From Halomarinibacterium sedimenti (lineage in GTDB: Bacteria > Bacteroidota > Bacteroidia > Flavobacteriales > Flavobacteriaceae), in NCBI RefSeq assembly GCF_019312585.1, contig NZ_JAHWDP010000003.1:62001-126000 (forward strand): a stretch of 64,000 bases of DNA. The letters are read 5' to 3'. The notes beneath the pieces were generated by a model. That model worked only from the letters and a program-made list of their open reading frames with translations, made no database searches and was not told where the DNA came from. A program made the position numbers and the translations under genes. Shown in pieces: positions 1 to 64,000 of the stretch; the stretch's first letter is position 1; each line of letters starts with the position of its first letter.

Positions 1-708
1 TTTTAGCTTCTCGTAATAATCTGATAGAAAAAAATAACTAAGTGGCTTCCCTAGCTTTTTTCCGCTAGATGTATAAATACTATTAATATTTCCTCCAGAG
101 CCTATTAGACTCACTTTTTCGTATTTGTGAGTATTCACTTTAATCCACTGTTCTACCTCTGCCCACATGGATTCTCGAACCATATCATTTAATATGCGTA
201 CAGTTCCAAGTTGAAACGATTTCGAAGTAACGGTGTGGCCATTAGAAAATATGGTAAACTCTGTACTTCCTCCTCCTACATCCACATATAAAAATGTTTT
301 TTCAGAATCTATTAAATCTTGCAAATCTGTTGAAGCAATTAATTCAGCTTCCACAGAACCATCAATTAGCTCAATAGCAATATCCGTTTCTTCCTTTATC
401 TTTTTTACAATTTCTGCTCCATTACTAGCCTCACGCATGGCTGAAGTTGCACAGGCTCTAAAACGTACCACACTATGGTTTTTCATTAGCAATCTAAAAG
501 CTGTCATAGCATCCACCATGCGCAGGTAATTTCTTTCAGAAATTTTTCCATCAAGAAATACATCTGCTCCCAATCGAATAGGCACTCTTACTAATGACGT
601 CTTTTTAAAATGAGGAGGATTATTACCATATTCGGTAACGGTCATTATAAGTAATCGAATAGCATTGGAGCCAATGTCTATAGCAGCGTATTTTTCAATA
701 TTTAGCAA
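1..708 (-). CDS. ppx: Ppx/GppA family exopolyphosphatase, 3' end cut by window
   Basis: Hydrolyses terminal phosphates of polyphosphate (or pppGpp) in the cytoplasm. The visible 236 residues carry the ASKHA-type phosphate-1 motif DIGSNAIRLL at residues 11-20 and the phosphate-2 motif DVGGGSTE near residue 143, both diagnostic of the Ppx/GppA family. The C-terminus lies left of base 1. No ATG fits the N-terminus: an in-frame stop lies at 717-715, and the first usable codon is TTG at 708, two bases after the ppk1 stop, so the gene is probably translationally coupled to ppk1. Pairing of a polyphosphate synthase with a degrading enzyme in one operon is common. Ppx versus GppA activity cannot be told from sequence alone. 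Confidence 0.9.
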   Translation of the reverse strand, partial: MLNIEKYAAIDIGSNAIRLLIMTVTEYGNNPPHFKKTSLVRVPIRLGADVFLDGKISERNYLRMVDAMTAFRLLMKNHSVVRFRACATSAMREASNGAEIVKKIKEETDIAIELIDGSVEAELIASTDLQDLIDSEKTFLYVDVGGGSTEFTIFSNGHTVTSKSFQLGTVRILNDMVRESMWAEVEQWIKVNTHKYEKVSLIGSGGNINSIYTSSGKKLGKPLSYFFLSDYYEKLK

Positions 709-709
709 A

Positions 710-2797
710 CTAGCTTAGTTTTTTAAGGTAATAGTTATATAATTCAATTTGTGAACGGAGTTTGTCCTTTTTATTTCTACGGTACACATTGTTTTGTTTT
801 TCGGTTATCACCCTCGCTTTTACGTTATCATTCCAGCAAATTTCGAATGTTTCCAATAATTCTTCCTGTATATCAGTATCGTAAATGGGGCAAGAAATTT
901 CTACTCTTGTATCGAGGTTTCTTGTCATAAAATCTGCCGAAGAAATATAGTATTTTGGTTTTCCCCCATTTTTAAAAATATACAACCGAGGATGTTCCAA
1001 AAACTTATCTACAATACTTATGGCTTCTATATTTTCACTTAATCCCTTTTTCCCAGGAATAAGACAACAGATTCCGCGTACAATGATTTGAATCTTAACC
1101 CCTGCTTGACTGGCTTTATAGAGCCTGTCTATCATATTAAAGTCGGACAAACTATTTAATTTAAGTTTAATTCCGCTAGGCAATCCTTTTTTATGATTTT
1201 CAATTTCTGTATCAATTAACTGATAAAAGGCGTTTCTCGTATAATGTGGAGAAACAATTAAGTGTCTATACTTTTTTATTTGATAGTTAACTTCAAAAAA
1301 ACTAAACACTTTATTAATTTCCTTTCCAATTTTTTCAGAGGCAGTAAATAGGGTATAATCGGTATAGATTCTGGCGGTAGATTCATTAAAATTTCCTGTA
1401 CTTATAAAGGAGAATCGTTTCAATTTTCCTTCTTCCAATCGTTCAACCACACAGGCTTTACAATGTACTTTAAGTCCTTTAATACCAAAAATCAACTTCA
1501 CACCTTCCTCTTGCATTTGTTCCGCATAAGTAATGTTTGCAGCCTCATCAAAACGAGCACGCAATTCTATTTGTACCGTTACATCTTTTCCGTTTTTGGC
1601 AGCATTAATTAATGCACTAGCGATATGAGAAACTTCCGCCAGTCTATAAATTGTAATTTTAATCGATTGCACTTTAGGATCTAGCGCTGCTTCCCTTAAA
1701 AACTTAACTACATATCTAAAGGTATGATACGGAGCGTATAATAAATAGTCCTTTTTTGCGATTTTATCAAGTAGACTTCCTTGAATATTTAACCCTGCAA
1801 TGGGTAATGGTTCATTTACTTCATACAACAAATCGGTACGCCCCAAACTGGGAAAACTCATATAATCTCTCCTGTTGTGATACCGCCCTCCAGGAATGAT
1901 ACTATCCATAACATCAATTCCCATTTTATCTAAGAGGTAATCCAATGTGTCTTTATCGATGGTGCTGTCATAAACAAAGCGTACAGGATCACCAGAACTC
2001 CTTTTCGCTACACTTTTTGATATCTTTTCAAGAAAACTTCTACTTAAATCACTGTCAATATCCAATTCTGCATCACGAGTTATCTTTATCATATGTGCAG
2101 AAATACTTTCGTAATAAAAAATACTGAAAATATTTCCTAAACAATGACGAATTAAATCGTCCAGAATTATAATATACTTTTGCCCATTTTCTTCAGGAAG
2201 GACAACGAAACGATCGATACCACGTGGTATTTCTATTAAGGCATAATTAATTTTTGAAGGAAAGGTAGTGTCTTCATCTTGCATTACAAGTCGCACTGCT
2301 AAATATGCTGCGCTATCTTTTAAGGATGGAAATTCTTCTAGCTCAGATAACATGATAGTTACTAGAGCCGGACTTACCACACGCATATAATATTCTGAAA
2401 TGAATTTACTTTGAGAAGGAGTAATTTCGGTTTCGTTAATAATATGAATGTCCTCTTTTTCTAGTTCGAGCTCTATCTCTCTAAGAATTTTAAGACTATG
2501 ATTTTGTTGTTCAATTACTATCTGCGTAATTTCTTCAAGCAATTCGGTTGCCGAAATACCCCCTAACTCACTTCTTCCTCCTTTTCCAGCTTCAACAATA
2601 TGCTTTATAGTAGCATAGCGCACTTTAAAAAATTCATCCAAATTATTCGAAAAAATCCCTAAAAAACGTAATCTCTCTAACAAAGGTACCTTCGGGTCTT
2701 CTGCCTCCTGAAGCACTCGAGCATTAAACTGAAGCCAGCTTAAATCTCTGTTTATAAACCTATCGTGAAGCTTCTTTGTTGACTTATTTTGACTCAT
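710..2797 (-). CDS. ppk1: Polyphosphate kinase 1
   Basis: Transfers the gamma-phosphate of ATP to polyphosphate chains, reversibly. The 695-residue product has the full PPK1 architecture: N-terminal helical domain (INRDLSWLQFNARVL), head domain, and two phospholipase-D-like C-terminal domains with the phospho-acceptor region LKVHCKACVV and the STGNFNESTARIYTDYTLFT block. Reading could open at 2857, but that adds 20 residues lying inside sixA and not typical of the family; the ATG at 2797 gives the conserved N-terminus and overlaps the sixA stop by one base (TAATG), a coupling arrangement. It is followed two bases later by ppx. Confidence 0.96.
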   Translation of the reverse strand: MSQNKSTKKLHDRFINRDLSWLQFNARVLQEAEDPKVPLLERLRFLGIFSNNLDEFFKVRYATIKHIVEAGKGGRSELGGISATELLEEITQIVIEQQNHSLKILREIELELEKEDIHIINETEITPSQSKFISEYYMRVVSPALVTIMLSELEEFPSLKDSAAYLAVRLVMQDEDTTFPSKINYALIEIPRGIDRFVVLPEENGQKYIIILDDLIRHCLGNIFSIFYYESISAHMIKITRDAELDIDSDLSRSFLEKISKSVAKRSSGDPVRFVYDSTIDKDTLDYLLDKMGIDVMDSIIPGGRYHNRRDYMSFPSLGRTDLLYEVNEPLPIAGLNIQGSLLDKIAKKDYLLYAPYHTFRYVVKFLREAALDPKVQSIKITIYRLAEVSHIASALINAAKNGKDVTVQIELRARFDEAANITYAEQMQEEGVKLIFGIKGLKVHCKACVVERLEEGKLKRFSFISTGNFNESTARIYTDYTLFTASEKIGKEINKVFSFFEVNYQIKKYRHLIVSPHYTRNAFYQLIDTEIENHKKGLPSGIKLKLNSLSDFNMIDRLYKASQAGVKIQIIVRGICCLIPGKKGLSENIEAISIVDKFLEHPRLYIFKNGGKPKYYISSADFMTRNLDTRVEISCPIYDTDIQEELLETFEICWNDNVKARVITEKQNNVYRRNKKDKLRSQIELYNYYLKKLS

Positions 2798-3282
2798 TAT
2801 TTTAAATCTCGAGGGAAAATGGTTTGTACTGTTGTTCCTGTAGAAATGGTATTCCACTGGGAATCATCAAATTGAATCTCAACAAACCCACACGTAGGAA
2901 CGTTATCAATATACTTGTTTCCCAGCATATTTGCAACCGATGTGAACGCATGATTGTGTCCCACAATCATAACTCTGTTAAGCGAGTCATCTAAGTTTTT
3001 AATAATATCCATGACTTTATGACCGCTAAAATCATATAAAGTATGATTCACTTCAAAATTTTCATCAGTAATATTAAATGCCTTTTTAAAATACTGAGCC
3101 GTTGTCAAGGCACGGACGGCATCACTACTAATAATTTTTTTAGGTTTTTTGACTTCCTTTGAAACATAATTTGAGACTAAAATTGCATCATTATTTCCTC
3201 GTTTCTTTAAAGGTCTTTTGTGGTCAATAACATCATGTTCCCAAGACGATTTTGCGTGGCGAACCATATAAAGTGTTTTCAT
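2797..3282 (-). CDS. sixA: SixA-like histidine phosphatase
   Basis: A 161-residue member of the histidine phosphatase (phosphoglycerate mutase-like) superfamily of the short SixA type. The catalytic RHG-like motif is MVRHAKSSW at residues 6-14, and the second catalytic His lies in MIVGHNHAF. In other bacteria SixA removes phosphate from histidine of phosphotransfer proteins; the substrate here is unknown. The gene sits 27 bases after pdxH and overlaps the ppk1 start by one base, so it is co-transcribed with the polyphosphate genes, which makes a role in phosphate metabolism possible but unproven. Confidence 0.85.
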   Translation of the reverse strand: MKTLYMVRHAKSSWEHDVIDHKRPLKKRGNNDAILVSNYVSKEVKKPKKIISSDAVRALTTAQYFKKAFNITDENFEVNHTLYDFSGHKVMDIIKNLDDSLNRVMIVGHNHAFTSVANMLGNKYIDNVPTCGFVEIQFDDSQWNTISTGTTVQTIFPRDLK

Positions 3283-3309
3283 ATGCTTTATTTATATTGT
3301 AGCTGTTAA

Positions 3310-3954
3310 TTATGGTGCAAGGCGTTCAATAACCCAATCAATTCCTTCTAATCTGTATCTTATTCTGTCGTGTAATCTATTAGGTCTTCCTTGCCAAAAT
3401 TCGAATTCTAAGGGTTTTACAATAAAACCTCCCCAATGCTTAGGCTTTGGCACTTCTTTTCCTTCATACTTTTTTTCTAGATCCTTTAGCTCTTCTTCTA
3501 AAACTTTTCTATTTGCTACCACACTACTTTGGTCGCTTAAAAGTGCTCCTAATTGACTCCCTTTAGGGCGTGAAGCAAAATAATTACTGGCATCTTCTTC
3601 GCTGGTTTTTTCAGCAATCCCTTTAATAATGACTTGCCTTTCTATGTTTGGCCAAAAGAAGGAAAGTGAGACTTTATTGTTTTGTTCTATTGCCTTCCCC
3701 TTGTCACTGGTGTAATTGGTATAGAAGTAAAAGCCATTTTCGTCATATTTTTTAAGCAGCACTACTCTGCCACGTGGAAAGCCATCCACACCAATAGTGG
3801 TAAGGGTCATGGCATTTACTTCGTCTACCCCGCCAGAATCTCGTACATTATAAAACCACGTACGAAATTGCTGAAAAGGATTCTCATTTACGGAGGTTTC
3901 ATCTAGCGCTCCTTTTTTATAGTTTTTACGGTAATCGTGAAGGTTGTCTCGCAT
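3310..3954 (-). CDS. pdxH: Pyridoxamine 5'-phosphate oxidase
   Basis: FMN-dependent oxidation of pyridoxine or pyridoxamine 5'-phosphate to pyridoxal 5'-phosphate, the last step of PLP synthesis and salvage. The 214-residue length is standard. Visible family motifs are RVVLLK and FYTNYTSDKGK (FMN binding), FWPNIERQV, WGGF, and the C-terminal EFWQGRPNRLHDR substrate and FMN block. ATG at 3954 gives the normal N-terminus. Upstream is an 85-base gap to the DinB-like gene; a box CGTAAATTGC there is one base short of the TAnnTTTG promoter element. Downstream follow sixA, ppk1 and ppx. Confidence 0.96.
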   Translation of the reverse strand: MRDNLHDYRKNYKKGALDETSVNENPFQQFRTWFYNVRDSGGVDEVNAMTLTTIGVDGFPRGRVVLLKKYDENGFYFYTNYTSDKGKAIEQNNKVSLSFFWPNIERQVIIKGIAEKTSEEDASNYFASRPKGSQLGALLSDQSSVVANRKVLEEELKDLEKKYEGKEVPKPKHWGGFIVKPLEFEFWQGRPNRLHDRIRYRLEGIDWVIERLAP

Positions 3955-4039
3955 ACATTAATTAACTAGTTGCAATTTACGAGTTTTAAGAAGGATGCGA
4001 AATAGCTTTCTATTTAAATTTGGGTTAAATAAGTAAAAT

Positions 4040-4522
4040 TTACCTTTCCTTTTCAGAAAGCATTTTTTTTATTAGCACAATCTGTCCTAAATGGTAGTAA
4101 CAATGTTCAATTATTCCATCTATGTTTCGTTGGTAGGTGCCATACCTTTTATCTACAAAGGATTCAGCTAATTTAGAATTGGGTAATTGTTCGACAAGCA
4201 AAGCAAAAGCCTCAGCATCTGCCCAGAGCTTATTTAAAAATGTTTCCCATTGTACTTGAGTTTCCATGGGAGGAAAATCGAAACTGTAAGCATCTTTTAT
4301 ATCAAGTGTGCCACCTTCGAGCACATTTTTTACCCCAGCTATATAATAGTGAATATGCTGCGATAATACGGCAATTGAGTTTAAAGAGCCTTTTCTCTTT
4401 ATTACTTTTTCGAAAGGAAGGTTTTCTAGTTGGTCTTTAAAATTGGTGTTCGAAACCCATTTGCCATCTAAAACTACTTCTCGAAATCTGTTTGCAAGTT
4501 GCTGTGACATTGTCATTTGCAT
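4040..4522 (-). CDS. DinB-like (DUF1572-type) four-helix protein
   Basis: About 160 residues, all helical, with histidines placed as in the DinB/YfiT metal-binding fold: SQHIHYYIAG in the second helix and GIIEHCYYHLGQIV in the last helix. Members bind a metal ion and are often thiol-dependent transferases, but no substrate is predictable. Reading is open from a TTG at 4531; ATG codons follow at 4522, 4516 and 4510, and 4522 is taken because it starts 12 bases after the rnz stop. It is last in the tight pyrR-pyrB-STAS-rnz run. The link with pyrimidine genes may be only positional. Confidence 0.75.
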   Translation of the reverse strand: MQMTMSQQLANRFREVVLDGKWVSNTNFKDQLENLPFEKVIKRKGSLNSIAVLSQHIHYYIAGVKNVLEGGTLDIKDAYSFDFPPMETQVQWETFLNKLWADAEAFALLVEQLPNSKLAESFVDKRYGTYQRNIDGIIEHCYYHLGQIVLIKKMLSEKER

Positions 4523-4534
4523 TTTTATCAAAAA

Positions 4535-5443
4535 TTAATCAAAATGAAACACTTTTCCATCTTCAGCCAATTCAACAGTATCAAAATGTTGCTGAGCCTC
4601 TTCTTTAAAATCATTTAAATCTGCATACCTGCCAGAATAATGCCCCAAAATAAGTGTGCCCACTTGTGCCGCCTTTGCAATAAGTCCAGCCTGAGCCGCT
4701 GTACTATGTTTGGTTTTTTCACAAAGTTCCTCGTGAGATTGCAAAAATGTAGCTTCGTGATATAAAACGGTGCTATTGGTTATTTGAGGCACAATTGCTG
4801 GGTAATACAATGTATCGCTACAGAAGGCATAGCTTTTTGGGGGATCTGGAGGAAAAGTTACTTGAGCATTTTCAATGGTATCTCCTTTCATGTTTTTAAC
4901 ATCAAATCCCTGTTTTAGCTTCGAAAAGTAGCTGTGGTCAATTTTTGCCTTTACCGCAGCCTCAATATTTAGTTTACGCTCACCTTCCTTTTCTTGAAAT
5001 AAAAATCCGTTAGTATAAACTCTATGATTTAAAGGAATGGTAGTTACAGAAAGGGTCTTATCTTCAAAAATAGTTTCAGCTTGATCACTTTCCAATTCAT
5101 GAAACAATAGTGGAAAGTTCGTCCAGCTATTTCCTAGCTTAAGCTGAAGCGTAATAGCTTCTTTTATTCCTTTAGGACCATACACGTGTAATTCGGCTTC
5201 TCTTCCAAGTAATCTAAAAGTTGAAATTAATCCTACTAATCCAAAAAAGTGATCACCATGTAGATGCGAAATAAAGATATGCTTGATACGTGAAAACTTC
5301 ACTTTATTTCGTCTCAATTGAATCTGTGCGCCTTCACCACAATCAATCAAAAACATATGCCCTTTCATCTCTAAGACCTGCGCTGTAGGATTATGGTACG
5401 CACGAGGTGTTGCAGAATGACAGCCAAGTATGGTTAATTTCAT
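4535..5443 (-). CDS. rnz: Ribonuclease Z
   Basis: Endonuclease of the metallo-beta-lactamase fold that trims tRNA 3' ends. The 302-residue product is normal length for the short bacterial form. The zinc motif HLHGDH is at residues 60-65; further metal ligands are in CSDTLYYPA, HEATF and GHYSGRY near the C-terminus, and the exosite segment lies around residues 150-190. ATG at 5443. It follows the STAS-like gene by 28 bases and precedes the DinB-like gene, all in the pyrimidine gene run. Confidence 0.95.
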   Translation of the reverse strand: MKLTILGCHSATPRAYHNPTAQVLEMKGHMFLIDCGEGAQIQLRRNKVKFSRIKHIFISHLHGDHFFGLVGLISTFRLLGREAELHVYGPKGIKEAITLQLKLGNSWTNFPLLFHELESDQAETIFEDKTLSVTTIPLNHRVYTNGFLFQEKEGERKLNIEAAVKAKIDHSYFSKLKQGFDVKNMKGDTIENAQVTFPPDPPKSYAFCSDTLYYPAIVPQITNSTVLYHEATFLQSHEELCEKTKHSTAAQAGLIAKAAQVGTLILGHYSGRYADLNDFKEEAQQHFDTVELAEDGKVFHFD

Positions 5444-5471
5444 AGTGGTATTTCTGAAAGAAAATAGGATT

Positions 5472-5807
5472 CTAGAATCCTAAATCTCTTTCTATTTCTT
5501 CCATTTCAATAATATCTGCAGCTTCTTGAAGCGTAGGAACTACAATCATTTCGTCTGGAATATCGTCTGGATTAATTGAGTTATTGACAATGACAAAAGA
5601 ATTTTTTGCGGCTCTATGCTTGGTTGAAAGTACAACTAACTCAAGCAACTCCTCTAGAGTGATGTGAGTATATTTTAATAAATCAATCACCAAATTTTTA
5701 CCTTTAAAATTTGTTTTGACTTGTGTAGTTAAGAAGGGTACGAAGTCTGAAAACCCTCCACGATCATCGGCTAGGACAACATAATTGTTATGTTCACTAA
5801 TCTTCAT
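5472..5807 (-). CDS. STAS-like single-domain protein
   Basis: A 111-residue protein with the beta-alpha pattern of STAS domains: a strand NLVIDLLKYTHIT (residues 39-51), a following helix, then SFVIVNNS and a final helix after VVPTLQEAADII. STAS proteins are typically anti-sigma antagonists or partner-binding modules. The serine phosphorylated in anti-sigma antagonists (DSSGL-like) is not present; the position reads KYTHITLEEL. Its start lies 11 bases inside pyrB and it precedes rnz by 28 bases, suggesting coupling to both. Such neighbours of rnz can be mislabelled ribonuclease Z, but nothing in this sequence supports that. Confidence 0.7.
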   Translation of the reverse strand: MKISEHNNYVVLADDRGGFSDFVPFLTTQVKTNFKGKNLVIDLLKYTHITLEELLELVVLSTKHRAAKNSFVIVNNSINPDDIPDEMIVVPTLQEAADIIEMEEIERDLGF

Positions 5808-6735
5808 GATGCTTAATTTTTGAAGCTAATAAATATATAACCGCCATTCTAATTGCAACACCATTTTGTACTTGATCTAAAATAATTGCCTGCTTACTAT
5901 CCGCAACATCACTGGTGATTTCAACTCCTCGATTTATGGGCCCAGGGTGCATCACTACAATTTCTTTATTTAAAGAATCCAATATCTTTTTGGTAAGTCC
6001 AAATTGTTGAGCATACTCACGTGTGGTTGGGAAATAGCTTATATCCATTCGTTCATTTTGAACACGCAACATATTTGCTACATCGCACCATTCTAGTGCT
6101 TTAATCAAATTTCCTTCAACCTCCACACCTAATTTTTCTATATATTTAGGGATTAGCGTTTTAGGACCACATACTTTAACTTTTGCTCCAAGTTTTTGAA
6201 GCGCAAAAATATTGGATAATGCGACTCTGGAATGGAGAATATCTCCCACTATGACCACTTTTTTACCAGCTACCTTACCTAGTTTTTCTCGTATTGAAAA
6301 ACAATCTAGCAACGCTTGGGTAGGATGTTCGTGTGCTCCATCTCCGGCATTAATAATGCTTGAATTAATATGTTTTGAAAGAAACACCCCTGCACCAGGA
6401 TTAGGATGGCGCATCACCACCATATCTACTTTCATTGAAAGTATATTATTTACCGTATCAATCAAGGTTTCTCCCTTTTTAACCGAAGAAGACGCTGCAG
6501 AAAAGTTAATAACATCTGCAGAGAGGCGTTTTTCAGCTAATTCAAAAGAAAGTCGGGTTCGGGTGCTATTTTCAAAAAAGAGGTTAGCAATGGTAATGTC
6601 TCGAAGTGAAGGTACTTTTTTTATGGGCCTATTAATCACCTCTTTAAAATGATCTGCCGTTTCAAAGATGAGTTGTATATCCTCTTTGGTGATGTATTTA
6701 ATTCCTAATAAGTGATTGACACTTAGTTCCTTCAT
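5797..6735 (-). CDS. pyrB: Aspartate carbamoyltransferase catalytic subunit
   Basis: Condenses carbamoyl phosphate and aspartate to carbamoyl aspartate, the committed step of UMP synthesis. The 312-residue product shows the carbamoyl-phosphate motif STRTR at residues 57-61, HPTQALLD, VGDILHSRVALS and the C-terminal HPGPINRGVEI loop. No regulatory subunit gene (pyrI) is adjacent. Start ATG lies one base after the pyrR stop, so expression is probably controlled through PyrR. The 3' end overlaps the STAS-like start by 11 bases. Confidence 0.97.
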   Translation of the reverse strand: MKELSVNHLLGIKYITKEDIQLIFETADHFKEVINRPIKKVPSLRDITIANLFFENSTRTRLSFELAEKRLSADVINFSAASSSVKKGETLIDTVNNILSMKVDMVVMRHPNPGAGVFLSKHINSSIINAGDGAHEHPTQALLDCFSIREKLGKVAGKKVVIVGDILHSRVALSNIFALQKLGAKVKVCGPKTLIPKYIEKLGVEVEGNLIKALEWCDVANMLRVQNERMDISYFPTTREYAQQFGLTKKILDSLNKEIVVMHPGPINRGVEITSDVADSKQAIILDQVQNGVAIRMAVIYLLASKIKHHED

Positions 6736-6736
6736 A

Positions 6737-7276
6737 TTATTTTTCTATCAAATAAACTGCATCCTCCCCATCATTCTCCTTCCAGCATACTTTTACTTTT
6801 TCATAATTTATAGCATCTACTTGCCTCCCCCTGTAATCGGGTTGGATAGGTAAATGTCTGCTAAATCGTCTATCTATTAGCGTTAAGAGTTCTATTTCAA
6901 GGGGACGTCCAAAAGATTGTATTGCTGTGAGTGCAGAGCGAATACTCCTCCCAGTATACAGCACATCATCTATAAAGACCACTTTTTTATCTTCTACTAT
7001 AAAATCGATTTTGGTAGTATTGGCTTCTAAGGGCTTACCGCTTCTTCTAAAGTCATCGCGATAGAACGTAATATCCAAATAACCCAGTTGCACTTTTTTA
7101 ATTTTATACTCTTTTTGAAGCACATCCTTTAGACGTTCGGCTAAAAAGATTCCTCTAGGCTGAATGCCTATAAGTACTGTATTTTCAAAAGTATCGTGAT
7201 TTTCAATTAATTGACAAGACAAACGGTGGAGCGCGATGTTAATTTCAGTGGCGTTGAGTAGCACTTTTTGGCTCAT
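6737..7276 (-). CDS. pyrR: PyrR: pyr operon regulator / uracil phosphoribosyltransferase
   Basis: PyrR proteins bind pyr mRNA when UMP is present and also have weak uracil phosphoribosyltransferase activity. The PRPP-binding loop VVFIDDVLYTGRS is at residues 99-111, and the sequence aligns over the full PyrR length (179 residues). An in-frame TTG at 7306 would add ten residues (beginning TPEQDSETS) that resemble no family member, and it lies at the edge of a -7-like box (TAAATTTG, 7311-7304), so ATG 7276 is preferred. It leads the pyrR-pyrB operon. I do not see a clear attenuator hairpin in the short leader. Confidence 0.94.
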   Translation of the reverse strand: MSQKVLLNATEINIALHRLSCQLIENHDTFENTVLIGIQPRGIFLAERLKDVLQKEYKIKKVQLGYLDITFYRDDFRRSGKPLEANTTKIDFIVEDKKVVFIDDVLYTGRSIRSALTAIQSFGRPLEIELLTLIDRRFSRHLPIQPDYRGRQVDAINYEKVKVCWKENDGEDAVYLIEK

Positions 7277-7303
7277 AGAAGTTTCTGAATCTTGTTCAGG
7301 GGT

Positions 7304-7311
7304 CAAATTTA
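7304..7311 (-). promoter_or_regulatory. Candidate -7 box of the pyr operon
   Basis: TAAATTTG on the minus strand matches the Bacteroidota -7 consensus TAnnTTTG and lies 27 bases upstream of the pyrR ATG. No good -33 TTG is placed at the usual distance, so this rests on one element. Confidence 0.45.
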
Positions 7312-7352
7312 AGTTTTTTTGTTGAATTATTATGCTTTCAGAACCTTTTAAT

Positions 7353-7382
7353 AAAAAAGCCCCTCATTTCTGAAGGGCTTTT
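7353..7382 (-). terminator. rpsA intrinsic terminator
   Basis: Read on the minus strand, AAAAGCCCTTC pairs with GAGGGGCTTTTTT around a short loop, followed by a T run. It starts about 20 bases after the rpsA stop and isolates rpsA from pyrR. Confidence 0.85.
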
Positions 7383-7403
7383 GATATAATTAAATAAAAG
7401 GAA

Positions 7404-9245
7404 TTACTTCTTTTTCTTACCCTCCATTTTGTCTTTAATCTCTTGAAGCTTAGAGTTTGCATCACCTAATGTTGGTTTTGACTCTTCAGCTTGTTTAGCA
7501 GCAGCTTTAGCAGCCTGCTTTACAATCTTAGCTTCTTCTTCTTTGTGAATTGACATATGAGATGCAACTACTTTCTTAAATTCTTTATTGAATTCTATAA
7601 TTACAAATTCTGCTTCTTCACCTTTTTTCAATTCGCTTCCGTCTTCTTTTTCTAAGTGACGTTTTGGTACAAAAGCACTAATATCTTCATTGAAGTTAAT
7701 TACCGCTCCTTTATCAACCATTTCGTCGATAGCAGCAGTGTGCTTAGTTCCTACAGCAAAGTCATCTTCGTATTTATCCCAAGGGTTGTCCATGGTTTGT
7801 TTGTGACCTAAGCTTAACTTACGTCCTTCCACATCCAATTCTAATACAACCACTTCTAAGGTATCACCAATATTGGTAAACTCACTTGGGTGTTTGATTT
7901 TCTTAGTCCAAGAAAGATCACTTATATAAATAAGACCATCAATTCCTTCTTCTAATTCTACAAACACACCAAAGTTTGTGAAGTTACGTACAATACCATT
8001 GTGCTTAGAGCCTACAGGATACTTTTTAGTAATATCCGTCCAAGGATCTGGCGTTAATTGTTTGATACCTAAGGACATTTTACGCTCTTCTCGATCTAAT
8101 GTTAAGATAACTGCCTCCACTTCATCACCTACATTTACGAAATCTTGAGCGCTACGCAAGTGTGTAGACCAAGACATTTCACTTACGTGAATAAGTCCTT
8201 CAACACCTTCAGCAACTTCAATAAACGCACCATAATCTGCAATAACAACTACTTTACCTTTTACTTTATCACCAACTTTCATCTCTTTTCCAAGAGCTTC
8301 CCAAGGGTGAGGATTTAATTGTTTTAGACCTAATTGGATACGCGTTTTATCTTCATCAAAATCAAGAATAACAACGTTTAATTTTTGATCTAAATCAACA
8401 ATCTCGTTAGGGTGGTTAATACGAGACCAAGAAAGGTCTGTAATGTGTACTAATCCATCTACACCTCCAAGATCTACAAATACTCCATAAGAAGTAATGT
8501 TTTTTACAACACCCTCAAGTACTTGTCCTTTTTCAAGTTGTCCAATGATTTCTTTTTTCTGCTCTTCAATATCTGCTTCGATAAGAGCTTTGTGAGAAAC
8601 TACAACGTTTTTAAATTCGTGATTGATTTTTACAATCTTGAATTCCATTGTTTTTCCAACATACACATCGTAGTCACGAATAGGTTTCACATCAATTTGT
8701 GATCCTGGCAAGAAGGCTTCAATACCAAATACATCTACAATCATACCTCCTTTAGTTCTGCACTTCACAAAACCATTAACTACGGTACCATCATCATGTG
8801 CTTTATTAACACGATCCCAAGCTTTGATGGTACGAGCCTTACGGTGAGAAAGAATTAATTGTCCAGTTGCATCTTCACGAACATCAATTAATACTTCTAC
8901 TTTGTCTCCTACTTTTAAGTTTGGATTGTAACGGAACTCGTTTAACGAAATTACACCTTCACTTTTTGCGTTGATGTCAATAATCGCATCACGGTCTGTT
9001 AAATAGACTACTTCACCTTCTACAACTTCGTCATCTAACGTGTCAACAAAGTTTTCGGCTACTAATTTTTCGAATTCTTCTAACTGTCCTTCATCTACTT
9101 GGTCGATTCCTTCTTCGTAGTTGTGCCAGTTAAAATCTTTAAGGAATTTTTCAGGGTTTGCCTCTTTTGCAGAAACTTCCTGCTTTGGTTTTGCTACAGC
9201 TACTTCTTCAGCTACAGCTTCTTCTTTTTTTGCTTTATCAGCCAT
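7404..9245 (-). CDS. rpsA: 30S ribosomal protein S1
   Basis: Binds mRNA and helps deliver it to the 30S subunit. The 613 residues contain an acidic N-terminal extension of about 60 residues, then six S1/OB-fold repeats; canonical repeat signatures include GVFVDLGGVDGLVHITDLSW, GAFIEVAEGVEGLIHVSEMSW and GVFVELEEGIDGLIYISDLSW. The C-terminus is basic and Lys/Ala-rich (DKMEGKKKK). ATG at 9245 is preceded by an A/T-rich leader without a Shine-Dalgarno. A strong promoter pair lies about 150 bases upstream, so the mRNA has a long leader. In many bacteria cmk and rpsA are neighbours; here a cargo gene separates them. Confidence 0.97.
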   Translation of the reverse strand: MADKAKKEEAVAEEVAVAKPKQEVSAKEANPEKFLKDFNWHNYEEGIDQVDEGQLEEFEKLVAENFVDTLDDEVVEGEVVYLTDRDAIIDINAKSEGVISLNEFRYNPNLKVGDKVEVLIDVREDATGQLILSHRKARTIKAWDRVNKAHDDGTVVNGFVKCRTKGGMIVDVFGIEAFLPGSQIDVKPIRDYDVYVGKTMEFKIVKINHEFKNVVVSHKALIEADIEEQKKEIIGQLEKGQVLEGVVKNITSYGVFVDLGGVDGLVHITDLSWSRINHPNEIVDLDQKLNVVILDFDEDKTRIQLGLKQLNPHPWEALGKEMKVGDKVKGKVVVIADYGAFIEVAEGVEGLIHVSEMSWSTHLRSAQDFVNVGDEVEAVILTLDREERKMSLGIKQLTPDPWTDITKKYPVGSKHNGIVRNFTNFGVFVELEEGIDGLIYISDLSWTKKIKHPSEFTNIGDTLEVVVLELDVEGRKLSLGHKQTMDNPWDKYEDDFAVGTKHTAAIDEMVDKGAVINFNEDISAFVPKRHLEKEDGSELKKGEEAEFVIIEFNKEFKKVVASHMSIHKEEEAKIVKQAAKAAAKQAEESKPTLGDANSKLQEIKDKMEGKKKK

Positions 9246-9400
9246 TTTAATTTAATATGCACCGTCTTAATTTTTATTAAGAAATCAAGCTTGTGCTTTG
9301 TATTCTATGTTCTTACTGAAAGGGTTGCGACCATCCCATAGAAGGGTTTGGTTTTTTATCTATTCCTTTTCGCTTTCAGATAATGTCGCCAAAAAGGGTC

Positions 9401-9432
9401 GCAAAAGTAATGCTTTAGTTTTGATTTTCAAA
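9401..9432 (-). promoter_or_regulatory. rpsA promoter (-33 TTTG / -7 TACTTTTGC)
   Basis: On the minus strand, TTTG (9432-9429) is followed after 19 bases by TACTTTTGC (9409-9401), a full match in both elements and spacing to the Bacteroidota housekeeping promoter. The predicted start near 9395 gives a leader of about 150 bases before the rpsA ATG. Confidence 0.75.
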
Positions 9433-9459
9433 GTGTTTTGAAAAAGTTGTATTTTATAA

Positions 9460-11058
9460 TTATTCCTTTATAAACTTCTTAGAAATAACAGAATCACTTG
9501 AAGCAATCTTAACTATGTATATCCCTTGATCAAATGAAGAAACATTTATTAGATTTTTGTTAGCAGACTTCAATAATAACTTACCACTAACATCATAGAT
9601 TGAAATACTCGCTTCTTTTTCCAAGCCAAGTATGGAAATAAACAGATTTGAAGGATTTGGTACTATCGAAATAGCATTGTTAATATTATGGTTAGAAATT
9701 CCTAATTCAACATCATATTCCGAATAATAGATATTAACTTCATTATAATGAAAAATGCCACTGTCTATATATTGTATTAAATTTTGGTGTTCGTCATAAT
9801 CTAATAAAGTGTAATAGTCTACATACCAATTTGTACCAGACCAATATTCGTATTTATATTCTAGTAAATTATCAAACTCATTATAAACTCTAGTTTCTTT
9901 TATATTATTTTCCCATTCATTATTCCAGGTTTCCCGTAGTTTTTCTATCCAAAGATTTGATGAATTATAGGTAAATAATATTCTATTTAAATTTTCCCAA
10001 GAATTTGATTCCCATTCTTGTGTAATTTCTTCTAAAATATAACTATTTGTATTGTAAGTAGTAAATCGTCTTGATTCGTTATCCCAATTGTTTGTTACTT
10101 CGTTCCATAAATATATCTGAGTTTCAGTAGGACTACCATTAGCATTGTTTGTATAGTCGTACTTCTTTTTAGTGTTCCAATTTTGAGTATTGTTATTCCA
10201 GTCTCTATAAATTATTTCTTCAATTAGATAGTTGCTCGTGTCATAAGCGGAGTTTGTAATGGTAATTCTATTCCATTCGTATTGGTTTTCACTAGTATAC
10301 TTCTGGTACTCTGCATACATTGTCACATTTTCATAGGCATCGTACTCATATACTTTTTTTCTGAGAGTTTCCCATTCATTTAAAGTGTAATCCCAAGAAT
10401 TATAAAGGTATTCTAAAAGATTCCCATTTGTGTTATATTGGTATGTTTCACTTCTGTTCCAAAACCAGTCATTACTGTCTGAATCCCACGAATATCTATT
10501 GCTTGATAGAAGAAGGTTTATATTATAAGTATTTTCAAGTCTTGACGTATTTTCCCAAGAAGAGGTATTTTCGTTCCATTGTTGACTTATTACTTCAATT
10601 TGATTGTTGTAGGTATCATATTGATAACTATATTTATTAGTATTTACCCATTCGTTAGTGATAAAGTCGAAAGATTCTATTAAATACTCTGTCACATTAT
10701 TTGGGTGATTTCCATTATAACTATAGGTATATCTATTATTGTAAGCATCAACCTCACATCCCGGTTCTGGTGTATTTTTAGTTTCTCTAGTTGCAACATT
10801 TCCATTAATATTATAGGTATAATAACTTTTTGTGGGCTGGTTTTCACAAGGTTTAAAAAAATCATCAAAATAAAAATCGATAATAGAATCTGCTAAAAAC
10901 ACTAATGTATTTGACTCTCTATTTTGTTTTTGAAATTTTGATTGTTTTTTTAATATAGAATCTACTGAAATTTTAAAAGCATCAAAATTCAGTTTGTTTT
11001 GAGAAATACCATTACTACAAAAAAGTATAATAAAAATATATGTTGCTAAACTCTTCAT
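9460..11058 (-). CDS. Type IX secretion cargo with Trp/Tyr-rich repeats and sorting domain
   Basis: A 532-residue exported protein. Residues 1-19 form a signal peptide (MKSLATYIFIILFCSNGIS). Residues about 78-430 are imperfect repeats of roughly 40-45 residues, each with a Tyr-Asn/Asp turn (YNTNGN, YDAYEN, YNEFDN, YDEHQN) and a W-rich segment (WNENTSSW, WDYTLNEW, WNEVTNNW). Residues about 462-532 are a type A sorting domain (VPNPSN, ISIYDVSGKLL, GIYIVKI), which directs export through the type IX system and surface attachment. The repeats recall YD/RHS-like solenoids but the family is not certain. It lies between the normally adjacent rpsA and cmk. The ligand is unknown. Confidence 0.85.
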   Translation of the reverse strand: MKSLATYIFIILFCSNGISQNKLNFDAFKISVDSILKKQSKFQKQNRESNTLVFLADSIIDFYFDDFFKPCENQPTKSYYTYNINGNVATRETKNTPEPGCEVDAYNNRYTYSYNGNHPNNVTEYLIESFDFITNEWVNTNKYSYQYDTYNNQIEVISQQWNENTSSWENTSRLENTYNINLLLSSNRYSWDSDSNDWFWNRSETYQYNTNGNLLEYLYNSWDYTLNEWETLRKKVYEYDAYENVTMYAEYQKYTSENQYEWNRITITNSAYDTSNYLIEEIIYRDWNNNTQNWNTKKKYDYTNNANGSPTETQIYLWNEVTNNWDNESRRFTTYNTNSYILEEITQEWESNSWENLNRILFTYNSSNLWIEKLRETWNNEWENNIKETRVYNEFDNLLEYKYEYWSGTNWYVDYYTLLDYDEHQNLIQYIDSGIFHYNEVNIYYSEYDVELGISNHNINNAISIVPNPSNLFISILGLEKEASISIYDVSGKLLLKSANKNLINVSSFDQGIYIVKIASSDSVISKKFIKE

Positions 11059-11292
11059 TTTATAGACTATATCTAATTTAAAGTTAATAAATTACTTTTA
11101 ATAAATACTATTATGATAATATATTAATTGAATAATTCAAATGCTTATACTCTAATTAATCTATAATAAAATAGTTAAAATATGTTAAATTACTACTTTG
11201 TTATACATAGTACTGTAACAAAATATTTATTGTGTCGTCTATCTAGTAACAATCATTAATCAAAAAACGAATAATTTTTAAAAACAACAATC
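11059..11292. other. AT-rich intergenic region between cargo gene and small plus-strand ORFs
   Basis: The first part of a 524-base interval with no long gene. It is very AT-rich and must hold divergent promoters for the cargo gene (minus) and the small ORFs (plus). Only near matches are visible (for example TACTTTG at about 11198 on the plus strand, one base short of TAnnTTTG). I see no tRNA or stable RNA fold. Confidence 0.5.
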
Positions 11293-11379
11293 ATGAGAAC
11301 ATTAAACAGCAACACCTTAACAGAAAAGCCAAAAACCTCTTTAGGATTTGTATGGAATAACAAAAGGAGATACAGATAA
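11293..11379 (+). CDS. Putative 28-residue basic microprotein
   Basis: ATG at 11293 opens a 28-codon ORF beginning MRTLNSNTLTEKPK and ending FVWNNKRRYR, net charge about +6, with four Arg/Lys in the last five residues. The start codon sits behind an A-rich leader (AAAAACAACAATC), the usual initiation context in this phylum. It is followed 25 bases later by a second small ORF and then a terminator, so the two look like one short transcript. I do not recognise the family. It may instead be a leader peptide or a chance ORF. Confidence 0.45.
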   Translation: MRTLNSNTLTEKPKTSLGFVWNNKRRYR

Positions 11380-11404
11380 CGCTTAACTTTAAAAATCTAG
11401 CATT

Positions 11405-11539
11405 ATGAACCCACTTTTAAGAAACCATAAAGTATTGAAGAGAGAACACAAACGGAGGGATATACACTTTCTTAAAAGAATTTGCTTCCCAAACGTAACG
11501 ACAGGACCTAGCAAATACAACGAATTTTATGCAATATAA
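11405..11539 (+). CDS. Putative 44-residue basic microprotein
   Basis: ATG at 11405 opens a 44-codon ORF. The N-terminal half is strongly basic (RNHKVLKREHKRRD, residues 6-19), net charge about +7, with one Cys at residue 27 and an aromatic C-terminus (YNEFYAI). The stop is 21 bases before a terminator stem. It runs opposite to the flanking minus-strand genes. No family recognised; nucleic-acid binding would fit the charge but is only a guess. Confidence 0.45.
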   Translation: MNPLLRNHKVLKREHKRRDIHFLKRICFPNVTTGPSKYNEFYAI

Positions 11540-11553
11540 GCTAGAATTAGAAT

Positions 11554-11584
11554 AAAAAAGCCACTCAATCGAGTGGTTTTTTTT
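11554..11584 (+). terminator. Terminator of the small ORF pair, probably bidirectional
   Basis: Stem CCACTC/GAGTGG (11561-11576) with a 4-base loop, A-run before and eight T after. It ends the plus-strand small ORFs; read on the minus strand it also follows cmk, whose stop codon overlaps it at 11585-11583. Confidence 0.85.
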
Positions 11585-12275
11585 ATACCCTTCCGGCAAT
11601 TCTATCTTTAGCAAGCTGCAATAACATATGAAATTGATCTTCTTGGTTGGTTTCGCTATTGTCAATAACAATAGCTCCCTCGGCAATTTTTAAAGGAGAA
11701 TCTCTGCGATTAGAATCAATTTGATCTCGCTCCGTAACGTTTTCTAACACCTCTTCAAACGAGATAGTGTCTCCTCTTTCTAGTAACTCTTTGTAACGAC
11801 GTTCTGCTCTTACTTGTGGGGAAGCCGTCATAAATATTTTTAATTCAGCATTAGGAAAAACCACCGACCCAATATCTCTACCGTCCATCACGATGCCTCC
11901 CTCCTTACCCATTTCTTGTTGCTGTTCCACTAGTTTTTTACGCACTTCTGAAACCGTAGCAATAGGACTTACGAATTCCGATACTTCCAAAGTGCGAATC
12001 TGTTTTTCTACATTTTCATCATTCAAATACATTTCGGCTTTCTCTTCTTTATTCTTTTTGAATGTTAATTGGATTTCCGCCAAAGAATCAATCAGTTTTT
12101 CTTTATCGAAATGTGATTCAGAAATAATTCCTTTTCGTAATGCAAAAAGAGTAACGGCCCTATACATCGCTCCAGAATCCACAAAAATATATCCCAAATA
12201 ATCTGCCAGTTGTTTTGCTACCGTGCTTTTGCCAGTGGAAGAATGTCCGTCAATAGCTATGGTAATTTTTCGCAT
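11583..12275 (-). CDS. cmk: (d)CMP kinase
   Basis: Phosphorylates CMP and dCMP to the diphosphates. The P-loop is GHSSTGKSTVAKQLA at residues 10-24, followed by FVDSGAMYRAVTLFALRKG, the CMP-binding MDGRDIGSVVFP and the lid-region RRYKELLERGD. 230 residues is normal. Its ATG overlaps the porQ stop by one base (TAATG), so it is coupled to porQ. The stop codon runs into the bidirectional terminator shared with the plus-strand small ORFs. Confidence 0.96.
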   Translation of the reverse strand: MRKITIAIDGHSSTGKSTVAKQLADYLGYIFVDSGAMYRAVTLFALRKGIISESHFDKEKLIDSLAEIQLTFKKNKEEKAEMYLNDENVEKQIRTLEVSEFVSPIATVSEVRKKLVEQQQEMGKEGGIVMDGRDIGSVVFPNAELKIFMTASPQVRAERRYKELLERGDTISFEEVLENVTERDQIDSNRRDSPLKIAEGAIVIDNSETNQEDQFHMLLQLAKDRIAGRV

Positions 12276-13294
12276 TATTGAAGGTTTATATTGAGTCCGA
12301 AAAAGCTCGTTGCAGCCGCCGAGTTATATTTTGAATAGGCGTAGCTCAGCCTAAGTTTATTCAATTTAATTGAAAATCCTGCGCTTAATCCAGCAAAGGA
12401 ACGCTGTTCTATAATTCGTAGTTCTTCTGCACGTCGTAAATTATATCCCAATCGTAAGTTAAAACCACTTTCTGGAAAAAGCTCGATTCCTACTATCATA
12501 TGCCGAAAAGCATTATCGACAAAGGTGATTTTTTCGGATGTAGTGTTGCCCTCCAAGTCAATTTCATCACGATTAGGATTTGCAAAAGCAATATTCCACG
12601 TTTGCATATTTTCCAATGTAAAATGCCAACGAATAGGTATATTTTGTAGTGTTTGTGAGATTCCTAATACAACTTCAAAAGGTAATTTTTCGATGGTATT
12701 CTCGTATGGTTGAATTTGTGTTCCTAAATTTCTGGCTACTGCCGTAATATGTAAATCCCAATCTTCATAAACATACATCACCGCGACATCCACGGCCACA
12801 CCAAAAGAACTGTATTGTTCTAGTTTTGAAGAAATAAATTTGACATTCCCTCCAATATGAAAATTAGTGAAAGCAATATTTCTAGCGTGCCCAAAAGAAA
12901 GCGCTACTTCACCTCCACCAAAGCTATTGGTAGCATTTCCTTGTTCATCGTAGCCGTCAAATTTTCCGTAGTTAATGTAGGTTATCCCTGTATGCAATAC
13001 TTGTGTTCGTCGATCCCATAAATAGGCATAGGAAGCTGTTCCGTAGTTTACATCACCAATATAGTTATTGTAATTTAGGGAAAGTTGATTATCCATTTCT
13101 GGATTAATACTTGCTGGATTGTAGATAGCTTGGGTAGGATCATAGTCGTAATTTGTTACTACTTTCCCTCCTAACGCTACTTGTCGTGGTGAAATACCCA
13201 AATTTAGAAATTGATAGGTTGCTCTACCTCCTACTTGAGCAAAAGATGCTGTAGCAATAAAAAGGCAACCTAATAAAGTGAGTTTTTGAACCAT
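12275..13294 (-). CDS. porQ: Type IX secretion system protein PorQ
   Basis: A 339-residue predicted outer membrane beta-barrel with a signal peptide (residues 1-19, cut after ATASFAQ). The start of the mature protein (GGRATYQFLNLGISPRQVALGG, not quoted in full elsewhere) and the NPASINPEMDNQLSLNYNNY segment are typical of PorQ, a PorV-like barrel of the type IX machinery implicated in cargo maturation. C-terminal strands end in an aromatic-rich segment. It is coupled to cmk by a one-base overlap and follows lon by 95 bases on the same strand. Confidence 0.9.
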   Translation of the reverse strand: MVQKLTLLGCLFIATASFAQVGGRATYQFLNLGISPRQVALGGKVVTNYDYDPTQAIYNPASINPEMDNQLSLNYNNYIGDVNYGTASYAYLWDRRTQVLHTGITYINYGKFDGYDEQGNATNSFGGGEVALSFGHARNIAFTNFHIGGNVKFISSKLEQYSSFGVAVDVAVMYVYEDWDLHITAVARNLGTQIQPYENTIEKLPFEVVLGISQTLQNIPIRWHFTLENMQTWNIAFANPNRDEIDLEGNTTSEKITFVDNAFRHMIVGIELFPESGFNLRLGYNLRRAEELRIIEQRSFAGLSAGFSIKLNKLRLSYAYSKYNSAAATSFFGLNINLQ

Positions 13295-13389
13295 TAACCT
13301 AGTAAACGTTCCTTGGAGTTTAAACGACTACAATGATAATTTATTTTCGGCGAGTAAAAAAGGATTATCCTTTCATCATTTTTATGAAT

Positions 13390-15840
13390 TTAAAGCTTTT
13401 TGGGGTTTTTCACCTTTTGCTTGGTAAGCGCCACATCTAATACTTCACTCATTTCTTTTACATAATGAAAAGTCAATCCTTTAAGATATTCAGGTTTTAT
13501 TTCCTCAATATCTCGCCGATTATCCTCACAAAGAACAATTTCTTTAATTCTAGCACGCTTTGCAGCTAATATTTTTTCCTTAATTCCACCCACAGGAAGC
13601 ACTTTTCCACGAAGGGTAATTTCACCCGTCATGGCGAGACTTTTCTTTACTTTTCGCTGTGTAAATAAAGACACTAAGGAGGTTAACATCGTAATTCCAG
13701 CACTAGGGCCATCCTTAGGTGTAGCTCCTTCGGGAACGTGAATATGAATATTGTAATTTTCAAAAACATCCGGATTAATATCCAGTTTTTCAGCATTCGA
13801 TTTAATGTATTCCAGTGCAATGGTGGCAGATTCTTTCATTACAGTTCCCAAATTACCTGTCATGTTTAAGGTTCCTTTTCCTTTGGAAATTGCCGATTCA
13901 ATAAATAAAATATCACCTCCCACTCTTGTCCAAGCCAATCCAGTGACAACACCAGCCACATCATTATTTTCATATTTATCACGCTCCATTTTAGGCGCTC
14001 CTAACACCTCAATGATCATTTTATTTGAGACAGTCACTTGGTACTCTTCTTCCATGGCAATTTTCATAGTCGCATGACGTACCATTTTTGCAATTTGCTT
14101 CTCTAAGGTACGCACACCACTCTCCCGTGTATAGCCTTCCACAATTTTTTCTAATTGAGGTTTCCCTATTTTTAAATGTGCGGTTGAAAGTCCGTGTTCT
14201 TTTAATTGCTTTGGAAGCAAATGTCTTTTTGCTATTTCAACTTTCTCTTCAATAGTATATCCTGAAACGTTGATAATCTCCATTCGGTCTCTTAACGCCG
14301 GCTGAATGGTACTTAAACTATTGGATGTTGCAATAAACATTACTTTAGATAAGTCGTATCCCAACTCCAAAAAGTTGTCGTAAAAGGCACTGTTCTGTTC
14401 TGGATCGAGCACTTCCAACATTGCCGATGAAGGATCCCCTTGACTCCCTACCGAAAGTTTATCGATTTCATCCAAAACAAATACAGGATTGCTTGTTCCT
14501 GCTTTTTTAATGCTTTGCACAATGCGTCCTGGCATAGCTCCAATATACGTCTTACGGTGGCCTCTAATTTCGGCCTCGTCACGTAAGCCCCCTAAAGACA
14601 TACGCACATATTTTCGACCTAATGCTTCGGCAATGGATTTTCCTAAAGAGGTTTTACCCACTCCTGGAGGTCCATACAAACAAAGTATGGGTGATTTCAT
14701 ATCATTCCGAAGTTTTAAAACGGCTAAATATTCTATAATACGTTGTTTTACATCATCCAATCCATAATGATCTCTATCTAGGATTTTTCTGGCGCGTTTT
14801 AAATCGAATTTATCTTTGCTAAATTCATTCCATGGCAGTTCTAGCAGTAAATCCAAATAATTTCTTTGAATGCTGAATTCTGCCACCTGCGGATTCATAC
14901 GCTGAAGCTTTGCAATCTCCTTTTCAAAATGTTTTTTTACATCTTCATTCCATTTTTTTGTTTTGCTTCTCGCCCGCATTTCTTCAATTTCAACTTCATG
15001 AGAAGGACCACCCAACTCCTCTTGAATGGTTTTCATTTGTTGCTGAAGGAAATACTCGCGCTGTTGTTTTGAAATATCACTTTCCACTTTCGACTGAATA
15101 TCCATTCTAAGGGAAAGTTTTTGTAGTTCAATGTTAAGATATTTCAAAGTTTCCATGGCTCGTTCCTGCAGGTCATTAATCTCCAGCAATTGTTGTTTTT
15201 CTTTTACTGAAATATTCAAATTGGAGCACACAAAATTGATTAAGAAAGGAACACTTTCAATATTTTTAATTGCAAAAGCCGCATCCGACGGAATGTTCGG
15301 GCTGTCTTTAATAATATCTATTGCCAATTCTTTTATTGTGTCTATCACAGCGCTAAAATGTTTGTCATCTTTCGCAGGCCGTGCTTCGGCAACTTCTTTA
15401 ATTGTTGCTGTTAAATAAGGGTCTGTCGTGACCAGTTGTGAAACTTCAAATCTTTTTTTACCTTGAATAATAACGGTTGTATTGCCATCTGGCATTTTTA
15501 ATACCCGTAGTATTCTAGCAACAGTTCCTACGGTATTTATGTCTTCAAATCCCGGGTTTTCTTTGGTTTCATCTTTTTGGGAAACTACTCCAATAACCTT
15601 ACTTCCCTTGTTAGTTTCATTGATGAGTTTAATGGACTTATCTCTTCCTGCAGTAATAGGAATCACCACACCAGGGAAAAGTACCGTATTTTTTAATGGT
15701 AATATTGGAAGTGTTTCTGGCAAATCTTCTTTTGCCATGGCATCCTCATCTTCGGGCGTCATTAAAGGAATTAACTCGGCATCTTCATTTAAATCTTGAA
15801 ATGACAAACTGTCTATGGATATCAATTTTGTTTTCGTCAT
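13390..15840 (-). CDS. lon: Lon ATP-dependent protease
   Basis: Cytoplasmic AAA+ serine protease that degrades damaged and regulatory proteins. The 816-residue product has the N-terminal substrate domain ([19 protein letters not shown]), the Walker A loop GPPGVGKTS, Walker [10 protein letters not shown], and the proteolytic domain with the catalytic Ser in [10 protein letters not shown] and the catalytic Lys in [13 protein letters not shown]. Reading could open 14 residues earlier at 15882, but ATG 15840 gives the usual N-terminus and sits 24 bases after a clean -7 box. It diverges from the ECF sigma operon. Confidence 0.97.
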
Positions 15841-15863
15841 AATAATTTTTAAGACATTCTGTC

Positions 15864-15872
15864 GCAAAAATA
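15864..15872 (-). promoter_or_regulatory. lon -7 box TATTTTTGC
   Basis: A perfect TAnnTTTGC on the minus strand, 24 bases upstream of the lon ATG. The TTG seen upstream is only 7 bases away, so a -33 element is not clear. Confidence 0.55.
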
Positions 15873-16055
15873 GAATTTGCAACGGTCTTCTTTAGTAAAT
15901 TAGTGTCTTATATGCGCTCTAAAGGGTTGAATAATCAACTTTTAAGCTATTTTTTTCAATCCTATAATTCAATAGTTATGCCAGCTCATAAATTTTTCAT
16001 TTTAAAGTGTAACATTTTTAATCCCTGTATATCTCTATACTAAACAATTGTTTTT

Positions 16056-16607
16056 TTGGCACTAACCGATCAAAAAATAGAATCATTACTCGCTCTTTGT
16101 CAGAAGGGAAATCAGTTGGCACAATTAGAAGTGTACAATCGTTACAGTAAGGCCATGTATAATACGGCATTACGCATTGTTAAAAACGAAGTCGAAGCCG
16201 AAGATGTTATGCAAGAATCGTTTATAGCAGCATTTAGCAAATTAGATTCTTTTAAAGGTACAGCAACCTTTGGGTCTTGGTTAAAGCGAATAGTCATTAA
16301 CAATAGCATTGTACAATATAGAAAGGGCCAACGATTTACAGAATTGTCAGAATATGATTTAAAAGAAGAAGCCGAAGAAGGTTTTGGAATTGAAAGCGAA
16401 GACTATGGCAGCACCAAAGTAGCAGAACTACTCCACTGCCTGGAAACACTTCACGAAAATTACAAAACAATACTTACACTTCATTTTATTGAAGGATATG
16501 ATTACGAAGAAATTTGTGATATTCTTCAAATAAGTTATGCCAATTGTAGAACAATGATTTCCAGAGCCAAAGAAAGTTTAAGAACTAAGTTAACCGTAAG
16601 CGCATGA
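16056..16607 (+). CDS. ECF-type RNA polymerase sigma factor
   Basis: A 183-residue extracytoplasmic-function sigma factor. Region 2 is visible in YNRYSKAMYNTALRIV and EAEDVMQESFIAAF (core and -10 recognition), and region 4 as the C-terminal HTH HFIEGYDYEEICDILQISYA. The only suitable start is TTG at 16056; no ATG fits before region 2. The stop overlaps the next ATG (ATGA), and that gene encodes a one-span membrane protein, so the sigma is probably held at the membrane until an envelope signal. The product may autoregulate this operon. Confidence 0.93.
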   Translation: MALTDQKIESLLALCQKGNQLAQLEVYNRYSKAMYNTALRIVKNEVEAEDVMQESFIAAFSKLDSFKGTATFGSWLKRIVINNSIVQYRKGQRFTELSEYDLKEEAEEGFGIESEDYGSTKVAELLHCLETLHENYKTILTLHFIEGYDYEEICDILQISYANCRTMISRAKESLRTKLTVSA

Positions 16608-17149
16608 AAGAAAATGACTCCATAGAAAAATTATTTGAAAGATTACAAGATTCCTTCAATACGGAAGAGATACCTGTAGGACATCAACAACGATTTATAG
16701 AAAAATTGAAGTCACAACATCCACCCAAAACTCAAATGTTTTGGTGGAAGCCATTATCCATAGCTGCATCCATTCTTTTAGTAATAGGAATAAGCTTTTA
16801 TGGCTTGATCCAAAAAGAAAAAACAGCAGATTTGGCTAGTATTTCTCCTGAAATGGAAAAAACGCAGTCTTTCTTTGTATCAACCATCAATCAAGAAATC
16901 GAAACATTAAAAAGCTTTCAGGATGAGGATACAAAACATCTCGTCCAAGATGCCCTAAAACGGCTTGAAGTCTTGGAAGAGAACTACGAAAAACTAAAAA
17001 TTGATTTGATGCAAAGCGGAAACGACAAGCGAGTTGTGGCTGCTATGATTGCTAATTTTCAAAGCCGAATTGACATTTTAGAACAGGTATTTTCAACCAT
17101 GGAAGAAGTAAAAACACTTAAAGCAAATAACAATGAAACAACTATTTAA
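16604..17149 (+). CDS. Putative membrane anti-sigma factor
   Basis: A 181-residue protein with a cytoplasmic N-terminus of about 46 residues, one membrane span at about residues 48-67 (LSIAASILLVIGISFYGLI), and an external part with predicted coiled coil (residues about 85-175, rich in Glu, Lys and Leu). This topology and the 4-base overlap with the sigma gene fit an anti-sigma factor, though I do not see a zinc-type HxxxCxxC anti-sigma motif. Its 3' end overlaps the next gene by 17 bases. Function is inferred mainly from context. Confidence 0.7.
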   Translation: MKENDSIEKLFERLQDSFNTEEIPVGHQQRFIEKLKSQHPPKTQMFWWKPLSIAASILLVIGISFYGLIQKEKTADLASISPEMEKTQSFFVSTINQEIETLKSFQDEDTKHLVQDALKRLEVLEENYEKLKIDLMQSGNDKRVVAAMIANFQSRIDILEQVFSTMEEVKTLKANNNETTI

Positions 17150-18227
17150 CATATGCCTATTGGTCTTGCTAGTCCCAGCATTAGTTTCGGCCAATATTGA
17201 CCCCAAATTCAATGGGAAATATACCAAAGAGAAAAAACTAAAAAAAGAGTTTGCAGTAAATGCCGAAGCAGGACTCACTGTGGATAACAGTTACGGAAAT
17301 ATTGATATTGTCACTTGGAACGAAAACCGTATCGTCATTGAAGTGCATATTCGCACTAATGGTAACGACGAAGAACGTGTACAAGAAAAACTGGACAATA
17401 TTGATGTAGATTTTTCTGGTAGTGCTTCAAAAGTTACCGCAAAAACTATTTTTAAAGATCGTAAAAATTCATCTTGGAGTTTCTGGGGTAACAACAATAA
17501 CAAAAATGTACATATGGAGATTAATTACACCATAAAAATGCCCGTTACTAATAGCGTAGATTTAAATAATGACTATGGAAGCATTAACATTAATGAAATT
17601 AAAGGGAATGCGAAGATTAACTGTGATTATGGTCAATTAAACCTTGGAAGACTTTTAGCAGATAATAACTACCTCAATTTCGACTATACCAAAAATTCTA
17701 CCATAAGCTATATGAAAAGCGGAAAGATAAATGCAGATTATTCTAGCTTTACTTTAGATAAGGTAGAGTATCTTGAGTTAAATGCAGATTATACCAACTC
17801 TGAAGTTAACGAAGTAGGGAGCATTAATTACAACAATGATTATGGTAAACTAAACATTGGAAAAGTAGGAAAACTTTTAGGGCGTGGTGATTACATTCCA
17901 TTAAGAGTAGATGTATTAACCGAAAGTCTAAATGTAAATACAGATTATGGCTCGGTTACTGTAGATAGAATGAAATCTTCTGTAAAAGATGTTACTATTG
18001 ATTCAGATTATGCCGGGGTTAAACTGTATTATGATAGTGATGCAAACTTTAATTTTTACATAGACCTATCCTATGCAGGCCTAAATGGTGAAGAGGACTT
18101 GGAGATTACCAAAACTTCGAAAGATTATTCAAGTAAGACCTACAGCGGTTATTACGGTAGAAAAGATTCGGGAAATACAATAAATATTAATTCAGGATAT
18201 GGGGGCGTAACCCTTAAAAAACTTTAA
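17133..18227 (+). CDS. DUF4097-like exported repeat protein
   Basis: A 364-residue exported protein with a signal peptide (residues 1-20). Residues about 50-364 are built from roughly 20-residue units each carrying an Asp-Tyr step: LNNDYGS, INCDYGQ, INADYSS, LNADYTN, NNDYGK, NTDYGS, DSDYAG and finally NSGYGG. The regular beta-rich spacing suggests a right-handed beta-helix, as in DUF4097 (putative adhesin) proteins. It overlaps the anti-sigma gene by 17 bases and is followed 11 bases later by a second beta-solenoid gene. Likely an envelope-facing product of the ECF operon; ligand unknown. Confidence 0.8.
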   Translation: MKQLFNICLLVLLVPALVSANIDPKFNGKYTKEKKLKKEFAVNAEAGLTVDNSYGNIDIVTWNENRIVIEVHIRTNGNDEERVQEKLDNIDVDFSGSASKVTAKTIFKDRKNSSWSFWGNNNNKNVHMEINYTIKMPVTNSVDLNNDYGSININEIKGNAKINCDYGQLNLGRLLADNNYLNFDYTKNSTISYMKSGKINADYSSFTLDKVEYLELNADYTNSEVNEVGSINYNNDYGKLNIGKVGKLLGRGDYIPLRVDVLTESLNVNTDYGSVTVDRMKSSVKDVTIDSDYAGVKLYYDSDANFNFYIDLSYAGLNGEEDLEITKTSKDYSSKTYSGYYGRKDSGNTININSGYGGVTLKKL

Positions 18228-18238
18228 AACTAAAAACT

Positions 18239-18970
18239 ATGCAAACTATCTTAAAATCAATCATGTGTGCTGGACTATTACTTTATTCAGTGACCGAAAG
18301 TAATGCCCAATGGGGACATAACAAAGTGGTCGGCGACGGGAATGTAACCACCAAATCTGTATCCACTGGGGGTTATGACGAGATTAAAGTGGTCGGCTCC
18401 ATGGATGTTCATCTAGAAAAAGGAACCGAAGGAAATATATCTGTAACTACCGATAGCAATTTACACGACTATATAGTGATAGAGGTAAAAGGAGAAGAAT
18501 TGGTCATAAAAACGAAAAAAGGATACAATTTGAAAACCAAAAAAGGGATTCACGTTACGGTACCCTTTCAGGATATTTCTGAAGTAAGTCTTACAGGTTC
18601 TGGGGATGTAGACACAAAAGATACCATAAAAGCGAATGAATTTGAAGTATCTGTAACAGGCTCTGGAGATATTAATTTAACTGTAGAAGCACAAAGCATT
18701 GAAACAAGTATAACAGGTTCAGGAGATGTTGTTTTAAAGGGTTCTACTAATAGCCTTGCTGTAACGGTTACTGGAAGTGGAGACTTTAAAGGGTTCGACC
18801 TACAATCCAACAATACCGAAGCGCGTGTAAGCGGGTCGGGCGATATACAAGTGGTAGCTAAACAAAGTATAAATGCACGGGTAAGCGGATCTGGTGATAT
18901 AGTTTATAAAGGAAATCCTGAAAAAAGTGATACTAAAACATCTGGTTCTGGTGATATTACTTCTTATTAA
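18239..18970 (+). CDS. Head GIN domain (DUF2807-like) exported repeat protein
   Basis: A 243-residue exported protein with a signal peptide ending near residue 23 (ESNAQ). Seven GSGD motifs start at residues 120, 141, 160, 179, 199, 217 and 236, giving a repeat period of 18-21 residues, each of form (V/I)(T/S)GSGD(I/V). This is the hallmark of the GIN/DUF2807 beta-solenoid family. It is last in the ECF operon, followed by a strong terminator. Likely periplasmic or surface; role unknown. Confidence 0.88.
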   Translation: MQTILKSIMCAGLLLYSVTESNAQWGHNKVVGDGNVTTKSVSTGGYDEIKVVGSMDVHLEKGTEGNISVTTDSNLHDYIVIEVKGEELVIKTKKGYNLKTKKGIHVTVPFQDISEVSLTGSGDVDTKDTIKANEFEVSVTGSGDINLTVEAQSIETSITGSGDVVLKGSTNSLAVTVTGSGDFKGFDLQSNNTEARVSGSGDIQVVAKQSINARVSGSGDIVYKGNPEKSDTKTSGSGDITSY

Positions 18971-18991
18971 AATCAAAATAACAATTCAAAT

Positions 18992-19021
18992 AAAAAGCCA
19001 CTCAATGAGTGGCTTTTTTTA
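18992..19021 (+). terminator. Terminator of the ECF operon, possibly bidirectional
   Basis: Stem AGCCACTCA/TGAGTGGCT with almost no loop, followed by seven T. Lies 21 bases after the GIN gene and 20 bases before the stop of the convergent lipoprotein gene, so it may serve both. Confidence 0.88.
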
Positions 19022-19039
19022 TAATTTAATATTTCTACA

Positions 19040-20428
19040 TTATTGTAGTGTAATTACAAAATACCCATTGGTAACTTCATAAACTGTGGGATCATTCTCT
19101 AAAGGATCGACGGCTGAAAAACTAAACGCTCCTTCTAAAACTCCGCTACTGTATTCATAGCTAAAAATTGACAGAGTTCCTGGATTTGATTTAAAAAGAA
19201 TGGAACTTCCTATATTAGGATTATGAATACCCACTACTTCATCTCCGTTAGTAAAGAATGGCGACATTTCATAGGTTCCTACTTGAATATCTATAGGAAA
19301 AGAAATAGTTAGGCTTCTATTGGTAACTGAATCTATTGTTGTAATGTTAATTATGGTCTGTCCATTAAATGGATTTTGAGTAACTTCAATAGAATCATAA
19401 GTGTATTCTTCACCATCTATATCTGCGGTAAATGTGTCTTCTACTCCACCACTATTTTCAATAAAATCGATTGTAAACGTTCCTTCAGTAACTTCTACGA
19501 TTTCACCTCCATCAATAGGATCTTGTCCCATAAAAGAGAAAGTAGCTGTCATTTTACCTGTATTTGCTCCAAACTCCGTAAAGGTAATGGTTCCGGTTTC
19601 TGGAATAGCAGTTAAAGATTCGCCTCCTGCCGCATCATTATAACTTGCAAAGAGTATGGCTCCATTTGAAATTGGCATATCTGCTGGCGGAAACGTATAC
19701 GTACCAACACCACCAATATTTTCAGGAATATCTATTCTAATTTGCGCACCATTTGCCGTGGTGGCAACAATATTTACCATTGGCGTGTCATAAACAGTTA
19801 CTCGAGTTACCTCAATGGTTTCTTCTACAAACTCTAACAAATCGACTTTAGCAAAGAAACTAGTTTCAGGATCTACATTTCCTCCTCCAGATGTTTCACA
19901 TTCGTTAGGCAAGGCACTACCACTAACTAGATTAAAAGCAACACCGGTAAAAACCCCATTTGTTACAACAACAAATTCATTAGTAGCATTTACTTGTCTA
20001 ATGGCATTAAACTGAAAAGTTCCTGCAATCTTTAGGTCTTCAGATTCTAGTGCGATTATTCTTGCCGATCCAGATCCTCCAACGGAACCTAAACTAGAAA
20101 ACGAATCATTATCATTCACTATTGCATATTCTGCAGTGCTACTCTGTAAAGATAAATCGTAAGTACAAATTCCAACATTTTCAATTAATAAGGTAACCAC
20201 ATTTCCCCCGGCATCAGTAGCCTTTAAGTTTAAAACACCATCTGTAAGTTCGGCTGTTACTGCAGTAGCTACAAAATTTTCACCATCTATGGTCGCAGAG
20301 AATTCGCCGTTTCCAGTTCCAGTCTCGTCTGTAATAAATTCTCCTTCTAAAGTCTCGTTGGTACAACTTGAAAAACTTAATGCAAATAGGGCTAAGAGCA
20401 TCCAGTTTAAAATAATCGCTTTTTTCAT
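19040..20428 (-). CDS. DUF6252-like triple-repeat lipoprotein
   Basis: A 462-residue predicted lipoprotein: signal peptide with lipobox LSFSSC, lipidated Cys at residue 22. The mature part contains three related modules of the form FxAxIDGExF....(V/I)xIxxxxxxGxxTxxL..IxxxxGTY, starting near residues 43, 190 and 333, resembling DUF6252. The last module ends exactly at the C-terminus (GYFVITLQ). Standalone gene with its own -7 box, convergent to the ECF operon. Likely outer-membrane anchored, facing periplasm or surface; no enzymatic motif seen. Confidence 0.75.
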   Translation of the reverse strand: MKKAIILNWMLLALFALSFSSCTNETLEGEFITDETGTGNGEFSATIDGENFVATAVTAELTDGVLNLKATDAGGNVVTLLIENVGICTYDLSLQSSTAEYAIVNDNDSFSSLGSVGGSGSARIIALESEDLKIAGTFQFNAIRQVNATNEFVVVTNGVFTGVAFNLVSGSALPNECETSGGGNVDPETSFFAKVDLLEFVEETIEVTRVTVYDTPMVNIVATTANGAQIRIDIPENIGGVGTYTFPPADMPISNGAILFASYNDAAGGESLTAIPETGTITFTEFGANTGKMTATFSFMGQDPIDGGEIVEVTEGTFTIDFIENSGGVEDTFTADIDGEEYTYDSIEVTQNPFNGQTIINITTIDSVTNRSLTISFPIDIQVGTYEMSPFFTNGDEVVGIHNPNIGSSILFKSNPGTLSIFSYEYSSGVLEGAFSFSAVDPLENDPTVYEVTNGYFVITLQ

Positions 20429-20462
20429 AAAGTAAGTAAGTTAATTCGCATAGGTATGTAAC

Positions 20463-20471
20463 GCAAACATA
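20463..20471 (-). promoter_or_regulatory. -7 box TATGTTTGC of the DUF6252-like lipoprotein gene
   Basis: Perfect TAnnTTTGC on the minus strand, 34 bases upstream of the ATG. No TTG at the normal -33 distance. Confidence 0.5.
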
Positions 20472-20483
20472 AGTAAAAATTGT

Positions 20484-21782
20484 TTAATCTAATTGTTTTC
20501 TTGGTACTCTAAACAATAAAATGATTCCAATTAAAAAGAAAATAAACAAAAATAAAATGGCATTTCGCATACTTCCGGTTAATTGATCTATAGAAGCAAA
20601 TATCCCCATCCCTATAACAATTCCTATTTTTTCGGCAACATCATAAAAGCTAAAATAGGACGTAGTATCTTCTGTTTCGGGTAAAAATTTTGAATAGGTT
20701 GAACGCCCCAAGGATTGTATTCCGCCCATCACAAAACCAACACAGGAAGCGGCAATATAAAACTGAATTGGACTTTGCATAAAGTATGCATAAAAGCATA
20801 AGCCCATCCAAATAAAATTAATAAAAATGAGCGTGTTAATATTTCCAAATTTGGCAGAAGCTCTCGAAGTTAATACCGCACCAATTACCGCCACAATTTG
20901 TATCACTAAAATGCTTATAATTAACCCCATGGTCTTTGCATCATCACTGCCCCACGCTATTTCTTCTTCTCCAAAATATACTGCAACAAGCATAATAGTT
21001 TGTACAGCCATACTAAAAACAAAAAATGCATGCAAATAGCGTCTCAATTGTAAGTTGTTTTTTAATTGCTTCCAAACTTGTTGTAACTCACGCAACCCAT
21101 TTAAAACAACTGCCTTTGTAACCCTATGTCCCGAAGAAGTCCCTTTTGGTAAATAATAAAAAGAATACTGACTAAACAAAATCCACCACACTCCTACCGT
21201 GATAAAAGAATAACGCATCATTTCCATTTTAGCAGCACCGTCATCTTGACTCATCACCATAGCAAGATTTACGATAAGAAGAATGACGCTTCCAAAATAA
21301 CCAAGTGAAAAACCTTTGGCACTTACCCTATCTTGTTGCTCTGGAAAGGCAATATCGGGAAGGTATGAATTGTAAAAAACCAAACTCCCCCAATACCCTA
21401 TTAAACCCATAAAATAAAATAGGATACTTAAATAAATATGGTCTAAACTAAACCAATACAAACCGATACATCCTAACCCTCCCACATAGCAAAAGAATTT
21501 CATAAAATACTTTTTATTGCCTACATAATCTGCAATACCTGAAAGAATTGGAGAGGTGAAAGCCACAACCAAAAAAGTAAAGGCTGTCACAAACGTAATT
21601 AACGCCGTGCTTTTAAATGTAAAACCAAAGGCATCAACAGTTTTAATTTCTGAAAGAAATAATGCGGAATAAAATATTGGAAAAATAGACGAAGCTATAG
21701 TAAGTGTATAAACAGAATTTGCCCAGTCGTAAAACGCCCAAGCATTGAGAAGTTTTTTACTTCCTTTTGGTAAGTTAGCCAT
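20484..21782 (-). CDS. MFS transporter of the UMF1/Atg22 type
   Basis: A 432-residue protein with about 12 predicted membrane spans. The N-terminus (NAWAFYDWANSVYTLTI) and the central LGRSTYSKFLPETEDTTSYFSFYD segment are characteristic of the Atg22/UMF1 branch of the major facilitator superfamily. Substrate not predictable; members are often thought to move amino acids or other small solutes. It lies downstream of the M48 gene on the same strand but is separated from it by an intrinsic terminator, and I see no strong promoter of its own in the 44-base gap. Confidence 0.85.
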   Translation of the reverse strand: MANLPKGSKKLLNAWAFYDWANSVYTLTIASSIFPIFYSALFLSEIKTVDAFGFTFKSTALITFVTAFTFLVVAFTSPILSGIADYVGNKKYFMKFFCYVGGLGCIGLYWFSLDHIYLSILFYFMGLIGYWGSLVFYNSYLPDIAFPEQQDRVSAKGFSLGYFGSVILLIVNLAMVMSQDDGAAKMEMMRYSFITVGVWWILFSQYSFYYLPKGTSSGHRVTKAVVLNGLRELQQVWKQLKNNLQLRRYLHAFFVFSMAVQTIMLVAVYFGEEEIAWGSDDAKTMGLIISILVIQIVAVIGAVLTSRASAKFGNINTLIFINFIWMGLCFYAYFMQSPIQFYIAASCVGFVMGGIQSLGRSTYSKFLPETEDTTSYFSFYDVAEKIGIVIGMGIFASIDQLTGSMRNAILFLFIFFLIGIILLFRVPRKQLD

Positions 21783-21790
21783 ATCGAATC

Positions 21791-21815
21791 AAAAAAGCCG
21801 CCCTTGGCGGCTTTT
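21791..21815 (-). terminator. Terminator after the M48 protease gene
   Basis: Minus-strand stem AAAAGCCGCC/GGCGGCTTTT with a 3-5 base loop and a T run, just before the MFS ATG at 21782. The MFS gene would depend on read-through or a promoter I cannot see. Confidence 0.8.
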
Positions 21816-21826
21816 GTATAAGTTAG

Positions 21827-22639
21827 TTATTTTTTGAAAGTGGTCACTCCGTATTTTTTTGCTTCAGCTTTTGCGGCGGGTGCCCAACCCTTAATATTAT
21901 TTATTCGTGTATCACTTGACGGGTGTGTACTTAAAAACTCCGGCGGAGCTTGTCCTCCTGCATTAGCTTTCATTCGTTCCCACAATTGAGCTGCTACCAT
22001 AGGCTCGTAACCTGCAATTGCCATAAGATATAATCCTATTTGGTCTGCTTCACTTTCGTGATTTCTACTAAAGGGTAACATTACTCCTACCGTACTTCCA
22101 ATTCCGTATGCTTGATTAAAAATTTCTTGATTTTTAGGATCTTTACTTAAAGCTATATTTCCTGCTACTGCCCCTAAAGCCTGTAATTGTCCTGCACTCA
22201 TACGCTGTTGTCCGTGATTTGCCAATGCATGGGCAACCTCGTGACCCATAACGGCAGCTAATCCTGCTTCATTTTGCGTGATGGGTAAAATACCTGTATA
22301 CACTACAATTTTTCCTCCAGGCATACACCAAGCATTTACATCTGGGCTATCTACCAAATTATACTCCCATTGATAATCCTGTAAATACCCTGCATAACCA
22401 TTTGCATTTAAATAACGTTCTGCAGCAACGGCAATTTTTTGCCCTACACTTTTTACCATTTGTGCATCTTTTGTTCCCGAAACCACTTTATTTTCAGATA
22501 AAAAGCTACTGTATTCTTGAAAAGCCATAGGAAATAACTGAGAATTTGGTACTAGCGCCAACGTGCTTTTCCCAGTAAAGGGGTTTGTACTACAGGATAA
22601 AAAAAGTGCAATTGCAAAGAGAATAGTGAGCTTTTTCAT
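21827..22639 (-). CDS. M48 family metallopeptidase, lipoprotein
   Basis: A 270-residue predicted lipoprotein (lipobox ALFLSC, Cys 16) with the zinc protease motif HEVAHALANHG and the third ligand in NHESEADQIGL. The layout matches periplasmic M48 proteases of the LoiP/BepA kind that clear misfolded outer membrane proteins. N-terminal CSTNPFTGKSTLALVP is a family signature. The upstream region has a near -7 box (TATATTTA). Convergent genes are absent; an intrinsic terminator follows. Confidence 0.92.
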   Translation of the reverse strand: MKKLTILFAIALFLSCSTNPFTGKSTLALVPNSQLFPMAFQEYSSFLSENKVVSGTKDAQMVKSVGQKIAVAAERYLNANGYAGYLQDYQWEYNLVDSPDVNAWCMPGGKIVVYTGILPITQNEAGLAAVMGHEVAHALANHGQQRMSAGQLQALGAVAGNIALSKDPKNQEIFNQAYGIGSTVGVMLPFSRNHESEADQIGLYLMAIAGYEPMVAAQLWERMKANAGGQAPPEFLSTHPSSDTRINNIKGWAPAAKAEAKKYGVTTFKK

Positions 22640-22720
22640 TTTGAAATATTTAAATGAATATTTAAGACGTTAAATATAACGATATTTACAAATACGATGC
22701 CTAAGTGTATTTAAAAACTA

Positions 22721-22728
22721 TAATTTTG
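22721..22728 (+). promoter_or_regulatory. -7 box TAATTTTG of the collagen-like lipoprotein / msrB operon
   Basis: Perfect TAnnTTTG 47 bases upstream of the ATG at 22776. No TTG at standard -33 spacing. Confidence 0.5.
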
Positions 22729-22775
22729 AAAATGGAACGGCTTTTGCAATACCTTTTCAAACTAAAAAAATTACT

Positions 22776-23270
22776 ATGAAAAAAATACTCATTCTTCCGC
22801 TCATTGTCATTTCTCTATTTTTAACTGCTTGTGAAGGGCCACAAGGCCCTCCAGGACCTCCAGGCTATGATGGCATCAATATTTTAGGGCAAGTTTTTGA
22901 AGTAACAATTAACTTAAATGAGAATAATAATTTTCAGAGAGTTGTAAATATCCCATCAGCAATTGAAGTTTATGAAAGTGATGTAATCCTCGTGTATCGC
23001 TGGGAAGGTACTTTTGACGGAGCTGATATTTGGACACCACTTCCTGCCACCTATTTCTCGTTAGGAGATACTTTCTTATATACCTTCAACCATACCTTTT
23101 TTGATGTTAAATTCTTTTTGGATGGAAATTTTGATTTAACCGAGTTAGGATCGGAATGGACAAACGACCAAAGTTTCCGCATAGCCATTGTTCCTGCCGA
23201 ATTTGGTCAAGCAGACCTTACCATGGAGCAACTGGAAAATTCCCCTCAAGTGGAGTTTTTAGGAAACTAA
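22776..23270 (+). CDS. Small lipoprotein with a collagen-like GPP stretch
   Basis: A 164-residue lipoprotein: signal peptide with lipobox FLTAC (Cys 19), immediately followed by three to four Gly-X-Y triplets (GPQGPPGPPGYDG) and then a beta-rich domain of about 125 residues rich in aromatic residues. The triplet stretch is too short to form a stable collagen triple helix by itself, so it may act as an extended linker at the membrane. Twelve bases separate it from msrB, so the two are co-transcribed. Family name uncertain; similar proteins occur in flavobacteria. Confidence 0.75.
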   Translation: MKKILILPLIVISLFLTACEGPQGPPGPPGYDGINILGQVFEVTINLNENNNFQRVVNIPSAIEVYESDVILVYRWEGTFDGADIWTPLPATYFSLGDTFLYTFNHTFFDVKFFLDGNFDLTELGSEWTNDQSFRIAIVPAEFGQADLTMEQLENSPQVEFLGN

Positions 23271-23282
23271 ATTGAAAAAAAT

Positions 23283-23762
23283 ATGAATAAAATAGCATTA
23301 CTGCTTGTTGGGTTATTGCTACTAAGCTGTAATTCAAAAGCACAAAATGAAAAGAAAAAAGAATCCTTCTCTGTGGCCAAAAAGGAAGCCGAATGGAAAG
23401 CACAGTTAACCGATTTACAATACTACGTCCTTCGTGAAGAAGGAACCGAAAGAGCTTTTACTAGCGAATTAAATTATAATAAAGAAAAAGGAACCTACGT
23501 TTGTGCCGCGTGTGAAACTCCCCTGTTTTTGAGCAAACATAAATTTGATAGTGGAACAGGTTGGCCAAGTTTCGATAGAGAAATTAAAGGAAATGTAGCC
23601 TTTTCTACCGATTATAATATTGGCTATGCACGAACCGAAGAGCACTGTGCCACTTGTGGTGGTCACCTAGGTCACGTATTTAATGATGGCCCAAGGGAAA
23701 CGACTGGAAAAAGACATTGTATTAATGGTGCGGCCCTAAAATTTATTCCTTCTGAAAAGTAG
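23283..23762 (+). CDS. msrB: Lipid-anchored methionine-R-sulfoxide reductase
   Basis: Reduces methionine-R-sulfoxide in proteins. Core MsrB features: zinc cysteine pairs CAAC and CATC, FDSGTGWPSFDR, HCATCGGHLGHVFNDGP and the catalytic Cys in GKRHCINGAALKF. The N-terminus is a lipoprotein signal (lipobox LLLLSC, Cys 16), so this copy acts outside the cytoplasm, probably repairing oxidised envelope proteins; reductant unknown. It follows the collagen-like lipoprotein gene by 12 bases and ends at a terminator. No msrA nearby. Confidence 0.94.
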   Translation: MNKIALLLVGLLLLSCNSKAQNEKKKESFSVAKKEAEWKAQLTDLQYYVLREEGTERAFTSELNYNKEKGTYVCAACETPLFLSKHKFDSGTGWPSFDREIKGNVAFSTDYNIGYARTEEHCATCGGHLGHVFNDGPRETTGKRHCINGAALKFIPSEK

Positions 23763-23783
23763 AATTTTTCAAAATATATATAC

Positions 23784-23820
23784 AAACCCTTCAAAATAGA
23801 ATTTGAAGGGTTTTCCTTTT
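23784..23820 (+). terminator. Terminator after msrB
   Basis: Stem AAACCCTTCAAA/TTTGAAGGGTTT (12 bp) with a 6-base loop and a downstream T-rich tract. Confidence 0.85.
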
Positions 23821-23858
23821 TAAAATGAAAGGGTATTCAAAAAGCAAACAATACTTCC

Positions 23859-23886
23859 TTGTTATAGATACATTTCGTAAATTTGC
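23859..23886 (+). promoter_or_regulatory. lpdA promoter (TTG / TAAATTTGC)
   Basis: TTG (23859-23861) then 16 bases then TAAATTTGC (23878-23886), 28 bases before the lpdA ATG. Spacing is slightly short but both elements match. Confidence 0.6.
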
Positions 23887-23914
23887 TACTTCAAAATCAC
23901 GATAAATTTTCGAA

Positions 23915-25291
23915 ATGAGTAAATACGATATCATTGTTCTTGGAAGTGGCCCCGGAGGCTATGTTACGGCGATTAGAGCATCGCAATTAGGTTTTAAAAC
24001 CGCCATTATTGAAAAAGAAAGCTTAGGAGGCGTTTGCCTTAATTGGGGATGTATTCCTACCAAAGCCCTACTTAAAAGTGCGCAAGTTTTCGATTATTTA
24101 AAACACGCCGAAGACTACGGACTTACTGTAAAAGAATTTGATAAAGATTTTACCAAAGTGGTACAACGTAGCCGTGGTGTTGCCGATGGGATGAGCAAAG
24201 GTGTTCAATTTTTGATGAAAAAGAATAAAATTGATGTGATTAATGGTTTCGGAAAAATAAAACCAGGAAAAAAAGTAGATGTCGACGGAAAAGAATACAG
24301 CGCAGATCATATCATCATCGCTACAGGAGCTCGTTCTCGTGAGCTTCCTAATTTAAAACAAGACGGAAAAAAAGTGATAGGCTATCGTGAAGCCATGACG
24401 CTGAAAGAACAACCTAAAAAGATGATTGTTGTGGGGAGTGGTGCAATAGGTGTTGAGTTTTCAAATTTCTACAACAGTATGGGTACTGAAGTTACCATCG
24501 TAGAATTCTTGCCAAATTTAGTTCCATTGGAGGACGAAGACGTTTCCAAACAATTTGAAAAAATATTTAAGAAGAGAGGCATCAATGTGATGACCAATTC
24601 GTCTGTAGAAAGTGTAGATACTTCTGGCAAAGGTATAAAAGCGAAAGTAAAAACCCAAAAAGGAGAAGAAATACTGGAGGCAGATGTAGTTCTTTCTGCT
24701 GTGGGAATTGCAGCAAATATTGAAAATATTGGATTAGAAGATGTAGGAATAGTCACCGATAAAGGTAAAATTATGGTGAACGATTGGTACCAAACCAACA
24801 TCCCGGGTTATTATGCCATTGGTGACGTAGTTCCTGGTCCTGCTCTAGCTCACGTTGCTTCCGCAGAAGGAATTACCTGTGTTGAAAAAATTGCCGGAAT
24901 GCATGTTGAAGCCATTGATTACGGAAACATTCCTGGATGTACCTATACTTCGCCTGAAATTGCCAGTGTTGGACTTACCGAAAAGCAAGCTAAGGAAAAA
25001 GGGTACGAATTGAAAGTGGGTAAATTCCCCTTCTCCGCTAGTGGAAAAGCAAGTGCTTCTGGTGCCAAGGACGGATTCGTAAAAGTAATTTTTGATGCCA
25101 AATACGGCGAATGGTTAGGGTGCCATATGATTGGAGCTGGTGTAACCGATATGATTGCCGAAGCCGTATTAGGACGCAAATTGGAAACTACAGGGCACGA
25201 GGTGCTAAAAGCCATTCACCCACACCCTACTATGAGTGAGGCTGTAATGGAAGCTGTGGCCGATGCTTATGGAGAAGTAATCCATTTATAG
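23915..25291 (+). CDS. lpdA: Dihydrolipoyl dehydrogenase
   Basis: E3 component of pyruvate and 2-oxoglutarate dehydrogenase complexes; reoxidises dihydrolipoyl groups with FAD and NAD. FAD-binding GSGPGGYVTA at residues 10-19, redox-active disulfide in GGVCLNWGCIPTK (Cys 41 and Cys 46), NAD-binding GSGAIGVEF, second FAD motif AIGDVV, and the catalytic His-Glu in KAIHPHPTMSEA. 458 residues is normal. The gene stands alone, with its own promoter and terminator; partners E1 and E2 are not in the window. Confidence 0.97.
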   Translation: MSKYDIIVLGSGPGGYVTAIRASQLGFKTAIIEKESLGGVCLNWGCIPTKALLKSAQVFDYLKHAEDYGLTVKEFDKDFTKVVQRSRGVADGMSKGVQFLMKKNKIDVINGFGKIKPGKKVDVDGKEYSADHIIIATGARSRELPNLKQDGKKVIGYREAMTLKEQPKKMIVVGSGAIGVEFSNFYNSMGTEVTIVEFLPNLVPLEDEDVSKQFEKIFKKRGINVMTNSSVESVDTSGKGIKAKVKTQKGEEILEADVVLSAVGIAANIENIGLEDVGIVTDKGKIMVNDWYQTNIPGYYAIGDVVPGPALAHVASAEGITCVEKIAGMHVEAIDYGNIPGCTYTSPEIASVGLTEKQAKEKGYELKVGKFPFSASGKASASGAKDGFVKVIFDAKYGEWLGCHMIGAGVTDMIAEAVLGRKLETTGHEVLKAIHPHPTMSEAVMEAVADAYGEVIHL

Positions 25292-25311
25292 AAAATAAAT
25301 AGTATTGTAAT

Positions 25312-25339
25312 AAAAAAGCCCCAAATTGGGGCTTTTTTT
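25312..25339. terminator. Bidirectional terminator between lpdA and aroQ
   Basis: Near-perfect stem AAAAAAGCCCCAA/TTGGGGCTTTTTT with a minimal loop and T runs on both strands; it overlaps the aroQ stop codon. Confidence 0.9.
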
Positions 25340-25754
25340 ATTTTAGAAAACTCTGGAGTGCCAATTCATAACTTTGCAAACCAAAACCAAGGATGACGCC
25401 CCTTGCACCTGCAGAGATATGTGAATGATGTCTAAATTCTTCTCTAGCAAAAGTGTTAGAAATATGCACTTCCACTACAGGGGTTTCAATGGCTTTTACA
25501 GCATCCCCTATCCCTACCGATGTATGTGTATAAGCAGCAGCATTTAAAATAATGCCCTCATAAGAAAACCCCACTTCCTGGATTTTGTTTATCAACTCTC
25601 CTTCTACATTCGATTGGAAATGGGATAGCTCCACTTGTGGGTACTTTTCTTTCAAAGTTTGAAAAAACTCCTCGAAAGTTAAGTCACCGTAGATGTTCTT
25701 TTCTCGCTTTCCAAGCAAATTGAGATTAGGACCGTTAATGATGATAATCTTCAC
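25338..25754 (-). CDS. aroQ: Type II 3-dehydroquinate dehydratase
   Basis: Third step of the shikimate pathway (3-dehydroquinate to 3-dehydroshikimate). 138 residues with INGPNLNLLGKREKNIYG (catalytic Tyr at the end), SNVEGELINKIQE, ILNAAAYTHTSVGIGDA and EVHISNTFAREEFRHHS, all type II signatures. The start codon is GTG at 25754, 11 bases after the SPFH gene stop, so it is probably in an operon with that gene. The aroB gene of the same pathway lies at 44.9 kb. Confidence 0.96.
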   Translation of the reverse strand: MKIIIINGPNLNLLGKREKNIYGDLTFEEFFQTLKEKYPQVELSHFQSNVEGELINKIQEVGFSYEGIILNAAAYTHTSVGIGDAVKAIETPVVEVHISNTFAREEFRHHSHISAGARGVILGFGLQSYELALQSFLK

Positions 25755-25765
25755 TTCAAAAAAAA

Positions 25766-26581
25766 TTAGTTATTCCCTAAAATAATGGGTAAACCACTAT
25801 CACCACCACCAACAATCACAACTTTAGAATTAGGAGATTCCGCCAACTTTAACGTGGCGTCAATCCCTTTATCCTGAAGAATCTTATCGGTAAGGGAAGC
25901 ACTTAAAATACGGTTAGCATCAGCTTTTCCTTGGGCTTCGATAATTACTTTTTCCGCCTCTTTGGCAGCCGTCACCAATCTAAATTCATATTCCAAGGAT
26001 TCTTGCTCTTGCTTTAATTTACGCTCAATAGCGTCTTTAATAGTGTTAGGCAATGTAACATCACGCACTAACACTTCATTGAGTTGTACATATTGATTGT
26101 CTAAAATCTTTTTGGTTTCTTCAAAAATTTCTTCCTGAATTACATCACGTTTACTACTATATAGCTGCTCTGGGGTGTAACGCCCCACAACACTACGAGC
26201 CGCACTTCTAATTGCTGGTTGAATAACTCTTTGTAAGTAATTTTCTCCAAGGGATTGATGTAAGTTTCCTAAATCATTATAAACAGGCAAATACCAGGCT
26301 GATGCATCAATCTGAATTTCAAGCCCATTAGACGAAAGCACTTTCAATTGTTCAAATACTTCCTGCTGGCGCACCTCATAAATAATTACTTTATTCCAAG
26401 GCGCTACCACATGAAATCCTTCCCCTAAAGGCGGTTCATCGGTTACAACACCTCCACCAAAGGTTTTGTACAAAACACCTGCTTCTCCAGAGCCAACAGT
26501 AACAGCAGACTTAGCTAGCACAATCACCAAAACAATAATAATGACGATACTAAAAATTCCTAATTTGGGTAGTTTTTCCAT
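25766..26581 (-). CDS. Prohibitin/SPFH-domain membrane protein
   Basis: 271 residues: one N-terminal membrane span (residues 9-31, GIFSIVIIIVLVIVLAKSA), then a prohibitin-type SPFH domain (TVGSGEAGVLYKTFGG, VIIYEVRQQEVFEQL, YTPEQLYSSKRDVIQEEI), then a helical coiled-coil segment with EAKEKV-like repeats (AAKEAEKVIIEAQGKADANR) and a C-terminal tail GGGDSGLPIILGNN. Such proteins form large membrane-associated rings and scaffold proteases. Twenty bases downstream of the VWA gene, 11 bases upstream of aroQ. Client proteins unknown. Confidence 0.9.
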   Translation of the reverse strand: MEKLPKLGIFSIVIIIVLVIVLAKSAVTVGSGEAGVLYKTFGGGVVTDEPPLGEGFHVVAPWNKVIIYEVRQQEVFEQLKVLSSNGLEIQIDASAWYLPVYNDLGNLHQSLGENYLQRVIQPAIRSAARSVVGRYTPEQLYSSKRDVIQEEIFEETKKILDNQYVQLNEVLVRDVTLPNTIKDAIERKLKQEQESLEYEFRLVTAAKEAEKVIIEAQGKADANRILSASLTDKILQDKGIDATLKLAESPNSKVVIVGGGDSGLPIILGNN

Positions 26582-26601
26582 AATATTTTATTTTTTATAA
26601 T

Positions 26602-28635
26602 TTAAATTAGTCCGTTATATTTTCTTATAATCCACTCGGCGGAAAGAACAATAGCAATGAGTCCGAGCAAGTATTTCCAATCTATTAAAGGTACAACTTT
26701 TTGTTGGCTTCTTTCAACCGCTGTATAGTCTTCATTTTTTAGAAGAGAATCTATTAAAGCATCCATGTTATTTGAAAAATAGCTTGCTCCACCCGTATGG
26801 GTCGCAACACGTTGTAGCTTTGTTACATTAGCATTCAAAAATTGTTGCTCCACATTAAAATCCAAAATGGTAAAGTTTCCACTTCTCGAAACCGCTTCAT
26901 CCTTTACAGAAACAGTAAAACTATAATCTCCTTGCGGTAATGAGTTTAAATCCACTTCAAAATAATTATTCTTTAGCAAGAGCGGAAAAACATCCCTTTT
27001 TTTGGTTTCAGAATGAACTACCGTTATTTCTAGTTGCGCCCGATTGTCGAACACAAAACTCTTATCAAAATATTGTGCCGAAACAACCACGGGATTATTA
27101 TTATAATAAAATGTTTCGTGGTTAACCTCCAGTCTCGTTCTGATTTTATTGGAAGCCAAATACTGAACCATTTTACCCACAAATTCATCAAAATCCTGAA
27201 AGCTTTCAGCATTTAAGTACGCATTAGCACGCCATTTCCATATACCTTCCCCATCCCAAATAGCAGTCCGAACACCATTCACTTCCATAGAGGCAAACAA
27301 AGGGCTTCCGGTTGAAAAACCACTTATTTGTTGTTGCAAAAGCACCTCATGAGGCACTTTAATTTCCAATTCCCCAAACAATGTCTGCAAAGGTGGATAC
27401 TCTGAAAAACCAAAGTCTTCTACCGCATAGCTCCCGTAATTTAAATTAAGTACTCCTGAAACATCTTCTGAAGCATTCGCGGCTTCCTTTCTGAAGTTAT
27501 TTTGAACCGAATTCAGAAAATTCCAATCGGTTTGTAACCCTGTTATGGCAATGGTATTCTTTTTTAATTTATCTATTTCTGAAAAAACAGCTCTGAAACT
27601 TCTATCGGGTTGAAAGAGAACCACCAACTGATAATCATTTAACACTGCTGAAGCCTTTTCGGGTTCCATAAAAGTAACTTTACGTTGTTCGTTGCTTTCA
27701 ATGGCCTTTTTTAAAGCACCTAAATCGGGGTGTTTCAATTGACTCAAAATAAGCACTTTAGTTGCTTGGTCAATTACTTCAACAGCAAAGACTTTGCTGT
27801 TGTTCGATTTATTTTTTTCTTCTTGAAGCGGCTCAATCGTTGCGGTATAGCGTTGTAACCCTACTCTTGTGGAAGGCAATGATACTGAAATAGTTTGTGA
27901 GTTGTTGTTTTGTGTAAAACTTACATTTTGCGAATGAACTACACTCCCACCCTGCCTAATGACAAATCTAGATGTCACGGCATCCTTCCCGTTATACACT
28001 AAAATGGCTTCTACCGGAAATTCATTCTTTAAAAAGGAATACCGATTGGTATTCAACTGTTCTATTTTTAAATCGATATATTGGGTGGAATCCCCCACAA
28101 TAATCGGGTAAATTGAGTTTGAAAAAGTCAAACTAGAGAATTCGTAATCGCTTCCAAAGGTTTGGTTTCCGTCACTGATGACTATGGTAGGAGCTATTTC
28201 GTTTTTAAATAGTTCGTTTGTAGTTTTAAACGCCTTATTAATATTGGTTTGTTTATCTAAAAAGGAAACCGAATCTAATATGCCAAAATCATTTCCGAAG
28301 CCAAAATAACTAACATCAAACTTATCCTGCAATGACGCATCATTCTGAATCTTTGCTACCAAATCTCTCACATTTTCGTCTTGATTCAACGAGGAAATAG
28401 AAGACGAAACATCCACTAAAACAGGGAGTTTAGGTTTTTCAACAGAGTACGTTTCACTTTTAAATTTCGGATTGATTAAAAGTAGCAATAATGAAAAGAG
28501 TGTTATAAAACGTAAAATCCCAAAAAGCCAACTTAATGAGCGGTTGTACTTGGTTTTATAGCCATACATGAAAACCGCTAATGCAAAAGAAGTAACGCCA
28601 GCAATGACAATATAAAGTACAGTTTGTGCGGTCAA
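26602..28635 (-). CDS. Membrane protein with VWA domain
   Basis: 677 residues with two N-terminal membrane spans (about 5-25 and 37-58), a large external region, and one C-terminal span (about 654-672). Residues about 70-190 form a von Willebrand A fold with the metal site motif LVDVSSSISS (DxSxS) and VISDGNQTFG. Later domains are beta-rich and resemble glutamine amidotransferase-like/VWA proteins common in Bacteroidota. It lies ten bases downstream of fabG. Function unknown; probably a periplasmic protein-interaction platform. Confidence 0.8.
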   Translation of the reverse strand: MTAQTVLYIVIAGVTSFALAVFMYGYKTKYNRSLSWLFGILRFITLFSLLLLLINPKFKSETYSVEKPKLPVLVDVSSSISSLNQDENVRDLVAKIQNDASLQDKFDVSYFGFGNDFGILDSVSFLDKQTNINKAFKTTNELFKNEIAPTIVISDGNQTFGSDYEFSSLTFSNSIYPIIVGDSTQYIDLKIEQLNTNRYSFLKNEFPVEAILVYNGKDAVTSRFVIRQGGSVVHSQNVSFTQNNNSQTISVSLPSTRVGLQRYTATIEPLQEEKNKSNNSKVFAVEVIDQATKVLILSQLKHPDLGALKKAIESNEQRKVTFMEPEKASAVLNDYQLVVLFQPDRSFRAVFSEIDKLKKNTIAITGLQTDWNFLNSVQNNFRKEAANASEDVSGVLNLNYGSYAVEDFGFSEYPPLQTLFGELEIKVPHEVLLQQQISGFSTGSPLFASMEVNGVRTAIWDGEGIWKWRANAYLNAESFQDFDEFVGKMVQYLASNKIRTRLEVNHETFYYNNNPVVVSAQYFDKSFVFDNRAQLEITVVHSETKKRDVFPLLLKNNYFEVDLNSLPQGDYSFTVSVKDEAVSRSGNFTILDFNVEQQFLNANVTKLQRVATHTGGASYFSNNMDALIDSLLKNEDYTAVERSQQKVVPLIDWKYLLGLIAIVLSAEWIIRKYNGLI

Positions 28636-28645
28636 ATTTTAAATT

Positions 28646-29392
28646 CTAGGTAAGCATTCCTCCATCTACGTTCAACGTTTGTCCAGTAACATAGGCAGAC
28701 AAGTCACTAGCCAAGTACACACAGGCATTGGCAATATCTTCGGGGGTTCCCCCTCTTTTTAATGGTATGGCATCTCGCCATCCTTGTACGGTCGCTTCAT
28801 CTAACTTGCCAGTCATTTCGGTTTCGATAAAACCAGGCGCAATAGCATTGCAACGAATATTTCGAGACCCTAATTCTAAAGCAACCGATTTGGTAAACCC
28901 TAAAATCCCTGCTTTTGAGGCAGCATAATTGGTTTGACCCGCATTTCCTTTCACCCCAACAACAGAGCTCATATTAATAATGGAACCAGAGCGTTGTTTT
29001 AACATGGCGCGTTGCACCGCTTTGGTCATATTAAACACCGATTTAAGATTCACTTCAATGACTTTATCAAAATCTTCTTCAGAAATACGCATTAAAAGGT
29101 TATCCTTGGTAATTCCAGCGTTGTTTATAAGAATATCAATAGACCCAAAGTCTTCTAACACTTGCTCAGCTAATTTTTGAGACTCTTCATAATTAGAGGC
29201 ATCACTTTTATAGGCCTTAGCTTTCACTCCTTGTTTGGAAACCTCATCTGCTAAAGCCTCAGCAGCTTCTGCAGAAGAATTATATGTAAATGCTACATTG
29301 GCACCGTGTTGTGCAAATACTTCAACAATTCCTTTTCCAATTCCACGGCTACCCCCTGTAATAATAGCTGTTTTACCTTGCAATAATTTCAT
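28646..29392 (-). CDS. fabG: 3-oxoacyl-ACP reductase
   Basis: NADPH-dependent reduction of 3-oxoacyl-ACP in fatty acid elongation. 248-residue short-chain dehydrogenase with cofactor motif TGGSRGIGKG (residues 13-22), NNAGIT, the catalytic Ser in IINMSSVVG, the YxxxK pair in NYAASKAG and a C-terminal GQTLNVDGGMLT typical of FabG. It has its own -7 box and leads a minus-strand run with the VWA, SPFH and aroQ genes. No other fab genes are adjacent. Confidence 0.93.
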   Translation of the reverse strand: MKLLQGKTAIITGGSRGIGKGIVEVFAQHGANVAFTYNSSAEAAEALADEVSKQGVKAKAYKSDASNYEESQKLAEQVLEDFGSIDILINNAGITKDNLLMRISEEDFDKVIEVNLKSVFNMTKAVQRAMLKQRSGSIINMSSVVGVKGNAGQTNYAASKAGILGFTKSVALELGSRNIRCNAIAPGFIETEMTGKLDEATVQGWRDAIPLKRGGTPEDIANACVYLASDLSAYVTGQTLNVDGGMLT

Positions 29393-29417
29393 GATAAATT
29401 TGTTTTCTGTTGAATTT

Positions 29418-29425
29418 CAAATATA
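29418..29425 (-). promoter_or_regulatory. fabG -7 box TATATTTG
   Basis: Perfect TAnnTTTG on the minus strand 25 bases before the fabG ATG, and just after the sucD terminator. Confidence 0.55.
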
Positions 29426-29448
29426 GGAAAACGCTTCGGCTTTCCCAT

Positions 29449-29478
29449 AAAAAAAGCCTTGCTATTTGCAAGGCTTTT
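29449..29478 (-). terminator. sucD terminator
   Basis: Minus-strand stem AAAAGCCTTGC/GCAAGGCTTTTTT with a 3-7 base loop and a T run, 20 bases after the sucD stop. Confidence 0.87.
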
Positions 29479-29497
29479 CAATTTTATAAAATAATAC

Positions 29498-30370
29498 TTA
29501 CGCTAAAACTTCAGCCACTTTTTTTCCTATTTCTGCAGGTGAATCTACTACATGAATTCCGCAAGCTCTCATAATTTTCTTTTTGGCTTGTGCGGTGTCA
29601 TCACTTCCGCCAACAATGGCACCAGCGTGCCCCATGGTACGTCCCGCAGGCGCTGTTTCACCAGCTATAAATCCTACAATAGGCTTTTTACTTCCACTAT
29701 TTTTATACCAATTGGCAGCATCGGCCTCTAATTGACCTCCAATTTCACCAATCATAACAACAGCCTCAGTTTCAGGGTCATTGATTAATAATTCTACAGC
29801 TTCTTTGGTAGTGGTTCCAATAATGGGGTCTCCACCAATTCCAATGGCCGTTGTAATTCCGAGTCCTTGTTTTACTACTTGGTCTGCCGCTTCATAAGTT
29901 AATGTTCCCGATTTAGAAACAATACCCACTCTTCCTTTCTTGAACACAAAACCAGGCATAATACCTACTTTGGCTTCTTCAGGAGTGATAACTCCGGGGC
30001 AATTAGGGCCTATTAAACGACAATCTCTATCTTTTACGTAAGCAGCAGCTTTAATCATATCGGCCACAGGAATACCTTCTGTAATGGTAATAATCACTTT
30101 TATACCTGCTTCGGCGGCTTCCATGATAGCATCAGCGGCAAATGCTGGTGGCACAAAAATAATACTGGTATCGGCTCCTACTTTTTCAACTGCTTCTACA
30201 ACTGTATTAAAAACAGGCTTGTCTAAATGTGTTTGGCCACCTTTTCCGGGGGTTACCCCTCCCACTACATTGGTTCCGTATTCAATCATCTGACCTGCGT
30301 GGAAAGTTCCTTCGCTACCCGTAAATCCTTGAACTATAATTTTTGAATTTTTATTTACTAATACACTCAT
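29498..30370 (-). CDS. sucD: Succinyl-CoA ligase alpha subunit
   Basis: TCA-cycle enzyme subunit (succinyl-CoA + NDP + Pi to succinate + NTP). CoA-binding Rossmann domain ([16 protein letters not shown]), KSGTLTYEA, and the phosphohistidine in GHAGAIVGG. 290 residues from ATG 30370; an in-frame start at 30403 would add 11 residues that overlap the promoter -7 box, so it is rejected. The gene has its own promoter and terminator and the beta subunit gene sucC is not in the window. Confidence 0.96.
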
Positions 30371-30399
30371 GGAGTATTTATCTTTTAAAATTTTGAAGT

Positions 30400-30430
30400 G
30401 CAAAGGTAGTTTTTTGTCCTTTTTTACAAA
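30400..30430 (-). promoter_or_regulatory. sucD promoter (TTTG / TACCTTTGC)
   Basis: TTTG (30430-30427) then 18 bases then TACCTTTGC (30408-30400) on the minus strand, a full match to the Bacteroidota consensus; 29 bases to the sucD ATG. Confidence 0.75.
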
Positions 30431-30435
30431 AGGAA

Positions 30436-30849
30436 TTACACCTTTACTTTATGATATGATTCATTGGTGTCATCCTTGTCTGTTACTGGCTGACTTACTT
30501 GATATCCACGGTATAATTTTTCGTCTTTTACTTCCCAAATGGCAATAAAATGGGCAATACCCAATTCTTCATCGGGGTTTTCAAACGTGCGAACATAATA
30601 CTTATATCGAATAGTTACGTGAGTATCGTCTTGAAGCATATGACTCACTTCAACTCGTAAACCGGTGTAAGTACGACGTATTTCTTCAAAAAATTGAACA
30701 ATATCATCGTAATTTTTTATGGAAAGTCCATCACTGCTATTCCAGATTAATACTAATTCTGGGTGAAAATACTTTTTTAAAACAGTTTTGTCTTTAAGAA
30801 TATCTGAAAGGTAGAAATTACGAACAATTTCTTTAGCAGTTTTACTCAT
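30436..30849 (-). CDS. NTF2-like (SnoaL-type) protein
   Basis: 137 residues with the NTF2/SnoaL cone fold pattern: N-terminal helices ([16 protein letters not shown]), [15 protein letters not shown], a helix [12 protein letters not shown], then strands [24 protein letters not shown] and [20 protein letters not shown]. Members are enzymes or ligand-binding proteins; I see no catalytic signature that decides. Its ATG overlaps the lpxD-like stop by four bases, so they are coupled; a link to lipid A is possible but unproven. Confidence 0.78.
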
Positions 30850-31784
30850 GATAGTTTGTCAAGTTTTTCAATAATATCTGGAATAAGTCTAATAGAGGCT
30901 ATTTCTTTATATTTTTTTCTGAATTCATCTGCAGGAGTCCCAAAATACGATTTATTTGCTTCTAGTGATTTGCTAACCCCACTTTGCGCTGAGATAATTG
31001 CCTTTTCTCCAATAGTAATTCCACTAGTTAGACCCACCTGCCCCCAAATAGTCACAAAATCTTCAATTAAAACACAACCCGCAATACCCACTTGTGAGGC
31101 AATTAAACACCTTTTTCCAATAACTGTGTCGTGCCCAACATGTACTTGATTATCAATTTTAGTTCCTTCTCCAATAACCGTTGAAGCACTAACCCCTCTA
31201 TCAATGGTACATAAGGCACCTAAATCTACACCATCCTTTATGACAACATTTCCTCCACTCACTAATTTATCAAACTTTTCGGGTCTATTCTTGTAGTAAA
31301 AAGCATCTGCTCCTAAAACTGTTCCTGCGTGTATTGTGACATTATTCCCAATTACGGTATGGTCGTAAATAATGACGTTGGGATGAATTAAACAATCATC
31401 GCCAATGGTAACATTATTTCCGATAAATACATTAGGTTGAATGACCGTATTTTTTCCAATCTTGGCGGTTTCAGAAATCACCGCACGTGCCATTTCGAAA
31501 GGGCGAAAATGATTAGTAAGTTTATTAAAATCACGGAAAGGGTCATCAGAAATTAACAGAGCCTTTCCTTTAGGACATTCTACTTCTTTATTTATAAGAA
31601 TAATGGTCGCTAGGGATTGAAGCGCCTTATCGTAATATTTAGGGTGATCTACAAAAACAATATCTCCTGGTTGGACGACATGAATTTCGTTCATTCCCAG
31701 CACAGGGAAATTAGCATCCCCTTTATAGTCGCAATCGATTATACTGGCAATGGCTTCGAGCGTTTGTGGTATCTTAAATTTCAC
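30846..31784 (-). CDS. LpxD-like left-handed beta-helix acyltransferase (second copy)
   Basis: 312 residues. N-terminal uridine-binding-like domain (residues about 1-95), then hexapeptide repeats from about 100 to 260 (IGKNTVIQPNVFIGNNVTIG), typical of LpxD N-acyltransferases, with the catalytic-type His in IDNQVHVGHDTVIG. It is shorter and distinct from the lpxD at 34.6 kb. Start is GTG at 31784 with a promoter and the efp terminator just upstream, so it forms its own unit with the NTF2-like gene. It may use another acyl chain or another sugar nucleotide. Confidence 0.82.
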   Translation of the reverse strand: MKFKIPQTLEAIASIIDCDYKGDANFPVLGMNEIHVVQPGDIVFVDHPKYYDKALQSLATIILINKEVECPKGKALLISDDPFRDFNKLTNHFRPFEMARAVISETAKIGKNTVIQPNVFIGNNVTIGDDCLIHPNVIIYDHTVIGNNVTIHAGTVLGADAFYYKNRPEKFDKLVSGGNVVIKDGVDLGALCTIDRGVSASTVIGEGTKIDNQVHVGHDTVIGKRCLIASQVGIAGCVLIEDFVTIWGQVGLTSGITIGEKAIISAQSGVSKSLEANKSYFGTPADEFRKKYKEIASIRLIPDIIEKLDKLS

Positions 31785-31802
31785 CTAAAAAAATTTGAAT
31801 AC

Positions 31803-31810
31803 CAAATATA
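31803..31810 (-). promoter_or_regulatory. -7 box TATATTTG of the second LpxD-like gene
   Basis: Perfect TAnnTTTG on the minus strand, directly downstream of the efp terminator and 18 bases before the GTG start; the transcript leader would be very short. Confidence 0.55.
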
Positions 31811-31850
31811 AAAAAATCCCACCGCAAAAAGGATTGCGATGGGATTTATA
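31811..31850 (-). terminator. efp terminator
   Basis: Minus-strand stem ATCCCATCGC/GCGGTGGGAT (10 bp, one G-T wobble) followed by seven T. It closes the lipid A/efp operon. Confidence 0.87.
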
Positions 31851-31867
31851 TTTTTATTGAGGGAAAT

Positions 31868-32434
31868 CTATTCTTTCATTCGCTCTTGGTACTGTCCTTT
31901 TTCAGTGTCGATTCTAATTTTATCGCCTTCATTTATAAATAATGGAACATTTACCTGTGCCCCTGTTTCTACAGTGGCGGGTTTTGTAGCATTGGTAGCG
32001 GTATTCCCTTTAACACCAGGCTCTGTAGCAGTTACTTCGAGAATCACATGCGCAGGCATTTCTACAGACAATGGCATATTATCTTCAGAATTAATTATCA
32101 CTGTTACCACCTCTCCTTCTTTTAGTAAATCGGGTCTATCGAGGGCACTTTCTTGTAGCTGAATTTGCGTGTAATCCTCCGTATTCATAAAATGATAGGT
32201 TGCTCCTTCGCTATATAAATATTGAAATTTATGCGTTTCTACTCGAACATCTTCAATTTTATGTCCTGCAGAAAACGTGTTATCAATTACCTTTCCTGTA
32301 GTCACACTCTTTAATTTCGTTCTCACAAAAGCAGGACCTTTCCCTGGTTTTACGTGAAGAAATTCAATTATTTTAAAAATGTCATGATTGTATCTAATAC
32401 ACAATCCTTTTCTAATATCTGATGTACTCGCCAT
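31868..32434 (-). CDS. efp: Elongation factor P
   Basis: Relieves ribosome stalling at polyproline. 188 residues with three beta-barrel domains; the tip loop HVKPGKGPAFVRTKLK carries Lys 32, the residue modified in many species. C-terminal domain ends with GDKIRIDTEKGQYQERM. No modification enzyme gene (epmA, earP or ymfI type) is adjacent. It follows lpxA by 17 bases in the lipid A operon and is followed by a terminator. Confidence 0.97.
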   Translation of the reverse strand: MASTSDIRKGLCIRYNHDIFKIIEFLHVKPGKGPAFVRTKLKSVTTGKVIDNTFSAGHKIEDVRVETHKFQYLYSEGATYHFMNTEDYTQIQLQESALDRPDLLKEGEVVTVIINSEDNMPLSVEMPAHVILEVTATEPGVKGNTATNATKPATVETGAQVNVPLFINEGDKIRIDTEKGQYQERMKE

Positions 32435-32451
32435 ACTATTTTTAATGATTT

Positions 32452-33234
32452 TTAATTCTGAAAATATCCTTTCATAATACCCCGCTTTGAGTTTTTGATA
32501 AACTGAAGGATTTCATCACGCTCTGGAGTTGCCTCCATTTCGGCTTCAATAATTTGTGACGCTTGGGTATTATTATAGTTTTTTTGATAGAGAATTCTAT
32601 AAATATTTTGAATCTCACTTATTTTTTTAGGATCAAATCCTCTTCTTCGTAAACCAATAGAGTTTATCCCCACATAAGAAAGAGGTTCACGAGCAGCTTT
32701 TACATAGGGAGGAACATCTTTTCTTACTAAAGATCCTCCCGTTACAAAAGCGTGATTCCCTATCATGCAAAACTGATGAACAGCTGTCATCCCGGCTAAT
32801 ACTACATAATCACCAATGGTGATATGTCCAGCCAAAGTACTATTGTTTGAAAAAATACAATTATTTCCCACAAAACAATCGTGAGCAATGTGGCAATAGG
32901 CCATAATGAGGCAATTATTACCAACCACTGTTTTACCGCGATCTATAGTTCCTCTATTTATAGTTACATACTCTCTTATAGTAGTATTATCACCAATTTC
33001 TGCTGTAGTTTCTTCGTCTTGAAACTTTAAATCCTGTGGAATGGCTGAAATTACGGCTCCTGGAAAGATATTACAGTTTTTTCCTATGCGTGCGCCTTCC
33101 ATAATGGTCACATTAGAACCTATCCAAGTTCCTTCACCAATGACTACATTATTATGAATGGTAGTAAATGGCTCTATTACTACATTTTTGGCAATTTTTG
33201 CCCCAGGATGAACATATGCTAACGGTTGATTCAT
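32452..33234 (-). CDS. lpxA: UDP-N-acetylglucosamine acyltransferase
   Basis: First step of lipid A synthesis: transfers a 3-hydroxyacyl group from ACP to UDP-GlcNAc. 260 residues of left-handed beta-helix followed by a helical C-terminal bundle. Catalytic-region His is in YCHIAHDCFVGNNC and the AGMTAVHQFCMIGNHAFVTGGS segment is LpxA-specific. ATG overlaps the lpxC/fabZ stop by four bases. Confidence 0.96.
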   Translation of the reverse strand: MNQPLAYVHPGAKIAKNVVIEPFTTIHNNVVIGEGTWIGSNVTIMEGARIGKNCNIFPGAVISAIPQDLKFQDEETTAEIGDNTTIREYVTINRGTIDRGKTVVGNNCLIMAYCHIAHDCFVGNNCIFSNNSTLAGHITIGDYVVLAGMTAVHQFCMIGNHAFVTGGSLVRKDVPPYVKAAREPLSYVGINSIGLRRRGFDPKKISEIQNIYRILYQKNYNNTQASQIIEAEMEATPERDEILQFIKNSKRGIMKGYFQN

Positions 33235-34628
33235 TCAGTGTTTTTTGTTTTTACTATTTGAGCCATAAGCTCTGCCTCAGTAACTAATTTATCATTTGCA
33301 TAAGCATTTCCTTGCATATGGACAATGCCTCGTCTTATAGGAGTTATTAACTCCAAATTAAATATTAAAGTATCCCCAGGGTTTACTTGTTGCTTAAATT
33401 TTACATTGTTTATTTTCATAAAAAATGTAAGATAGTTCTCTGGATCTGGAACCGTACTTAAAGCCAAAATCCCTCCTGTTTGTGCCATTGCCTCTACAAT
33501 TAAAACACCAGGCATCACTGGAGCTCCAGGGAAATGTCCCACAAAAAACGGTTCGTTCATGGTCACATTCTTCAATCCAACCACATGATTACTAGATAGT
33601 TCTAGAATTTTATCTACCAATAAAAAAGGCGGTCTATGTGGCAACATGGCCATAATGGCATTGACATCCTTTACTGGAGTTTTTGTGATATCGAATTTTG
33701 GAATTTTATTACGCTTTTCAATTTTAATAATTTTCGAAAGCTTTTTCGCAAACTGAGTATTCACAAAATGACCCGGCTTATTGGCAATTACTTTTCCTCT
33801 TATTCGAGTTCCCACCAATGCTAAGTCACCAATAACATCAAGTAATTTATGTCTGGCCGCTTCATTAGGATGATGGAGCGTAAGATTATCCAAAATTCCA
33901 TTGGGTTTTACTGAAATTTTATCCTTTTTAAATGCCGCTCGTAGTTTCTCCATTGTTTTTTCGGAAAGTTCCTTGTCTACATAAACAATGGCATTATTTA
34001 AATCACCTCCTTTTATAAGTCCGTGTTCCAATAACATTTCAATTTCATGAAGGAAACTAAACGTTCTGGAATCTGCAATTTCATCTTTAAACTCTGAAAG
34101 GTGTTTCAAAGAAGCGTTTTGGGTTCCTAAAACCTTAGTTCCAAAATCTACCATGGCTGTAACTTGGTATTCTTCTGCAGGAATGATTGTTATTTCACTA
34201 CCAGATTCTTCGTCCAGAAACGAAATTACCTCTTCAACTACATATTCTTCACGCTCTGACTCTTGCTCTACAATGCCAGCCTTTTCAATCGCCTCTACAA
34301 AATATTTTGAAGATCCATCCATAATAGGAGGCTCTGAAGCATTCAGTTCAATCATACAGTTATCAACCTCCATACCTACCAAGGCAGCGAGTACGTGCTC
34401 TGATGTTTGAATTTTAACACCTAACTTTTCAAGATTTGTCCCTCGTTGTGTATTTACCACATAATTTGCATCTGCCTCAATTACAGGGCTACCTTCAAGG
34501 TCTACTCTCACAAAGGCATAACCGTAATCTTCGGGAGCAGGTTTAAAAGTAATGGTCACTTCTTTTCCTGTGTGGAGTCCCACACCAGTTAATGAAATTT
34601 CTTTACTTATGGTTCGCTGTTTTGCCAT
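33231..34628 (-). CDS. lpxC: Bifunctional LpxC deacetylase / FabZ dehydratase
   Basis: 465 residues. Residues 1-310 are LpxC, the zinc deacetylase committing lipid A synthesis (TGVGLHTGKEVTITFKPA, SEHVLAALVGM, MDGSSKYFVEAI, HKLLDVIGDLAL). Residues about 320-465 are FabZ, the 3-hydroxyacyl-ACP dehydratase (MLPHRPPFLLVDKI, with catalytic His in GHFPGAPVMPGV and Glu in IVEAMAQTGG). The LpxC-FabZ fusion is a known trait of Bacteroidota. It starts four bases after lpxD and overlaps lpxA. Confidence 0.97.
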   Translation of the reverse strand: MAKQRTISKEISLTGVGLHTGKEVTITFKPAPEDYGYAFVRVDLEGSPVIEADANYVVNTQRGTNLEKLGVKIQTSEHVLAALVGMEVDNCMIELNASEPPIMDGSSKYFVEAIEKAGIVEQESEREEYVVEEVISFLDEESGSEITIIPAEEYQVTAMVDFGTKVLGTQNASLKHLSEFKDEIADSRTFSFLHEIEMLLEHGLIKGGDLNNAIVYVDKELSEKTMEKLRAAFKKDKISVKPNGILDNLTLHHPNEAARHKLLDVIGDLALVGTRIRGKVIANKPGHFVNTQFAKKLSKIIKIEKRNKIPKFDITKTPVKDVNAIMAMLPHRPPFLLVDKILELSSNHVVGLKNVTMNEPFFVGHFPGAPVMPGVLIVEAMAQTGGILALSTVPDPENYLTFFMKINNVKFKQQVNPGDTLIFNLELITPIRRGIVHMQGNAYANDKLVTEAELMAQIVKTKNTE

Positions 34629-34632
34629 ACGG

Positions 34633-35658
34633 TTAATTGTCTTTTAATTTTTTTTCAAAAGTATTAAAACGCTCAACAATTTTGGGAAGATTTTTAAAAT
34701 GAACATAGCTTTTATTGTAATCTCCATAATTAAGAGCCGGAGATCCTTGCACCACTTCATTGTCTTTTAAATTTCGACCAATACCGCTTTGAGCTTGGAT
34801 ACGAACATTGTTACCAATGGTTAAATGTCCAACAATGCCTACTTGTCCGCCTATCATACAATTTTCTCCAATCTTAGTAGAACCTGCAATACCCGTTTGT
34901 GCAGCAATTACTGTGTTTTTACCAATTTCAACATTATGTGCAATTTGAATTTGATTATCCAATTTCACACCTCTTCTAAGAATCGTAGAGCCTAATGTTG
35001 CTCTATCTATTGTTGTACCAGCACCAATATCCACATTATCTTCAATAATCACATTTCCTGTTTGAGGTACTTTAATATACTCTCCTTTTTCGTTGGGTGA
35101 AAATCCAAAACCATCTGCTCCTATAATAACTCCACTGTGAATAACCGAATGATTCCCAATAATAGTTTCTGAATAAATCTTTGCGCCAGCAAAAACCACA
35201 ACATTATCACCTATAGTTGTATTATCACCTATATATACATTTGGATAAATCTTTACATTTTCTCCAATTTTCACATTTTCTCCTATATAAGAAAACGCAC
35301 CTATATATATATTATCTCCATAAGTAACGCTTTCCGAAATAAATGTAGGCTTTTCAATTCCTGTCTTATTCATTTTTACTTGGTTGTAATATTCCAGTAA
35401 TTTTGAAAAAGACTTATAGGCATCTTCCACCCTAATTAAAGTAGTTTTAATAGGACTTTCAACTACGAATTCATTATCAACAATGGTAATCGAAGCTTCG
35501 GTTGTATATAAATAAGGTTTGTATTTAGGATTTGCCAAAAAAGTAAGACTCCCTTGAGTTCCCTCTTCAATCTTTGCAAGTCTTGATACCTCTATCTCTC
35601 CATCTCCCTCCACGGTTCCTTCTAGAATGCCTGCTATCTGGTTGGCTGTAAAGTTCAT
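34633..35658 (-). CDS. lpxD: UDP-3-O-acylglucosamine N-acyltransferase
   Basis: Third lipid A step: adds the N-linked 3-hydroxyacyl chain. 341 residues: uridine-binding domain (residues 1-100), then hexapeptide repeats ([20 protein letters not shown]), the acceptor-site [20 protein letters not shown], and the catalytic His in [17 protein letters not shown]-terminal helix ends in [13 protein letters not shown]. First gene of the lpxD-lpxC/fabZ-lpxA-efp operon, with its own -7 box. Confidence 0.96.
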
Positions 35659-35674
35659 TTTTACGTTTATGAAT

Positions 35675-35683
35675 GCAAATATA
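35675..35683 (-). promoter_or_regulatory. lpxD operon -7 box TATATTTGC
   Basis: Perfect TAnnTTTGC on the minus strand 16 bases before the lpxD ATG. The only nearby TTG is too close (7 bases) to be the -33 element. Confidence 0.55.
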
Positions 35684-35695
35684 AAAAAAGCAATG

Positions 35696-36922
35696 CTAAT
35701 CTATCTTCAGATAGCATAGATAATGTTTTACCACTGTTTTTGAAAGCGCCTTAATATTTAATTGGTCACTGGCTTTAGCTACATCTACTACTTTTCCGTT
35801 CTTTTTAAGGAGATAAATATTTTCCTTATCCATGCGGTAAGCTTGGTTCGATATTTCCCCGGTAAACACAAAATAAGATGCTTCTTCTTCCGAAAGGTTG
35901 TGCTTATTTATAACTTGAATTCGTTTTTCATTTATTTTTTCTTCAGAAAAAGGTTCATATTTAATCTTTATTTTCAAAAGATTTCTGTGTAAAAGCATCA
36001 TAGAAATCATTGATAACACGACATCTTTGTGACTTGCCCATGCTTTTATTGCTGCTAAAATATCTGTATCATCTAATTTTGAAAATATTTGTAGTGCTTC
36101 TGAAGAAAAATCTTCTTTCGTAATTTTCTTACTTAAAAAATAGGATAATGCTTCACTAGCAGGTAAGATTTCCCCTTTTAGGGATAAGTACTTGGCTCTT
36201 TTCAACAAGCCAAGCAACAATTGTTCTGCAACTAAGGATGTTTTATGCAAGTAAACTTGCCAATACATAAATCGCCTAGCTACAATAAATTTTTCAACCG
36301 AATAAATTCCCTTCTCCTCTACCACCAACGCATCATTATGCACATCCAGCATAGCAATTAATCGCTGTGAGCTTACATTTCCTTCGGCTACACCGGTATA
36401 AAAACTATCACGACGTAAATAATCAAGCCTGTCCATGTCCAATTGTCCAGAAACTAATTGATGCATAAATTTTCTAGGACATTCATTTTTAAAAATAGCA
36501 ATGGCGCCACTTAGTTTCCCTTCAAATTCCTTATTAAGAGCATTCATAAACATGAGGGAAAGCTCTTCGTGGCCTATTCCTTCAACAATGGAGTTTTCCA
36601 TCGCATGCGAAAAAGGCCCATGTCCTATATCATGAAGTAAAATTGCGATATAAAGATCTTGTTCTTCATCTTTGGAAATTTCAACACCTTTAGACTTAAG
36701 TACTTGCACAGCACGTTGCATTAAAAACATAGCGCCTAATGCGTGATGAAAACGTGTGTGGTGTGCACCAGGATATACTAAGTACGATAATCCCATTTGG
36801 GAAATCCTCCGTAACCTTTGAAAGAAAGGATGCTCAATAAGTTTAAAAACCAACTCACTGGGTATAGTTATAAAACCGTACACAGGGTCGTTTACAATTT
36901 TCAGTTTGGTAGTTCCAGTCAA
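35696..36922 (-). CDS. HD-domain phosphohydrolase
   Basis: 408 residues with an N-terminal HD domain: [15 protein letters not shown] (first His), [17 protein letters not shown] (HD pair), and [19 protein letters not shown], the pattern of SAMHD1/dGTPase-like enzymes. Substrate probably a nucleotide, not proven. The start codon is TTG at 36922 (sequence [17 protein letters not shown] follows); no ATG fits before the conserved segment. It diverges from porX, and their -7 boxes overlap by two bases. Confidence 0.87.
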
Positions 36923-36967
36923 ACTTTAACTTTAAATTAATAGTGCTACTTTAGTATTGGAATACTA

Positions 36968-36981
36968 CAAAGCTAATTTTG
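36968..36981. promoter_or_regulatory. Overlapping divergent -7 boxes of the HD gene and porX
   Basis: Minus strand TAGCTTTG (36975-36968) and plus strand TAATTTTG (36974-36981) each match TAnnTTTG and share two bases. The boxes lie about 45 bases from the HD start and about 58 from the porX ATG. Polymerase binding to one should exclude the other. Confidence 0.55.
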
Positions 36982-37039
36982 TTGTTATATACATAACTGA
37001 AAGAATCAGTAAAAAACAAAACTTCACAAATATACATAT

Positions 37040-38587
37040 ATGAGCGAGATAAAAGTACTTTGGGTAGATGATGAAATCGACTTGTTAAAACCACACATTA
37101 TATTTCTTGAAAACAGAAATTACAAAGTAACTACCGCTCAAAGTGGTTCAGAAGCACTTGAAGAAATTCATAAAGATGATTTTGATATTATTTTCTTGGA
37201 TGAAAACATGCCTGGACTTACTGGACTTGAAACTCTTGCTGAGATTAAGGAGCAAAAAGACTCGATTCCTGTGATTATGATTACCAAAAGCGAGGAAGAG
37301 TATATTATGGAGGAAGCTATTGGTTCTAAAATTGCAGATTACCTCATTAAGCCTGTTAATCCTAATCAAATATTATTAAGCTTAAAAAAGAATCTTGATC
37401 ACTCTAGGCTTGTTTCACAAAAGACAACCTCTAATTATCAACAGGAGTTTAGGAAAATTTCCATGGATATGTCTATGGTAAATTCCCCAAAAGAGTGGGC
37501 AGAGTTATATCAGAAATTGGTGTATTGGGAGCTAGAACTTGAAGATATTGAGGATAATAGTATGATTGAAATATTAGAAAGTCAAAAGACGGAAGCTAAT
37601 ATCCAGTTTTGCAAGTTTATCGAAAAAAACTATGCTTCATGGTTTGACGGAGATGATGAAGCACCTGTTATGTCGCACACTTTGTTTAGAGAAAAGGTTA
37701 TTCCCGAGATAAAAAACACACCCACCTTATTAGTGGTTGTTGACAATTTAAGATATGACCAATGGAAAGCTTTTGAACCCATGCTTTCCAGTTTCTATAA
37801 AAAAACAAATGAGGAAATTTTTTATAGCATATTACCAACTGCAACTCAATATGCTCGTAATGCCATCTTTTCAGGTTTAATGCCTAGTGAAATGGAAAAA
37901 TTATATCCTAATTTTTGGCTAAATGATACTGACGATGGAGGAAAAAATTTATATGAAGAAGATTTTTTGAAAGCGCAATTAAAGCGACTAGGGCTTAATC
38001 TTAATTGGAGTTACCATAAAATATCAAGCTTACGACAAGGCAAAAAGCTTTCAGAGAACTTTAAATCTCATAAAAATGAAGACCTTACCGTTGTGGTTTA
38101 CAATTTTGTAGATATGCTTTCCCATGCGAAAACTGAAATGGAAGTAATAAAAGAATTAGCCTCTACCGATAAATCATATAGATCATTAACAAAAAGTTGG
38201 TTTCGAAACTCTCCATTAATAGAAATAATTCAACAAGCCGCGCAATCTGGGTTCAAACTAATAATTACTACAGATCACGGGACTATTAATGTTAAGAATC
38301 CATCAAAAGTAATTGGCGATAAGAATACAAGTTTAAATCTTCGGTATAAAACAGGAAGAAGTCTATCCTATGAAGATAAAGATGTATTGGCAATTAAAGA
38401 TCCCAAAACAGTCCACTTACCAACCATTAATATGAGTAGCTCCTTTATTTTTGCCAAAGGGGATTTGTTTTTTGCATACCCAAATAATTATAATCACTAT
38501 GTAAGTTACTTTAGAAACACCTACCAACATGGAGGTGTATCGTTAGAAGAAATGCTTATTCCATTCTCTACTTTAATTCCAAAGTAA
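37040..38587 (+). CDS. porX: PorX: response regulator of type IX secretion with PglZ domain
   Basis: 515 residues. Residues 1-120 are a receiver domain with acidic pocket D10/D11, phospho-acceptor D54 (IIFLDENMPG), T82 and K104. A helical linker follows, then a PglZ/alkaline-phosphatase-like domain from about residue 205 with VVVDNLRYDQW (D235), PTATQYARN and ITTDHGTINV (D412, H413). This fused layout is PorX, which with the sensor PorY controls type IX secretion genes; porY is not in the window. tsaE follows on the same strand with its own -7 box. Confidence 0.95.
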   Translation: MSEIKVLWVDDEIDLLKPHIIFLENRNYKVTTAQSGSEALEEIHKDDFDIIFLDENMPGLTGLETLAEIKEQKDSIPVIMITKSEEEYIMEEAIGSKIADYLIKPVNPNQILLSLKKNLDHSRLVSQKTTSNYQQEFRKISMDMSMVNSPKEWAELYQKLVYWELELEDIEDNSMIEILESQKTEANIQFCKFIEKNYASWFDGDDEAPVMSHTLFREKVIPEIKNTPTLLVVVDNLRYDQWKAFEPMLSSFYKKTNEEIFYSILPTATQYARNAIFSGLMPSEMEKLYPNFWLNDTDDGGKNLYEEDFLKAQLKRLGLNLNWSYHKISSLRQGKKLSENFKSHKNEDLTVVVYNFVDMLSHAKTEMEVIKELASTDKSYRSLTKSWFRNSPLIEIIQQAAQSGFKLIITTDHGTINVKNPSKVIGDKNTSLNLRYKTGRSLSYEDKDVLAIKDPKTVHLPTINMSSSFIFAKGDLFFAYPNNYNHYVSYFRNTYQHGGVSLEEMLIPFSTLIPK

Positions 38588-38657
38588 TTTATTTGTAGGA
38601 TTTTACTTATATTAATACTTTTTATCGGATTTTATGTACCGTAATCGAAAATAATTC

Positions 38658-38665
38658 TATATTTG
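38658..38665 (+). promoter_or_regulatory. tsaE -7 box TATATTTG
   Basis: Perfect TAnnTTTG 16 bases before the tsaE ATG. Confidence 0.5.
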
Positions 38666-38681
38666 TTTCAGCCCTTGAATC

Positions 38682-39098
38682 ATGAAACGAACATACACAC
38701 TTGCAGAATTACCAGACATTGCTAGTTTGATTCTTGAAAACATTTCTTCCAAGACACTATTGTTATATGGTGAAATGGGAGTGGGCAAAACGACATTAGT
38801 AAAAGAGTTGGCACAAAAGTTAGGTATAAAAGAATCAATTAGCAGTCCAACCTTTTCAATTGTAAATGAGTATGATTTACCAAAAGATAAATTATATCAT
38901 TTTGATTTTTATCGAATAATAGATGAAACAGAATTATTGGATATTGGAATTGAAGATTATTTTGAAACAGATCACTGGAAATTAATTGAATGGCCCGAGA
39001 GAGTAAACGAAAATCTTTTACCATTCAACAGAACAACGCTAAAATTGACCAAAAATACAAACGGAAGTAGAACAATACAGATAATGCCAATGAGCTAA
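38682..39098 (+). CDS. tsaE: tRNA threonylcarbamoyladenosine biosynthesis ATPase TsaE
   Basis: ATPase partner of TsaB/TsaD in making t6A37 in ANN-decoding tRNAs. 138 residues with Walker A GEMGVGKTTLVKELA, the SSPTFSIVNEY segment, FDFYRI and the LIEWPERV motif, all TsaE markers. Own -7 box; small lipoprotein gene and ald downstream on the same strand. TsaB and TsaD are elsewhere. Confidence 0.95.
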   Translation: MKRTYTLAELPDIASLILENISSKTLLLYGEMGVGKTTLVKELAQKLGIKESISSPTFSIVNEYDLPKDKLYHFDFYRIIDETELLDIGIEDYFETDHWKLIEWPERVNENLLPFNRTTLKLTKNTNGSRTIQIMPMS

Positions 39099-39231
39099 AC
39101 AACGAGGGTACGAAGATAAATAGTAATGAAAAAATCTTATTTTAACATTAAGTAAGATTAATTTATTTCACATTAGGGTAAACTATACAAAATACCACTA
39201 AACTATTTGAAATACTTGTTTTTTTTCGTGA

Positions 39232-39239
39232 TAGGTTTG
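39232..39239 (+). promoter_or_regulatory. -7 box TAGGTTTG of the small lipoprotein gene
   Basis: Perfect TAnnTTTG 30 bases before the ATG at 39270. A TTTG lies 22 bases upstream of it (CTATTTGAAATAC), within a loose -33 spacing. Confidence 0.55.
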
Positions 39240-39269
39240 TAATATAAACCTCACAAAAAACCTAGTATT

Positions 39270-39404
39270 ATGAAACTTAAATACCTTTTAATCGTTGCAT
39301 TGTTTGGAGCTGCATTATTTGTGTCTTGTACTCCAGAAAGCGTGAATGATGGACAAACAGACCAACAAGTCGACAAAACACTTAAACCACTCCAGAACGG
39401 CTAG
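39270..39404 (+). CDS. 44-residue lipoprotein
   Basis: A small ORF (MKLKYLLIVALFGAALF start) with a lipobox FVSC, predicted lipidated Cys 20, leaving a 25-residue mature peptide rich in Asp and Gln. Its last 59 bases overlap the next membrane-protein gene in another frame. It has a good promoter box and an A-rich start context, so it is probably real. Function unknown; tiny lipoproteins of this kind are common next to porX/tsaE/ald-type clusters in flavobacteria (my recollection, not checked). Confidence 0.72.
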   Translation: MKLKYLLIVALFGAALFVSCTPESVNDGQTDQQVDKTLKPLQNG

Positions 39405-39876
39405 TAAATCGCTAGCGTTTGGGGGGATTATCGTTTTATTAATTGCGGTCTCACCATTTTTATTTTATTCATATAAAAGTTTCCCAGAATCTCAAGTCTG
39501 GGAGACTTCTCTATTTACCCTAAACACCTCTTTTCCAGATTGGTATTCATTTGCTTGGTACTTTACAGGGAAGGCAATACCTCTTTATTTACTATTACTA
39601 TGGTTTTTTACTTGTAGAGATTGGTGGCATTGGATTATACTTGTTCCTATAGCCATGTATGCCTTTCAATTATGGGGCGTAATTAACGAGAGTAATAACC
39701 TTGATGAATTAGAACTATACTACTTGGTTCCACTCATGTTATTTTTAGTTCCAGCAGTTTATTTAATCCGAGCCAAACTTTTTAATAAAGTAAGAGGTAA
39801 TGACTTAAAATCTTTCGAAGAAGAATTAAGTTCTCAAAAAACGTTCTGGCAACAAATCAAAGATTTATTCCAATAA
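39346..39876 (+). CDS. Small four-span membrane protein
   Basis: 176 residues from ATG 39346 (or the adjacent ATG 39349). Four predicted spans: about residues 25-46, 66-86, 90-112 and 123-145, with a Trp-rich loop TCRDWWHWI. The N-terminal 20 residues (polar, NKSTKHLNHS) are encoded in the 59-base overlap with the lipoprotein gene, so translation is likely coupled. No family recognised. It ends 58 bases before ald. Confidence 0.7.
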   Translation: MMDKQTNKSTKHLNHSRTASKSLAFGGIIVLLIAVSPFLFYSYKSFPESQVWETSLFTLNTSFPDWYSFAWYFTGKAIPLYLLLLWFFTCRDWWHWIILVPIAMYAFQLWGVINESNNLDELELYYLVPLMLFLVPAVYLIRAKLFNKVRGNDLKSFEEELSSQKTFWQQIKDLFQ

Positions 39877-39934
39877 ATCGCATTCCTTTTTTTAAAATTT
39901 ATTAGTAACTTGGCATAAGCAATAAGTCCTTATT

Positions 39935-41134
39935 ATGTCAAGCTCCTCTTCCCCATTTACCAAAGCGCAACTCATTCCACAGGAAGAAACTTTGGAGATT
40001 ACCCGAAATAAAACCCAATTGTATATAGGGATTCCCAAAGAGACACACTTTCAAGAAAAAAGAATTTGCCTTACGCCAGATGCAGTTGCAGCCATTGTAG
40101 GACAAGGGAATAAAGTACTCATGGAAAAAGGCGCTGGAACTGAAGCGGGTTTTCAAGATTCTGACTATAATGAAGCTGGTGCACAATTGACTCATGACAC
40201 CGAAAAGGTATTTGGTTGCCCAATTATTTTAAAAGTAGAACCGCCTACTCTAGAAGAAATTAAATGGATTCAGCCTAAAACATTACTTATTTCGGCGCTA
40301 CAGTTAAAAACACAAAAGAAAGAATATTTCGAACTGTTATCTAAAAAAAAGATTACAGCACTAGCCTTTGAATTCATAAAAGATGAAGATGGTACCTACC
40401 CTGCTGTCAAAGCCTTAAGCGAACTCGCAGGTACTGCCTCAGTATTAATAGCTGCAGAACTTATGGCGTATGGTAATAATAGTAATGGACTTTTATTCGG
40501 AAATATTAGTGGCGTTCCTCCCCTAGAAGTTGTCATTATTGGCGCAGGAACAGTAGGCCAATTTGCTGCAAGATCCGCTATAGGATTAGGTGCTAGCGTT
40601 AAGGTCTTTGATAGTTCAATTCCTAGACTTAGAAATCTTCAATTAGTAGCTGGCCAATCTATTTTTACTTGTACGCTACAGCCAAAATATCTTTTAAAAG
40701 CATTACGCAGATGTGATGTTGCCATTGGAGCGCTTCGCGGAAGTAATAGGTCTCCCGTGGTCGTCACAGAAACAATGGTTGAAAATATGAAAAAAGGGGC
40801 TGTAATTATTGATGTAAGCATTGATATGGGAGGGTGCTTTGAAACTTCCGAAATGACTTCACATGACAGGCCTACACACGTAAAACATGGTGTGATTCAT
40901 TATGGGGTACCCAATATTCCGGCCAAATATCCCAAAACCGCTTCCATAGCTATCAGTAATATATTCACCCCTTACCTCTTCGACATTGCCGAGTCTGGCG
41001 GAATTGAAAATGCACTTCGTTTTGACAATGGTTTAAAAAATGGATTGTATTTTTACCGAGGTATTTTAACCAATCAAACCGTTGGAAACTGGTTTAGTTT
41101 GCCACATAGCGATATTAATCTTCTAATTTTTTAG
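39935..41134 (+). CDS. ald: Alanine dehydrogenase
   Basis: NAD-dependent oxidative deamination of alanine to pyruvate. 399 residues: substrate domain (IGIPKETHFQEKRICLTPDAV, cited in part), GNKVLMEKGAGTEAGF, the Rossmann motif VVIIGAGTVGQFAARSA, and the C-terminal YGVPNIPAKYPKTASIAISN segment. The start context is a normal A/T leader; a box TAACTTGG (one base off TAnnTTTG) lies 20 bases upstream. Followed two bases later by a small gene starting with TTG. Confidence 0.95.
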   Translation: MSSSSSPFTKAQLIPQEETLEITRNKTQLYIGIPKETHFQEKRICLTPDAVAAIVGQGNKVLMEKGAGTEAGFQDSDYNEAGAQLTHDTEKVFGCPIILKVEPPTLEEIKWIQPKTLLISALQLKTQKKEYFELLSKKKITALAFEFIKDEDGTYPAVKALSELAGTASVLIAAELMAYGNNSNGLLFGNISGVPPLEVVIIGAGTVGQFAARSAIGLGASVKVFDSSIPRLRNLQLVAGQSIFTCTLQPKYLLKALRRCDVAIGALRGSNRSPVVVTETMVENMKKGAVIIDVSIDMGGCFETSEMTSHDRPTHVKHGVIHYGVPNIPAKYPKTASIAISNIFTPYLFDIAESGGIENALRFDNGLKNGLYFYRGILTNQTVGNWFSLPHSDINLLIF

Positions 41135-41136
41135 CA

Positions 41137-41508
41137 TTGAGCCTTTTTAAACGATTTCTATATTATTTTGGAGGATTCTCCATAGGATTAGTCATTTTAT
41201 TTTTCTTTTTAGGTGGAAAAAAGGCCTCTTGTGATTATGGCCCTAGTGCCCGCACGCTAAAGAATATTCGGACTAAAAACAGAATCATTAGCCCTGAAGT
41301 ACTTATACAGCTTCAAAATAAAGGACTTGATACTTCTTCAGTATCCAAGATTCTAAGGGAGGGCGATGTATTATTTTCTGAAAGTAATACTAAACTTGAC
41401 TCTTGTAAGATTTATGTAGTTGAAGGTGAAATTGAAAAAAAAATAATAAAACTTACCATCGAGAATTGTGAAAAAAGAGCCTCAATCAATGCGGTGAGTA
41501 TGCAATAG
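41137..41508 (+). CDS. Small membrane-anchored protein (DUF4258-like)
   Basis: 123 residues, starting with TTG two bases after ald. One N-terminal membrane span (residues about 7-26, YYFGGFSIGLVILFFFLG), then an external domain with NKGLDTSSVSKILREGDVLF and CKIYVVEG, which resembles DUF4258 proteins often found after ald in flavobacteria; assignment tentative. Three cysteines (CDYGPS, DSCKI, ENCEKR) could form disulfides outside the membrane. No known function. Confidence 0.65.
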   Translation: MSLFKRFLYYFGGFSIGLVILFFFLGGKKASCDYGPSARTLKNIRTKNRIISPEVLIQLQNKGLDTSSVSKILREGDVLFSESNTKLDSCKIYVVEGEIEKKIIKLTIENCEKRASINAVSMQ

Positions 41509-41544
41509 AAAATATTTATATTTAATAGGAATAAAGCTTTTAAT

Positions 41545-43677
41545 ATGATTCGGTTTCTGATTTTAATCTTATTTACAATTTCAATTTCAGTAAATGCACA
41601 AACTGAAACAATCATTGCTTGGGATATTTCATTGTCCATGAAAGAAAGAGATTTGGAAAAGGAATTTGATTTCATCACTAAATATTTTGAGCGCTACCAA
41701 GACACACAAGTAACTGTTTTACAGTTTAATAATGTTAATCTTTCAGAAACAGAATTTACCATAACAGATGGCGATTGGTCCGCAATAAAGACACTTTTAG
41801 AATCCTCTCAATACAATGGGGCAACATCATATCATCTGCTAAATAATATTCCTTCAACAAGCACTACCCTGCTTTTTACAGATGGAAAAGAAAATATAGA
41901 AAGAGATTTACCATTAATTGAAGGAACACTATATGTTGTAAATGGGAATAAGGATCACGATTTAAAAAACTTACAATTCTTAGCATTAGCCAATAAAGGT
42001 CGTTTTATCAACTTAATTAGCACTCTGCCAACCTCAAGTAATTATATAACATACACCGGGACTATTTTTTCTGAAAGTAATGAGGCTTCAGAAGTAGTTA
42101 TCTCTGTAAAAGGAACTAATAATTCAGTCATAGCAAATAAAGATGGAACCTATTCTATTGAAGCACAACCTGGAGATATTTTAGTGTTCAGTTCTTTAGG
42201 ACTGCCTCCCATAGAAAAAAAAGTAACAGAAGATAGGAACCTAAATGTTTGGGTGAAAAATGATGGAATTCAACTAGACCAAGTATTTATTAAAAACAAA
42301 AAAGCAGAAAAAGAATCTAATGTTGTTGTTAAAAAAGAAAGAGACCCAAAAACCATTGGCTACGCTGTTTCTACAGTTGAAGAAGAAGATCTCAATCAAG
42401 GAGTAAGTAATATTAGCGATGCCACAGAAGGAAAATTTAGTGGTGTTACAAAAGGAGTAAACCAAGATGTGAGTCAATCATTGATTCGAGGGTTATCAAC
42501 CATTTCAGGAAATAACTATCCACTAATTATTATCGATGGTGCTCCTATTGCTCGATCGTATTCAACTACTAATGGATTACTTCAACTTACCGACTTTATT
42601 GATCCAAAAAATGTTGCAGACGTTACCGTTTTAAAGGGCTTGGCAGCCACCAATCAATATGGATCGGAAGGATCTAATGGAGTGATTCTTATAAAAACCA
42701 AAATGGAAGCCGCTCGTGAAGAGGCTGAAAAAAGTGGGAGAGTAAAAAAGCCAGATAACTTTTACGAGGGTAAACCCATCTATACGTTACCTCCCACAGA
42801 AACGAAGTATCTTAACGAGATAAAAAATGTAAAAGACAGTAAGTCGGCATATAATCTATTTTTAAATCAGCGAGAACAATTTTGGAATGAACCAGCCTAT
42901 ATAATTGACTTATACAACCACTTTACCCCTTTAAATTTAAAAATGGCACAGGCCATTGGCTATAATCTTTTGGAACGTGAAGAAAGTAAACTTTCTTCGT
43001 TAAAAGGACTTTTATATGCAACCACTCAAAATAAGCATTATGAGATGGCGTTAGATGTCGCAACGCATTTATTAGAGCAATATCCTGAAGATGCTCAATC
43101 GTATTTAGACCTTGCATTAGCTCAAAAGAATGCAGGAAATAAACAAATTGCTTTAAATATGTTACTTGCTATTGATAACGGCACCATTAATCCAAGTATT
43201 AATTTTACACCTTTACTTAAAACGGTAAACAATGAAATTAGAAACATAGCTGCTACAAAAGACGCCCATTTTGATTTAAGTAAAATTGGTGTAAAACACC
43301 TGACAAAACCAAATTTAGATGCTAGAATAGTAGTAGCATGGAATAACCCAAATGCCGAATTTGAATTGTTTTTCGTAAACCCATCTAATCTTTTTTATAA
43401 ATGGGAACACACAAATAATAACCTAGAAAGACTGCAGCTAGAACAACTATTGGGGATTAATCAAGAAGAATTTGAAATTGAAGGAAGCCCTAAGGGACAA
43501 TGGCTCATTACAGTAAAATATATTGGGAATAGAATTTTTGAAGATATAGAACCTACTTTTTTAAAATATACAGTTCAATATGATTATGGCAAACCTACCG
43601 AAAGAACAGAAGAAAAGGTACTTCGCCTCTCTGAAAAAGGAAGTGAATATGTGTTGTTTAAAGTAAATATAAACTAA
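41545..43677 (+). CDS. Exported VWA / carboxypeptidase-regulatory / TonB-plug / TPR / DUF2135-like fusion
   Basis: 710 residues with a signal peptide (1-18, SVNAQ). Domains in order: VWA, about 20-160, with the metal motif AWDISLSMK (D27, S29, S31) and LLFTDGKE; a carboxypeptidase-regulatory-like beta-sandwich, about 168-235; a TonB-receptor plug, about 265-390, including LIIIDGAPIA and the SusC-type ending YGSEGSNGVILIKTK; a TPR region, about 485-550; and a DUF2135-like C-terminus, about 590-710 (ARIVVAWNNPNAEFELFFV, YDYGKPTERTEE). No transmembrane barrel follows the plug, unlike receptors. It follows a 36-base gap after the DUF4258-like gene; its stop overlaps the convergent proline dehydrogenase stop. 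Confidence 0.75.
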   Translation: MIRFLILILFTISISVNAQTETIIAWDISLSMKERDLEKEFDFITKYFERYQDTQVTVLQFNNVNLSETEFTITDGDWSAIKTLLESSQYNGATSYHLLNNIPSTSTTLLFTDGKENIERDLPLIEGTLYVVNGNKDHDLKNLQFLALANKGRFINLISTLPTSSNYITYTGTIFSESNEASEVVISVKGTNNSVIANKDGTYSIEAQPGDILVFSSLGLPPIEKKVTEDRNLNVWVKNDGIQLDQVFIKNKKAEKESNVVVKKERDPKTIGYAVSTVEEEDLNQGVSNISDATEGKFSGVTKGVNQDVSQSLIRGLSTISGNNYPLIIIDGAPIARSYSTTNGLLQLTDFIDPKNVADVTVLKGLAATNQYGSEGSNGVILIKTKMEAAREEAEKSGRVKKPDNFYEGKPIYTLPPTETKYLNEIKNVKDSKSAYNLFLNQREQFWNEPAYIIDLYNHFTPLNLKMAQAIGYNLLEREESKLSSLKGLLYATTQNKHYEMALDVATHLLEQYPEDAQSYLDLALAQKNAGNKQIALNMLLAIDNGTINPSINFTPLLKTVNNEIRNIAATKDAHFDLSKIGVKHLTKPNLDARIVVAWNNPNAEFELFFVNPSNLFYKWEHTNNNLERLQLEQLLGINQEEFEIEGSPKGQWLITVKYIGNRIFEDIEPTFLKYTVQYDYGKPTERTEEKVLRLSEKGSEYVLFKVNIN

Positions 43678-44846
43678 ATCCCTCTTCTACTTTTTTCTTT
43701 CTTAAGCAACTCCAATTCTCGACTCGTCTGCCCCGCCACTGAAGTATTTTCTTCGGCTCTGCGTATTAAATATGGCATCACGTCTTTAACAGGACCAAAG
43801 GGAATGTATTTCGCTACATTATATCCCGCTTCAGCAAGGTTATAACTTATATGGTCACTCATTCCGTAGAGTTGCCCAAACCAAACACGAGAATCATTTT
43901 TTTCGATTCCCAATTCCTCCATAATTTCCATAGCCAAATAGCTGCTTTCCTCATTGTGTGAACCCAAAAACAAGGATATATCATTAATGTTTTCTAAAAT
44001 GTACCGTACTACTTGATTAAAATGAATATCCGTCGCTTGCTTATTGGCACATATGGGTGTAGGATACTCCTTCTCCTCTGCTCTGTCATTTTCTTTTTCC
44101 ATATAAGCACCTCGCACTACTTTAAATCCTAATTTATAGCCTTTTGCCTTAGCTCGTTGATGTATCTCTTTTAAATAATCCAATCGATCCCACCGATAGC
44201 ACTGTAGCGTATTAAAAACAATCACATTCTCTTTATTATAGCGCTCCATCATTACTTCGCAAAGATCATCTGCCGCATCTTGCATCCAGGTTTCTTCGGC
44301 GTCGATAAGTAGTTGAATGTTCCTAGAATGAGCTTCACTGCAAACAGCATCATATCGTTTAATAATTCGGTCCCATTCTGCAGATTCTTCAGAAGTAAGT
44401 TCTTTGTCTTCAGTAACTTTTTGCCAAATCTTAAACCGTCCCAATCCTGTTGGTTTAAACACAGAAAATGGCATTGCTGGCTTTTTTTCAGCAAAACGGG
44501 TTAATTCTATTATCTTTTTCAAGGTAGAATCAAACTGATTTTCCTCTTCTTTCCCTTCAACCGAATAATCCAAAACCGAATATACCCCTGCTTCCATTAA
44601 GTTATCCACTACGGGTAAACAATCCTTTTCATTAACTCCTCCACAAAAATGATCGAAAACCGTAGACCGAATAAGCCCTTCAACAGGTAAGTGTACTGTT
44701 AGCGCAAACTTGGTCACAGCAGAACCAATCTTCACCAAAGGTTCATTTGCAATCATTTTAAATAAAAAATAAGCACGCTCTAATTGAGCATCGCTTTTAA
44801 GCTTAAAAGCAATTTCGGTATTATCAAACAAACGTTTTGTGGTCAT
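43674..44846 (-). CDS. Proline dehydrogenase, single-domain
   Basis: FAD-dependent oxidation of proline to pyrroline-5-carboxylate. 390 residues with the PRODH barrel: VRGAYMEKENDRA, the DAEETWMQ strand, HNEESSYLA, FGQLYGMSDHISY and C-terminal YIPFGPVKDVMPYLIRRAEEN. It lacks the P5C dehydrogenase domain of full PutA, so a separate enzyme is needed. Convergent with the VWA/plug gene (stops overlap by four bases) and divergent from aroB with overlapping promoter boxes. Confidence 0.95.
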   Translation of the reverse strand: MTTKRLFDNTEIAFKLKSDAQLERAYFLFKMIANEPLVKIGSAVTKFALTVHLPVEGLIRSTVFDHFCGGVNEKDCLPVVDNLMEAGVYSVLDYSVEGKEEENQFDSTLKKIIELTRFAEKKPAMPFSVFKPTGLGRFKIWQKVTEDKELTSEESAEWDRIIKRYDAVCSEAHSRNIQLLIDAEETWMQDAADDLCEVMMERYNKENVIVFNTLQCYRWDRLDYLKEIHQRAKAKGYKLGFKVVRGAYMEKENDRAEEKEYPTPICANKQATDIHFNQVVRYILENINDISLFLGSHNEESSYLAMEIMEELGIEKNDSRVWFGQLYGMSDHISYNLAEAGYNVAKYIPFGPVKDVMPYLIRRAEENTSVAGQTSRELELLKKEKSRRGI

Positions 44847-44864
44847 TTTAAAATTTTATTATCA

Positions 44865-44891
44865 CAAATATAGTTAGATTTGAAATCACAA
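44865..44891 (-). promoter_or_regulatory. Proline dehydrogenase promoter (TTG / TATATTTG)
   Basis: Minus-strand TTG (44891-44889), 16 bases, TATATTTG (44872-44865); 18 bases before the ATG at 44846. It overlaps the aroB -7 box region. Confidence 0.6.
44875..44882 (+). promoter_or_regulatory. aroB -7 box TAGATTTG
   Basis: Perfect TAnnTTTG on the plus strand, 30 bases before ATG 44913. It also contains the TTG that could be read as a start codon at 44880, which argues for the ATG. Confidence 0.5.
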
Positions 44892-44912
44892 AACCGAAGT
44901 TTTTCATCACTC

Positions 44913-45989
44913 ATGAAAAAAATTAAAAGAGAAAATAGTACTGTTGTTTGCAATGATGGTTGCTGGGAATATTTAAATGACAGTGTCGCAGGTTCAAATT
45001 ATTCTAAAATTTTTGTACTTGTCGATACCGAAACAAAAAAACATTGCTTACCCCTCTTCATTGAAAAAACATCCCTTGATAAAATAGAAATTATTACGAT
45101 TCCTGTAGGAGAGATATATAAATCTATCGAGACTTGCCTTCTTGTTTGGAATGCGTTGTCGAAAAAAGGAGCCGATAGGCAAAGTCTCTTAATAAACTTA
45201 GGGGGTGGCGTCGTTACAGATTTAGGAGGCTTTGTGGCAAGCACCTATCAAAGAGGTATTTCTTTTATTAATATCCCCACTTCCCTATTAGCTATGGTAG
45301 ATGCCTCGGTAGGTGGGAAAAATGGGGTGGATTTAGGGAATTTAAAAAACCAAATTGGTGTTATAAAAGATCCAATAGCTGTCATTGTGGATAGTCATTT
45401 TCTGAAGACCCTTCCCAAAGATCATATTACTTCTGGCAAGGCCGAGATGATTAAGCACGGATTAATTACTTCAGAAAATTACTTAAAAAAAACGTGGGAA
45501 TTTAAAGTTGACAATACTTCTGAAGCCGAAGAATTAATATGGGAATCTATTCTAATAAAGAATAAAATTGTAACTCAAGATCCTACAGAAAAAGGCATTC
45601 GTAAAACTCTAAATTATGGGCACACCATGGGGCATGCTATAGAATCCTATTGCCTCGATCATGCTAAAAAACCTACTCTTTTACACGGAGAAGCTATTGC
45701 CATTGGATTAATATTAGAAACGTATATTTCTTCTGAAATGTTTGACTTTTCACAAGATAAATTAAATGAGATTACAGATAAACTACTAGCCATTTTTCCA
45801 AAAGTTTCGTTTAACGATAATGACATTGATGAGATTATTAAATTATTAATTTTCGATAAGAAGAACACACATGGTACCATTCAGTTTGTTCTTTTATCAG
45901 ATATTGGAAAATCCAAAACCAGTTGTGTGATATCTAATGACATATTAAAAAAAGCATTTAAATTTTATAAAAATTTTATTACCAAATAA
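44913..45989 (+). CDS. aroB: 3-dehydroquinate synthase
   Basis: Second shikimate step; NAD- and metal-dependent. 358 residues from ATG 44913; a TTG at 44880 would add 11 residues but lies in the -7 box. Motifs: LINLGGGVVTDLGGFVASTY (NAD and phosphate binding), NIPTSLLAMVDASVGGKNGVD (cited in part), KAEMIKHGLI and the metal ligands in LNYGHTMGHAIES and LLHGEAIAIGL. Divergent from proline dehydrogenase. Confidence 0.95.
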   Translation: MKKIKRENSTVVCNDGCWEYLNDSVAGSNYSKIFVLVDTETKKHCLPLFIEKTSLDKIEIITIPVGEIYKSIETCLLVWNALSKKGADRQSLLINLGGGVVTDLGGFVASTYQRGISFINIPTSLLAMVDASVGGKNGVDLGNLKNQIGVIKDPIAVIVDSHFLKTLPKDHITSGKAEMIKHGLITSENYLKKTWEFKVDNTSEAEELIWESILIKNKIVTQDPTEKGIRKTLNYGHTMGHAIESYCLDHAKKPTLLHGEAIAIGLILETYISSEMFDFSQDKLNEITDKLLAIFPKVSFNDNDIDEIIKLLIFDKKNTHGTIQFVLLSDIGKSKTSCVISNDILKKAFKFYKNFITK

Positions 45990-45999
45990 AAACTTATTA

Positions 46000-46007
46000 T
46001 ATATTTG
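46000..46007 (+). promoter_or_regulatory. -7 box TATATTTG of the acidic-tail protein gene
   Basis: Perfect TAnnTTTG 25 bases before the ATG at 46033. Confidence 0.5.
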
Positions 46008-46032
46008 AAACAGTACCAACCTCCCCAAAACT

Positions 46033-46368
46033 ATGAGACGTATAATTGTTGATTATAAAAAACTAACTCCGGAAATCCTTTCCCTTTTAGTGGAAAAATA
46101 TCCAGATGGGTATGATGACAATCATATAATAAGCTTTAAAAATGCTAAAAATGAATGGGTTGAAGCTGTTGAAGTAAAAACAGAAGATACTATTTATCTT
46201 GTAAAAGTAAGTGCAAGGTTAGAAGTCTCCATGGCAAATTTTGATGAGGATGATTATACTGAAGATGAATTTTCTGAACCCATTAGTGAGCTTCCTGAAA
46301 AAGAAGCTATTGACGATGATTTGGATGTAGAAGATATAGATCCGGAAATAGATCCTGAAGAAGATTAA
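46033..46368 (+). CDS. Conserved hypothetical protein with acidic tail
   Basis: 111 residues. Residues 1-72 form a compact alpha/beta domain (IIVDYKKLTPEILSLLVEKY, WVEAVEVKTEDTIYLVKVS); residues 75-111 are almost entirely Asp/Glu-rich (DEDDYTEDE, DDDLDVEDIDPEIDPEED). Such tails occur on proteins that bind basic partners such as ribosomal or nucleic-acid-binding proteins. No family recognised. It has its own promoter box and converges with the DinB gene, overlapping it by four bases. Confidence 0.72.
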   Translation: MRRIIVDYKKLTPEILSLLVEKYPDGYDDNHIISFKNAKNEWVEAVEVKTEDTIYLVKVSARLEVSMANFDEDDYTEDEFSEPISELPEKEAIDDDLDVEDIDPEIDPEED

Positions 46369-46877
46369 AGGTATCTTTCTTTTAAAATAGCGGTGTGATG
46401 GATTTCGTGACCTAGAATAATTCTTCCTATCGCACGAATTGAAACACTTGTATTATTGGCTTTTCCCATTCTTGCCATCGTTTCTTTACTAAAACTTGAA
46501 TATAAAGAGACACTGGATTTTCTCACATTAATATACTCTTCTACCAAACTACGTATACTTCTAGAATTGGCATTGCTATTTTCAACAAATTCATCTTGAT
46601 CAAAACCTTGCATTTCGGCATTAGTAGCACGTGAAATAAATAAAGCTCTGTAGGCAAAAACTCTTTCGGAATCAATAAGGTGCAATAAAATTTCCTTAGG
46701 CGTCCATTTTCCTTCTGCATAGCGATACTCCAATTTTTCGATAGGAAAGGATTCAAAAAAGGCTTTGGTTCTATGTAAACCCATTTCTAAGCCATTTACA
46801 ATTTCGATGCCTTCGGATTTTTTTATATAGCCTTCGTAAAAAGGAGCATATTCATTTGGTGTGATATCAGAATTCAT
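46365..46877 (-). CDS. DinB family protein
   Basis: 170 residues, four-helix DinB/YfiT fold: KEILLHLIDSERVFAYRAL carries the first metal-ligand His, and GHEIHHTAILKERYL the C-terminal His cluster. Members bind zinc or nickel and may act as thiol transferases; substrate unknown. It lies four bases after the Lrp gene, so they are likely co-transcribed. A second DinB-like gene is at 4.0-4.5 kb. Confidence 0.85.
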   Translation of the reverse strand: MNSDITPNEYAPFYEGYIKKSEGIEIVNGLEMGLHRTKAFFESFPIEKLEYRYAEGKWTPKEILLHLIDSERVFAYRALFISRATNAEMQGFDQDEFVENSNANSRSIRSLVEEYINVRKSSVSLYSSFSKETMARMGKANNTSVSIRAIGRIILGHEIHHTAILKERYL

Positions 46878-46881
46878 ACTA

Positions 46882-47361
46882 TTAGATATTTTTAAAAATA
46901 GTATGCATTAATCGCTTTTTATCGTTTATACTTTCTTCAAGTGAAATCATGGTTTCTGTCCTAGTCACTCCTTCTATATCATCAATGCTGTAAATTATTT
47001 CTTTTGCATGGCTGGTATCTCTTGCTCTTATTTTACAAAAAATGTTAAATTTTCCTGTGGTTACATGAGCAACAGTAACATATGGAATCTCATTAATTCG
47101 TTCTAATACAAATTGTGTTTGAGATGTCTTTTGAAGAAACACACCTACATAAGCAATAAAAGCATATCCTAGCTTCTTATAATCCAATGTGAGGGATGAA
47201 CCAATAATTATTCCCGATTCCTCCATTTTTTTTACACGAACGTGCACAGTTCCAGCAGAAATTTTAAGATTTTTAGCAATATCTGTAAAAGGAGTTCTAG
47301 TATTCTCAATTAACATATCGAGAATTTTATGATCTGTTTCGTCTAATTTGAATTTTGCCAT
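46882..47361 (-). CDS. Lrp/AsnC family transcriptional regulator
   Basis: 159 residues: winged HTH (DHKILDMLIENTRTPFTDIAK, NLKISAGTVHVRVKKMEESG; quoted in parts) and a C-terminal RAM ligand-binding domain (GVFLQKTS, VTTGKFNIFCKI, GVTRTETMISLEES). Usually senses amino acids. ATG 47361 is chosen; an earlier in-frame start at 47391 would add ten residues within the promoter region. Its target genes are not evident; the nearby aminoacid genes (ald, PRODH) are candidates only. Confidence 0.93.
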   Translation of the reverse strand: MAKFKLDETDHKILDMLIENTRTPFTDIAKNLKISAGTVHVRVKKMEESGIIIGSSLTLDYKKLGYAFIAYVGVFLQKTSQTQFVLERINEIPYVTVAHVTTGKFNIFCKIRARDTSHAKEIIYSIDDIEGVTRTETMISLEESINDKKRLMHTIFKNI

Positions 47362-47379
47362 GGCTCTTAAATTTGAAGG

Positions 47380-47388
47380 GCAAAAATA
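47380..47388 (-). promoter_or_regulatory. Lrp gene -7 box TATTTTTGC
   Basis: Perfect TAnnTTTGC on the minus strand 18 bases before ATG 47361. Confidence 0.5.
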
Positions 47389-47419
47389 CAAATAAACTTT
47401 TCGGAATCCTCAATAAATT

Positions 47420-48568
47420 TTAAAGTATTATGGCTTTTTTTGACTTTTTAAAGAAAATTGTTGCAATTTCTTCATTAACGAAAACGTTTTCGTGAGAATT
47501 TATCAATAGCTCATTTCTTTCAATATCAATTTCTTTATGACCGGTTTTTTTGGATTTTTTTGAAATATCTTCAATTCTTGGAACTAAAATTATAGAATCA
47601 TTCAGTAGTTTTTCTTCAAACTGGATGTTAATATCCACAATTTCATCATTTAAACTAACATTACGTAATACTACGTCATTAAAATTCTTCTCATTTTCAG
47701 GAATTATAAGATAATCCTTAATAGTAAACAGCTCCTTGTTGGACTCTAGTAGTTTAAAAAAGCCTAAAAATGCATAAAAAACATACTCCCGAGTCTTCTC
47801 TCGTTGATAATCGTTAGGAAAATGGCCTGCCTCAAATAGAATGGTTGGCACTCCATTTGCTTGAAAACTATCACCCACACAATTTATATTAAAAGAATCG
47901 TCGTATCGACCAATTTTACCAGGAATAAAAGATTGCAATATGTTATTCATTCTCGCTATAGTCAACATTGCAATACGTCTCGCACTGGTCACAGTGCGCT
48001 TAGCATCTGCAGAGGGTGCCAAAAACGAAATGGTAGCTGGTTGCCCATTAGGGAGGCTATAAATAGTACGTTGATCGTGAAGATTTAAGCAAAAATCAGG
48101 ATTGATTGAATTAAACACATCTAATAGAATTAAACTTTCAACTTGTGATGCATTTTGTGCGTCCCTATTTAAATCAATTAGGTTTGCATTTTCACGAGTA
48201 TATAGCTCTGCTCCATCAGGATTTAAAATGGGTATTATAAAAAAACTCCATTCCTTTTTAAAAATTTCAATTTCATTATTAAAATGATCCTTTTGCAATA
48301 AAAACTTTAAAAAATCGAAAATGGCTTTTGTAGTTGTCGATTCATTTCCATGCATTTGAGACCAAGCCAAAACTTTTTTTGGGCCATTACCAATTTTTAT
48401 AAGGTGAATTTTTTCACCCTTTTCTGAATTTCCTATCACCTCAACTAGACCCAATTTTTTATACTCAAAAAGAATAGGGTTGATATGTTTTAAACAAATA
48501 TGACGCCCCGATAAACGAGTTTCAAAATGCTTTGAATACCAGTTGGTAATTTGCGAGTTTAAAATCAT
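47420..48568 (-). CDS. M14 family zinc carboxypeptidase
   Basis: 382 residues from ATG 48568; reading is open to 48610 but the extra residues run through the operator and promoter region. Zinc ligands: HGNEST (HxxE) and the His in CLNLHDQRTIYS; the catalytic Glu is in TILFEAGHFPND. No signal peptide, so cytoplasmic. It may trim C-terminal residues or act as an amidase on murein peptides. Divergent from the HTH regulator; the -7 box of this gene overlaps a GTAAACA half-site, so that regulator probably controls it. Confidence 0.85.
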   Translation of the reverse strand: MILNSQITNWYSKHFETRLSGRHICLKHINPILFEYKKLGLVEVIGNSEKGEKIHLIKIGNGPKKVLAWSQMHGNESTTTKAIFDFLKFLLQKDHFNNEIEIFKKEWSFFIIPILNPDGAELYTRENANLIDLNRDAQNASQVESLILLDVFNSINPDFCLNLHDQRTIYSLPNGQPATISFLAPSADAKRTVTSARRIAMLTIARMNNILQSFIPGKIGRYDDSFNINCVGDSFQANGVPTILFEAGHFPNDYQREKTREYVFYAFLGFFKLLESNKELFTIKDYLIIPENEKNFNDVVLRNVSLNDEIVDINIQFEEKLLNDSIILVPRIEDISKKSKKTGHKEIDIERNELLINSHENVFVNEEIATIFFKKSKKAIIL

Positions 48569-48573
48569 ATTAA

Positions 48574-48581
48574 CAAAGGTA
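48574..48581 (-). promoter_or_regulatory. M14 peptidase -7 box TACCTTTG
   Basis: Perfect TAnnTTTG on the minus strand ending only six bases before ATG 48568, so the transcript would be nearly leaderless. It overlaps the GTAAACA half-site at 48579-48585. Confidence 0.5.
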
Positions 48582-48644
48582 AACAAAGCAATGTTTACTT
48601 TTGTAAACAATAATAAACAAAAGAATTATGTACAATTGTAAACA
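48579..48644. promoter_or_regulatory. Operator cluster: TGTTTAC-N4-GTAAACA dyads
   Basis: Contains a GTAAACA half-site (48579-48585), a perfect 18-bp dyad TGTTTAC-TTTT-GTAAACA (48592-48609), a half-site ATAAACA (48613-48619) and an imperfect dyad TATGTAC-AATT-GTAAACA (48627-48644). The even 4-base spacer suggests a dimeric HTH protein, most simply the one encoded at 48838. Confidence 0.7.
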
Positions 48645-48796
48645 TTTATCAGTCAGAAATCAAAAATAAATTAACAAATAAATATTTAAATATTTATATT
48701 ATTGTATTTCAGAGATTTAAATTATTAATATTAAAGTATAAGTTTATAATATATAAAAAGAAAAACAATGTATTCTCCTGCAAAATCGTTATAATA

Positions 48797-48810
48797 GTTA
48801 CATTTGTAAC
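48797..48810. promoter_or_regulatory. Operator dyad over the HTH gene promoter
   Basis: GTTAC-ATTT-GTAAC, a perfect dyad with the same 4-base spacer. It contains TACATTTG (48799-48806), a perfect -7 box 32 bases before the HTH ATG. Repressor binding would block this promoter. Confidence 0.65.
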
Positions 48811-48830
48811 ATTATTTAATAACAACTTAT

Positions 48831-48847
48831 ATTTACAATGGTAAACA
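48831..48847. promoter_or_regulatory. Operator dyad over the HTH start codon
   Basis: TTTAC-AATG-GTAAA(CA): the spacer contains the start codon, and codons 2-3 (GTAAAC) are part of the site, so the protein sequence Val-Asn after Met is constrained by the operator. Confidence 0.6.
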
Positions 48848-49215
48848 GTGCAGATTTTGCAAAAAGGCTTCAAAATATCCTAGATTATTACGGTCTATCT
48901 GCCACCGCTTTTTCAGAAAAAATAGATTTTAATAGGTCCACTATTTCACATTTATTATCGGGTAGAAATAAACCAAGTTTAGAATTTATTATGAAGGTGC
49001 TTCAGGAATTTCCAGAGGTAGAATTATACTGGTTGTTAAATGGAAAAGGAAGCTTCCCTTCTTCTCCAATAACTGAAAAAGAAATAGTCTCATCAAAAGA
49101 GAAAGATGTTCCTTCTAAAGTTTCCGAAAATTTTAAAATTGAAAAAGTGAATGATTCGTCTATTGAAAGAATTGTCATCTTTTTTAAAGACGGTAGTTTT
49201 AAATCGTATCAATAA
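48838..49215 (+). CDS. XRE-type helix-turn-helix regulator
   Basis: 125 residues. Residues about 7-63 are a Cro/CI-type HTH (FAKRLQNILDYYGLSATAF, FNRSTISHLLSGRNKPSLEF as recognition helix), followed by LYWLLNGKGSF typical of Bacteroidota XRE proteins, then a polar linker and a beta-rich C-terminal segment (IERIVIFFKDGSFKSY). Divergent from the M14 gene, with operator dyads over both promoters and over its own start, so negative autoregulation is likely. Inducing signal unknown. Confidence 0.88.
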   Translation: MVNSADFAKRLQNILDYYGLSATAFSEKIDFNRSTISHLLSGRNKPSLEFIMKVLQEFPEVELYWLLNGKGSFPSSPITEKEIVSSKEKDVPSKVSENFKIEKVNDSSIERIVIFFKDGSFKSYQ

Positions 49216-49261
49216 CTACAATTCGTTCAATTTTTCAGAACTTTGCTGAAAGATTTTCAAA

Positions 49262-49633
49262 ATGCATATATTTCTTGTTTTCATTTTATTAGGATCCTTT
49301 ATTGCTTGTCAACAAAAAGAAAAAAACTGTACGAATTTTAAAACGGGAACTTTTACATTTGAGGCTTTAGTGGGCACTGAGCTTGAAACAACCACCTTCA
49401 TAAGGAATGATACTATAGAAATTGATTATTTTCGAGGGAAAGCCGATACCTCCAGTATACGATGGATTAACGATTGCGAGTATATTGTAAAGAAATTGAA
49501 CCCTAAAAATATGGCAGAAGAAAAAGCTGTCCATATTCGAATTTTAAATAGCACCAATAATCAATATACTTTCGATTACGCCATCGTAGGACAAACCACT
49601 AGAAAAAAAGGAACTGCAACAAAGGTTAAGTAA
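49262..49633 (+). CDS. Small lipoprotein, function unknown
   Basis: 123-residue lipoprotein: lipobox SFIAC (Cys 16), then a beta-rich domain of about 100 residues (FKTGTFTFEALVGTE, DCEYIVKKLNP, YTFDYAIVGQTTRKKGT). Not recognised; nothing resembles a topoisomerase, a name sometimes given to such genes. It lies 46 bases after the HTH gene and four bases before the decarboxylase, so it probably shares a transcript with the latter. Confidence 0.72.
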   Translation: MHIFLVFILLGSFIACQQKEKNCTNFKTGTFTFEALVGTELETTTFIRNDTIEIDYFRGKADTSSIRWINDCEYIVKKLNPKNMAEEKAVHIRILNSTNNQYTFDYAIVGQTTRKKGTATKVK

Positions 49634-49637
49634 CTCC

Positions 49638-51020
49638 ATGAAAGACACGCTAAAAACATTTAATGAGATTGCTTCCCTCTTACTCGAAAAAGAAAAAAGT
49701 AAACCAGTAGCAGACTTTATTCCATCCAAAGATGTGTTTAACACCTTGGATATTTCGTTACAAGAGACGCCCGTTGTTGACGAAGTATTTCTCAACTCCT
49801 TAAAAGAATTACTCCTTCACACTCCTAAAACTGCTACAAACACCTTTTTTAATCAGTTGTTTGGTGGACGAAATGATAAGGCAGTTCTGGGTGATTTGCT
49901 GGCTGTCATGATAAATAACAGCATGTATACGTATAAAGCTGCCGGACCACAAATTGGAGTGGAAAAAGTGATTCTTGAAAAGGTATGTGCTATGATTGGA
50001 TGGGATACTAATAGCGGTGGATCGTTTGCTCCTGGAGGTTCCATGACCAACTTTATGGCGATGCTTATGGCCAGAGATTCAAAAAACAACCACGTAAGAT
50101 TGGATGGTGTTTCTGAAAGAATGACCGTGTACACTTCGACCGAATCGCATTACAGTATTCCAAAGAATGCTGCCTTTGCAGGAATAGGAAGAAATCAGGT
50201 ACGGTATATTCCTGTAGATTCTTTCGGAAAAATAATCCCTTCAAAATTAGCTGAAAGCATTAAAGCAGACATAAAGAATGGTTATATCCCAACTCTAGTC
50301 AATGCCACAGCTGGAACCACTGTTTTAGGTGCTTTTGATGATATTTTACCCCTTTCAGAAATCTGTAAGAAATATGATATTTGGCTTCATATAGATGGTG
50401 CTTATTGTGGTTCTGTCCTATTTAGCAACAAATACAAACATCTCATTAAAGGGGTTGAAAATGCTGACTCTTTTAGCTTTAATGCTCATAAAATGATAGG
50501 TACTCCCCTAACATGTTCTTTACTTTTAGTAAAAAATAAAATGTACTTAGATCAATCCTTTGCAAATGAAGCCGATTATCTCTATCAAACAGATGAAGAT
50601 GATTTTAATCCTGGAAAAACATCTTTGCAATGTGGCAGACGAAATGATGCTCTTAAATTTTGGACATTATGGAAAAGTGTAGGAACAAAAGGATTGGAGG
50701 CAATTGTGGATAAGCAGTTTGAATTAGCTAATGTAGCTCGTACTTATATCAATAGCAATCCAGATTATAAACTTTACAGCTATGATAACTCAATTTCGGT
50801 ATGCTTTAATTATAAAGATATTCCTGCGCGTAAATTATGTACGCTACTCTATGAAAAATCCAAATTATTAGTGGGATATGGTACCTTTAATGATGAAGAG
50901 TTTATTCGATTGGTAACCATAAACGCACAAAACGAAAATGAAGATATCTTACACTTTTTCAATACGTTAGAAGTCTTTATAAATGAAAATAGTTTCCTTG
51001 TCAACAAGAGTTTTAAATAA
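49638..51020 (+). CDS. Group II PLP-dependent decarboxylase
   Basis: 460 residues, fold type I PLP enzyme of the group II (glutamate/aromatic/diaminobutyrate decarboxylase) family: SGGSFAPGGSMTNFMAM (PLP phosphate region), STESHYSIPKNAAFAG, NATAGTTVLGAFDD, HIDGAYCGSVLFS (Asp binding pyridine N) and the Schiff-base Lys in SFNAHKMIGTPL. Substrate not decidable by eye; L-2,4-diaminobutyrate, aspartate and aromatic amino acids are all possible. It follows the small lipoprotein by four bases. Confidence 0.87.
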   Translation: MKDTLKTFNEIASLLLEKEKSKPVADFIPSKDVFNTLDISLQETPVVDEVFLNSLKELLLHTPKTATNTFFNQLFGGRNDKAVLGDLLAVMINNSMYTYKAAGPQIGVEKVILEKVCAMIGWDTNSGGSFAPGGSMTNFMAMLMARDSKNNHVRLDGVSERMTVYTSTESHYSIPKNAAFAGIGRNQVRYIPVDSFGKIIPSKLAESIKADIKNGYIPTLVNATAGTTVLGAFDDILPLSEICKKYDIWLHIDGAYCGSVLFSNKYKHLIKGVENADSFSFNAHKMIGTPLTCSLLLVKNKMYLDQSFANEADYLYQTDEDDFNPGKTSLQCGRRNDALKFWTLWKSVGTKGLEAIVDKQFELANVARTYINSNPDYKLYSYDNSISVCFNYKDIPARKLCTLLYEKSKLLVGYGTFNDEEFIRLVTINAQNENEDILHFFNTLEVFINENSFLVNKSFK

Positions 51021-51089
51021 AATAATGTAGCTTTATGGGACTTCCGAGAAGTTATTAAAGGCTTCTAATTTGTCTAAATAAGCACTATT

Positions 51090-52805
51090 ATGAAAACAAA
51101 ACTACCTTTCTTTATTATTTTCTGTTTTTTATCGTTTCAATTGTCATCACAAATTTTCGAGAAAAGTGTCGATGCCAACAACCAATTACATTTCCACGAT
51201 TTAAATATAACTCAACTGGATGATAGCTCCAATGATTATGTGGTTTCAGGAAACTTATTTGACGCGTCAATATCTACTTATGTTCCTGTCTTAAAACGGG
51301 TAACCGAAAATGGTGTCGTGGTTTGGTTTAAAGAATATAGTGCCACTGGACTACAAAATTTGCGCTTTTTTGATGTAATTTCAGTTTTTGATATGATTGT
51401 AGTTACAGGCTCTGTGGATGTTTCAGGGGTAAAAAAAGTATTTATAGCCAGAATCAATGCTACCACTGGAGTTATGATTTCTTCACAATATTACGGGATT
51501 ATTAGCCCTAATTTTAATTCAACTGGAATTCATATTATATATACTGAAAGCGATGCAGATGGAGACTCGGTTGCCGATCCTGGTTACATTGTAAGTGGGT
51601 TTTTTAGTGATTCTTATGCTGTGGATACTGCTGCTTCTAATTTCGGCTTTGTTATGCGAACCGATATGGCTTTAAACCTAAATTGGACGATAGAAATTGA
51701 TAGTACATCCACGACAACCGATTACGATTTTGCGAACCATTGTACTGAAACCTCTGACGGCTTTTTTATTACTGGAAGTGCCAACGAAGGATCAAAGCAA
51801 GCTATTTTGGGACTTAAAATTGGATTTGACGGTACGTATCTTTGGGATAACAGTTATTCTGGCGGAAACAGTCGTGATATTAGTGTAGATGCCTATTACG
51901 ATAGTGTTTCAGATAAAATTTATGCGCTTACCAATTATTCTCACGCTCATTTTTTCGGAATTACTTCCTACAACAACACCACTGGAGTGATAAATACTGC
52001 TGAAACTTGGATAGGTACTGCATCCGAATTTGATATTTACGGTTTCACACTTATGGAATCTGTAAACAGTATGAATAATTTGGTAATTACCGGATACGAT
52101 GCATTTGAAAATTGGGTAGATACCGCTGGAAATGCCCTTTCTGGACAAAGTAATCTGTTTGTTTATGAATTTGAAAAAGCCACTGGTAATCAAGTGGTCA
52201 CAAATTATCAATATTTGGTTCCACATGTAGAACCTTTGGGAGACGAATATAATTTTTGGAATGGTCAGTTTCCACTTTTATATTTTCCCGATATCAGTTT
52301 TAACGCAGCGCTAAATGGCGCTTTAAACTATTTTCACATAGATTACAGAACCAATGCTGGTGTTAATTTCTCTGAAGCAAATATGATTAGGACTTTTAAT
52401 GACAAAAGAAATGATTGCGAAAACAAGGAATTGATTATTTCACCAAATGGAGTTAGCATAACCAACACCTCCATCATCGTGGGAGCTGCTCCTAACTCAC
52501 AAAACAACTTACAGTTAAGTGATATTCTTATTGGTAATTTAATACGAGATTGTCAAGGAGTGCTTTCGAAAAATGATTTTGAAATTGAAAAAAGCTACTT
52601 TTATCCTAATCCTACTTCAAAGTATGTGTATGTCTCTTCTGAATTTTCAAAATATCAAATTTCTGATGCTCTTGGAAAGATAGTTCAGGTAGGAAGAAAT
52701 GAGGAAAACCAAATCAGTTTAGAGGAATTAAACTCTGGTTTTTATTTTATTACGATTGAAAATGATAAAGGGGAATTTCAGACTTTTAAAATTATTAAAA
52801 AGTAA
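51090..52805 (+). CDS. Type IX secretion cargo with beta-propeller-like body
   Basis: 571 residues: signal peptide (1-20, SFQLSSQ), a body of about 450 residues with repeated motifs such as DYVVSGNLFD, DMIVVTGSVD, DGFFITGSANEG and NNLVITGYDAF at intervals of 55-65 residues, suggesting a beta-propeller, and a C-terminal type A sorting domain (FYPNPTSKYVYV, ISDALGKIVQVG, GFYFITIENDKG). Directs export and surface attachment through the type IX system. Converges with parC two bases away. Confidence 0.83.
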   Translation: MKTKLPFFIIFCFLSFQLSSQIFEKSVDANNQLHFHDLNITQLDDSSNDYVVSGNLFDASISTYVPVLKRVTENGVVVWFKEYSATGLQNLRFFDVISVFDMIVVTGSVDVSGVKKVFIARINATTGVMISSQYYGIISPNFNSTGIHIIYTESDADGDSVADPGYIVSGFFSDSYAVDTAASNFGFVMRTDMALNLNWTIEIDSTSTTTDYDFANHCTETSDGFFITGSANEGSKQAILGLKIGFDGTYLWDNSYSGGNSRDISVDAYYDSVSDKIYALTNYSHAHFFGITSYNNTTGVINTAETWIGTASEFDIYGFTLMESVNSMNNLVITGYDAFENWVDTAGNALSGQSNLFVYEFEKATGNQVVTNYQYLVPHVEPLGDEYNFWNGQFPLLYFPDISFNAALNGALNYFHIDYRTNAGVNFSEANMIRTFNDKRNDCENKELIISPNGVSITNTSIIVGAAPNSQNNLQLSDILIGNLIRDCQGVLSKNDFEIEKSYFYPNPTSKYVYVSSEFSKYQISDALGKIVQVGRNEENQISLEELNSGFYFITIENDKGEFQTFKIIKK

Positions 52806-52807
52806 GT

Positions 52808-55501
52808 TTAAAAGAGTGTAATTTGTCCCTCTCCTCCATTTTGCGGGGTTGAATCATCGCTTTCATTTGAAGGAGTTGACTTTTCTTTCGCTACAGAAGT
52901 GTCTTCATTTGTAACATTTTCTTCATCCACAACTTCCATTTCTTCCGCTTTTACCGGTTCTGGTGGAGTGTACGGAAGGGGTTCTAGGGCATTAATTTCT
53001 AACACTTTTTCTTTGGTTAATTGATTTCCCATCGCGGTAATTCCTTTCACCGAAATAAACTCCTCTAGGTTAATTTCGAGGTTATCCTTTCGTTCTTTTC
53101 CTCGTTCTTTTACAAAAACCACTTCGGCCATAGGAAGATAGTCTGTAAAAACTTTTTCTAGATATGATTTTGGATGCTCAGTAATAACAAATTCTTCTTT
53201 ATCTGGAGTATCAATTAAAAAGCGTTTTATATAAAAAAGTTCCTTTTCTCCTTCCCAATAAATTACGGATATAGGTTTTTTTGGATCCCATTTTTCAAGA
53301 ACAATCATATCATTATCAAAATGCATGGTGACTTCCGGAATGACTGTTTTAACCATTCCGTTTTGCTTAATAATCAATAGTCTGTCCTTACTAGTAAATT
53401 CACCCAAAAGCTCTCCTCTTCCGTCTACGTTGAGACGTTGTACTGTATCATCGAACCAAATTTTACGAGGCTTAAGCGTAGAAAGGCCTTTTTCTTTTAA
53501 TTCAATTCTTTTAACCGAATACTTTGTAACAATATTCCCTTTTGATGTTCTTCCTTTTACCAAAATATCGGCAAAATCAAGATCCCATTTCAGCTTTTTA
53601 ATACTACCTGATTGTCGTAATAATACAGTTACCACTTCAGCTTCACCATTTGGATTTGCGGTAAAATAAAGTACTTTTGAACCACTATTCCCAGCACTTA
53701 AATCATATTCCTTATCTCGTGTTACCCCTGTAACGGCAAAACGTTTTACATAAGTTGCCCCACGCGTACCATCCTTATAAATCATATTATAAATGGTGCG
53801 TTTGTCTCTTTTCTTGAAGACTGCCACGTGAATGATTCCCTTTCCTATAAAGGTTTTATCGCTCACTTTGGTGACCATCATCATACCGCTTTCTGTAAAC
53901 ACAATGATGTCATCAATATCGCTACAATCGGTAACGTATTCATCTCGACGAAGACTTGTTCCAATAAAGCCTTCTTCCCTATTTACGTACAATTTAGTAT
54001 TTCGGATAACAACTTTGGTCGCTTCAATGTCATCAAATATTTTTATCTCGGCTTTGCGTTCTTTTCCTGCACCATATTCCTTTTTAAGTCTTTTGAAGTA
54101 TTCGATCGCATACGTTGTTAAATTATCTAAGTGATGCTTTATTTGAGCAATGCTATCTTCCAAAGCATCAATCTTTTGTTGTGCCTTATCAATGTCGAAT
54201 TTTGAAATTCGCTTAATTCGAATTTCTGTTAATCGAACGATATCCTCTTCGGTGACGGCTCGCTTTAAATGCTTAATGTGAGGCTTCAGCCCTTTATCTA
54301 TGGCCGCAATAACTCCTTCCCAAGTTTCTTCCTCTTCAATATCACGGTAAATTCTATTTTCAATAAAAATTCGTTCCAAAGAGGCAAAATGCCATTGCTC
54401 CTCCAATTCATCTAGCTGAAATTCAAGTTCCCGTTTTAATAACTGAACTGTTCGATCTGTAGAGCGCGATAACATCTCGGTAACTCCAATAAATAGGGGT
54501 CTGTTATCTTCAATAACACAACCTAAAGGAGAAATGGAAGTTTCACAACTCGTAAATGCGTAAAGAGCGTCAATGGTTTTATCGGGAGAAATTCCTGAAG
54601 GTAAATGGATAAGAATCTCTACTTGAGCGGCAGTATTATCTTCAATCTTCTTTATTTTAATTTTTCCTTTATCGTTCGCCTTTAATATTGAATCGATTAG
54701 GCTTGAGGTATTGGTTCCGAAAGGAATTTCGGTAATTACCAAGGTATTTTTATCCTGCTGACTAATTAGGGCTCTACTTCTAATCTTTCCACCTCGAAGA
54801 CCATCGTTATAATTAGTTACATCCAAAGTTCCTCCAGTGGGAAAGTCTGGAAATAACTTGAATTTTTTACCTTCTAAATGCTTGATGGAAGCATCTATTA
54901 ATTCTATAAAATTATGCGGGAGAATTTTAGTAGATAATCCTACGGCAATCCCTTCGGCTCCTTGTGCTAATAACAGCGGAAACATGACGGGAAGATTGAT
55001 AGGTTCTTTCTTTCTTCCATCGTAAGAAGCTTGCCAGTCTGTAATCTTAGGATTAAAAACAACATCCAAGGCAAATTTTGATAATCGCGCTTCTATATAA
55101 CGAGAAGCAGCGGCACTATCACCGGTATAAATATTTCCCCAGTTTCCTTGGGTGTCGATGAGTAAATCCTTTTGACCTATTTGCACCATAGCATCACCTA
55201 TACTTGCATCGCCGTGTGGGTGATATTGCATAGTATGCCCAACAATATTTGCAACTTTGTTGTACCTCCCGTCATCCAACTCCTTCATGGAATGCATTAT
55301 GCGGCGCTGCACAGGTTTGAACCCATCTTCTATAGCAGGAACGGCGCGTTCTAAGATGACATAGCTAGCATAGTCCAAAAACCATTCACGGTACATGCCC
55401 GTGACTTTGGTGATGGTATCGCCAGAGGTATCCTCATTTTCACCAAGATAATCTGGTGTTGAAGATAGTTCTTCTCCGTTTTGCTCTAATTCATCACTCA
55501 T
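52808..55501 (-). CDS. parC: DNA topoisomerase IV subunit A
   Basis: Cuts and religates DNA for decatenation; works with ParE. 897 residues: YASYVILERAVPAIEDGFKP, the catalytic Tyr in AAASRYIEARLSKFA, GAEGIAVGLSTKI, and a C-terminal region with a reduced set of beta-pinwheel repeats (EKGLSTLKPRKIWFDDT, GRGELLGEFTSKDRLLII parts) and an acidic Ser/Glu tail. The tail (residues about 855-897) is low complexity. Starts three bases after the parE stop. The reduced pinwheel and pairing with this parE favour topoisomerase IV over gyrase. Confidence 0.94.
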   Translation of the reverse strand: MSDELEQNGEELSSTPDYLGENEDTSGDTITKVTGMYREWFLDYASYVILERAVPAIEDGFKPVQRRIMHSMKELDDGRYNKVANIVGHTMQYHPHGDASIGDAMVQIGQKDLLIDTQGNWGNIYTGDSAAASRYIEARLSKFALDVVFNPKITDWQASYDGRKKEPINLPVMFPLLLAQGAEGIAVGLSTKILPHNFIELIDASIKHLEGKKFKLFPDFPTGGTLDVTNYNDGLRGGKIRSRALISQQDKNTLVITEIPFGTNTSSLIDSILKANDKGKIKIKKIEDNTAAQVEILIHLPSGISPDKTIDALYAFTSCETSISPLGCVIEDNRPLFIGVTEMLSRSTDRTVQLLKRELEFQLDELEEQWHFASLERIFIENRIYRDIEEEETWEGVIAAIDKGLKPHIKHLKRAVTEEDIVRLTEIRIKRISKFDIDKAQQKIDALEDSIAQIKHHLDNLTTYAIEYFKRLKKEYGAGKERKAEIKIFDDIEATKVVIRNTKLYVNREEGFIGTSLRRDEYVTDCSDIDDIIVFTESGMMMVTKVSDKTFIGKGIIHVAVFKKRDKRTIYNMIYKDGTRGATYVKRFAVTGVTRDKEYDLSAGNSGSKVLYFTANPNGEAEVVTVLLRQSGSIKKLKWDLDFADILVKGRTSKGNIVTKYSVKRIELKEKGLSTLKPRKIWFDDTVQRLNVDGRGELLGEFTSKDRLLIIKQNGMVKTVIPEVTMHFDNDMIVLEKWDPKKPISVIYWEGEKELFYIKRFLIDTPDKEEFVITEHPKSYLEKVFTDYLPMAEVVFVKERGKERKDNLEINLEEFISVKGITAMGNQLTKEKVLEINALEPLPYTPPEPVKAEEMEVVDEENVTNEDTSVAKEKSTPSNESDDSTPQNGGEGQITLF

Positions 55502-55504
55502 TAT

Positions 55505-57355
55505 TTACTCCTCAACTTTATCCAATTCTACCTTCAAATTATTTATAATAAACTCCTGCCTATCTGGAGTGTTTTTACCCATATAAAAACTTAGTAATTC
55601 TTCAATACTCATCGCTTTATCAAGCATCACGGGTTCTAACCGAATATCCTCCCCAATAAAATGTCTAAACTCATCTGGAGATATTTCTCCCAATCCTTTA
55701 AATCGGGTGATTTCTGGCTTTGGCTTTAGCTTTTCTATGGCGTTAATTCGCTCTTCATCGGAATAGCAATAAATCGTTTCCTTTTTATTTCTCACACGGA
55801 ATAATGGTGTTTGTAAAATATACAAATGCCCTTCTTTTATCAACTCTGGAAAAAACTGAAGAAAAAACGTAATTAATAACAATCGAATATGCATTCCATC
55901 TACATCGGCATCTGTAGCAATTACAATATTGTTGTACCGAAGATCCTCCATAGACTCTTCAATATTAAGAGCCGCTTGTAGTAAATTAAACTCTTCGTTT
56001 TCATACACTATCTTCTTCGTTAGTCCATAGCTATTCAAAGGCTTCCCTTTCAAACTGAATACAGCCTGAGTATTCACATCTCTACTTTTGGTAATACTTC
56101 CACTTGCCGAATCTCCCTCGGTAATAAACAACGTTGACTCTAAGTTTCGTTCATTTTTTAAATCCCCTAAATGTACTCTACAATCTCGCAATTTTTTATT
56201 ATGCAAACTTGCCTTTTTAGCACGATCCTTAGCCAATTTTCGAATACCAGAGAGCTCTTTTCGTTCTCTTTCTGCCTGCATGATTTTTCGCTGTAATTGC
56301 TCGGCTGTTTCAGGATTTTTATGAAGAAAATTATCAAGATTTGTTTTTACAAAATCATTTACAAATGTACGTACCGTGGGTAGATCTCCTCCCATATCAG
56401 TAGAACCTAACTTTGTTTTTGTCTGACTTTCAAAAACAGGTTCCATCACTTTCACACTAACGGCCGAAACAATAGATTTTCGAACATCGCTAGCTTCATA
56501 ATTCTTTCCGAAGAACTCCCGAATGGTTTTTACCACACTTTCACGAAAGGCCGCTAAATGGGTTCCTCCTTGTGTGGTGTTTTGACCGTTTACAAAACTG
56601 TGATACTCTTCGCTATATTGCGTTTTGCTATGAGTAATGGCAACTTCGATATCATCGCCTCTAAGATGAATTATAGGATATACCATATCTTCTTCAGACA
56701 TATTATCTTCCAATAAATCTTTCAGCCCATTTTCAGAAAAGTATTTTTCGCCATTAAAATCTATGGTTAATCCAGGGTTGAGATACACATAGTTTTTAAG
56801 CATTTTAGCAACATACTCTGTACGATACTTATAATTTTTGAAGATTTCTTCATCGGGTACGAAGACAACTTTGGTTCCTTTTCGTTTAGAAGATTCTTCA
56901 ACTTTGGCATCCAATGTTAAATCACCTTTGGAAAACTCAGCAGCTTTCATTTGGCTATCACGAACCGATTCTACTTTAAAAAAGGAAGAAAGAGCATTAA
57001 CAGCTTTAGTCCCTACACCATTTAGTCCTACCGATTTTTTAAAGGCTCGACTGTCGTATTTTCCCCCAGTGTTCATTCTAGACACAACATCTACCACCTT
57101 CCCTAGTGGGATTCCACGTCCAAAGTCTCTAACTTTAACTTCCTTGTCTTTTATTCTAATTTCTATAGTTTTCCCTGCGCCCATGACAAACTCATCGATA
57201 CAGTTATCGATAACTTCCTTCAATAAGATATAAATACCATCGTCCGGTGAGGAACCATCACCTAACTTCCCAATATACATACCAGGACGCATACGGATGT
57301 GCTCTTTCCAGTCGAGAGAGCGAATATTATCCTCGGTATATTGTGTTTCGGCCAT
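55505..57355 (-). CDS. parE: DNA topoisomerase IV subunit B
   Basis: ATPase subunit of topoisomerase IV. 616 residues: GHKL ATP site ([37 protein letters not shown]), S5 domain, [14 protein letters not shown] and [12 protein letters not shown], and the [17 protein letters not shown] segment. No large insert. First gene of the parE-parC pair; no clear promoter box in the 84-base gap upstream. Confidence 0.95.
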
Positions 57356-57529
57356 TGGGGTAGATTATGTGCTCGCTAATATAAAATTTCGCAATAAAAA
57401 CTGAAACCTAAAGTAGGTAAAGTAATTAACAAAAAATGCTTGAAATTGTTAAGAAATATGGGGTTTTCGTTTTTATATCATTCAATAATTATATATCTTC
57501 AAATCTTAAAATTAACTAACTTTTTCATT

Positions 57530-58108
57530 ATGAAAAAAATAACGCTTTCATTCATATTATTAGCAATAAGTATTACTCTTTCCTCTTGTCTTGGAAATAG
57601 TGATAAGAAAAATTCGGATTACAAAGATTTTAGACCCGAATCTGCTCTAGGCTTATACGAAATGCAAGTACCTAAAAGCATGACTGCAACAAAAGGACTT
57701 AATAATGATGCGTCCATGCAGTTTCAGAATATCTACGAAGAAACTTATTTAGCTGTCATTGAAGAATCTAAAGAAGAGTTTATTGAAACTTTTAAAGATT
57801 TAGGTGAATATGATGATACAAAATCTGCTGCTAGTAACTATCAATTAATTCAAATGAATTTCTTTTCCGAAGGAATGGAAGTAAGCCGCATGAGTTCTCC
57901 AAAAAAAATGAAAGTTAATGGTTTAGATGCCGAACAAGTTGAGTTTGTGGGTAGAGTTCCTGAAATTGATTTTGATATTTACTACTTAATGACCTTTGTT
58001 GAAGGAAAAGAAACGCTTTATATGGTTATGGAATGGACGCTAAGTGATTATGAAGACACCAACAAAGACACATTCAAGAAAATGGCAGAATCCTTTAAAG
58101 AGATTTAA
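57530..58108 (+). CDS. Lipoprotein of unknown function
   Basis: 192 residues from ATG 57530; reading is open to 57440, but only this start gives a signal peptide with lipobox LSSC (Cys 20). The mature part has an alpha/beta pattern (LGLYEMQVPKSMTATKGLN, ASMQFQNIYEETYLAVIEES parts, METLYMVMEWTLSD-like end) that resembles PsbP/DUF-type domains, but I do not assign it. Monocistronic; diverges from parE and converges with ychF at a shared terminator. Confidence 0.75.
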   Translation: MKKITLSFILLAISITLSSCLGNSDKKNSDYKDFRPESALGLYEMQVPKSMTATKGLNNDASMQFQNIYEETYLAVIEESKEEFIETFKDLGEYDDTKSAASNYQLIQMNFFSEGMEVSRMSSPKKMKVNGLDAEQVEFVGRVPEIDFDIYYLMTFVEGKETLYMVMEWTLSDYEDTNKDTFKKMAESFKEI

Positions 58109-58127
58109 TATTTCTTGATGAGATAAT

Positions 58128-58159
58128 AAAAAAAATCGGCTTTAACGCCGCTTTTTTTT
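58128..58159. terminator. Bidirectional terminator between the lipoprotein gene and ychF
   Basis: Short GC stem CGGC/GCCG (58137-58150) with A-run before and eight T after; stem is short, so efficiency is doubtful, but it serves both convergent genes by position. Confidence 0.65.
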
Positions 58160-58161
58160 AT

Positions 58162-59256
58162 TTAAACATTAAATCTAAAATGCATTACATCCCCGTCTTG
58201 AACGATATATTCTTTTCCTTCTACTGAAAGTTTTCCTGCTTCTTTCACTTTTGCTTCACTACCATACATTACATAATCATCATACTTGATTACTTCTGCC
58301 CGGATAAATCCTTTTTCAAAATCTGTATGAATTACTCCCGCAGCTTGTGGTGCAGTCGCTCCAACTGGAATAGTCCATGCACGCACTTCCTTTACTCCTG
58401 CTGTAAAATACGTTTGAAGATCTAATAATTTATAGGCACCACGAATGAGTTTTGCAGACCCTGCCTCTTCCAAACCTAAATCTTCTAAAAAAAGTTGTCT
58501 TTCTTCGTAGGTGTCCAATTCGGTAATATCAGCTTCAGTACCTACAGCAAGGACTAATACTTCTGCATTTTCATTGGCTACAGCGGCTTTCACTTTATCC
58601 ACATAAGCATTTCCGTTTACGGCAGAACCCTCATCAACATTACAAACATACATAACTGGCTTATCGGTTATGAGTTGGGCTGGGTTGATATATTCTTCTT
58701 TCTCTTCTTTAGTTAAATCAATCGCTCTTACAGAAATACCTGCTTCTAATCCCTTTTTAACTTTTTCAAGAGCTTGTTGTTCCTTTTGCGCTTCTTTATT
58801 TCCTGTTCTTGCCGCTCTGGCGACTTTTTCAAGGCGCTTTTCTACGGTTTCAAGATCTTTTAATTGTAATTCAATATCAATGGTCTCCTTATCGCGAATA
58901 GGATTAATGCTTCCGTCCACATGAACAATATTATCGTTGTCAAAACATCTAAGGACATGTAAAATGGCATCTGTTTCACGTATATTTCCTAAAAACTGGT
59001 TTCCAAGCCCTTCTCCTTTACTGGCTCCTTTTACTAAGCCAGCAATATCAACAATCTCTACAGTTGCTGGAATTACACGTTCAGGATTTACCAACTCCTC
59101 TAATTTCAATAGTCGCTTGTCGGGAACATTAACCACACCAATATTTGGTTCTATAGTACAGAAGGGGAAATTGGCACTTTGCGCCTTTGCATTGGACAAA
59201 CAATTAAATAATGTTGATTTTCCAACATTGGGTAAACCTACAATTCCTGCTTTCAT
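58162..59256 (-). CDS. ychF: Redox-regulated ATPase YchF (OLA1)
   Basis: Obg-related P-loop ATPase bound to ribosomes. 364 residues: G1 [12 protein letters not shown] (residues 7-18), G2 [11 protein letters not shown]3 [17 protein letters not shown], the variant NVDEG motif in place of NKxD that favours ATP, and the C-terminal TGS-like domain ([32 protein letters not shown]). Own promoter box; convergent with the lipoprotein gene. Confidence 0.96.
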
Positions 59257-59286
59257 TTAGATACTCTTGTTTTGTTTTAAGAAGCG

Positions 59287-59295
59287 GCAAAGATA
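59287..59295 (-). promoter_or_regulatory. ychF -7 box TATCTTTGC
   Basis: Perfect TAnnTTTGC on the minus strand 30 bases before the ychF ATG. Confidence 0.55.
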
Positions 59296-59389
59296 CATTT
59301 TTAGGAAAAGATTAAACATTTTTAGCAATTCTTTTAAGTAAAACCTAAGTTAAATGCCTAAATTTATACAATAACCAAAATGTAAAATT

Positions 59390-59869
59390 ATGAAAGCAAA
59401 AAATATAGCAATCTTCCTCACGCTTTTGGCGTTTGTTTTTTCTTCTCAGGCTCAAGAAAATAAGGTGATAAAAAAGGAAACCACAGTAAAAAAGGTGATC
59501 ACCAAAGAAGGAAGTAAAGTTGTTGTGAAGGAAGTAAAAGAAGTAGATAAAGAAACGGGGGCTGTAATTGTAGCCGATGATGAAAATGAAAATCAAGAGT
59601 TTAATGAGGCTATTAAAAAAGACACCGATAAAGAAATAGTTACAGATCAGGAAACCATTGATACACAAAATGAAGCCTTAATTGCTGCTGAAAAGAAAAG
59701 ACAAGAAGAAGCTCTTAAAGCCTCTATTGAAGCCGAAAAGGCAAAAGCCGAAGCCGAGAAAAAAATTCTTGAGGAACAAAAACAAGCTAGAATGAAAGCG
59801 TTGGAAGAAAATCGTAAAAAGTTAGAAAAAAGAAGTAAGGGAATTGCTCCTTTAAAGAAGGACAATTAA
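59390..59869 (+). CDS. Exported charge-rich coiled-coil protein
   Basis: 159 residues: signal peptide (1-20, SSQAQ), then Lys/Glu/Val-rich strand-like segments (KKETTVKKVITKEGSKVVV) to about residue 75, and a long highly charged helix, about residues 90-150, rich in Ala, Glu and Lys (EEALKASIEAEKAKAEAEK). Probably a periplasmic coiled coil; could span the periplasm in part. No family assigned. A near -7 box TAAATTTA lies upstream; a terminator follows. Confidence 0.72.
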   Translation: MKAKNIAIFLTLLAFVFSSQAQENKVIKKETTVKKVITKEGSKVVVKEVKEVDKETGAVIVADDENENQEFNEAIKKDTDKEIVTDQETIDTQNEALIAAEKKRQEEALKASIEAEKAKAEAEKKILEEQKQARMKALEENRKKLEKRSKGIAPLKKDN

Positions 59870-59884
59870 GTGAAGCCAAAAAAT

Positions 59885-59911
59885 AAAAAAGCCCTATTTT
59901 GGGGCTTTTTA
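59885..59911. terminator. Terminator after the coiled-coil gene, also facing ferredoxin
   Basis: Stem AAAAAGCCC/GGGCTTTTT with a 7-base loop; works on both strands between convergent genes (59869 and 59931). Confidence 0.82.
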
Positions 59912-59930
59912 AGTATTTAAGACAAACTGT

Positions 59931-60281
59931 TTATTCATTGTGCATAAAGCGTTGTTTTCCTAATAGTACTTCTTCTGTTTCAACGTGGTCATCATCTGGC
60001 ACACAGCAGTCCACAGGGCAAACAGCAGCGCACTGAGGTTCCTCATGAAAGCCTTTACACTCGGTGCATTTATCGGGTACTATATAGTAAATTTCATCGC
60101 TAATAGGCTCTTGTGTTTCGTTGGCATCTACTTGTTTGCCATTAGGCAAAACCACGGTCCCTTCTAAACTCGTCCCGTCTGCATATCGCCAGTCATCTGC
60201 TCCTTCATAAATAGCTGTATTTGGGCATTCGGGCTCACAAGCACCACAGTTTATACATTCATCGGTTATTATAATAGCCAT
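59931..60281 (-). CDS. 2[4Fe-4S] ferredoxin
   Basis: 116 residues with two cluster motifs: [12 protein letters not shown] (residues 9-20) and the longer-spaced [18 protein letters not shown], the pattern of Allochromatium-type ferredoxins with an extended loop. Electron partner unknown. Its promoter overlaps with that of the acyl-CoA reductase on the other strand. Confidence 0.92.
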
Positions 60282-60298
60282 AGTAGGATTTCTTTTTC

Positions 60299-60307
60299 TA
60301 ACTTTGC
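60299..60307 (+). promoter_or_regulatory. Acyl-CoA reductase -7 box TAACTTTGC
   Basis: Perfect TAnnTTTGC on the plus strand 40 bases before the ATG at 60348; only one base separates it from the opposing ferredoxin box. Confidence 0.55.
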
Positions 60308-60308
60308 C

Positions 60309-60341
60309 GCAAATTTAATGCCTATTTAGGGCAACTCCAAA
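60309..60341 (-). promoter_or_regulatory. Ferredoxin promoter (TTTG / TAAATTTGC)
   Basis: Minus strand TTTG (60341-60338), 20 bases, TAAATTTGC (60317-60309), 27 bases before the ferredoxin ATG. Confidence 0.65.
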
Positions 60342-60347
60342 CAAAGC

Positions 60348-61364
60348 ATGCAATTACAACAAAGAATTAACGCTTTTCAAAAATTAGGGACTTTTCTTGC
60401 GGAATTATCCTCAGTAAATTCTCCTCATTCTATAATACTGCAGACGGCTCAGGACCACAACAGGTGGTTTACTTTAGACAACATTAGATTTGCACTACAC
60501 AGTTGGAGTGAAGCACTTTCTCAAGAAAATATTGATAATTGGCTATCTCCCTATTCCTTTTCAGAAAAAAACCCAAAAACGGTTGCCATTATTATGGCTG
60601 GAAATATCCCGCTTGTCGGGTTTCATGATTTTATTTCAGTTCTTATCTCTGGAAACAAAGTGCTAGGCAAATTATCTTCAAATGATAGGATTCTGTTACC
60701 CTTTTTAACCCAAAAGTTAATTGAAATTGAGCCTGAGTTTAAAGAGTACATTCAATTTTCAGATAAAAAATTAGAAAACTTTGATGCTGTGATTGCCACC
60801 GGAAGTAATAACACTTCCCTTTATTTTGAACACTACTTTGGCAAATATCCAAACATCATTCGAAAAAATAGAAATAGTGTTGCGGTGCTCTCTGGAGATG
60901 AATCTCCTGCTCAATTAGAAGCGCTATCGAAAGATATATTTATCTATTTTGGATTGGGTTGTAGAAATGTATCAAAATTATACCTACCAAAGGAGTTTGA
61001 TTTTAAACCCTTTTTTAATGCCATGTACATGCAAAAGGACATAATTCACAATGATAAGTACATGAATAATTACGATTACAACAAAGCTGTTTACTTAATG
61101 GGCGGAGTTAATTTATTGGATAATGAATTTATGTTGCTGAAGGAAGATACGGGCTTCTCCTCTCCCATTTCGGTGGTTTTTTATGAATATTATAACTCTT
61201 TACACGAAGTTGAAAAATATTTAGCTGAAAACACAGAGAAAATACAATGTGTAGTTTCTGCTAGCAATATTGCAAATGCTATTCCTTTTGGGAAAACTCA
61301 ATCGCCAGAACTTTGGGATTATGCAGACGGGATTGATACTTTAGAGTTTTTATTGAAATTATAA
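60348..61364 (+). CDS. LuxC-type acyl-CoA reductase
   Basis: 338 residues similar to the LuxC family, which reduces fatty acyl groups to aldehydes with NADPH via an acyl-Cys. Visible: NIPLVGFHDFISVLISGNKV, AVIATGSNNTSLYFEHYFGK and the candidate nucleophile in FGLGCRNVSKLYLP. It is shorter than LuxC (about 480). Acts on an unknown acyl substrate. Divergent from a ferredoxin and followed by serC and serA, an order I believe is common in flavobacteria. Confidence 0.85.
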   Translation: MQLQQRINAFQKLGTFLAELSSVNSPHSIILQTAQDHNRWFTLDNIRFALHSWSEALSQENIDNWLSPYSFSEKNPKTVAIIMAGNIPLVGFHDFISVLISGNKVLGKLSSNDRILLPFLTQKLIEIEPEFKEYIQFSDKKLENFDAVIATGSNNTSLYFEHYFGKYPNIIRKNRNSVAVLSGDESPAQLEALSKDIFIYFGLGCRNVSKLYLPKEFDFKPFFNAMYMQKDIIHNDKYMNNYDYNKAVYLMGGVNLLDNEFMLLKEDTGFSSPISVVFYEYYNSLHEVEKYLAENTEKIQCVVSASNIANAIPFGKTQSPELWDYADGIDTLEFLLKL

Positions 61365-61464
61365 TTTCCACACCACATTTATCGAAAAGGATTTCGAAGC
61401 AAATAGCATCTAATTTGTTGAAATCCTCTTAATAAATTGTCAATAATATACCCTTATTTGCTTG

Positions 61465-61495
61465 TAGATTTTACATCTTTGCACTGTAAAATCTA
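61465..61495. promoter_or_regulatory. 11-bp perfect inverted repeat upstream of serC
   Basis: TAGATTTTACA (61465-61475) and its exact reverse complement TGTAAAATCTA (61485-61495), separated by TCTTTGCAC. The spacer contains TTTGC, the end of a -7 box, and the right arm ends five bases before the GTG start. It could be an operator or an mRNA hairpin hiding the start. Confidence 0.7.
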
Positions 61496-61500
61496 AACTC

Positions 61501-62565
61501 GTGAAAAAACATAATTTTAGTGCCGGACCCTGCATTTTGCCGCAGGAGGTGATAAAAAAATCTGCTGAAGCCGTTCTCAATTTCAACAATTCAAACCTTT
61601 CTTTGATCGAAATTTCTCATCGTAGCAAAGATTTTGTTGCAGTTATGGATAATGCCTGTGCATTAGCATTGGAACATCTAAACCTCCAAAACAAAGGATA
61701 TAAAGCATTGTTTTTGCAGGGAGGTGCTAGTACACAGTTTTTAATGGCAGCTTATAATTTATTAGAAAAGAAAGCGGCCTATCTTAACACAGGTACTTGG
61801 TCTAGTAAAGCTCTAAAAGAAGCTAAACTTTTTGGCGAAGTAATTGAAGTTGCATCTTCTAAGGATAAAAACTTCAATTATATCCCTAAAAACTTTAATA
61901 TTCCATCTGACATAGATTACTTCCATTGTACAAGTAACAATACTATATTCGGTACGCAAATTAATTCGTTTCCAGAAGTCAATGCACCACTTGTGTGTGA
62001 TATGAGTAGTGATATATTTTCTCGTGAATTGGATTTTTCAAAATTTGATTTAATCTATGCCGGTGCCCAAAAGAATATGGGTCCTGCTGGAACTACTCTA
62101 GTGGTTGTAAAAGAAGAAATTTTAGGGAAAGTAAGCAGAAATATCCCTTCTATGTTGGATTATAAAATTCATATTAATTCAGAGAGCATGTTTAATACGC
62201 CTTCGGTTTTTGCAGTGTATGTTTCCATGCTCACCTTAGACTGGTTAAAAAATTTAGGAGGAATATCTGCAATTGAGAAGATTAACAACAAAAAAGCTGA
62301 CACTATTTATACAGAAATTGATAGAAATCCTTTGTTTAAAGGCTTTGCGCAAAAAGAAGATCGATCAAAAATGAATGCTACTTTTACCTTGGTCGAAGGA
62401 GCAAATCAAGAACTTTTTGATGGCCTCTGGAAAGCAGCAGGAATAAGCGGTATTAATGGTCACCGAAGTGTTGGTGGCTACCGCGCCTCTATGTACAATG
62501 CACTGCCATTAGAAAGTGTACAAGTGCTCGTTGAAGTAATGAAAGAATTTGAAAGAAAATCATAA
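61501..62565 (+). CDS. serC: Phosphoserine aminotransferase
   Basis: PLP enzyme converting 3-phosphohydroxypyruvate to phosphoserine in serine synthesis. 354 residues: NFSAGPCILPQEV at the N-terminus, LFLQGGASTQF, NTGTWSSKA, the PLP Lys in YAGAQKNMGPAG, and the C-terminal GHRSVGGYRASMYNA. Start codon is GTG at 61501, directly after the dyad. serA follows nine bases downstream; the third enzyme serB is not in the window. Confidence 0.96.
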   Translation: MKKHNFSAGPCILPQEVIKKSAEAVLNFNNSNLSLIEISHRSKDFVAVMDNACALALEHLNLQNKGYKALFLQGGASTQFLMAAYNLLEKKAAYLNTGTWSSKALKEAKLFGEVIEVASSKDKNFNYIPKNFNIPSDIDYFHCTSNNTIFGTQINSFPEVNAPLVCDMSSDIFSRELDFSKFDLIYAGAQKNMGPAGTTLVVVKEEILGKVSRNIPSMLDYKIHINSESMFNTPSVFAVYVSMLTLDWLKNLGGISAIEKINNKKADTIYTEIDRNPLFKGFAQKEDRSKMNATFTLVEGANQELFDGLWKAAGISGINGHRSVGGYRASMYNALPLESVQVLVEVMKEFERKS

Positions 62566-62574
62566 TTAGTAAGA

Positions 62575-63528
62575 ATGAAAGTATTAGCAAACGACGGGAT
62601 CTCTCAAACGGGGATCGACGCTTTAGAAGCGGCTGGTATAAAGGTAATAACTACAAAAGTAGCTCAAGAGCAATTAATTAATTACATTAACGAACATCAA
62701 ATAAATGTCATCTTAGTTCGCAGTGCCACTAAGGTGAGAAAAGATATTATTGATGCCTGCCCGAGCATTAAAATTATTGGTCGTGGAGGCGTTGGAATGG
62801 ATAATATTGATGTAGAATATGCAAGGCAAAAAGGATTGCATGTAATTAACACACCAGCAGCCTCCTCTGCATCTGTAGCCGAATTGGTTTTTGCGCATCT
62901 CTTTGGAGGAGTTCGCTTTTTATTTGACAGTAATAGAAATATGCCATTGGAAGGAGACACCAAATTTGGTGATCTAAAGAAAAGTTATGCCAAAGGAAAA
63001 GAGCTTCGTGGTAAAACCATGGGGATTGTTGGTTTTGGACGAATTGGTCGTGAAGTGGCAAAAATTGCTCTTGGCTGTGGAATGAAAGTAATTTATAGTG
63101 ATAGCTTTGTTGAAAATGCAGCTATTTCCTTAACTTTCTATGACGGACAAAAAGTAAATTTTTCATTTAAAACTCAGTCGTTAGAGAGTTTATTGAAAGA
63201 AAGTGATTTTATTTCTCTTCATGTTCCTGCACAAAAGGAGTATGTTATTGGAGCTTCAGAAATTTCTCTAATGAAGGATGGCGCAGCACTTATTAATGCG
63301 GCTCGTGGAGGTGTTATTGACGAAGTGGCTTTAATTGAAGCTTTGGAAAATAAAAAATTATCTTTTGCTGCACTAGATGTTTTTGAGAATGAGCCCACAC
63401 CCGAGATAAAAATTTTAATGAATACAAAAATTTCATTAAGTCCTCATATTGGTGCTGCTACATTAGAAGCACAAGATAGAATTGGAGAAGAGCTTGCAGA
63501 ACAAATTATTTCAATATCAAAAGCATAG
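62575..63528 (+). CDS. serA: D-3-phosphoglycerate dehydrogenase, short form
   Basis: First step of serine synthesis. 317 residues: GRGGVGMDNIDVEYAR, NTPAASSASVAELV, Rossmann GIVGFGRIGREVAK, NAARGGVIDEVALIEAL and the catalytic His in LSPHIGAATLEAQDRIG. It lacks the C-terminal ACT domain, so serine feedback through that domain is not possible. Family also contains other D-2-hydroxyacid dehydrogenases, but pairing with serC settles the role. Confidence 0.93.
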   Translation: MKVLANDGISQTGIDALEAAGIKVITTKVAQEQLINYINEHQINVILVRSATKVRKDIIDACPSIKIIGRGGVGMDNIDVEYARQKGLHVINTPAASSASVAELVFAHLFGGVRFLFDSNRNMPLEGDTKFGDLKKSYAKGKELRGKTMGIVGFGRIGREVAKIALGCGMKVIYSDSFVENAAISLTFYDGQKVNFSFKTQSLESLLKESDFISLHVPAQKEYVIGASEISLMKDGAALINAARGGVIDEVALIEALENKKLSFAALDVFENEPTPEIKILMNTKISLSPHIGAATLEAQDRIGEELAEQIISISKA

Positions 63529-63650
63529 ACGGTTATGACCAATTCTTTTTAACCTTAAAAGAATGAAATTCAACGAAAACGTAAATAAAGGACATACTTT
63601 ACATTGGCTTTATTTATTACTTTTAAACCAAACATTAAAATAAGTTACAA

Positions 63651-64000
63651 ATGTCAGGAATTCTAGATTTATTAAATAGCGAAGCAGGACGCCAAATTGT
63701 GATGGGTGTAAGCCAAGAAACTAAGCAACCAGCCGACAAAACAGCTTCTGTGCTACAAATGGCACTACCCTTGTTAATGGGAGCAATGAAAAGAAATGCT
63801 TCCACGCCAGAAGGTGCGGCAGGCTTATTAGGTGCTTTAAATAGTAAACACGATGGAAGTATCTTAGATAATTTAGGAGGTCTTTTTGGAGGAGGTGTAA
63901 ATGAGGAAGTTAAGCAAGATGGAATGGGAATTCTTGGTCACGTTTTAGGTGGATCTCAAGGAAATGTGGCAAATGCGTTGTCCCAAAAATCTGGAATGGA
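63651..64000 (+). CDS. DUF937 family protein, 3' end cut by window
   Basis: ATG at 63651; the visible 116 residues begin MSGILDLLNSEAGRQIV and contain the DUF937 pattern of Gly/Leu-rich helices (VLQMALPLLMGAMKRN, LLGALNSKHDGSILDNLGGL, GILGHVLGGSQGNVANALS). Family function is unknown. A TACTTTTA box (one base off consensus) lies at 63618-63625. The C-terminus lies beyond the window. Confidence 0.85.
   Translation, partial: MSGILDLLNSEAGRQIVMGVSQETKQPADKTASVLQMALPLLMGAMKRNASTPEGAAGLLGALNSKHDGSILDNLGGLFGGGVNEEVKQDGMGILGHVLGGSQGNVANALSQKSGM

Follow-up and report, generated by a model that had tools for sequence, protein, structure and literature searches.

An unbroken gene of Halomarinibacterium sedimenti encodes a 710-residue protein that holds the N-terminal extension (NTE) and plug of a SusC-type receptor between a VWA domain and a TPR-DUF2135 module, and that has no barrel. 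The gene lies within what we call the window, which is the whole stretch of 64,000 nucleotides that was analyzed. We tentatively propose that this protein may be a barrel-free adaptor or client of the Ton system, where its binding, its location and any work it performs are what we infer. TonB is commonly regarded as serving transporters. In many Bacteroidota, apparently soluble scaffolds hold a plug, a TonB-docking-like motif or, once, the tip of TonB, but no gate, and such scaffolds hint that transporters may not be the only clients of the import motor.

Make-up and setting of the 710-residue protein

The open reading frame (ORF) starts with ATG, and the following features were assigned to it.

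41545..43677, + strand: whole gene, VWA-CPDRD-plug-TPR-DUF2135, 710 residues (ORF call, Pfam)
41545..41601, + strand: probable Sec signal peptide, residues 1-19 (MIRFLILILFTISISVNAQ), lipobox absent (by eye)
41602..42024, + strand: VWA domain, residues 20-160 (Pfam below cut-off; relatives; model Z 12.9)
41623..41637, + strand: MIDAS motif D27-x-S29-x-S31 (alignment of short forms)
42049..42288, + strand: CPDRD / SusC NTE domain, residues 169-248 (Pfam; 9hfj Z 12.2)
42274..42297, + strand: degenerate strand LDQVFIKN at the Ton-box position, residues 244-251, of putative function (alignment, model)
42340..42705, + strand: SusC-type plug, residues 266-387 (Pfam, TIGR04056, PDB sequence matches, Foldseek)
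42805..43254, + strand: TPR-like helices, residues 421-570 (Pfam below cut-off; model)
43321..43671, + strand: C-terminal DUF2135-like beta domain, residues 593-709 (Pfam below cut-off; C-module alignment; model)

How secure is a plug without a barrel? Plug family PF07715 matches residues 269-380 at 52.3 bits (cut-off 23.9), within the segment 260-390 where the initial annotation had read such a plug, and the match to the SusC model TIGR04056 is confined to model positions 1-205 of 981, which indicates that the barrel is absent. The matching PDB sequences are SusC or RagA proteins and span the NTE and plug only. The carboxypeptidase-regulatory-like sandwich described earlier ahead of the plug is recovered as CarbopepD_reg_2 (PF13715; residues 171-248, 42.3 bits against a cut-off of 32.2). 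Matches of the same ORF to VWA_2 (21.6 against 27 bits), TPR_17 (17.3 against 24.4 bits) and DUF2135 (PF09906; 15.2 bits against a gathering cut-off of 22) fall under the Pfam cut-offs, and these three calls were accepted because they are supported by relatives and by the structural model. DUF2135 scores above its cut-off in relatives L062, L065, L071 and L072 and below it in L073 (17.1 bits), and VWA is below its cut-off in the relatives scanned as well. In the paralogue L062 the VIT domain (79.7 bits), plug and DUF2135 are all above cut-off; no VIT match was found by Pfam in the window copy.

An AlphaFold model computed from a 29-row alignment (A2) has a mean pLDDT of 81.6 and a pTM of 0.65. 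It places, in order, an N-terminal helix, the VWA domain, a beta sandwich, a loose stretch at residues 240-271 (low confidence, pLDDT about 28), then the plug (moderately confident), a run of TPR-like helices and, at the C-terminus, a beta domain, such that the plug is succeeded by helices and no barrel. Structure searches of the model (Foldseek, VIA-align) recovered the VWA domain at Z 12.9, and VIA-align related the CPDRD to the SusC NTE 9hfj at Z 12.2. The plug resembles that of SusC 5fq6 at 33-35% identity, a match from Foldseek alone since the VIA-align rows are mostly VWA. The VWA metal motif that had been noticed earlier stands, with D27 and S29 of the MIDAS invariant in 29 of 29 rows of the short-form alignment; this alignment was relied on because a simple MIDAS pattern, which matched 57 of 85, was too strict. 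Relatives and model likewise back the TPR-like helices and beta-rich, DUF2135-like C-terminus that had been proposed below the reach of the Pfam cut-offs. The signal peptide was assigned by eye, without a predictor. A profile of the TPR-DUF2135 module (hereafter C module; alignment A1, 15 rows) matches the ORF with an E value of 1.1e-105, the ORF itself being among the seed rows.

Between the gene and a 123-residue ORF that Pfam does not match lie 36 bases, and this ORF in turn comes after an alanine dehydrogenase gene. A proline dehydrogenase gene on the opposite strand shares the last four bases of its 3' end with the gene. The nearest relatives of the 710-residue protein, three copies in L119 with 41-47% identity, are flanked by homologues of the same two dehydrogenases. 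No SusD family member was found among the ten neighboring ORFs at 37040-47391 (Pfam, E up to 0.001; three of the ten have no match at all), and the neighbors with Pfam matches look metabolic, regulatory or housekeeping. At 37040-38587 of the window lies a response regulator with a PglZ domain (Pfam), a make-up that we take to be that of the T9SS regulator PorX.

A scaffold family and its variable linker

The C module was matched in 99 of 299 sampled genomes of the window's family and, phylum-wide, in 38 of 395 genomes, 16 of which belong to that same family. The window copy and loci selected among these matches gave 109 ORFs that were read, at least three of them (L072, L153_15, L164_63) lacking the N-terminus at a contig end. 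Their architectures are CPDRD-plug-C (32), VWA-CPDRD-plug-C (27), VIT-VWA-CPDRD-plug-C (16) and variants for the remainder, the long relatives being VIT-VWA-linker-TPR-DUF2135. A plug is matched in 97 of the 109 at E < 0.01 and in 78 at E < 1e-5; twelve members have no plug match, and plug scores are weak in many of the VWA-less CPDRD-plug-C forms. The C module begins a median of 16 residues (maximum 52) past the plug in the 97 ORFs with a plug match and leaves at most 13 residues before the ORF end in all 109. Therefore, a barrel has no room behind the plug in any of the 109 ORFs, which answers the earlier concern that homologues might carry a full barrel. By simple patterns, a hydrophobic N-terminus is present in 108 of 129 members (the 109 plus 20 phylum-wide ORFs) and a lipobox-like motif in none of the 129. 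The genome of the window holds one paralogue with the C module (L062; 1163 residues), which reads VIT-VWA-CPDRD-plug-TPR-DUF2135, and 22 further plug matches; a scan of genome contigs with P0001 gave one remote locus. Four tandem family copies are present in each of L154 and L155.

What occupies the linker between VWA and TPR? Across relatives this slot holds a CPDRD-plug, a Ton-box-like motif with the start of a plug or just part of a plug, and one genome has a TonB C-terminal domain there. Among 20 loci drawn from the phylum-wide C-module search, the profile found a plug in L194, L198 and L211, and inspection by eye found a Ton-box motif with plug start in L196, L197, L200 and L201, CPDRD with a Ton-box-like stretch in L206, a plug middle in the deep-branch relatives L199, L203, L207 and L209, and nothing recognizable in the other eight. 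Within the window's family, L071, L072, L141 and L150 keep just pieces in the slot (by eye). The TonB C-terminal domain (PF03544, 25.0 bits, cut-off 24.6) stands in a VIT-VWA-TPR-DUF2135 protein at L143:3241-6480 (-), and seven other genomes of that genus have CPDRD-plug there. The L207 piece, a plug middle without a Ton box (by eye), shares 68% identity across 62 residues with a CPDRD-plug protein that its own genome encodes at another place; against CPDRD-plug proteins of five other genomes the identity is 44-50%. All these proteins are at loci that stop before the barrel region could be checked.

Behind CPDRD, a loose Ton-box motif is found in 92 of 98 family members and a strict one in 70 of 98 (shuffled means 5.2 and 0.4); for SusC the counts are 41 and 35 of 42. 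Plug-free control proteins with residues behind CPDRD, five of seven from one gene family, carry the loose motif in 7/7 and the strict motif in 6/7 cases. A control that gave 2/9 was unfair, as the majority of its CPDRD domains lie at the very end of their proteins. The motif behind CPDRD was therefore abandoned as evidence for TonB, and only linkers without CPDRD speak for a Ton box. Among the VIT forms in which CPDRD is not matched, 9 of 22 have the strict motif (shuffled mean 0.08; several share a genus) and 13 do not. In the genus of G397, where the protein is present in 29 of 60 genomes, the CPDRD and plug body are lost and the linkers are hypervariable. An LNEVVVVGY-like Ton-box motif is found in 24 of 28 of these linkers (shuffled mean 0.70, highest 5 in 1000) and an LxGRVAGV-like plug-start motif in 21 of 28 (shuffled mean 0.002), by patterns drawn up once the alignment had been seen. 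This test left out L241 (partial) and L242 (the same gene as L239), and with L241 the counts become 25/29 and 21/29. In a model of L213, the Ton-box (residue 640) and plug-start (675) motifs fall inside residues 592-696, where pLDDT is below 50. The LDQVFIKN of the window copy aligns where LDEVVVVG stands in the Ton-box position, and its L119 kin read LSQVFLKN, LEQVFIQN and LGEVFLKK. For comparison, the Ton box of SusC BT1763 is DEVVVTG and is needed for function and growth on levan, according to an excerpt of PMC7782687.

Origin and constraint of the plugs

Plug origins were examined with a quick tree of 117 plugs, 42 of them labeled SusC, over 131 columns, in which 50 of 114 inner branches are open and groups had been defined by domain content ahead of tree building. 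The SusC label is confirmed above cut-off along nearly the whole model for the 18 of the 42 that were scanned; the SusC row L261 (wrong strand) was excluded, as were minus-strand SusC segments with stops from the seed profile. The 21 VIT-VWA plugs are scattered among SusC plugs, and 27 of 36 VIT-less VWA plugs, including that of the window, form a separate group (support 81). The AU test rejects a single clade of VIT-VWA plugs (p 1.1e-4) and a single clade of SusC plugs (p 6.3e-4), and with this a one-time plug capture by VIT-VWA proteins is rejected on 131 columns and a quick tree with many open forks. Moreover, the VIT-VWA label requires three changes on the C-module tree (45 rows) and 11 on the plug tree (21 rows). 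Based on these label changes and AU rejections, it looks as though the scaffold has one history and the plug several captures or exchanges with SusC plugs. The earlier suggestion that a VIT/VWA-like scaffold had captured the plug gains ground accordingly from the plug tree and from relatives such as the paralogue in the same genome, with more than one event being needed.

The plug signature is kept in all four plug groups (R315 90-100%, D331 80-100%, G373 and G379 100%) among rows that had been preselected by plug coverage. Plug omega is 0.09-0.38 in 10 of 14 pairs, none of which includes the window copy; the other four are saturated, and plug dS is at least 0.99 in all omega pairs. Plug omega exceeds C-module omega in 9 of 10 pairs. 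Gene conversion is suggested by the tandem array at L154:2529-9834, where the C modules of the copies at 4372 and 7945 hardly differ (dN 0.004, dS 0.05) although CPDRD and plug have diverged.

Does the plug have any bearing on TonB at all? Abundant SusC and receptor genes may simply recombine into the linker, so that the plug would be no more than a spacer that the protein tolerates, or a surface for ordinary protein binding that has nothing to do with TonB. Such function-poor shuffling would account for the several captures or exchanges, the hypervariable linker, the weak plug scores of many VWA-less forms, the higher omega of the plug and the generality of the motif behind CPDRD. We nevertheless consider it rather unlikely: the omega of the plug stays well under 1, 24 of the 28 CPDRD-less linkers keep the Ton-box motif, and M56 proteins, an unrelated family described below, also contain plug or TonB_C pieces.

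A candidate client of the Ton system

We hypothesize that the protein would be a Sec-exported, soluble scaffold of the periplasm, whose constant working parts would be the VWA (MIDAS) domain and the TPR-DUF2135 module. The SusC-derived NTE-plug cassette in the joint between VWA and TPR could then be a handle onto the Ton system, with either TonB itself or the plug-binding sites of TonB-dependent receptors as its presumed partner. Such a scaffold might recruit TonB, compete with receptors for TonB, or sense receptor or TonB occupancy. The earlier suggestion of a partner bound by the plug in trans may likewise hold. Because its Ton-box position is degenerate, the window copy would more likely make contact through its plug and NTE. 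The rationale for the Ton system is that one slot may hold a Ton-box-like motif, a plug or TonB_C, for which contact with this system is the simplest explanation. Consistent with this reading are the conserved plug signature, a Ton-box-like motif that endures where linkers have lost CPDRD and plug body, the cassette exchange with SusC plugs, the one TonB C-terminal domain in the slot, the plug omega of 0.09-0.38 (10/14 pairs), and the plug pieces or TonB_C-like domains of M56 loci. It is opposed by the QVF/EVF forms of the window copy (LDQVFIKN) and its L119 kin, the non-specific motif behind CPDRD, the 13/22 CPDRD-less VIT forms without the strict motif, the 12/109 members without a plug match, the L207 linker, the observation of TonB_C in the slot in one genome alone, and the excess of plug over C-module omega in 9/10 pairs.

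M56 (BlaR1-type) peptidases are unrelated to the scaffold and do not share it, but they too carry receptor or TonB pieces without a barrel. Among the loci L278-L307 (30 read, from 40 matches in 31 genomes searched), plug pieces are present in 8/30 and a TonB_C-like domain, as in L143, in 12/30. ORF lengths here are open frames, except in L283, L288 and L301, which are cut by the locus, and the counts rest on other reading than a metal-site pattern that found just 12 M56 ORFs. Thus an unrelated family likewise carries either part. We would extend the Ton-client reading only with considerable reserve to a Bacteroidota class of barrel-free clients, in which VIT/VWA-TPR-DUF2135 scaffolds and M56 peptidases might engage via a Ton box, a plug or a TonB C-terminal domain and use TonB force or receptor state for signaling, proteolysis or envelope work, not import. 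A widespread barrel-free family with plug parts and a Ton-box-like motif, and in one case the tip of TonB instead of these, makes such non-transport use of Ton directly testable, and the binding partners of the SusC NTE and plug could be studied in it away from any barrel.

An alternative hypothesis is that the plug acts in trans: held by the VWA/TPR scaffold, it would enter the barrels of TonB-dependent receptors whose own plug is displaced or cleaved, and would seal or regulate these barrels. Expulsion of the SusC plug has been observed in vitro (excerpt of PMC7782687), the barrel-free plugs retain signature residues, among them R315 of the IRG motif, and the L207 piece is closer to the CPDRD-plug protein of its own genome (68%) than to those of five others (44-50%). 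However, plugging in trans is improbable, because the fragments in many members are too short for filling a barrel and because a slot that can also hold TonB_C is at odds with it. Far less plausible is a decoy or guard, whereby a periplasmic plug mimic would bind toxins or phage parts that enter by receptors and TonB: the fourfold tandem arrays of L154 and L155 could be read as diversification, as could the L154 pair whose CPDRD and plug diverged while the C modules stayed almost the same (dN 0.004), but the Pfam-matched window neighbors look metabolic, regulatory or housekeeping. Finally, a truncated SusC, whether pseudogene or broken receptor, was ruled out despite the end of the SusC match at position 205 of 981, since the ORF is intact, the C module recurs in 99/299 genomes and 0/109 relatives have room for a barrel.

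How would a barrel-free Ton client compare with known systems? As in SusC/RagA (TIGR04056), the CPDRD NTE, Ton-box position and plug follow one another in identical order; unlike SusC/RagA, the protein lacks the barrel, has VWA before the cassette and TPR and DUF2135 after it, and has no SusD partner gene among the ten ORFs scanned beside it. VIT and VWA of the long-form relatives are shared with VIT/VWA (inter-alpha-trypsin-inhibitor heavy-chain-like) proteins, and ITIH1 is the top Foldseek match of the window model, whereas the window copy has no VIT and a receptor cassette occupies the linker. The BamP profile NF053692 matches residues 171-281, which comprise CPDRD and what follows it, at 25.5 bits, far under its curated cut-off of 230, and membership was rejected on this score; according to an excerpt of PMC12611786, BamP of the Flavobacterium johnsoniae BAM complex is periplasmic and enters a barrel of the outer membrane. 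An excerpt of PMC12204202 proposes vWA force transducers, with VWA or CPDRD proteins working with Ton/Tol-like force, and a Ton-linked role for the CPDRD of PorE; those transducers differ in being tethered to the inner membrane, and the excerpt describes no plug fusion. A literature search of open-licence papers found no published description of a plug with a VWA or VIT scaffold, no paper on DUF2135 and none on M56/BlaR1 peptidases with TonB or a plug in Flavobacteri.

Two kinds of gene lie beside or near family members. At L073:11603-14317 (-), next to a family gene, lies a 904-residue MG2-domain protein with a plug-like VVIDG stretch by eye, where Pfam reported no plug. A gene of 380-391 residues with CPDRD at both ends occurs near or just downstream of family genes at L063:13365-14519, L122:9202-10344, L124:8146-9315, L154:9839-10996 and L156:5937-7112. 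By eye, its middle domain resembles the N-terminal part of L067:8164-11181, in which this domain would be fused to VWA-CPDRD-plug-TPR-DUF2135.
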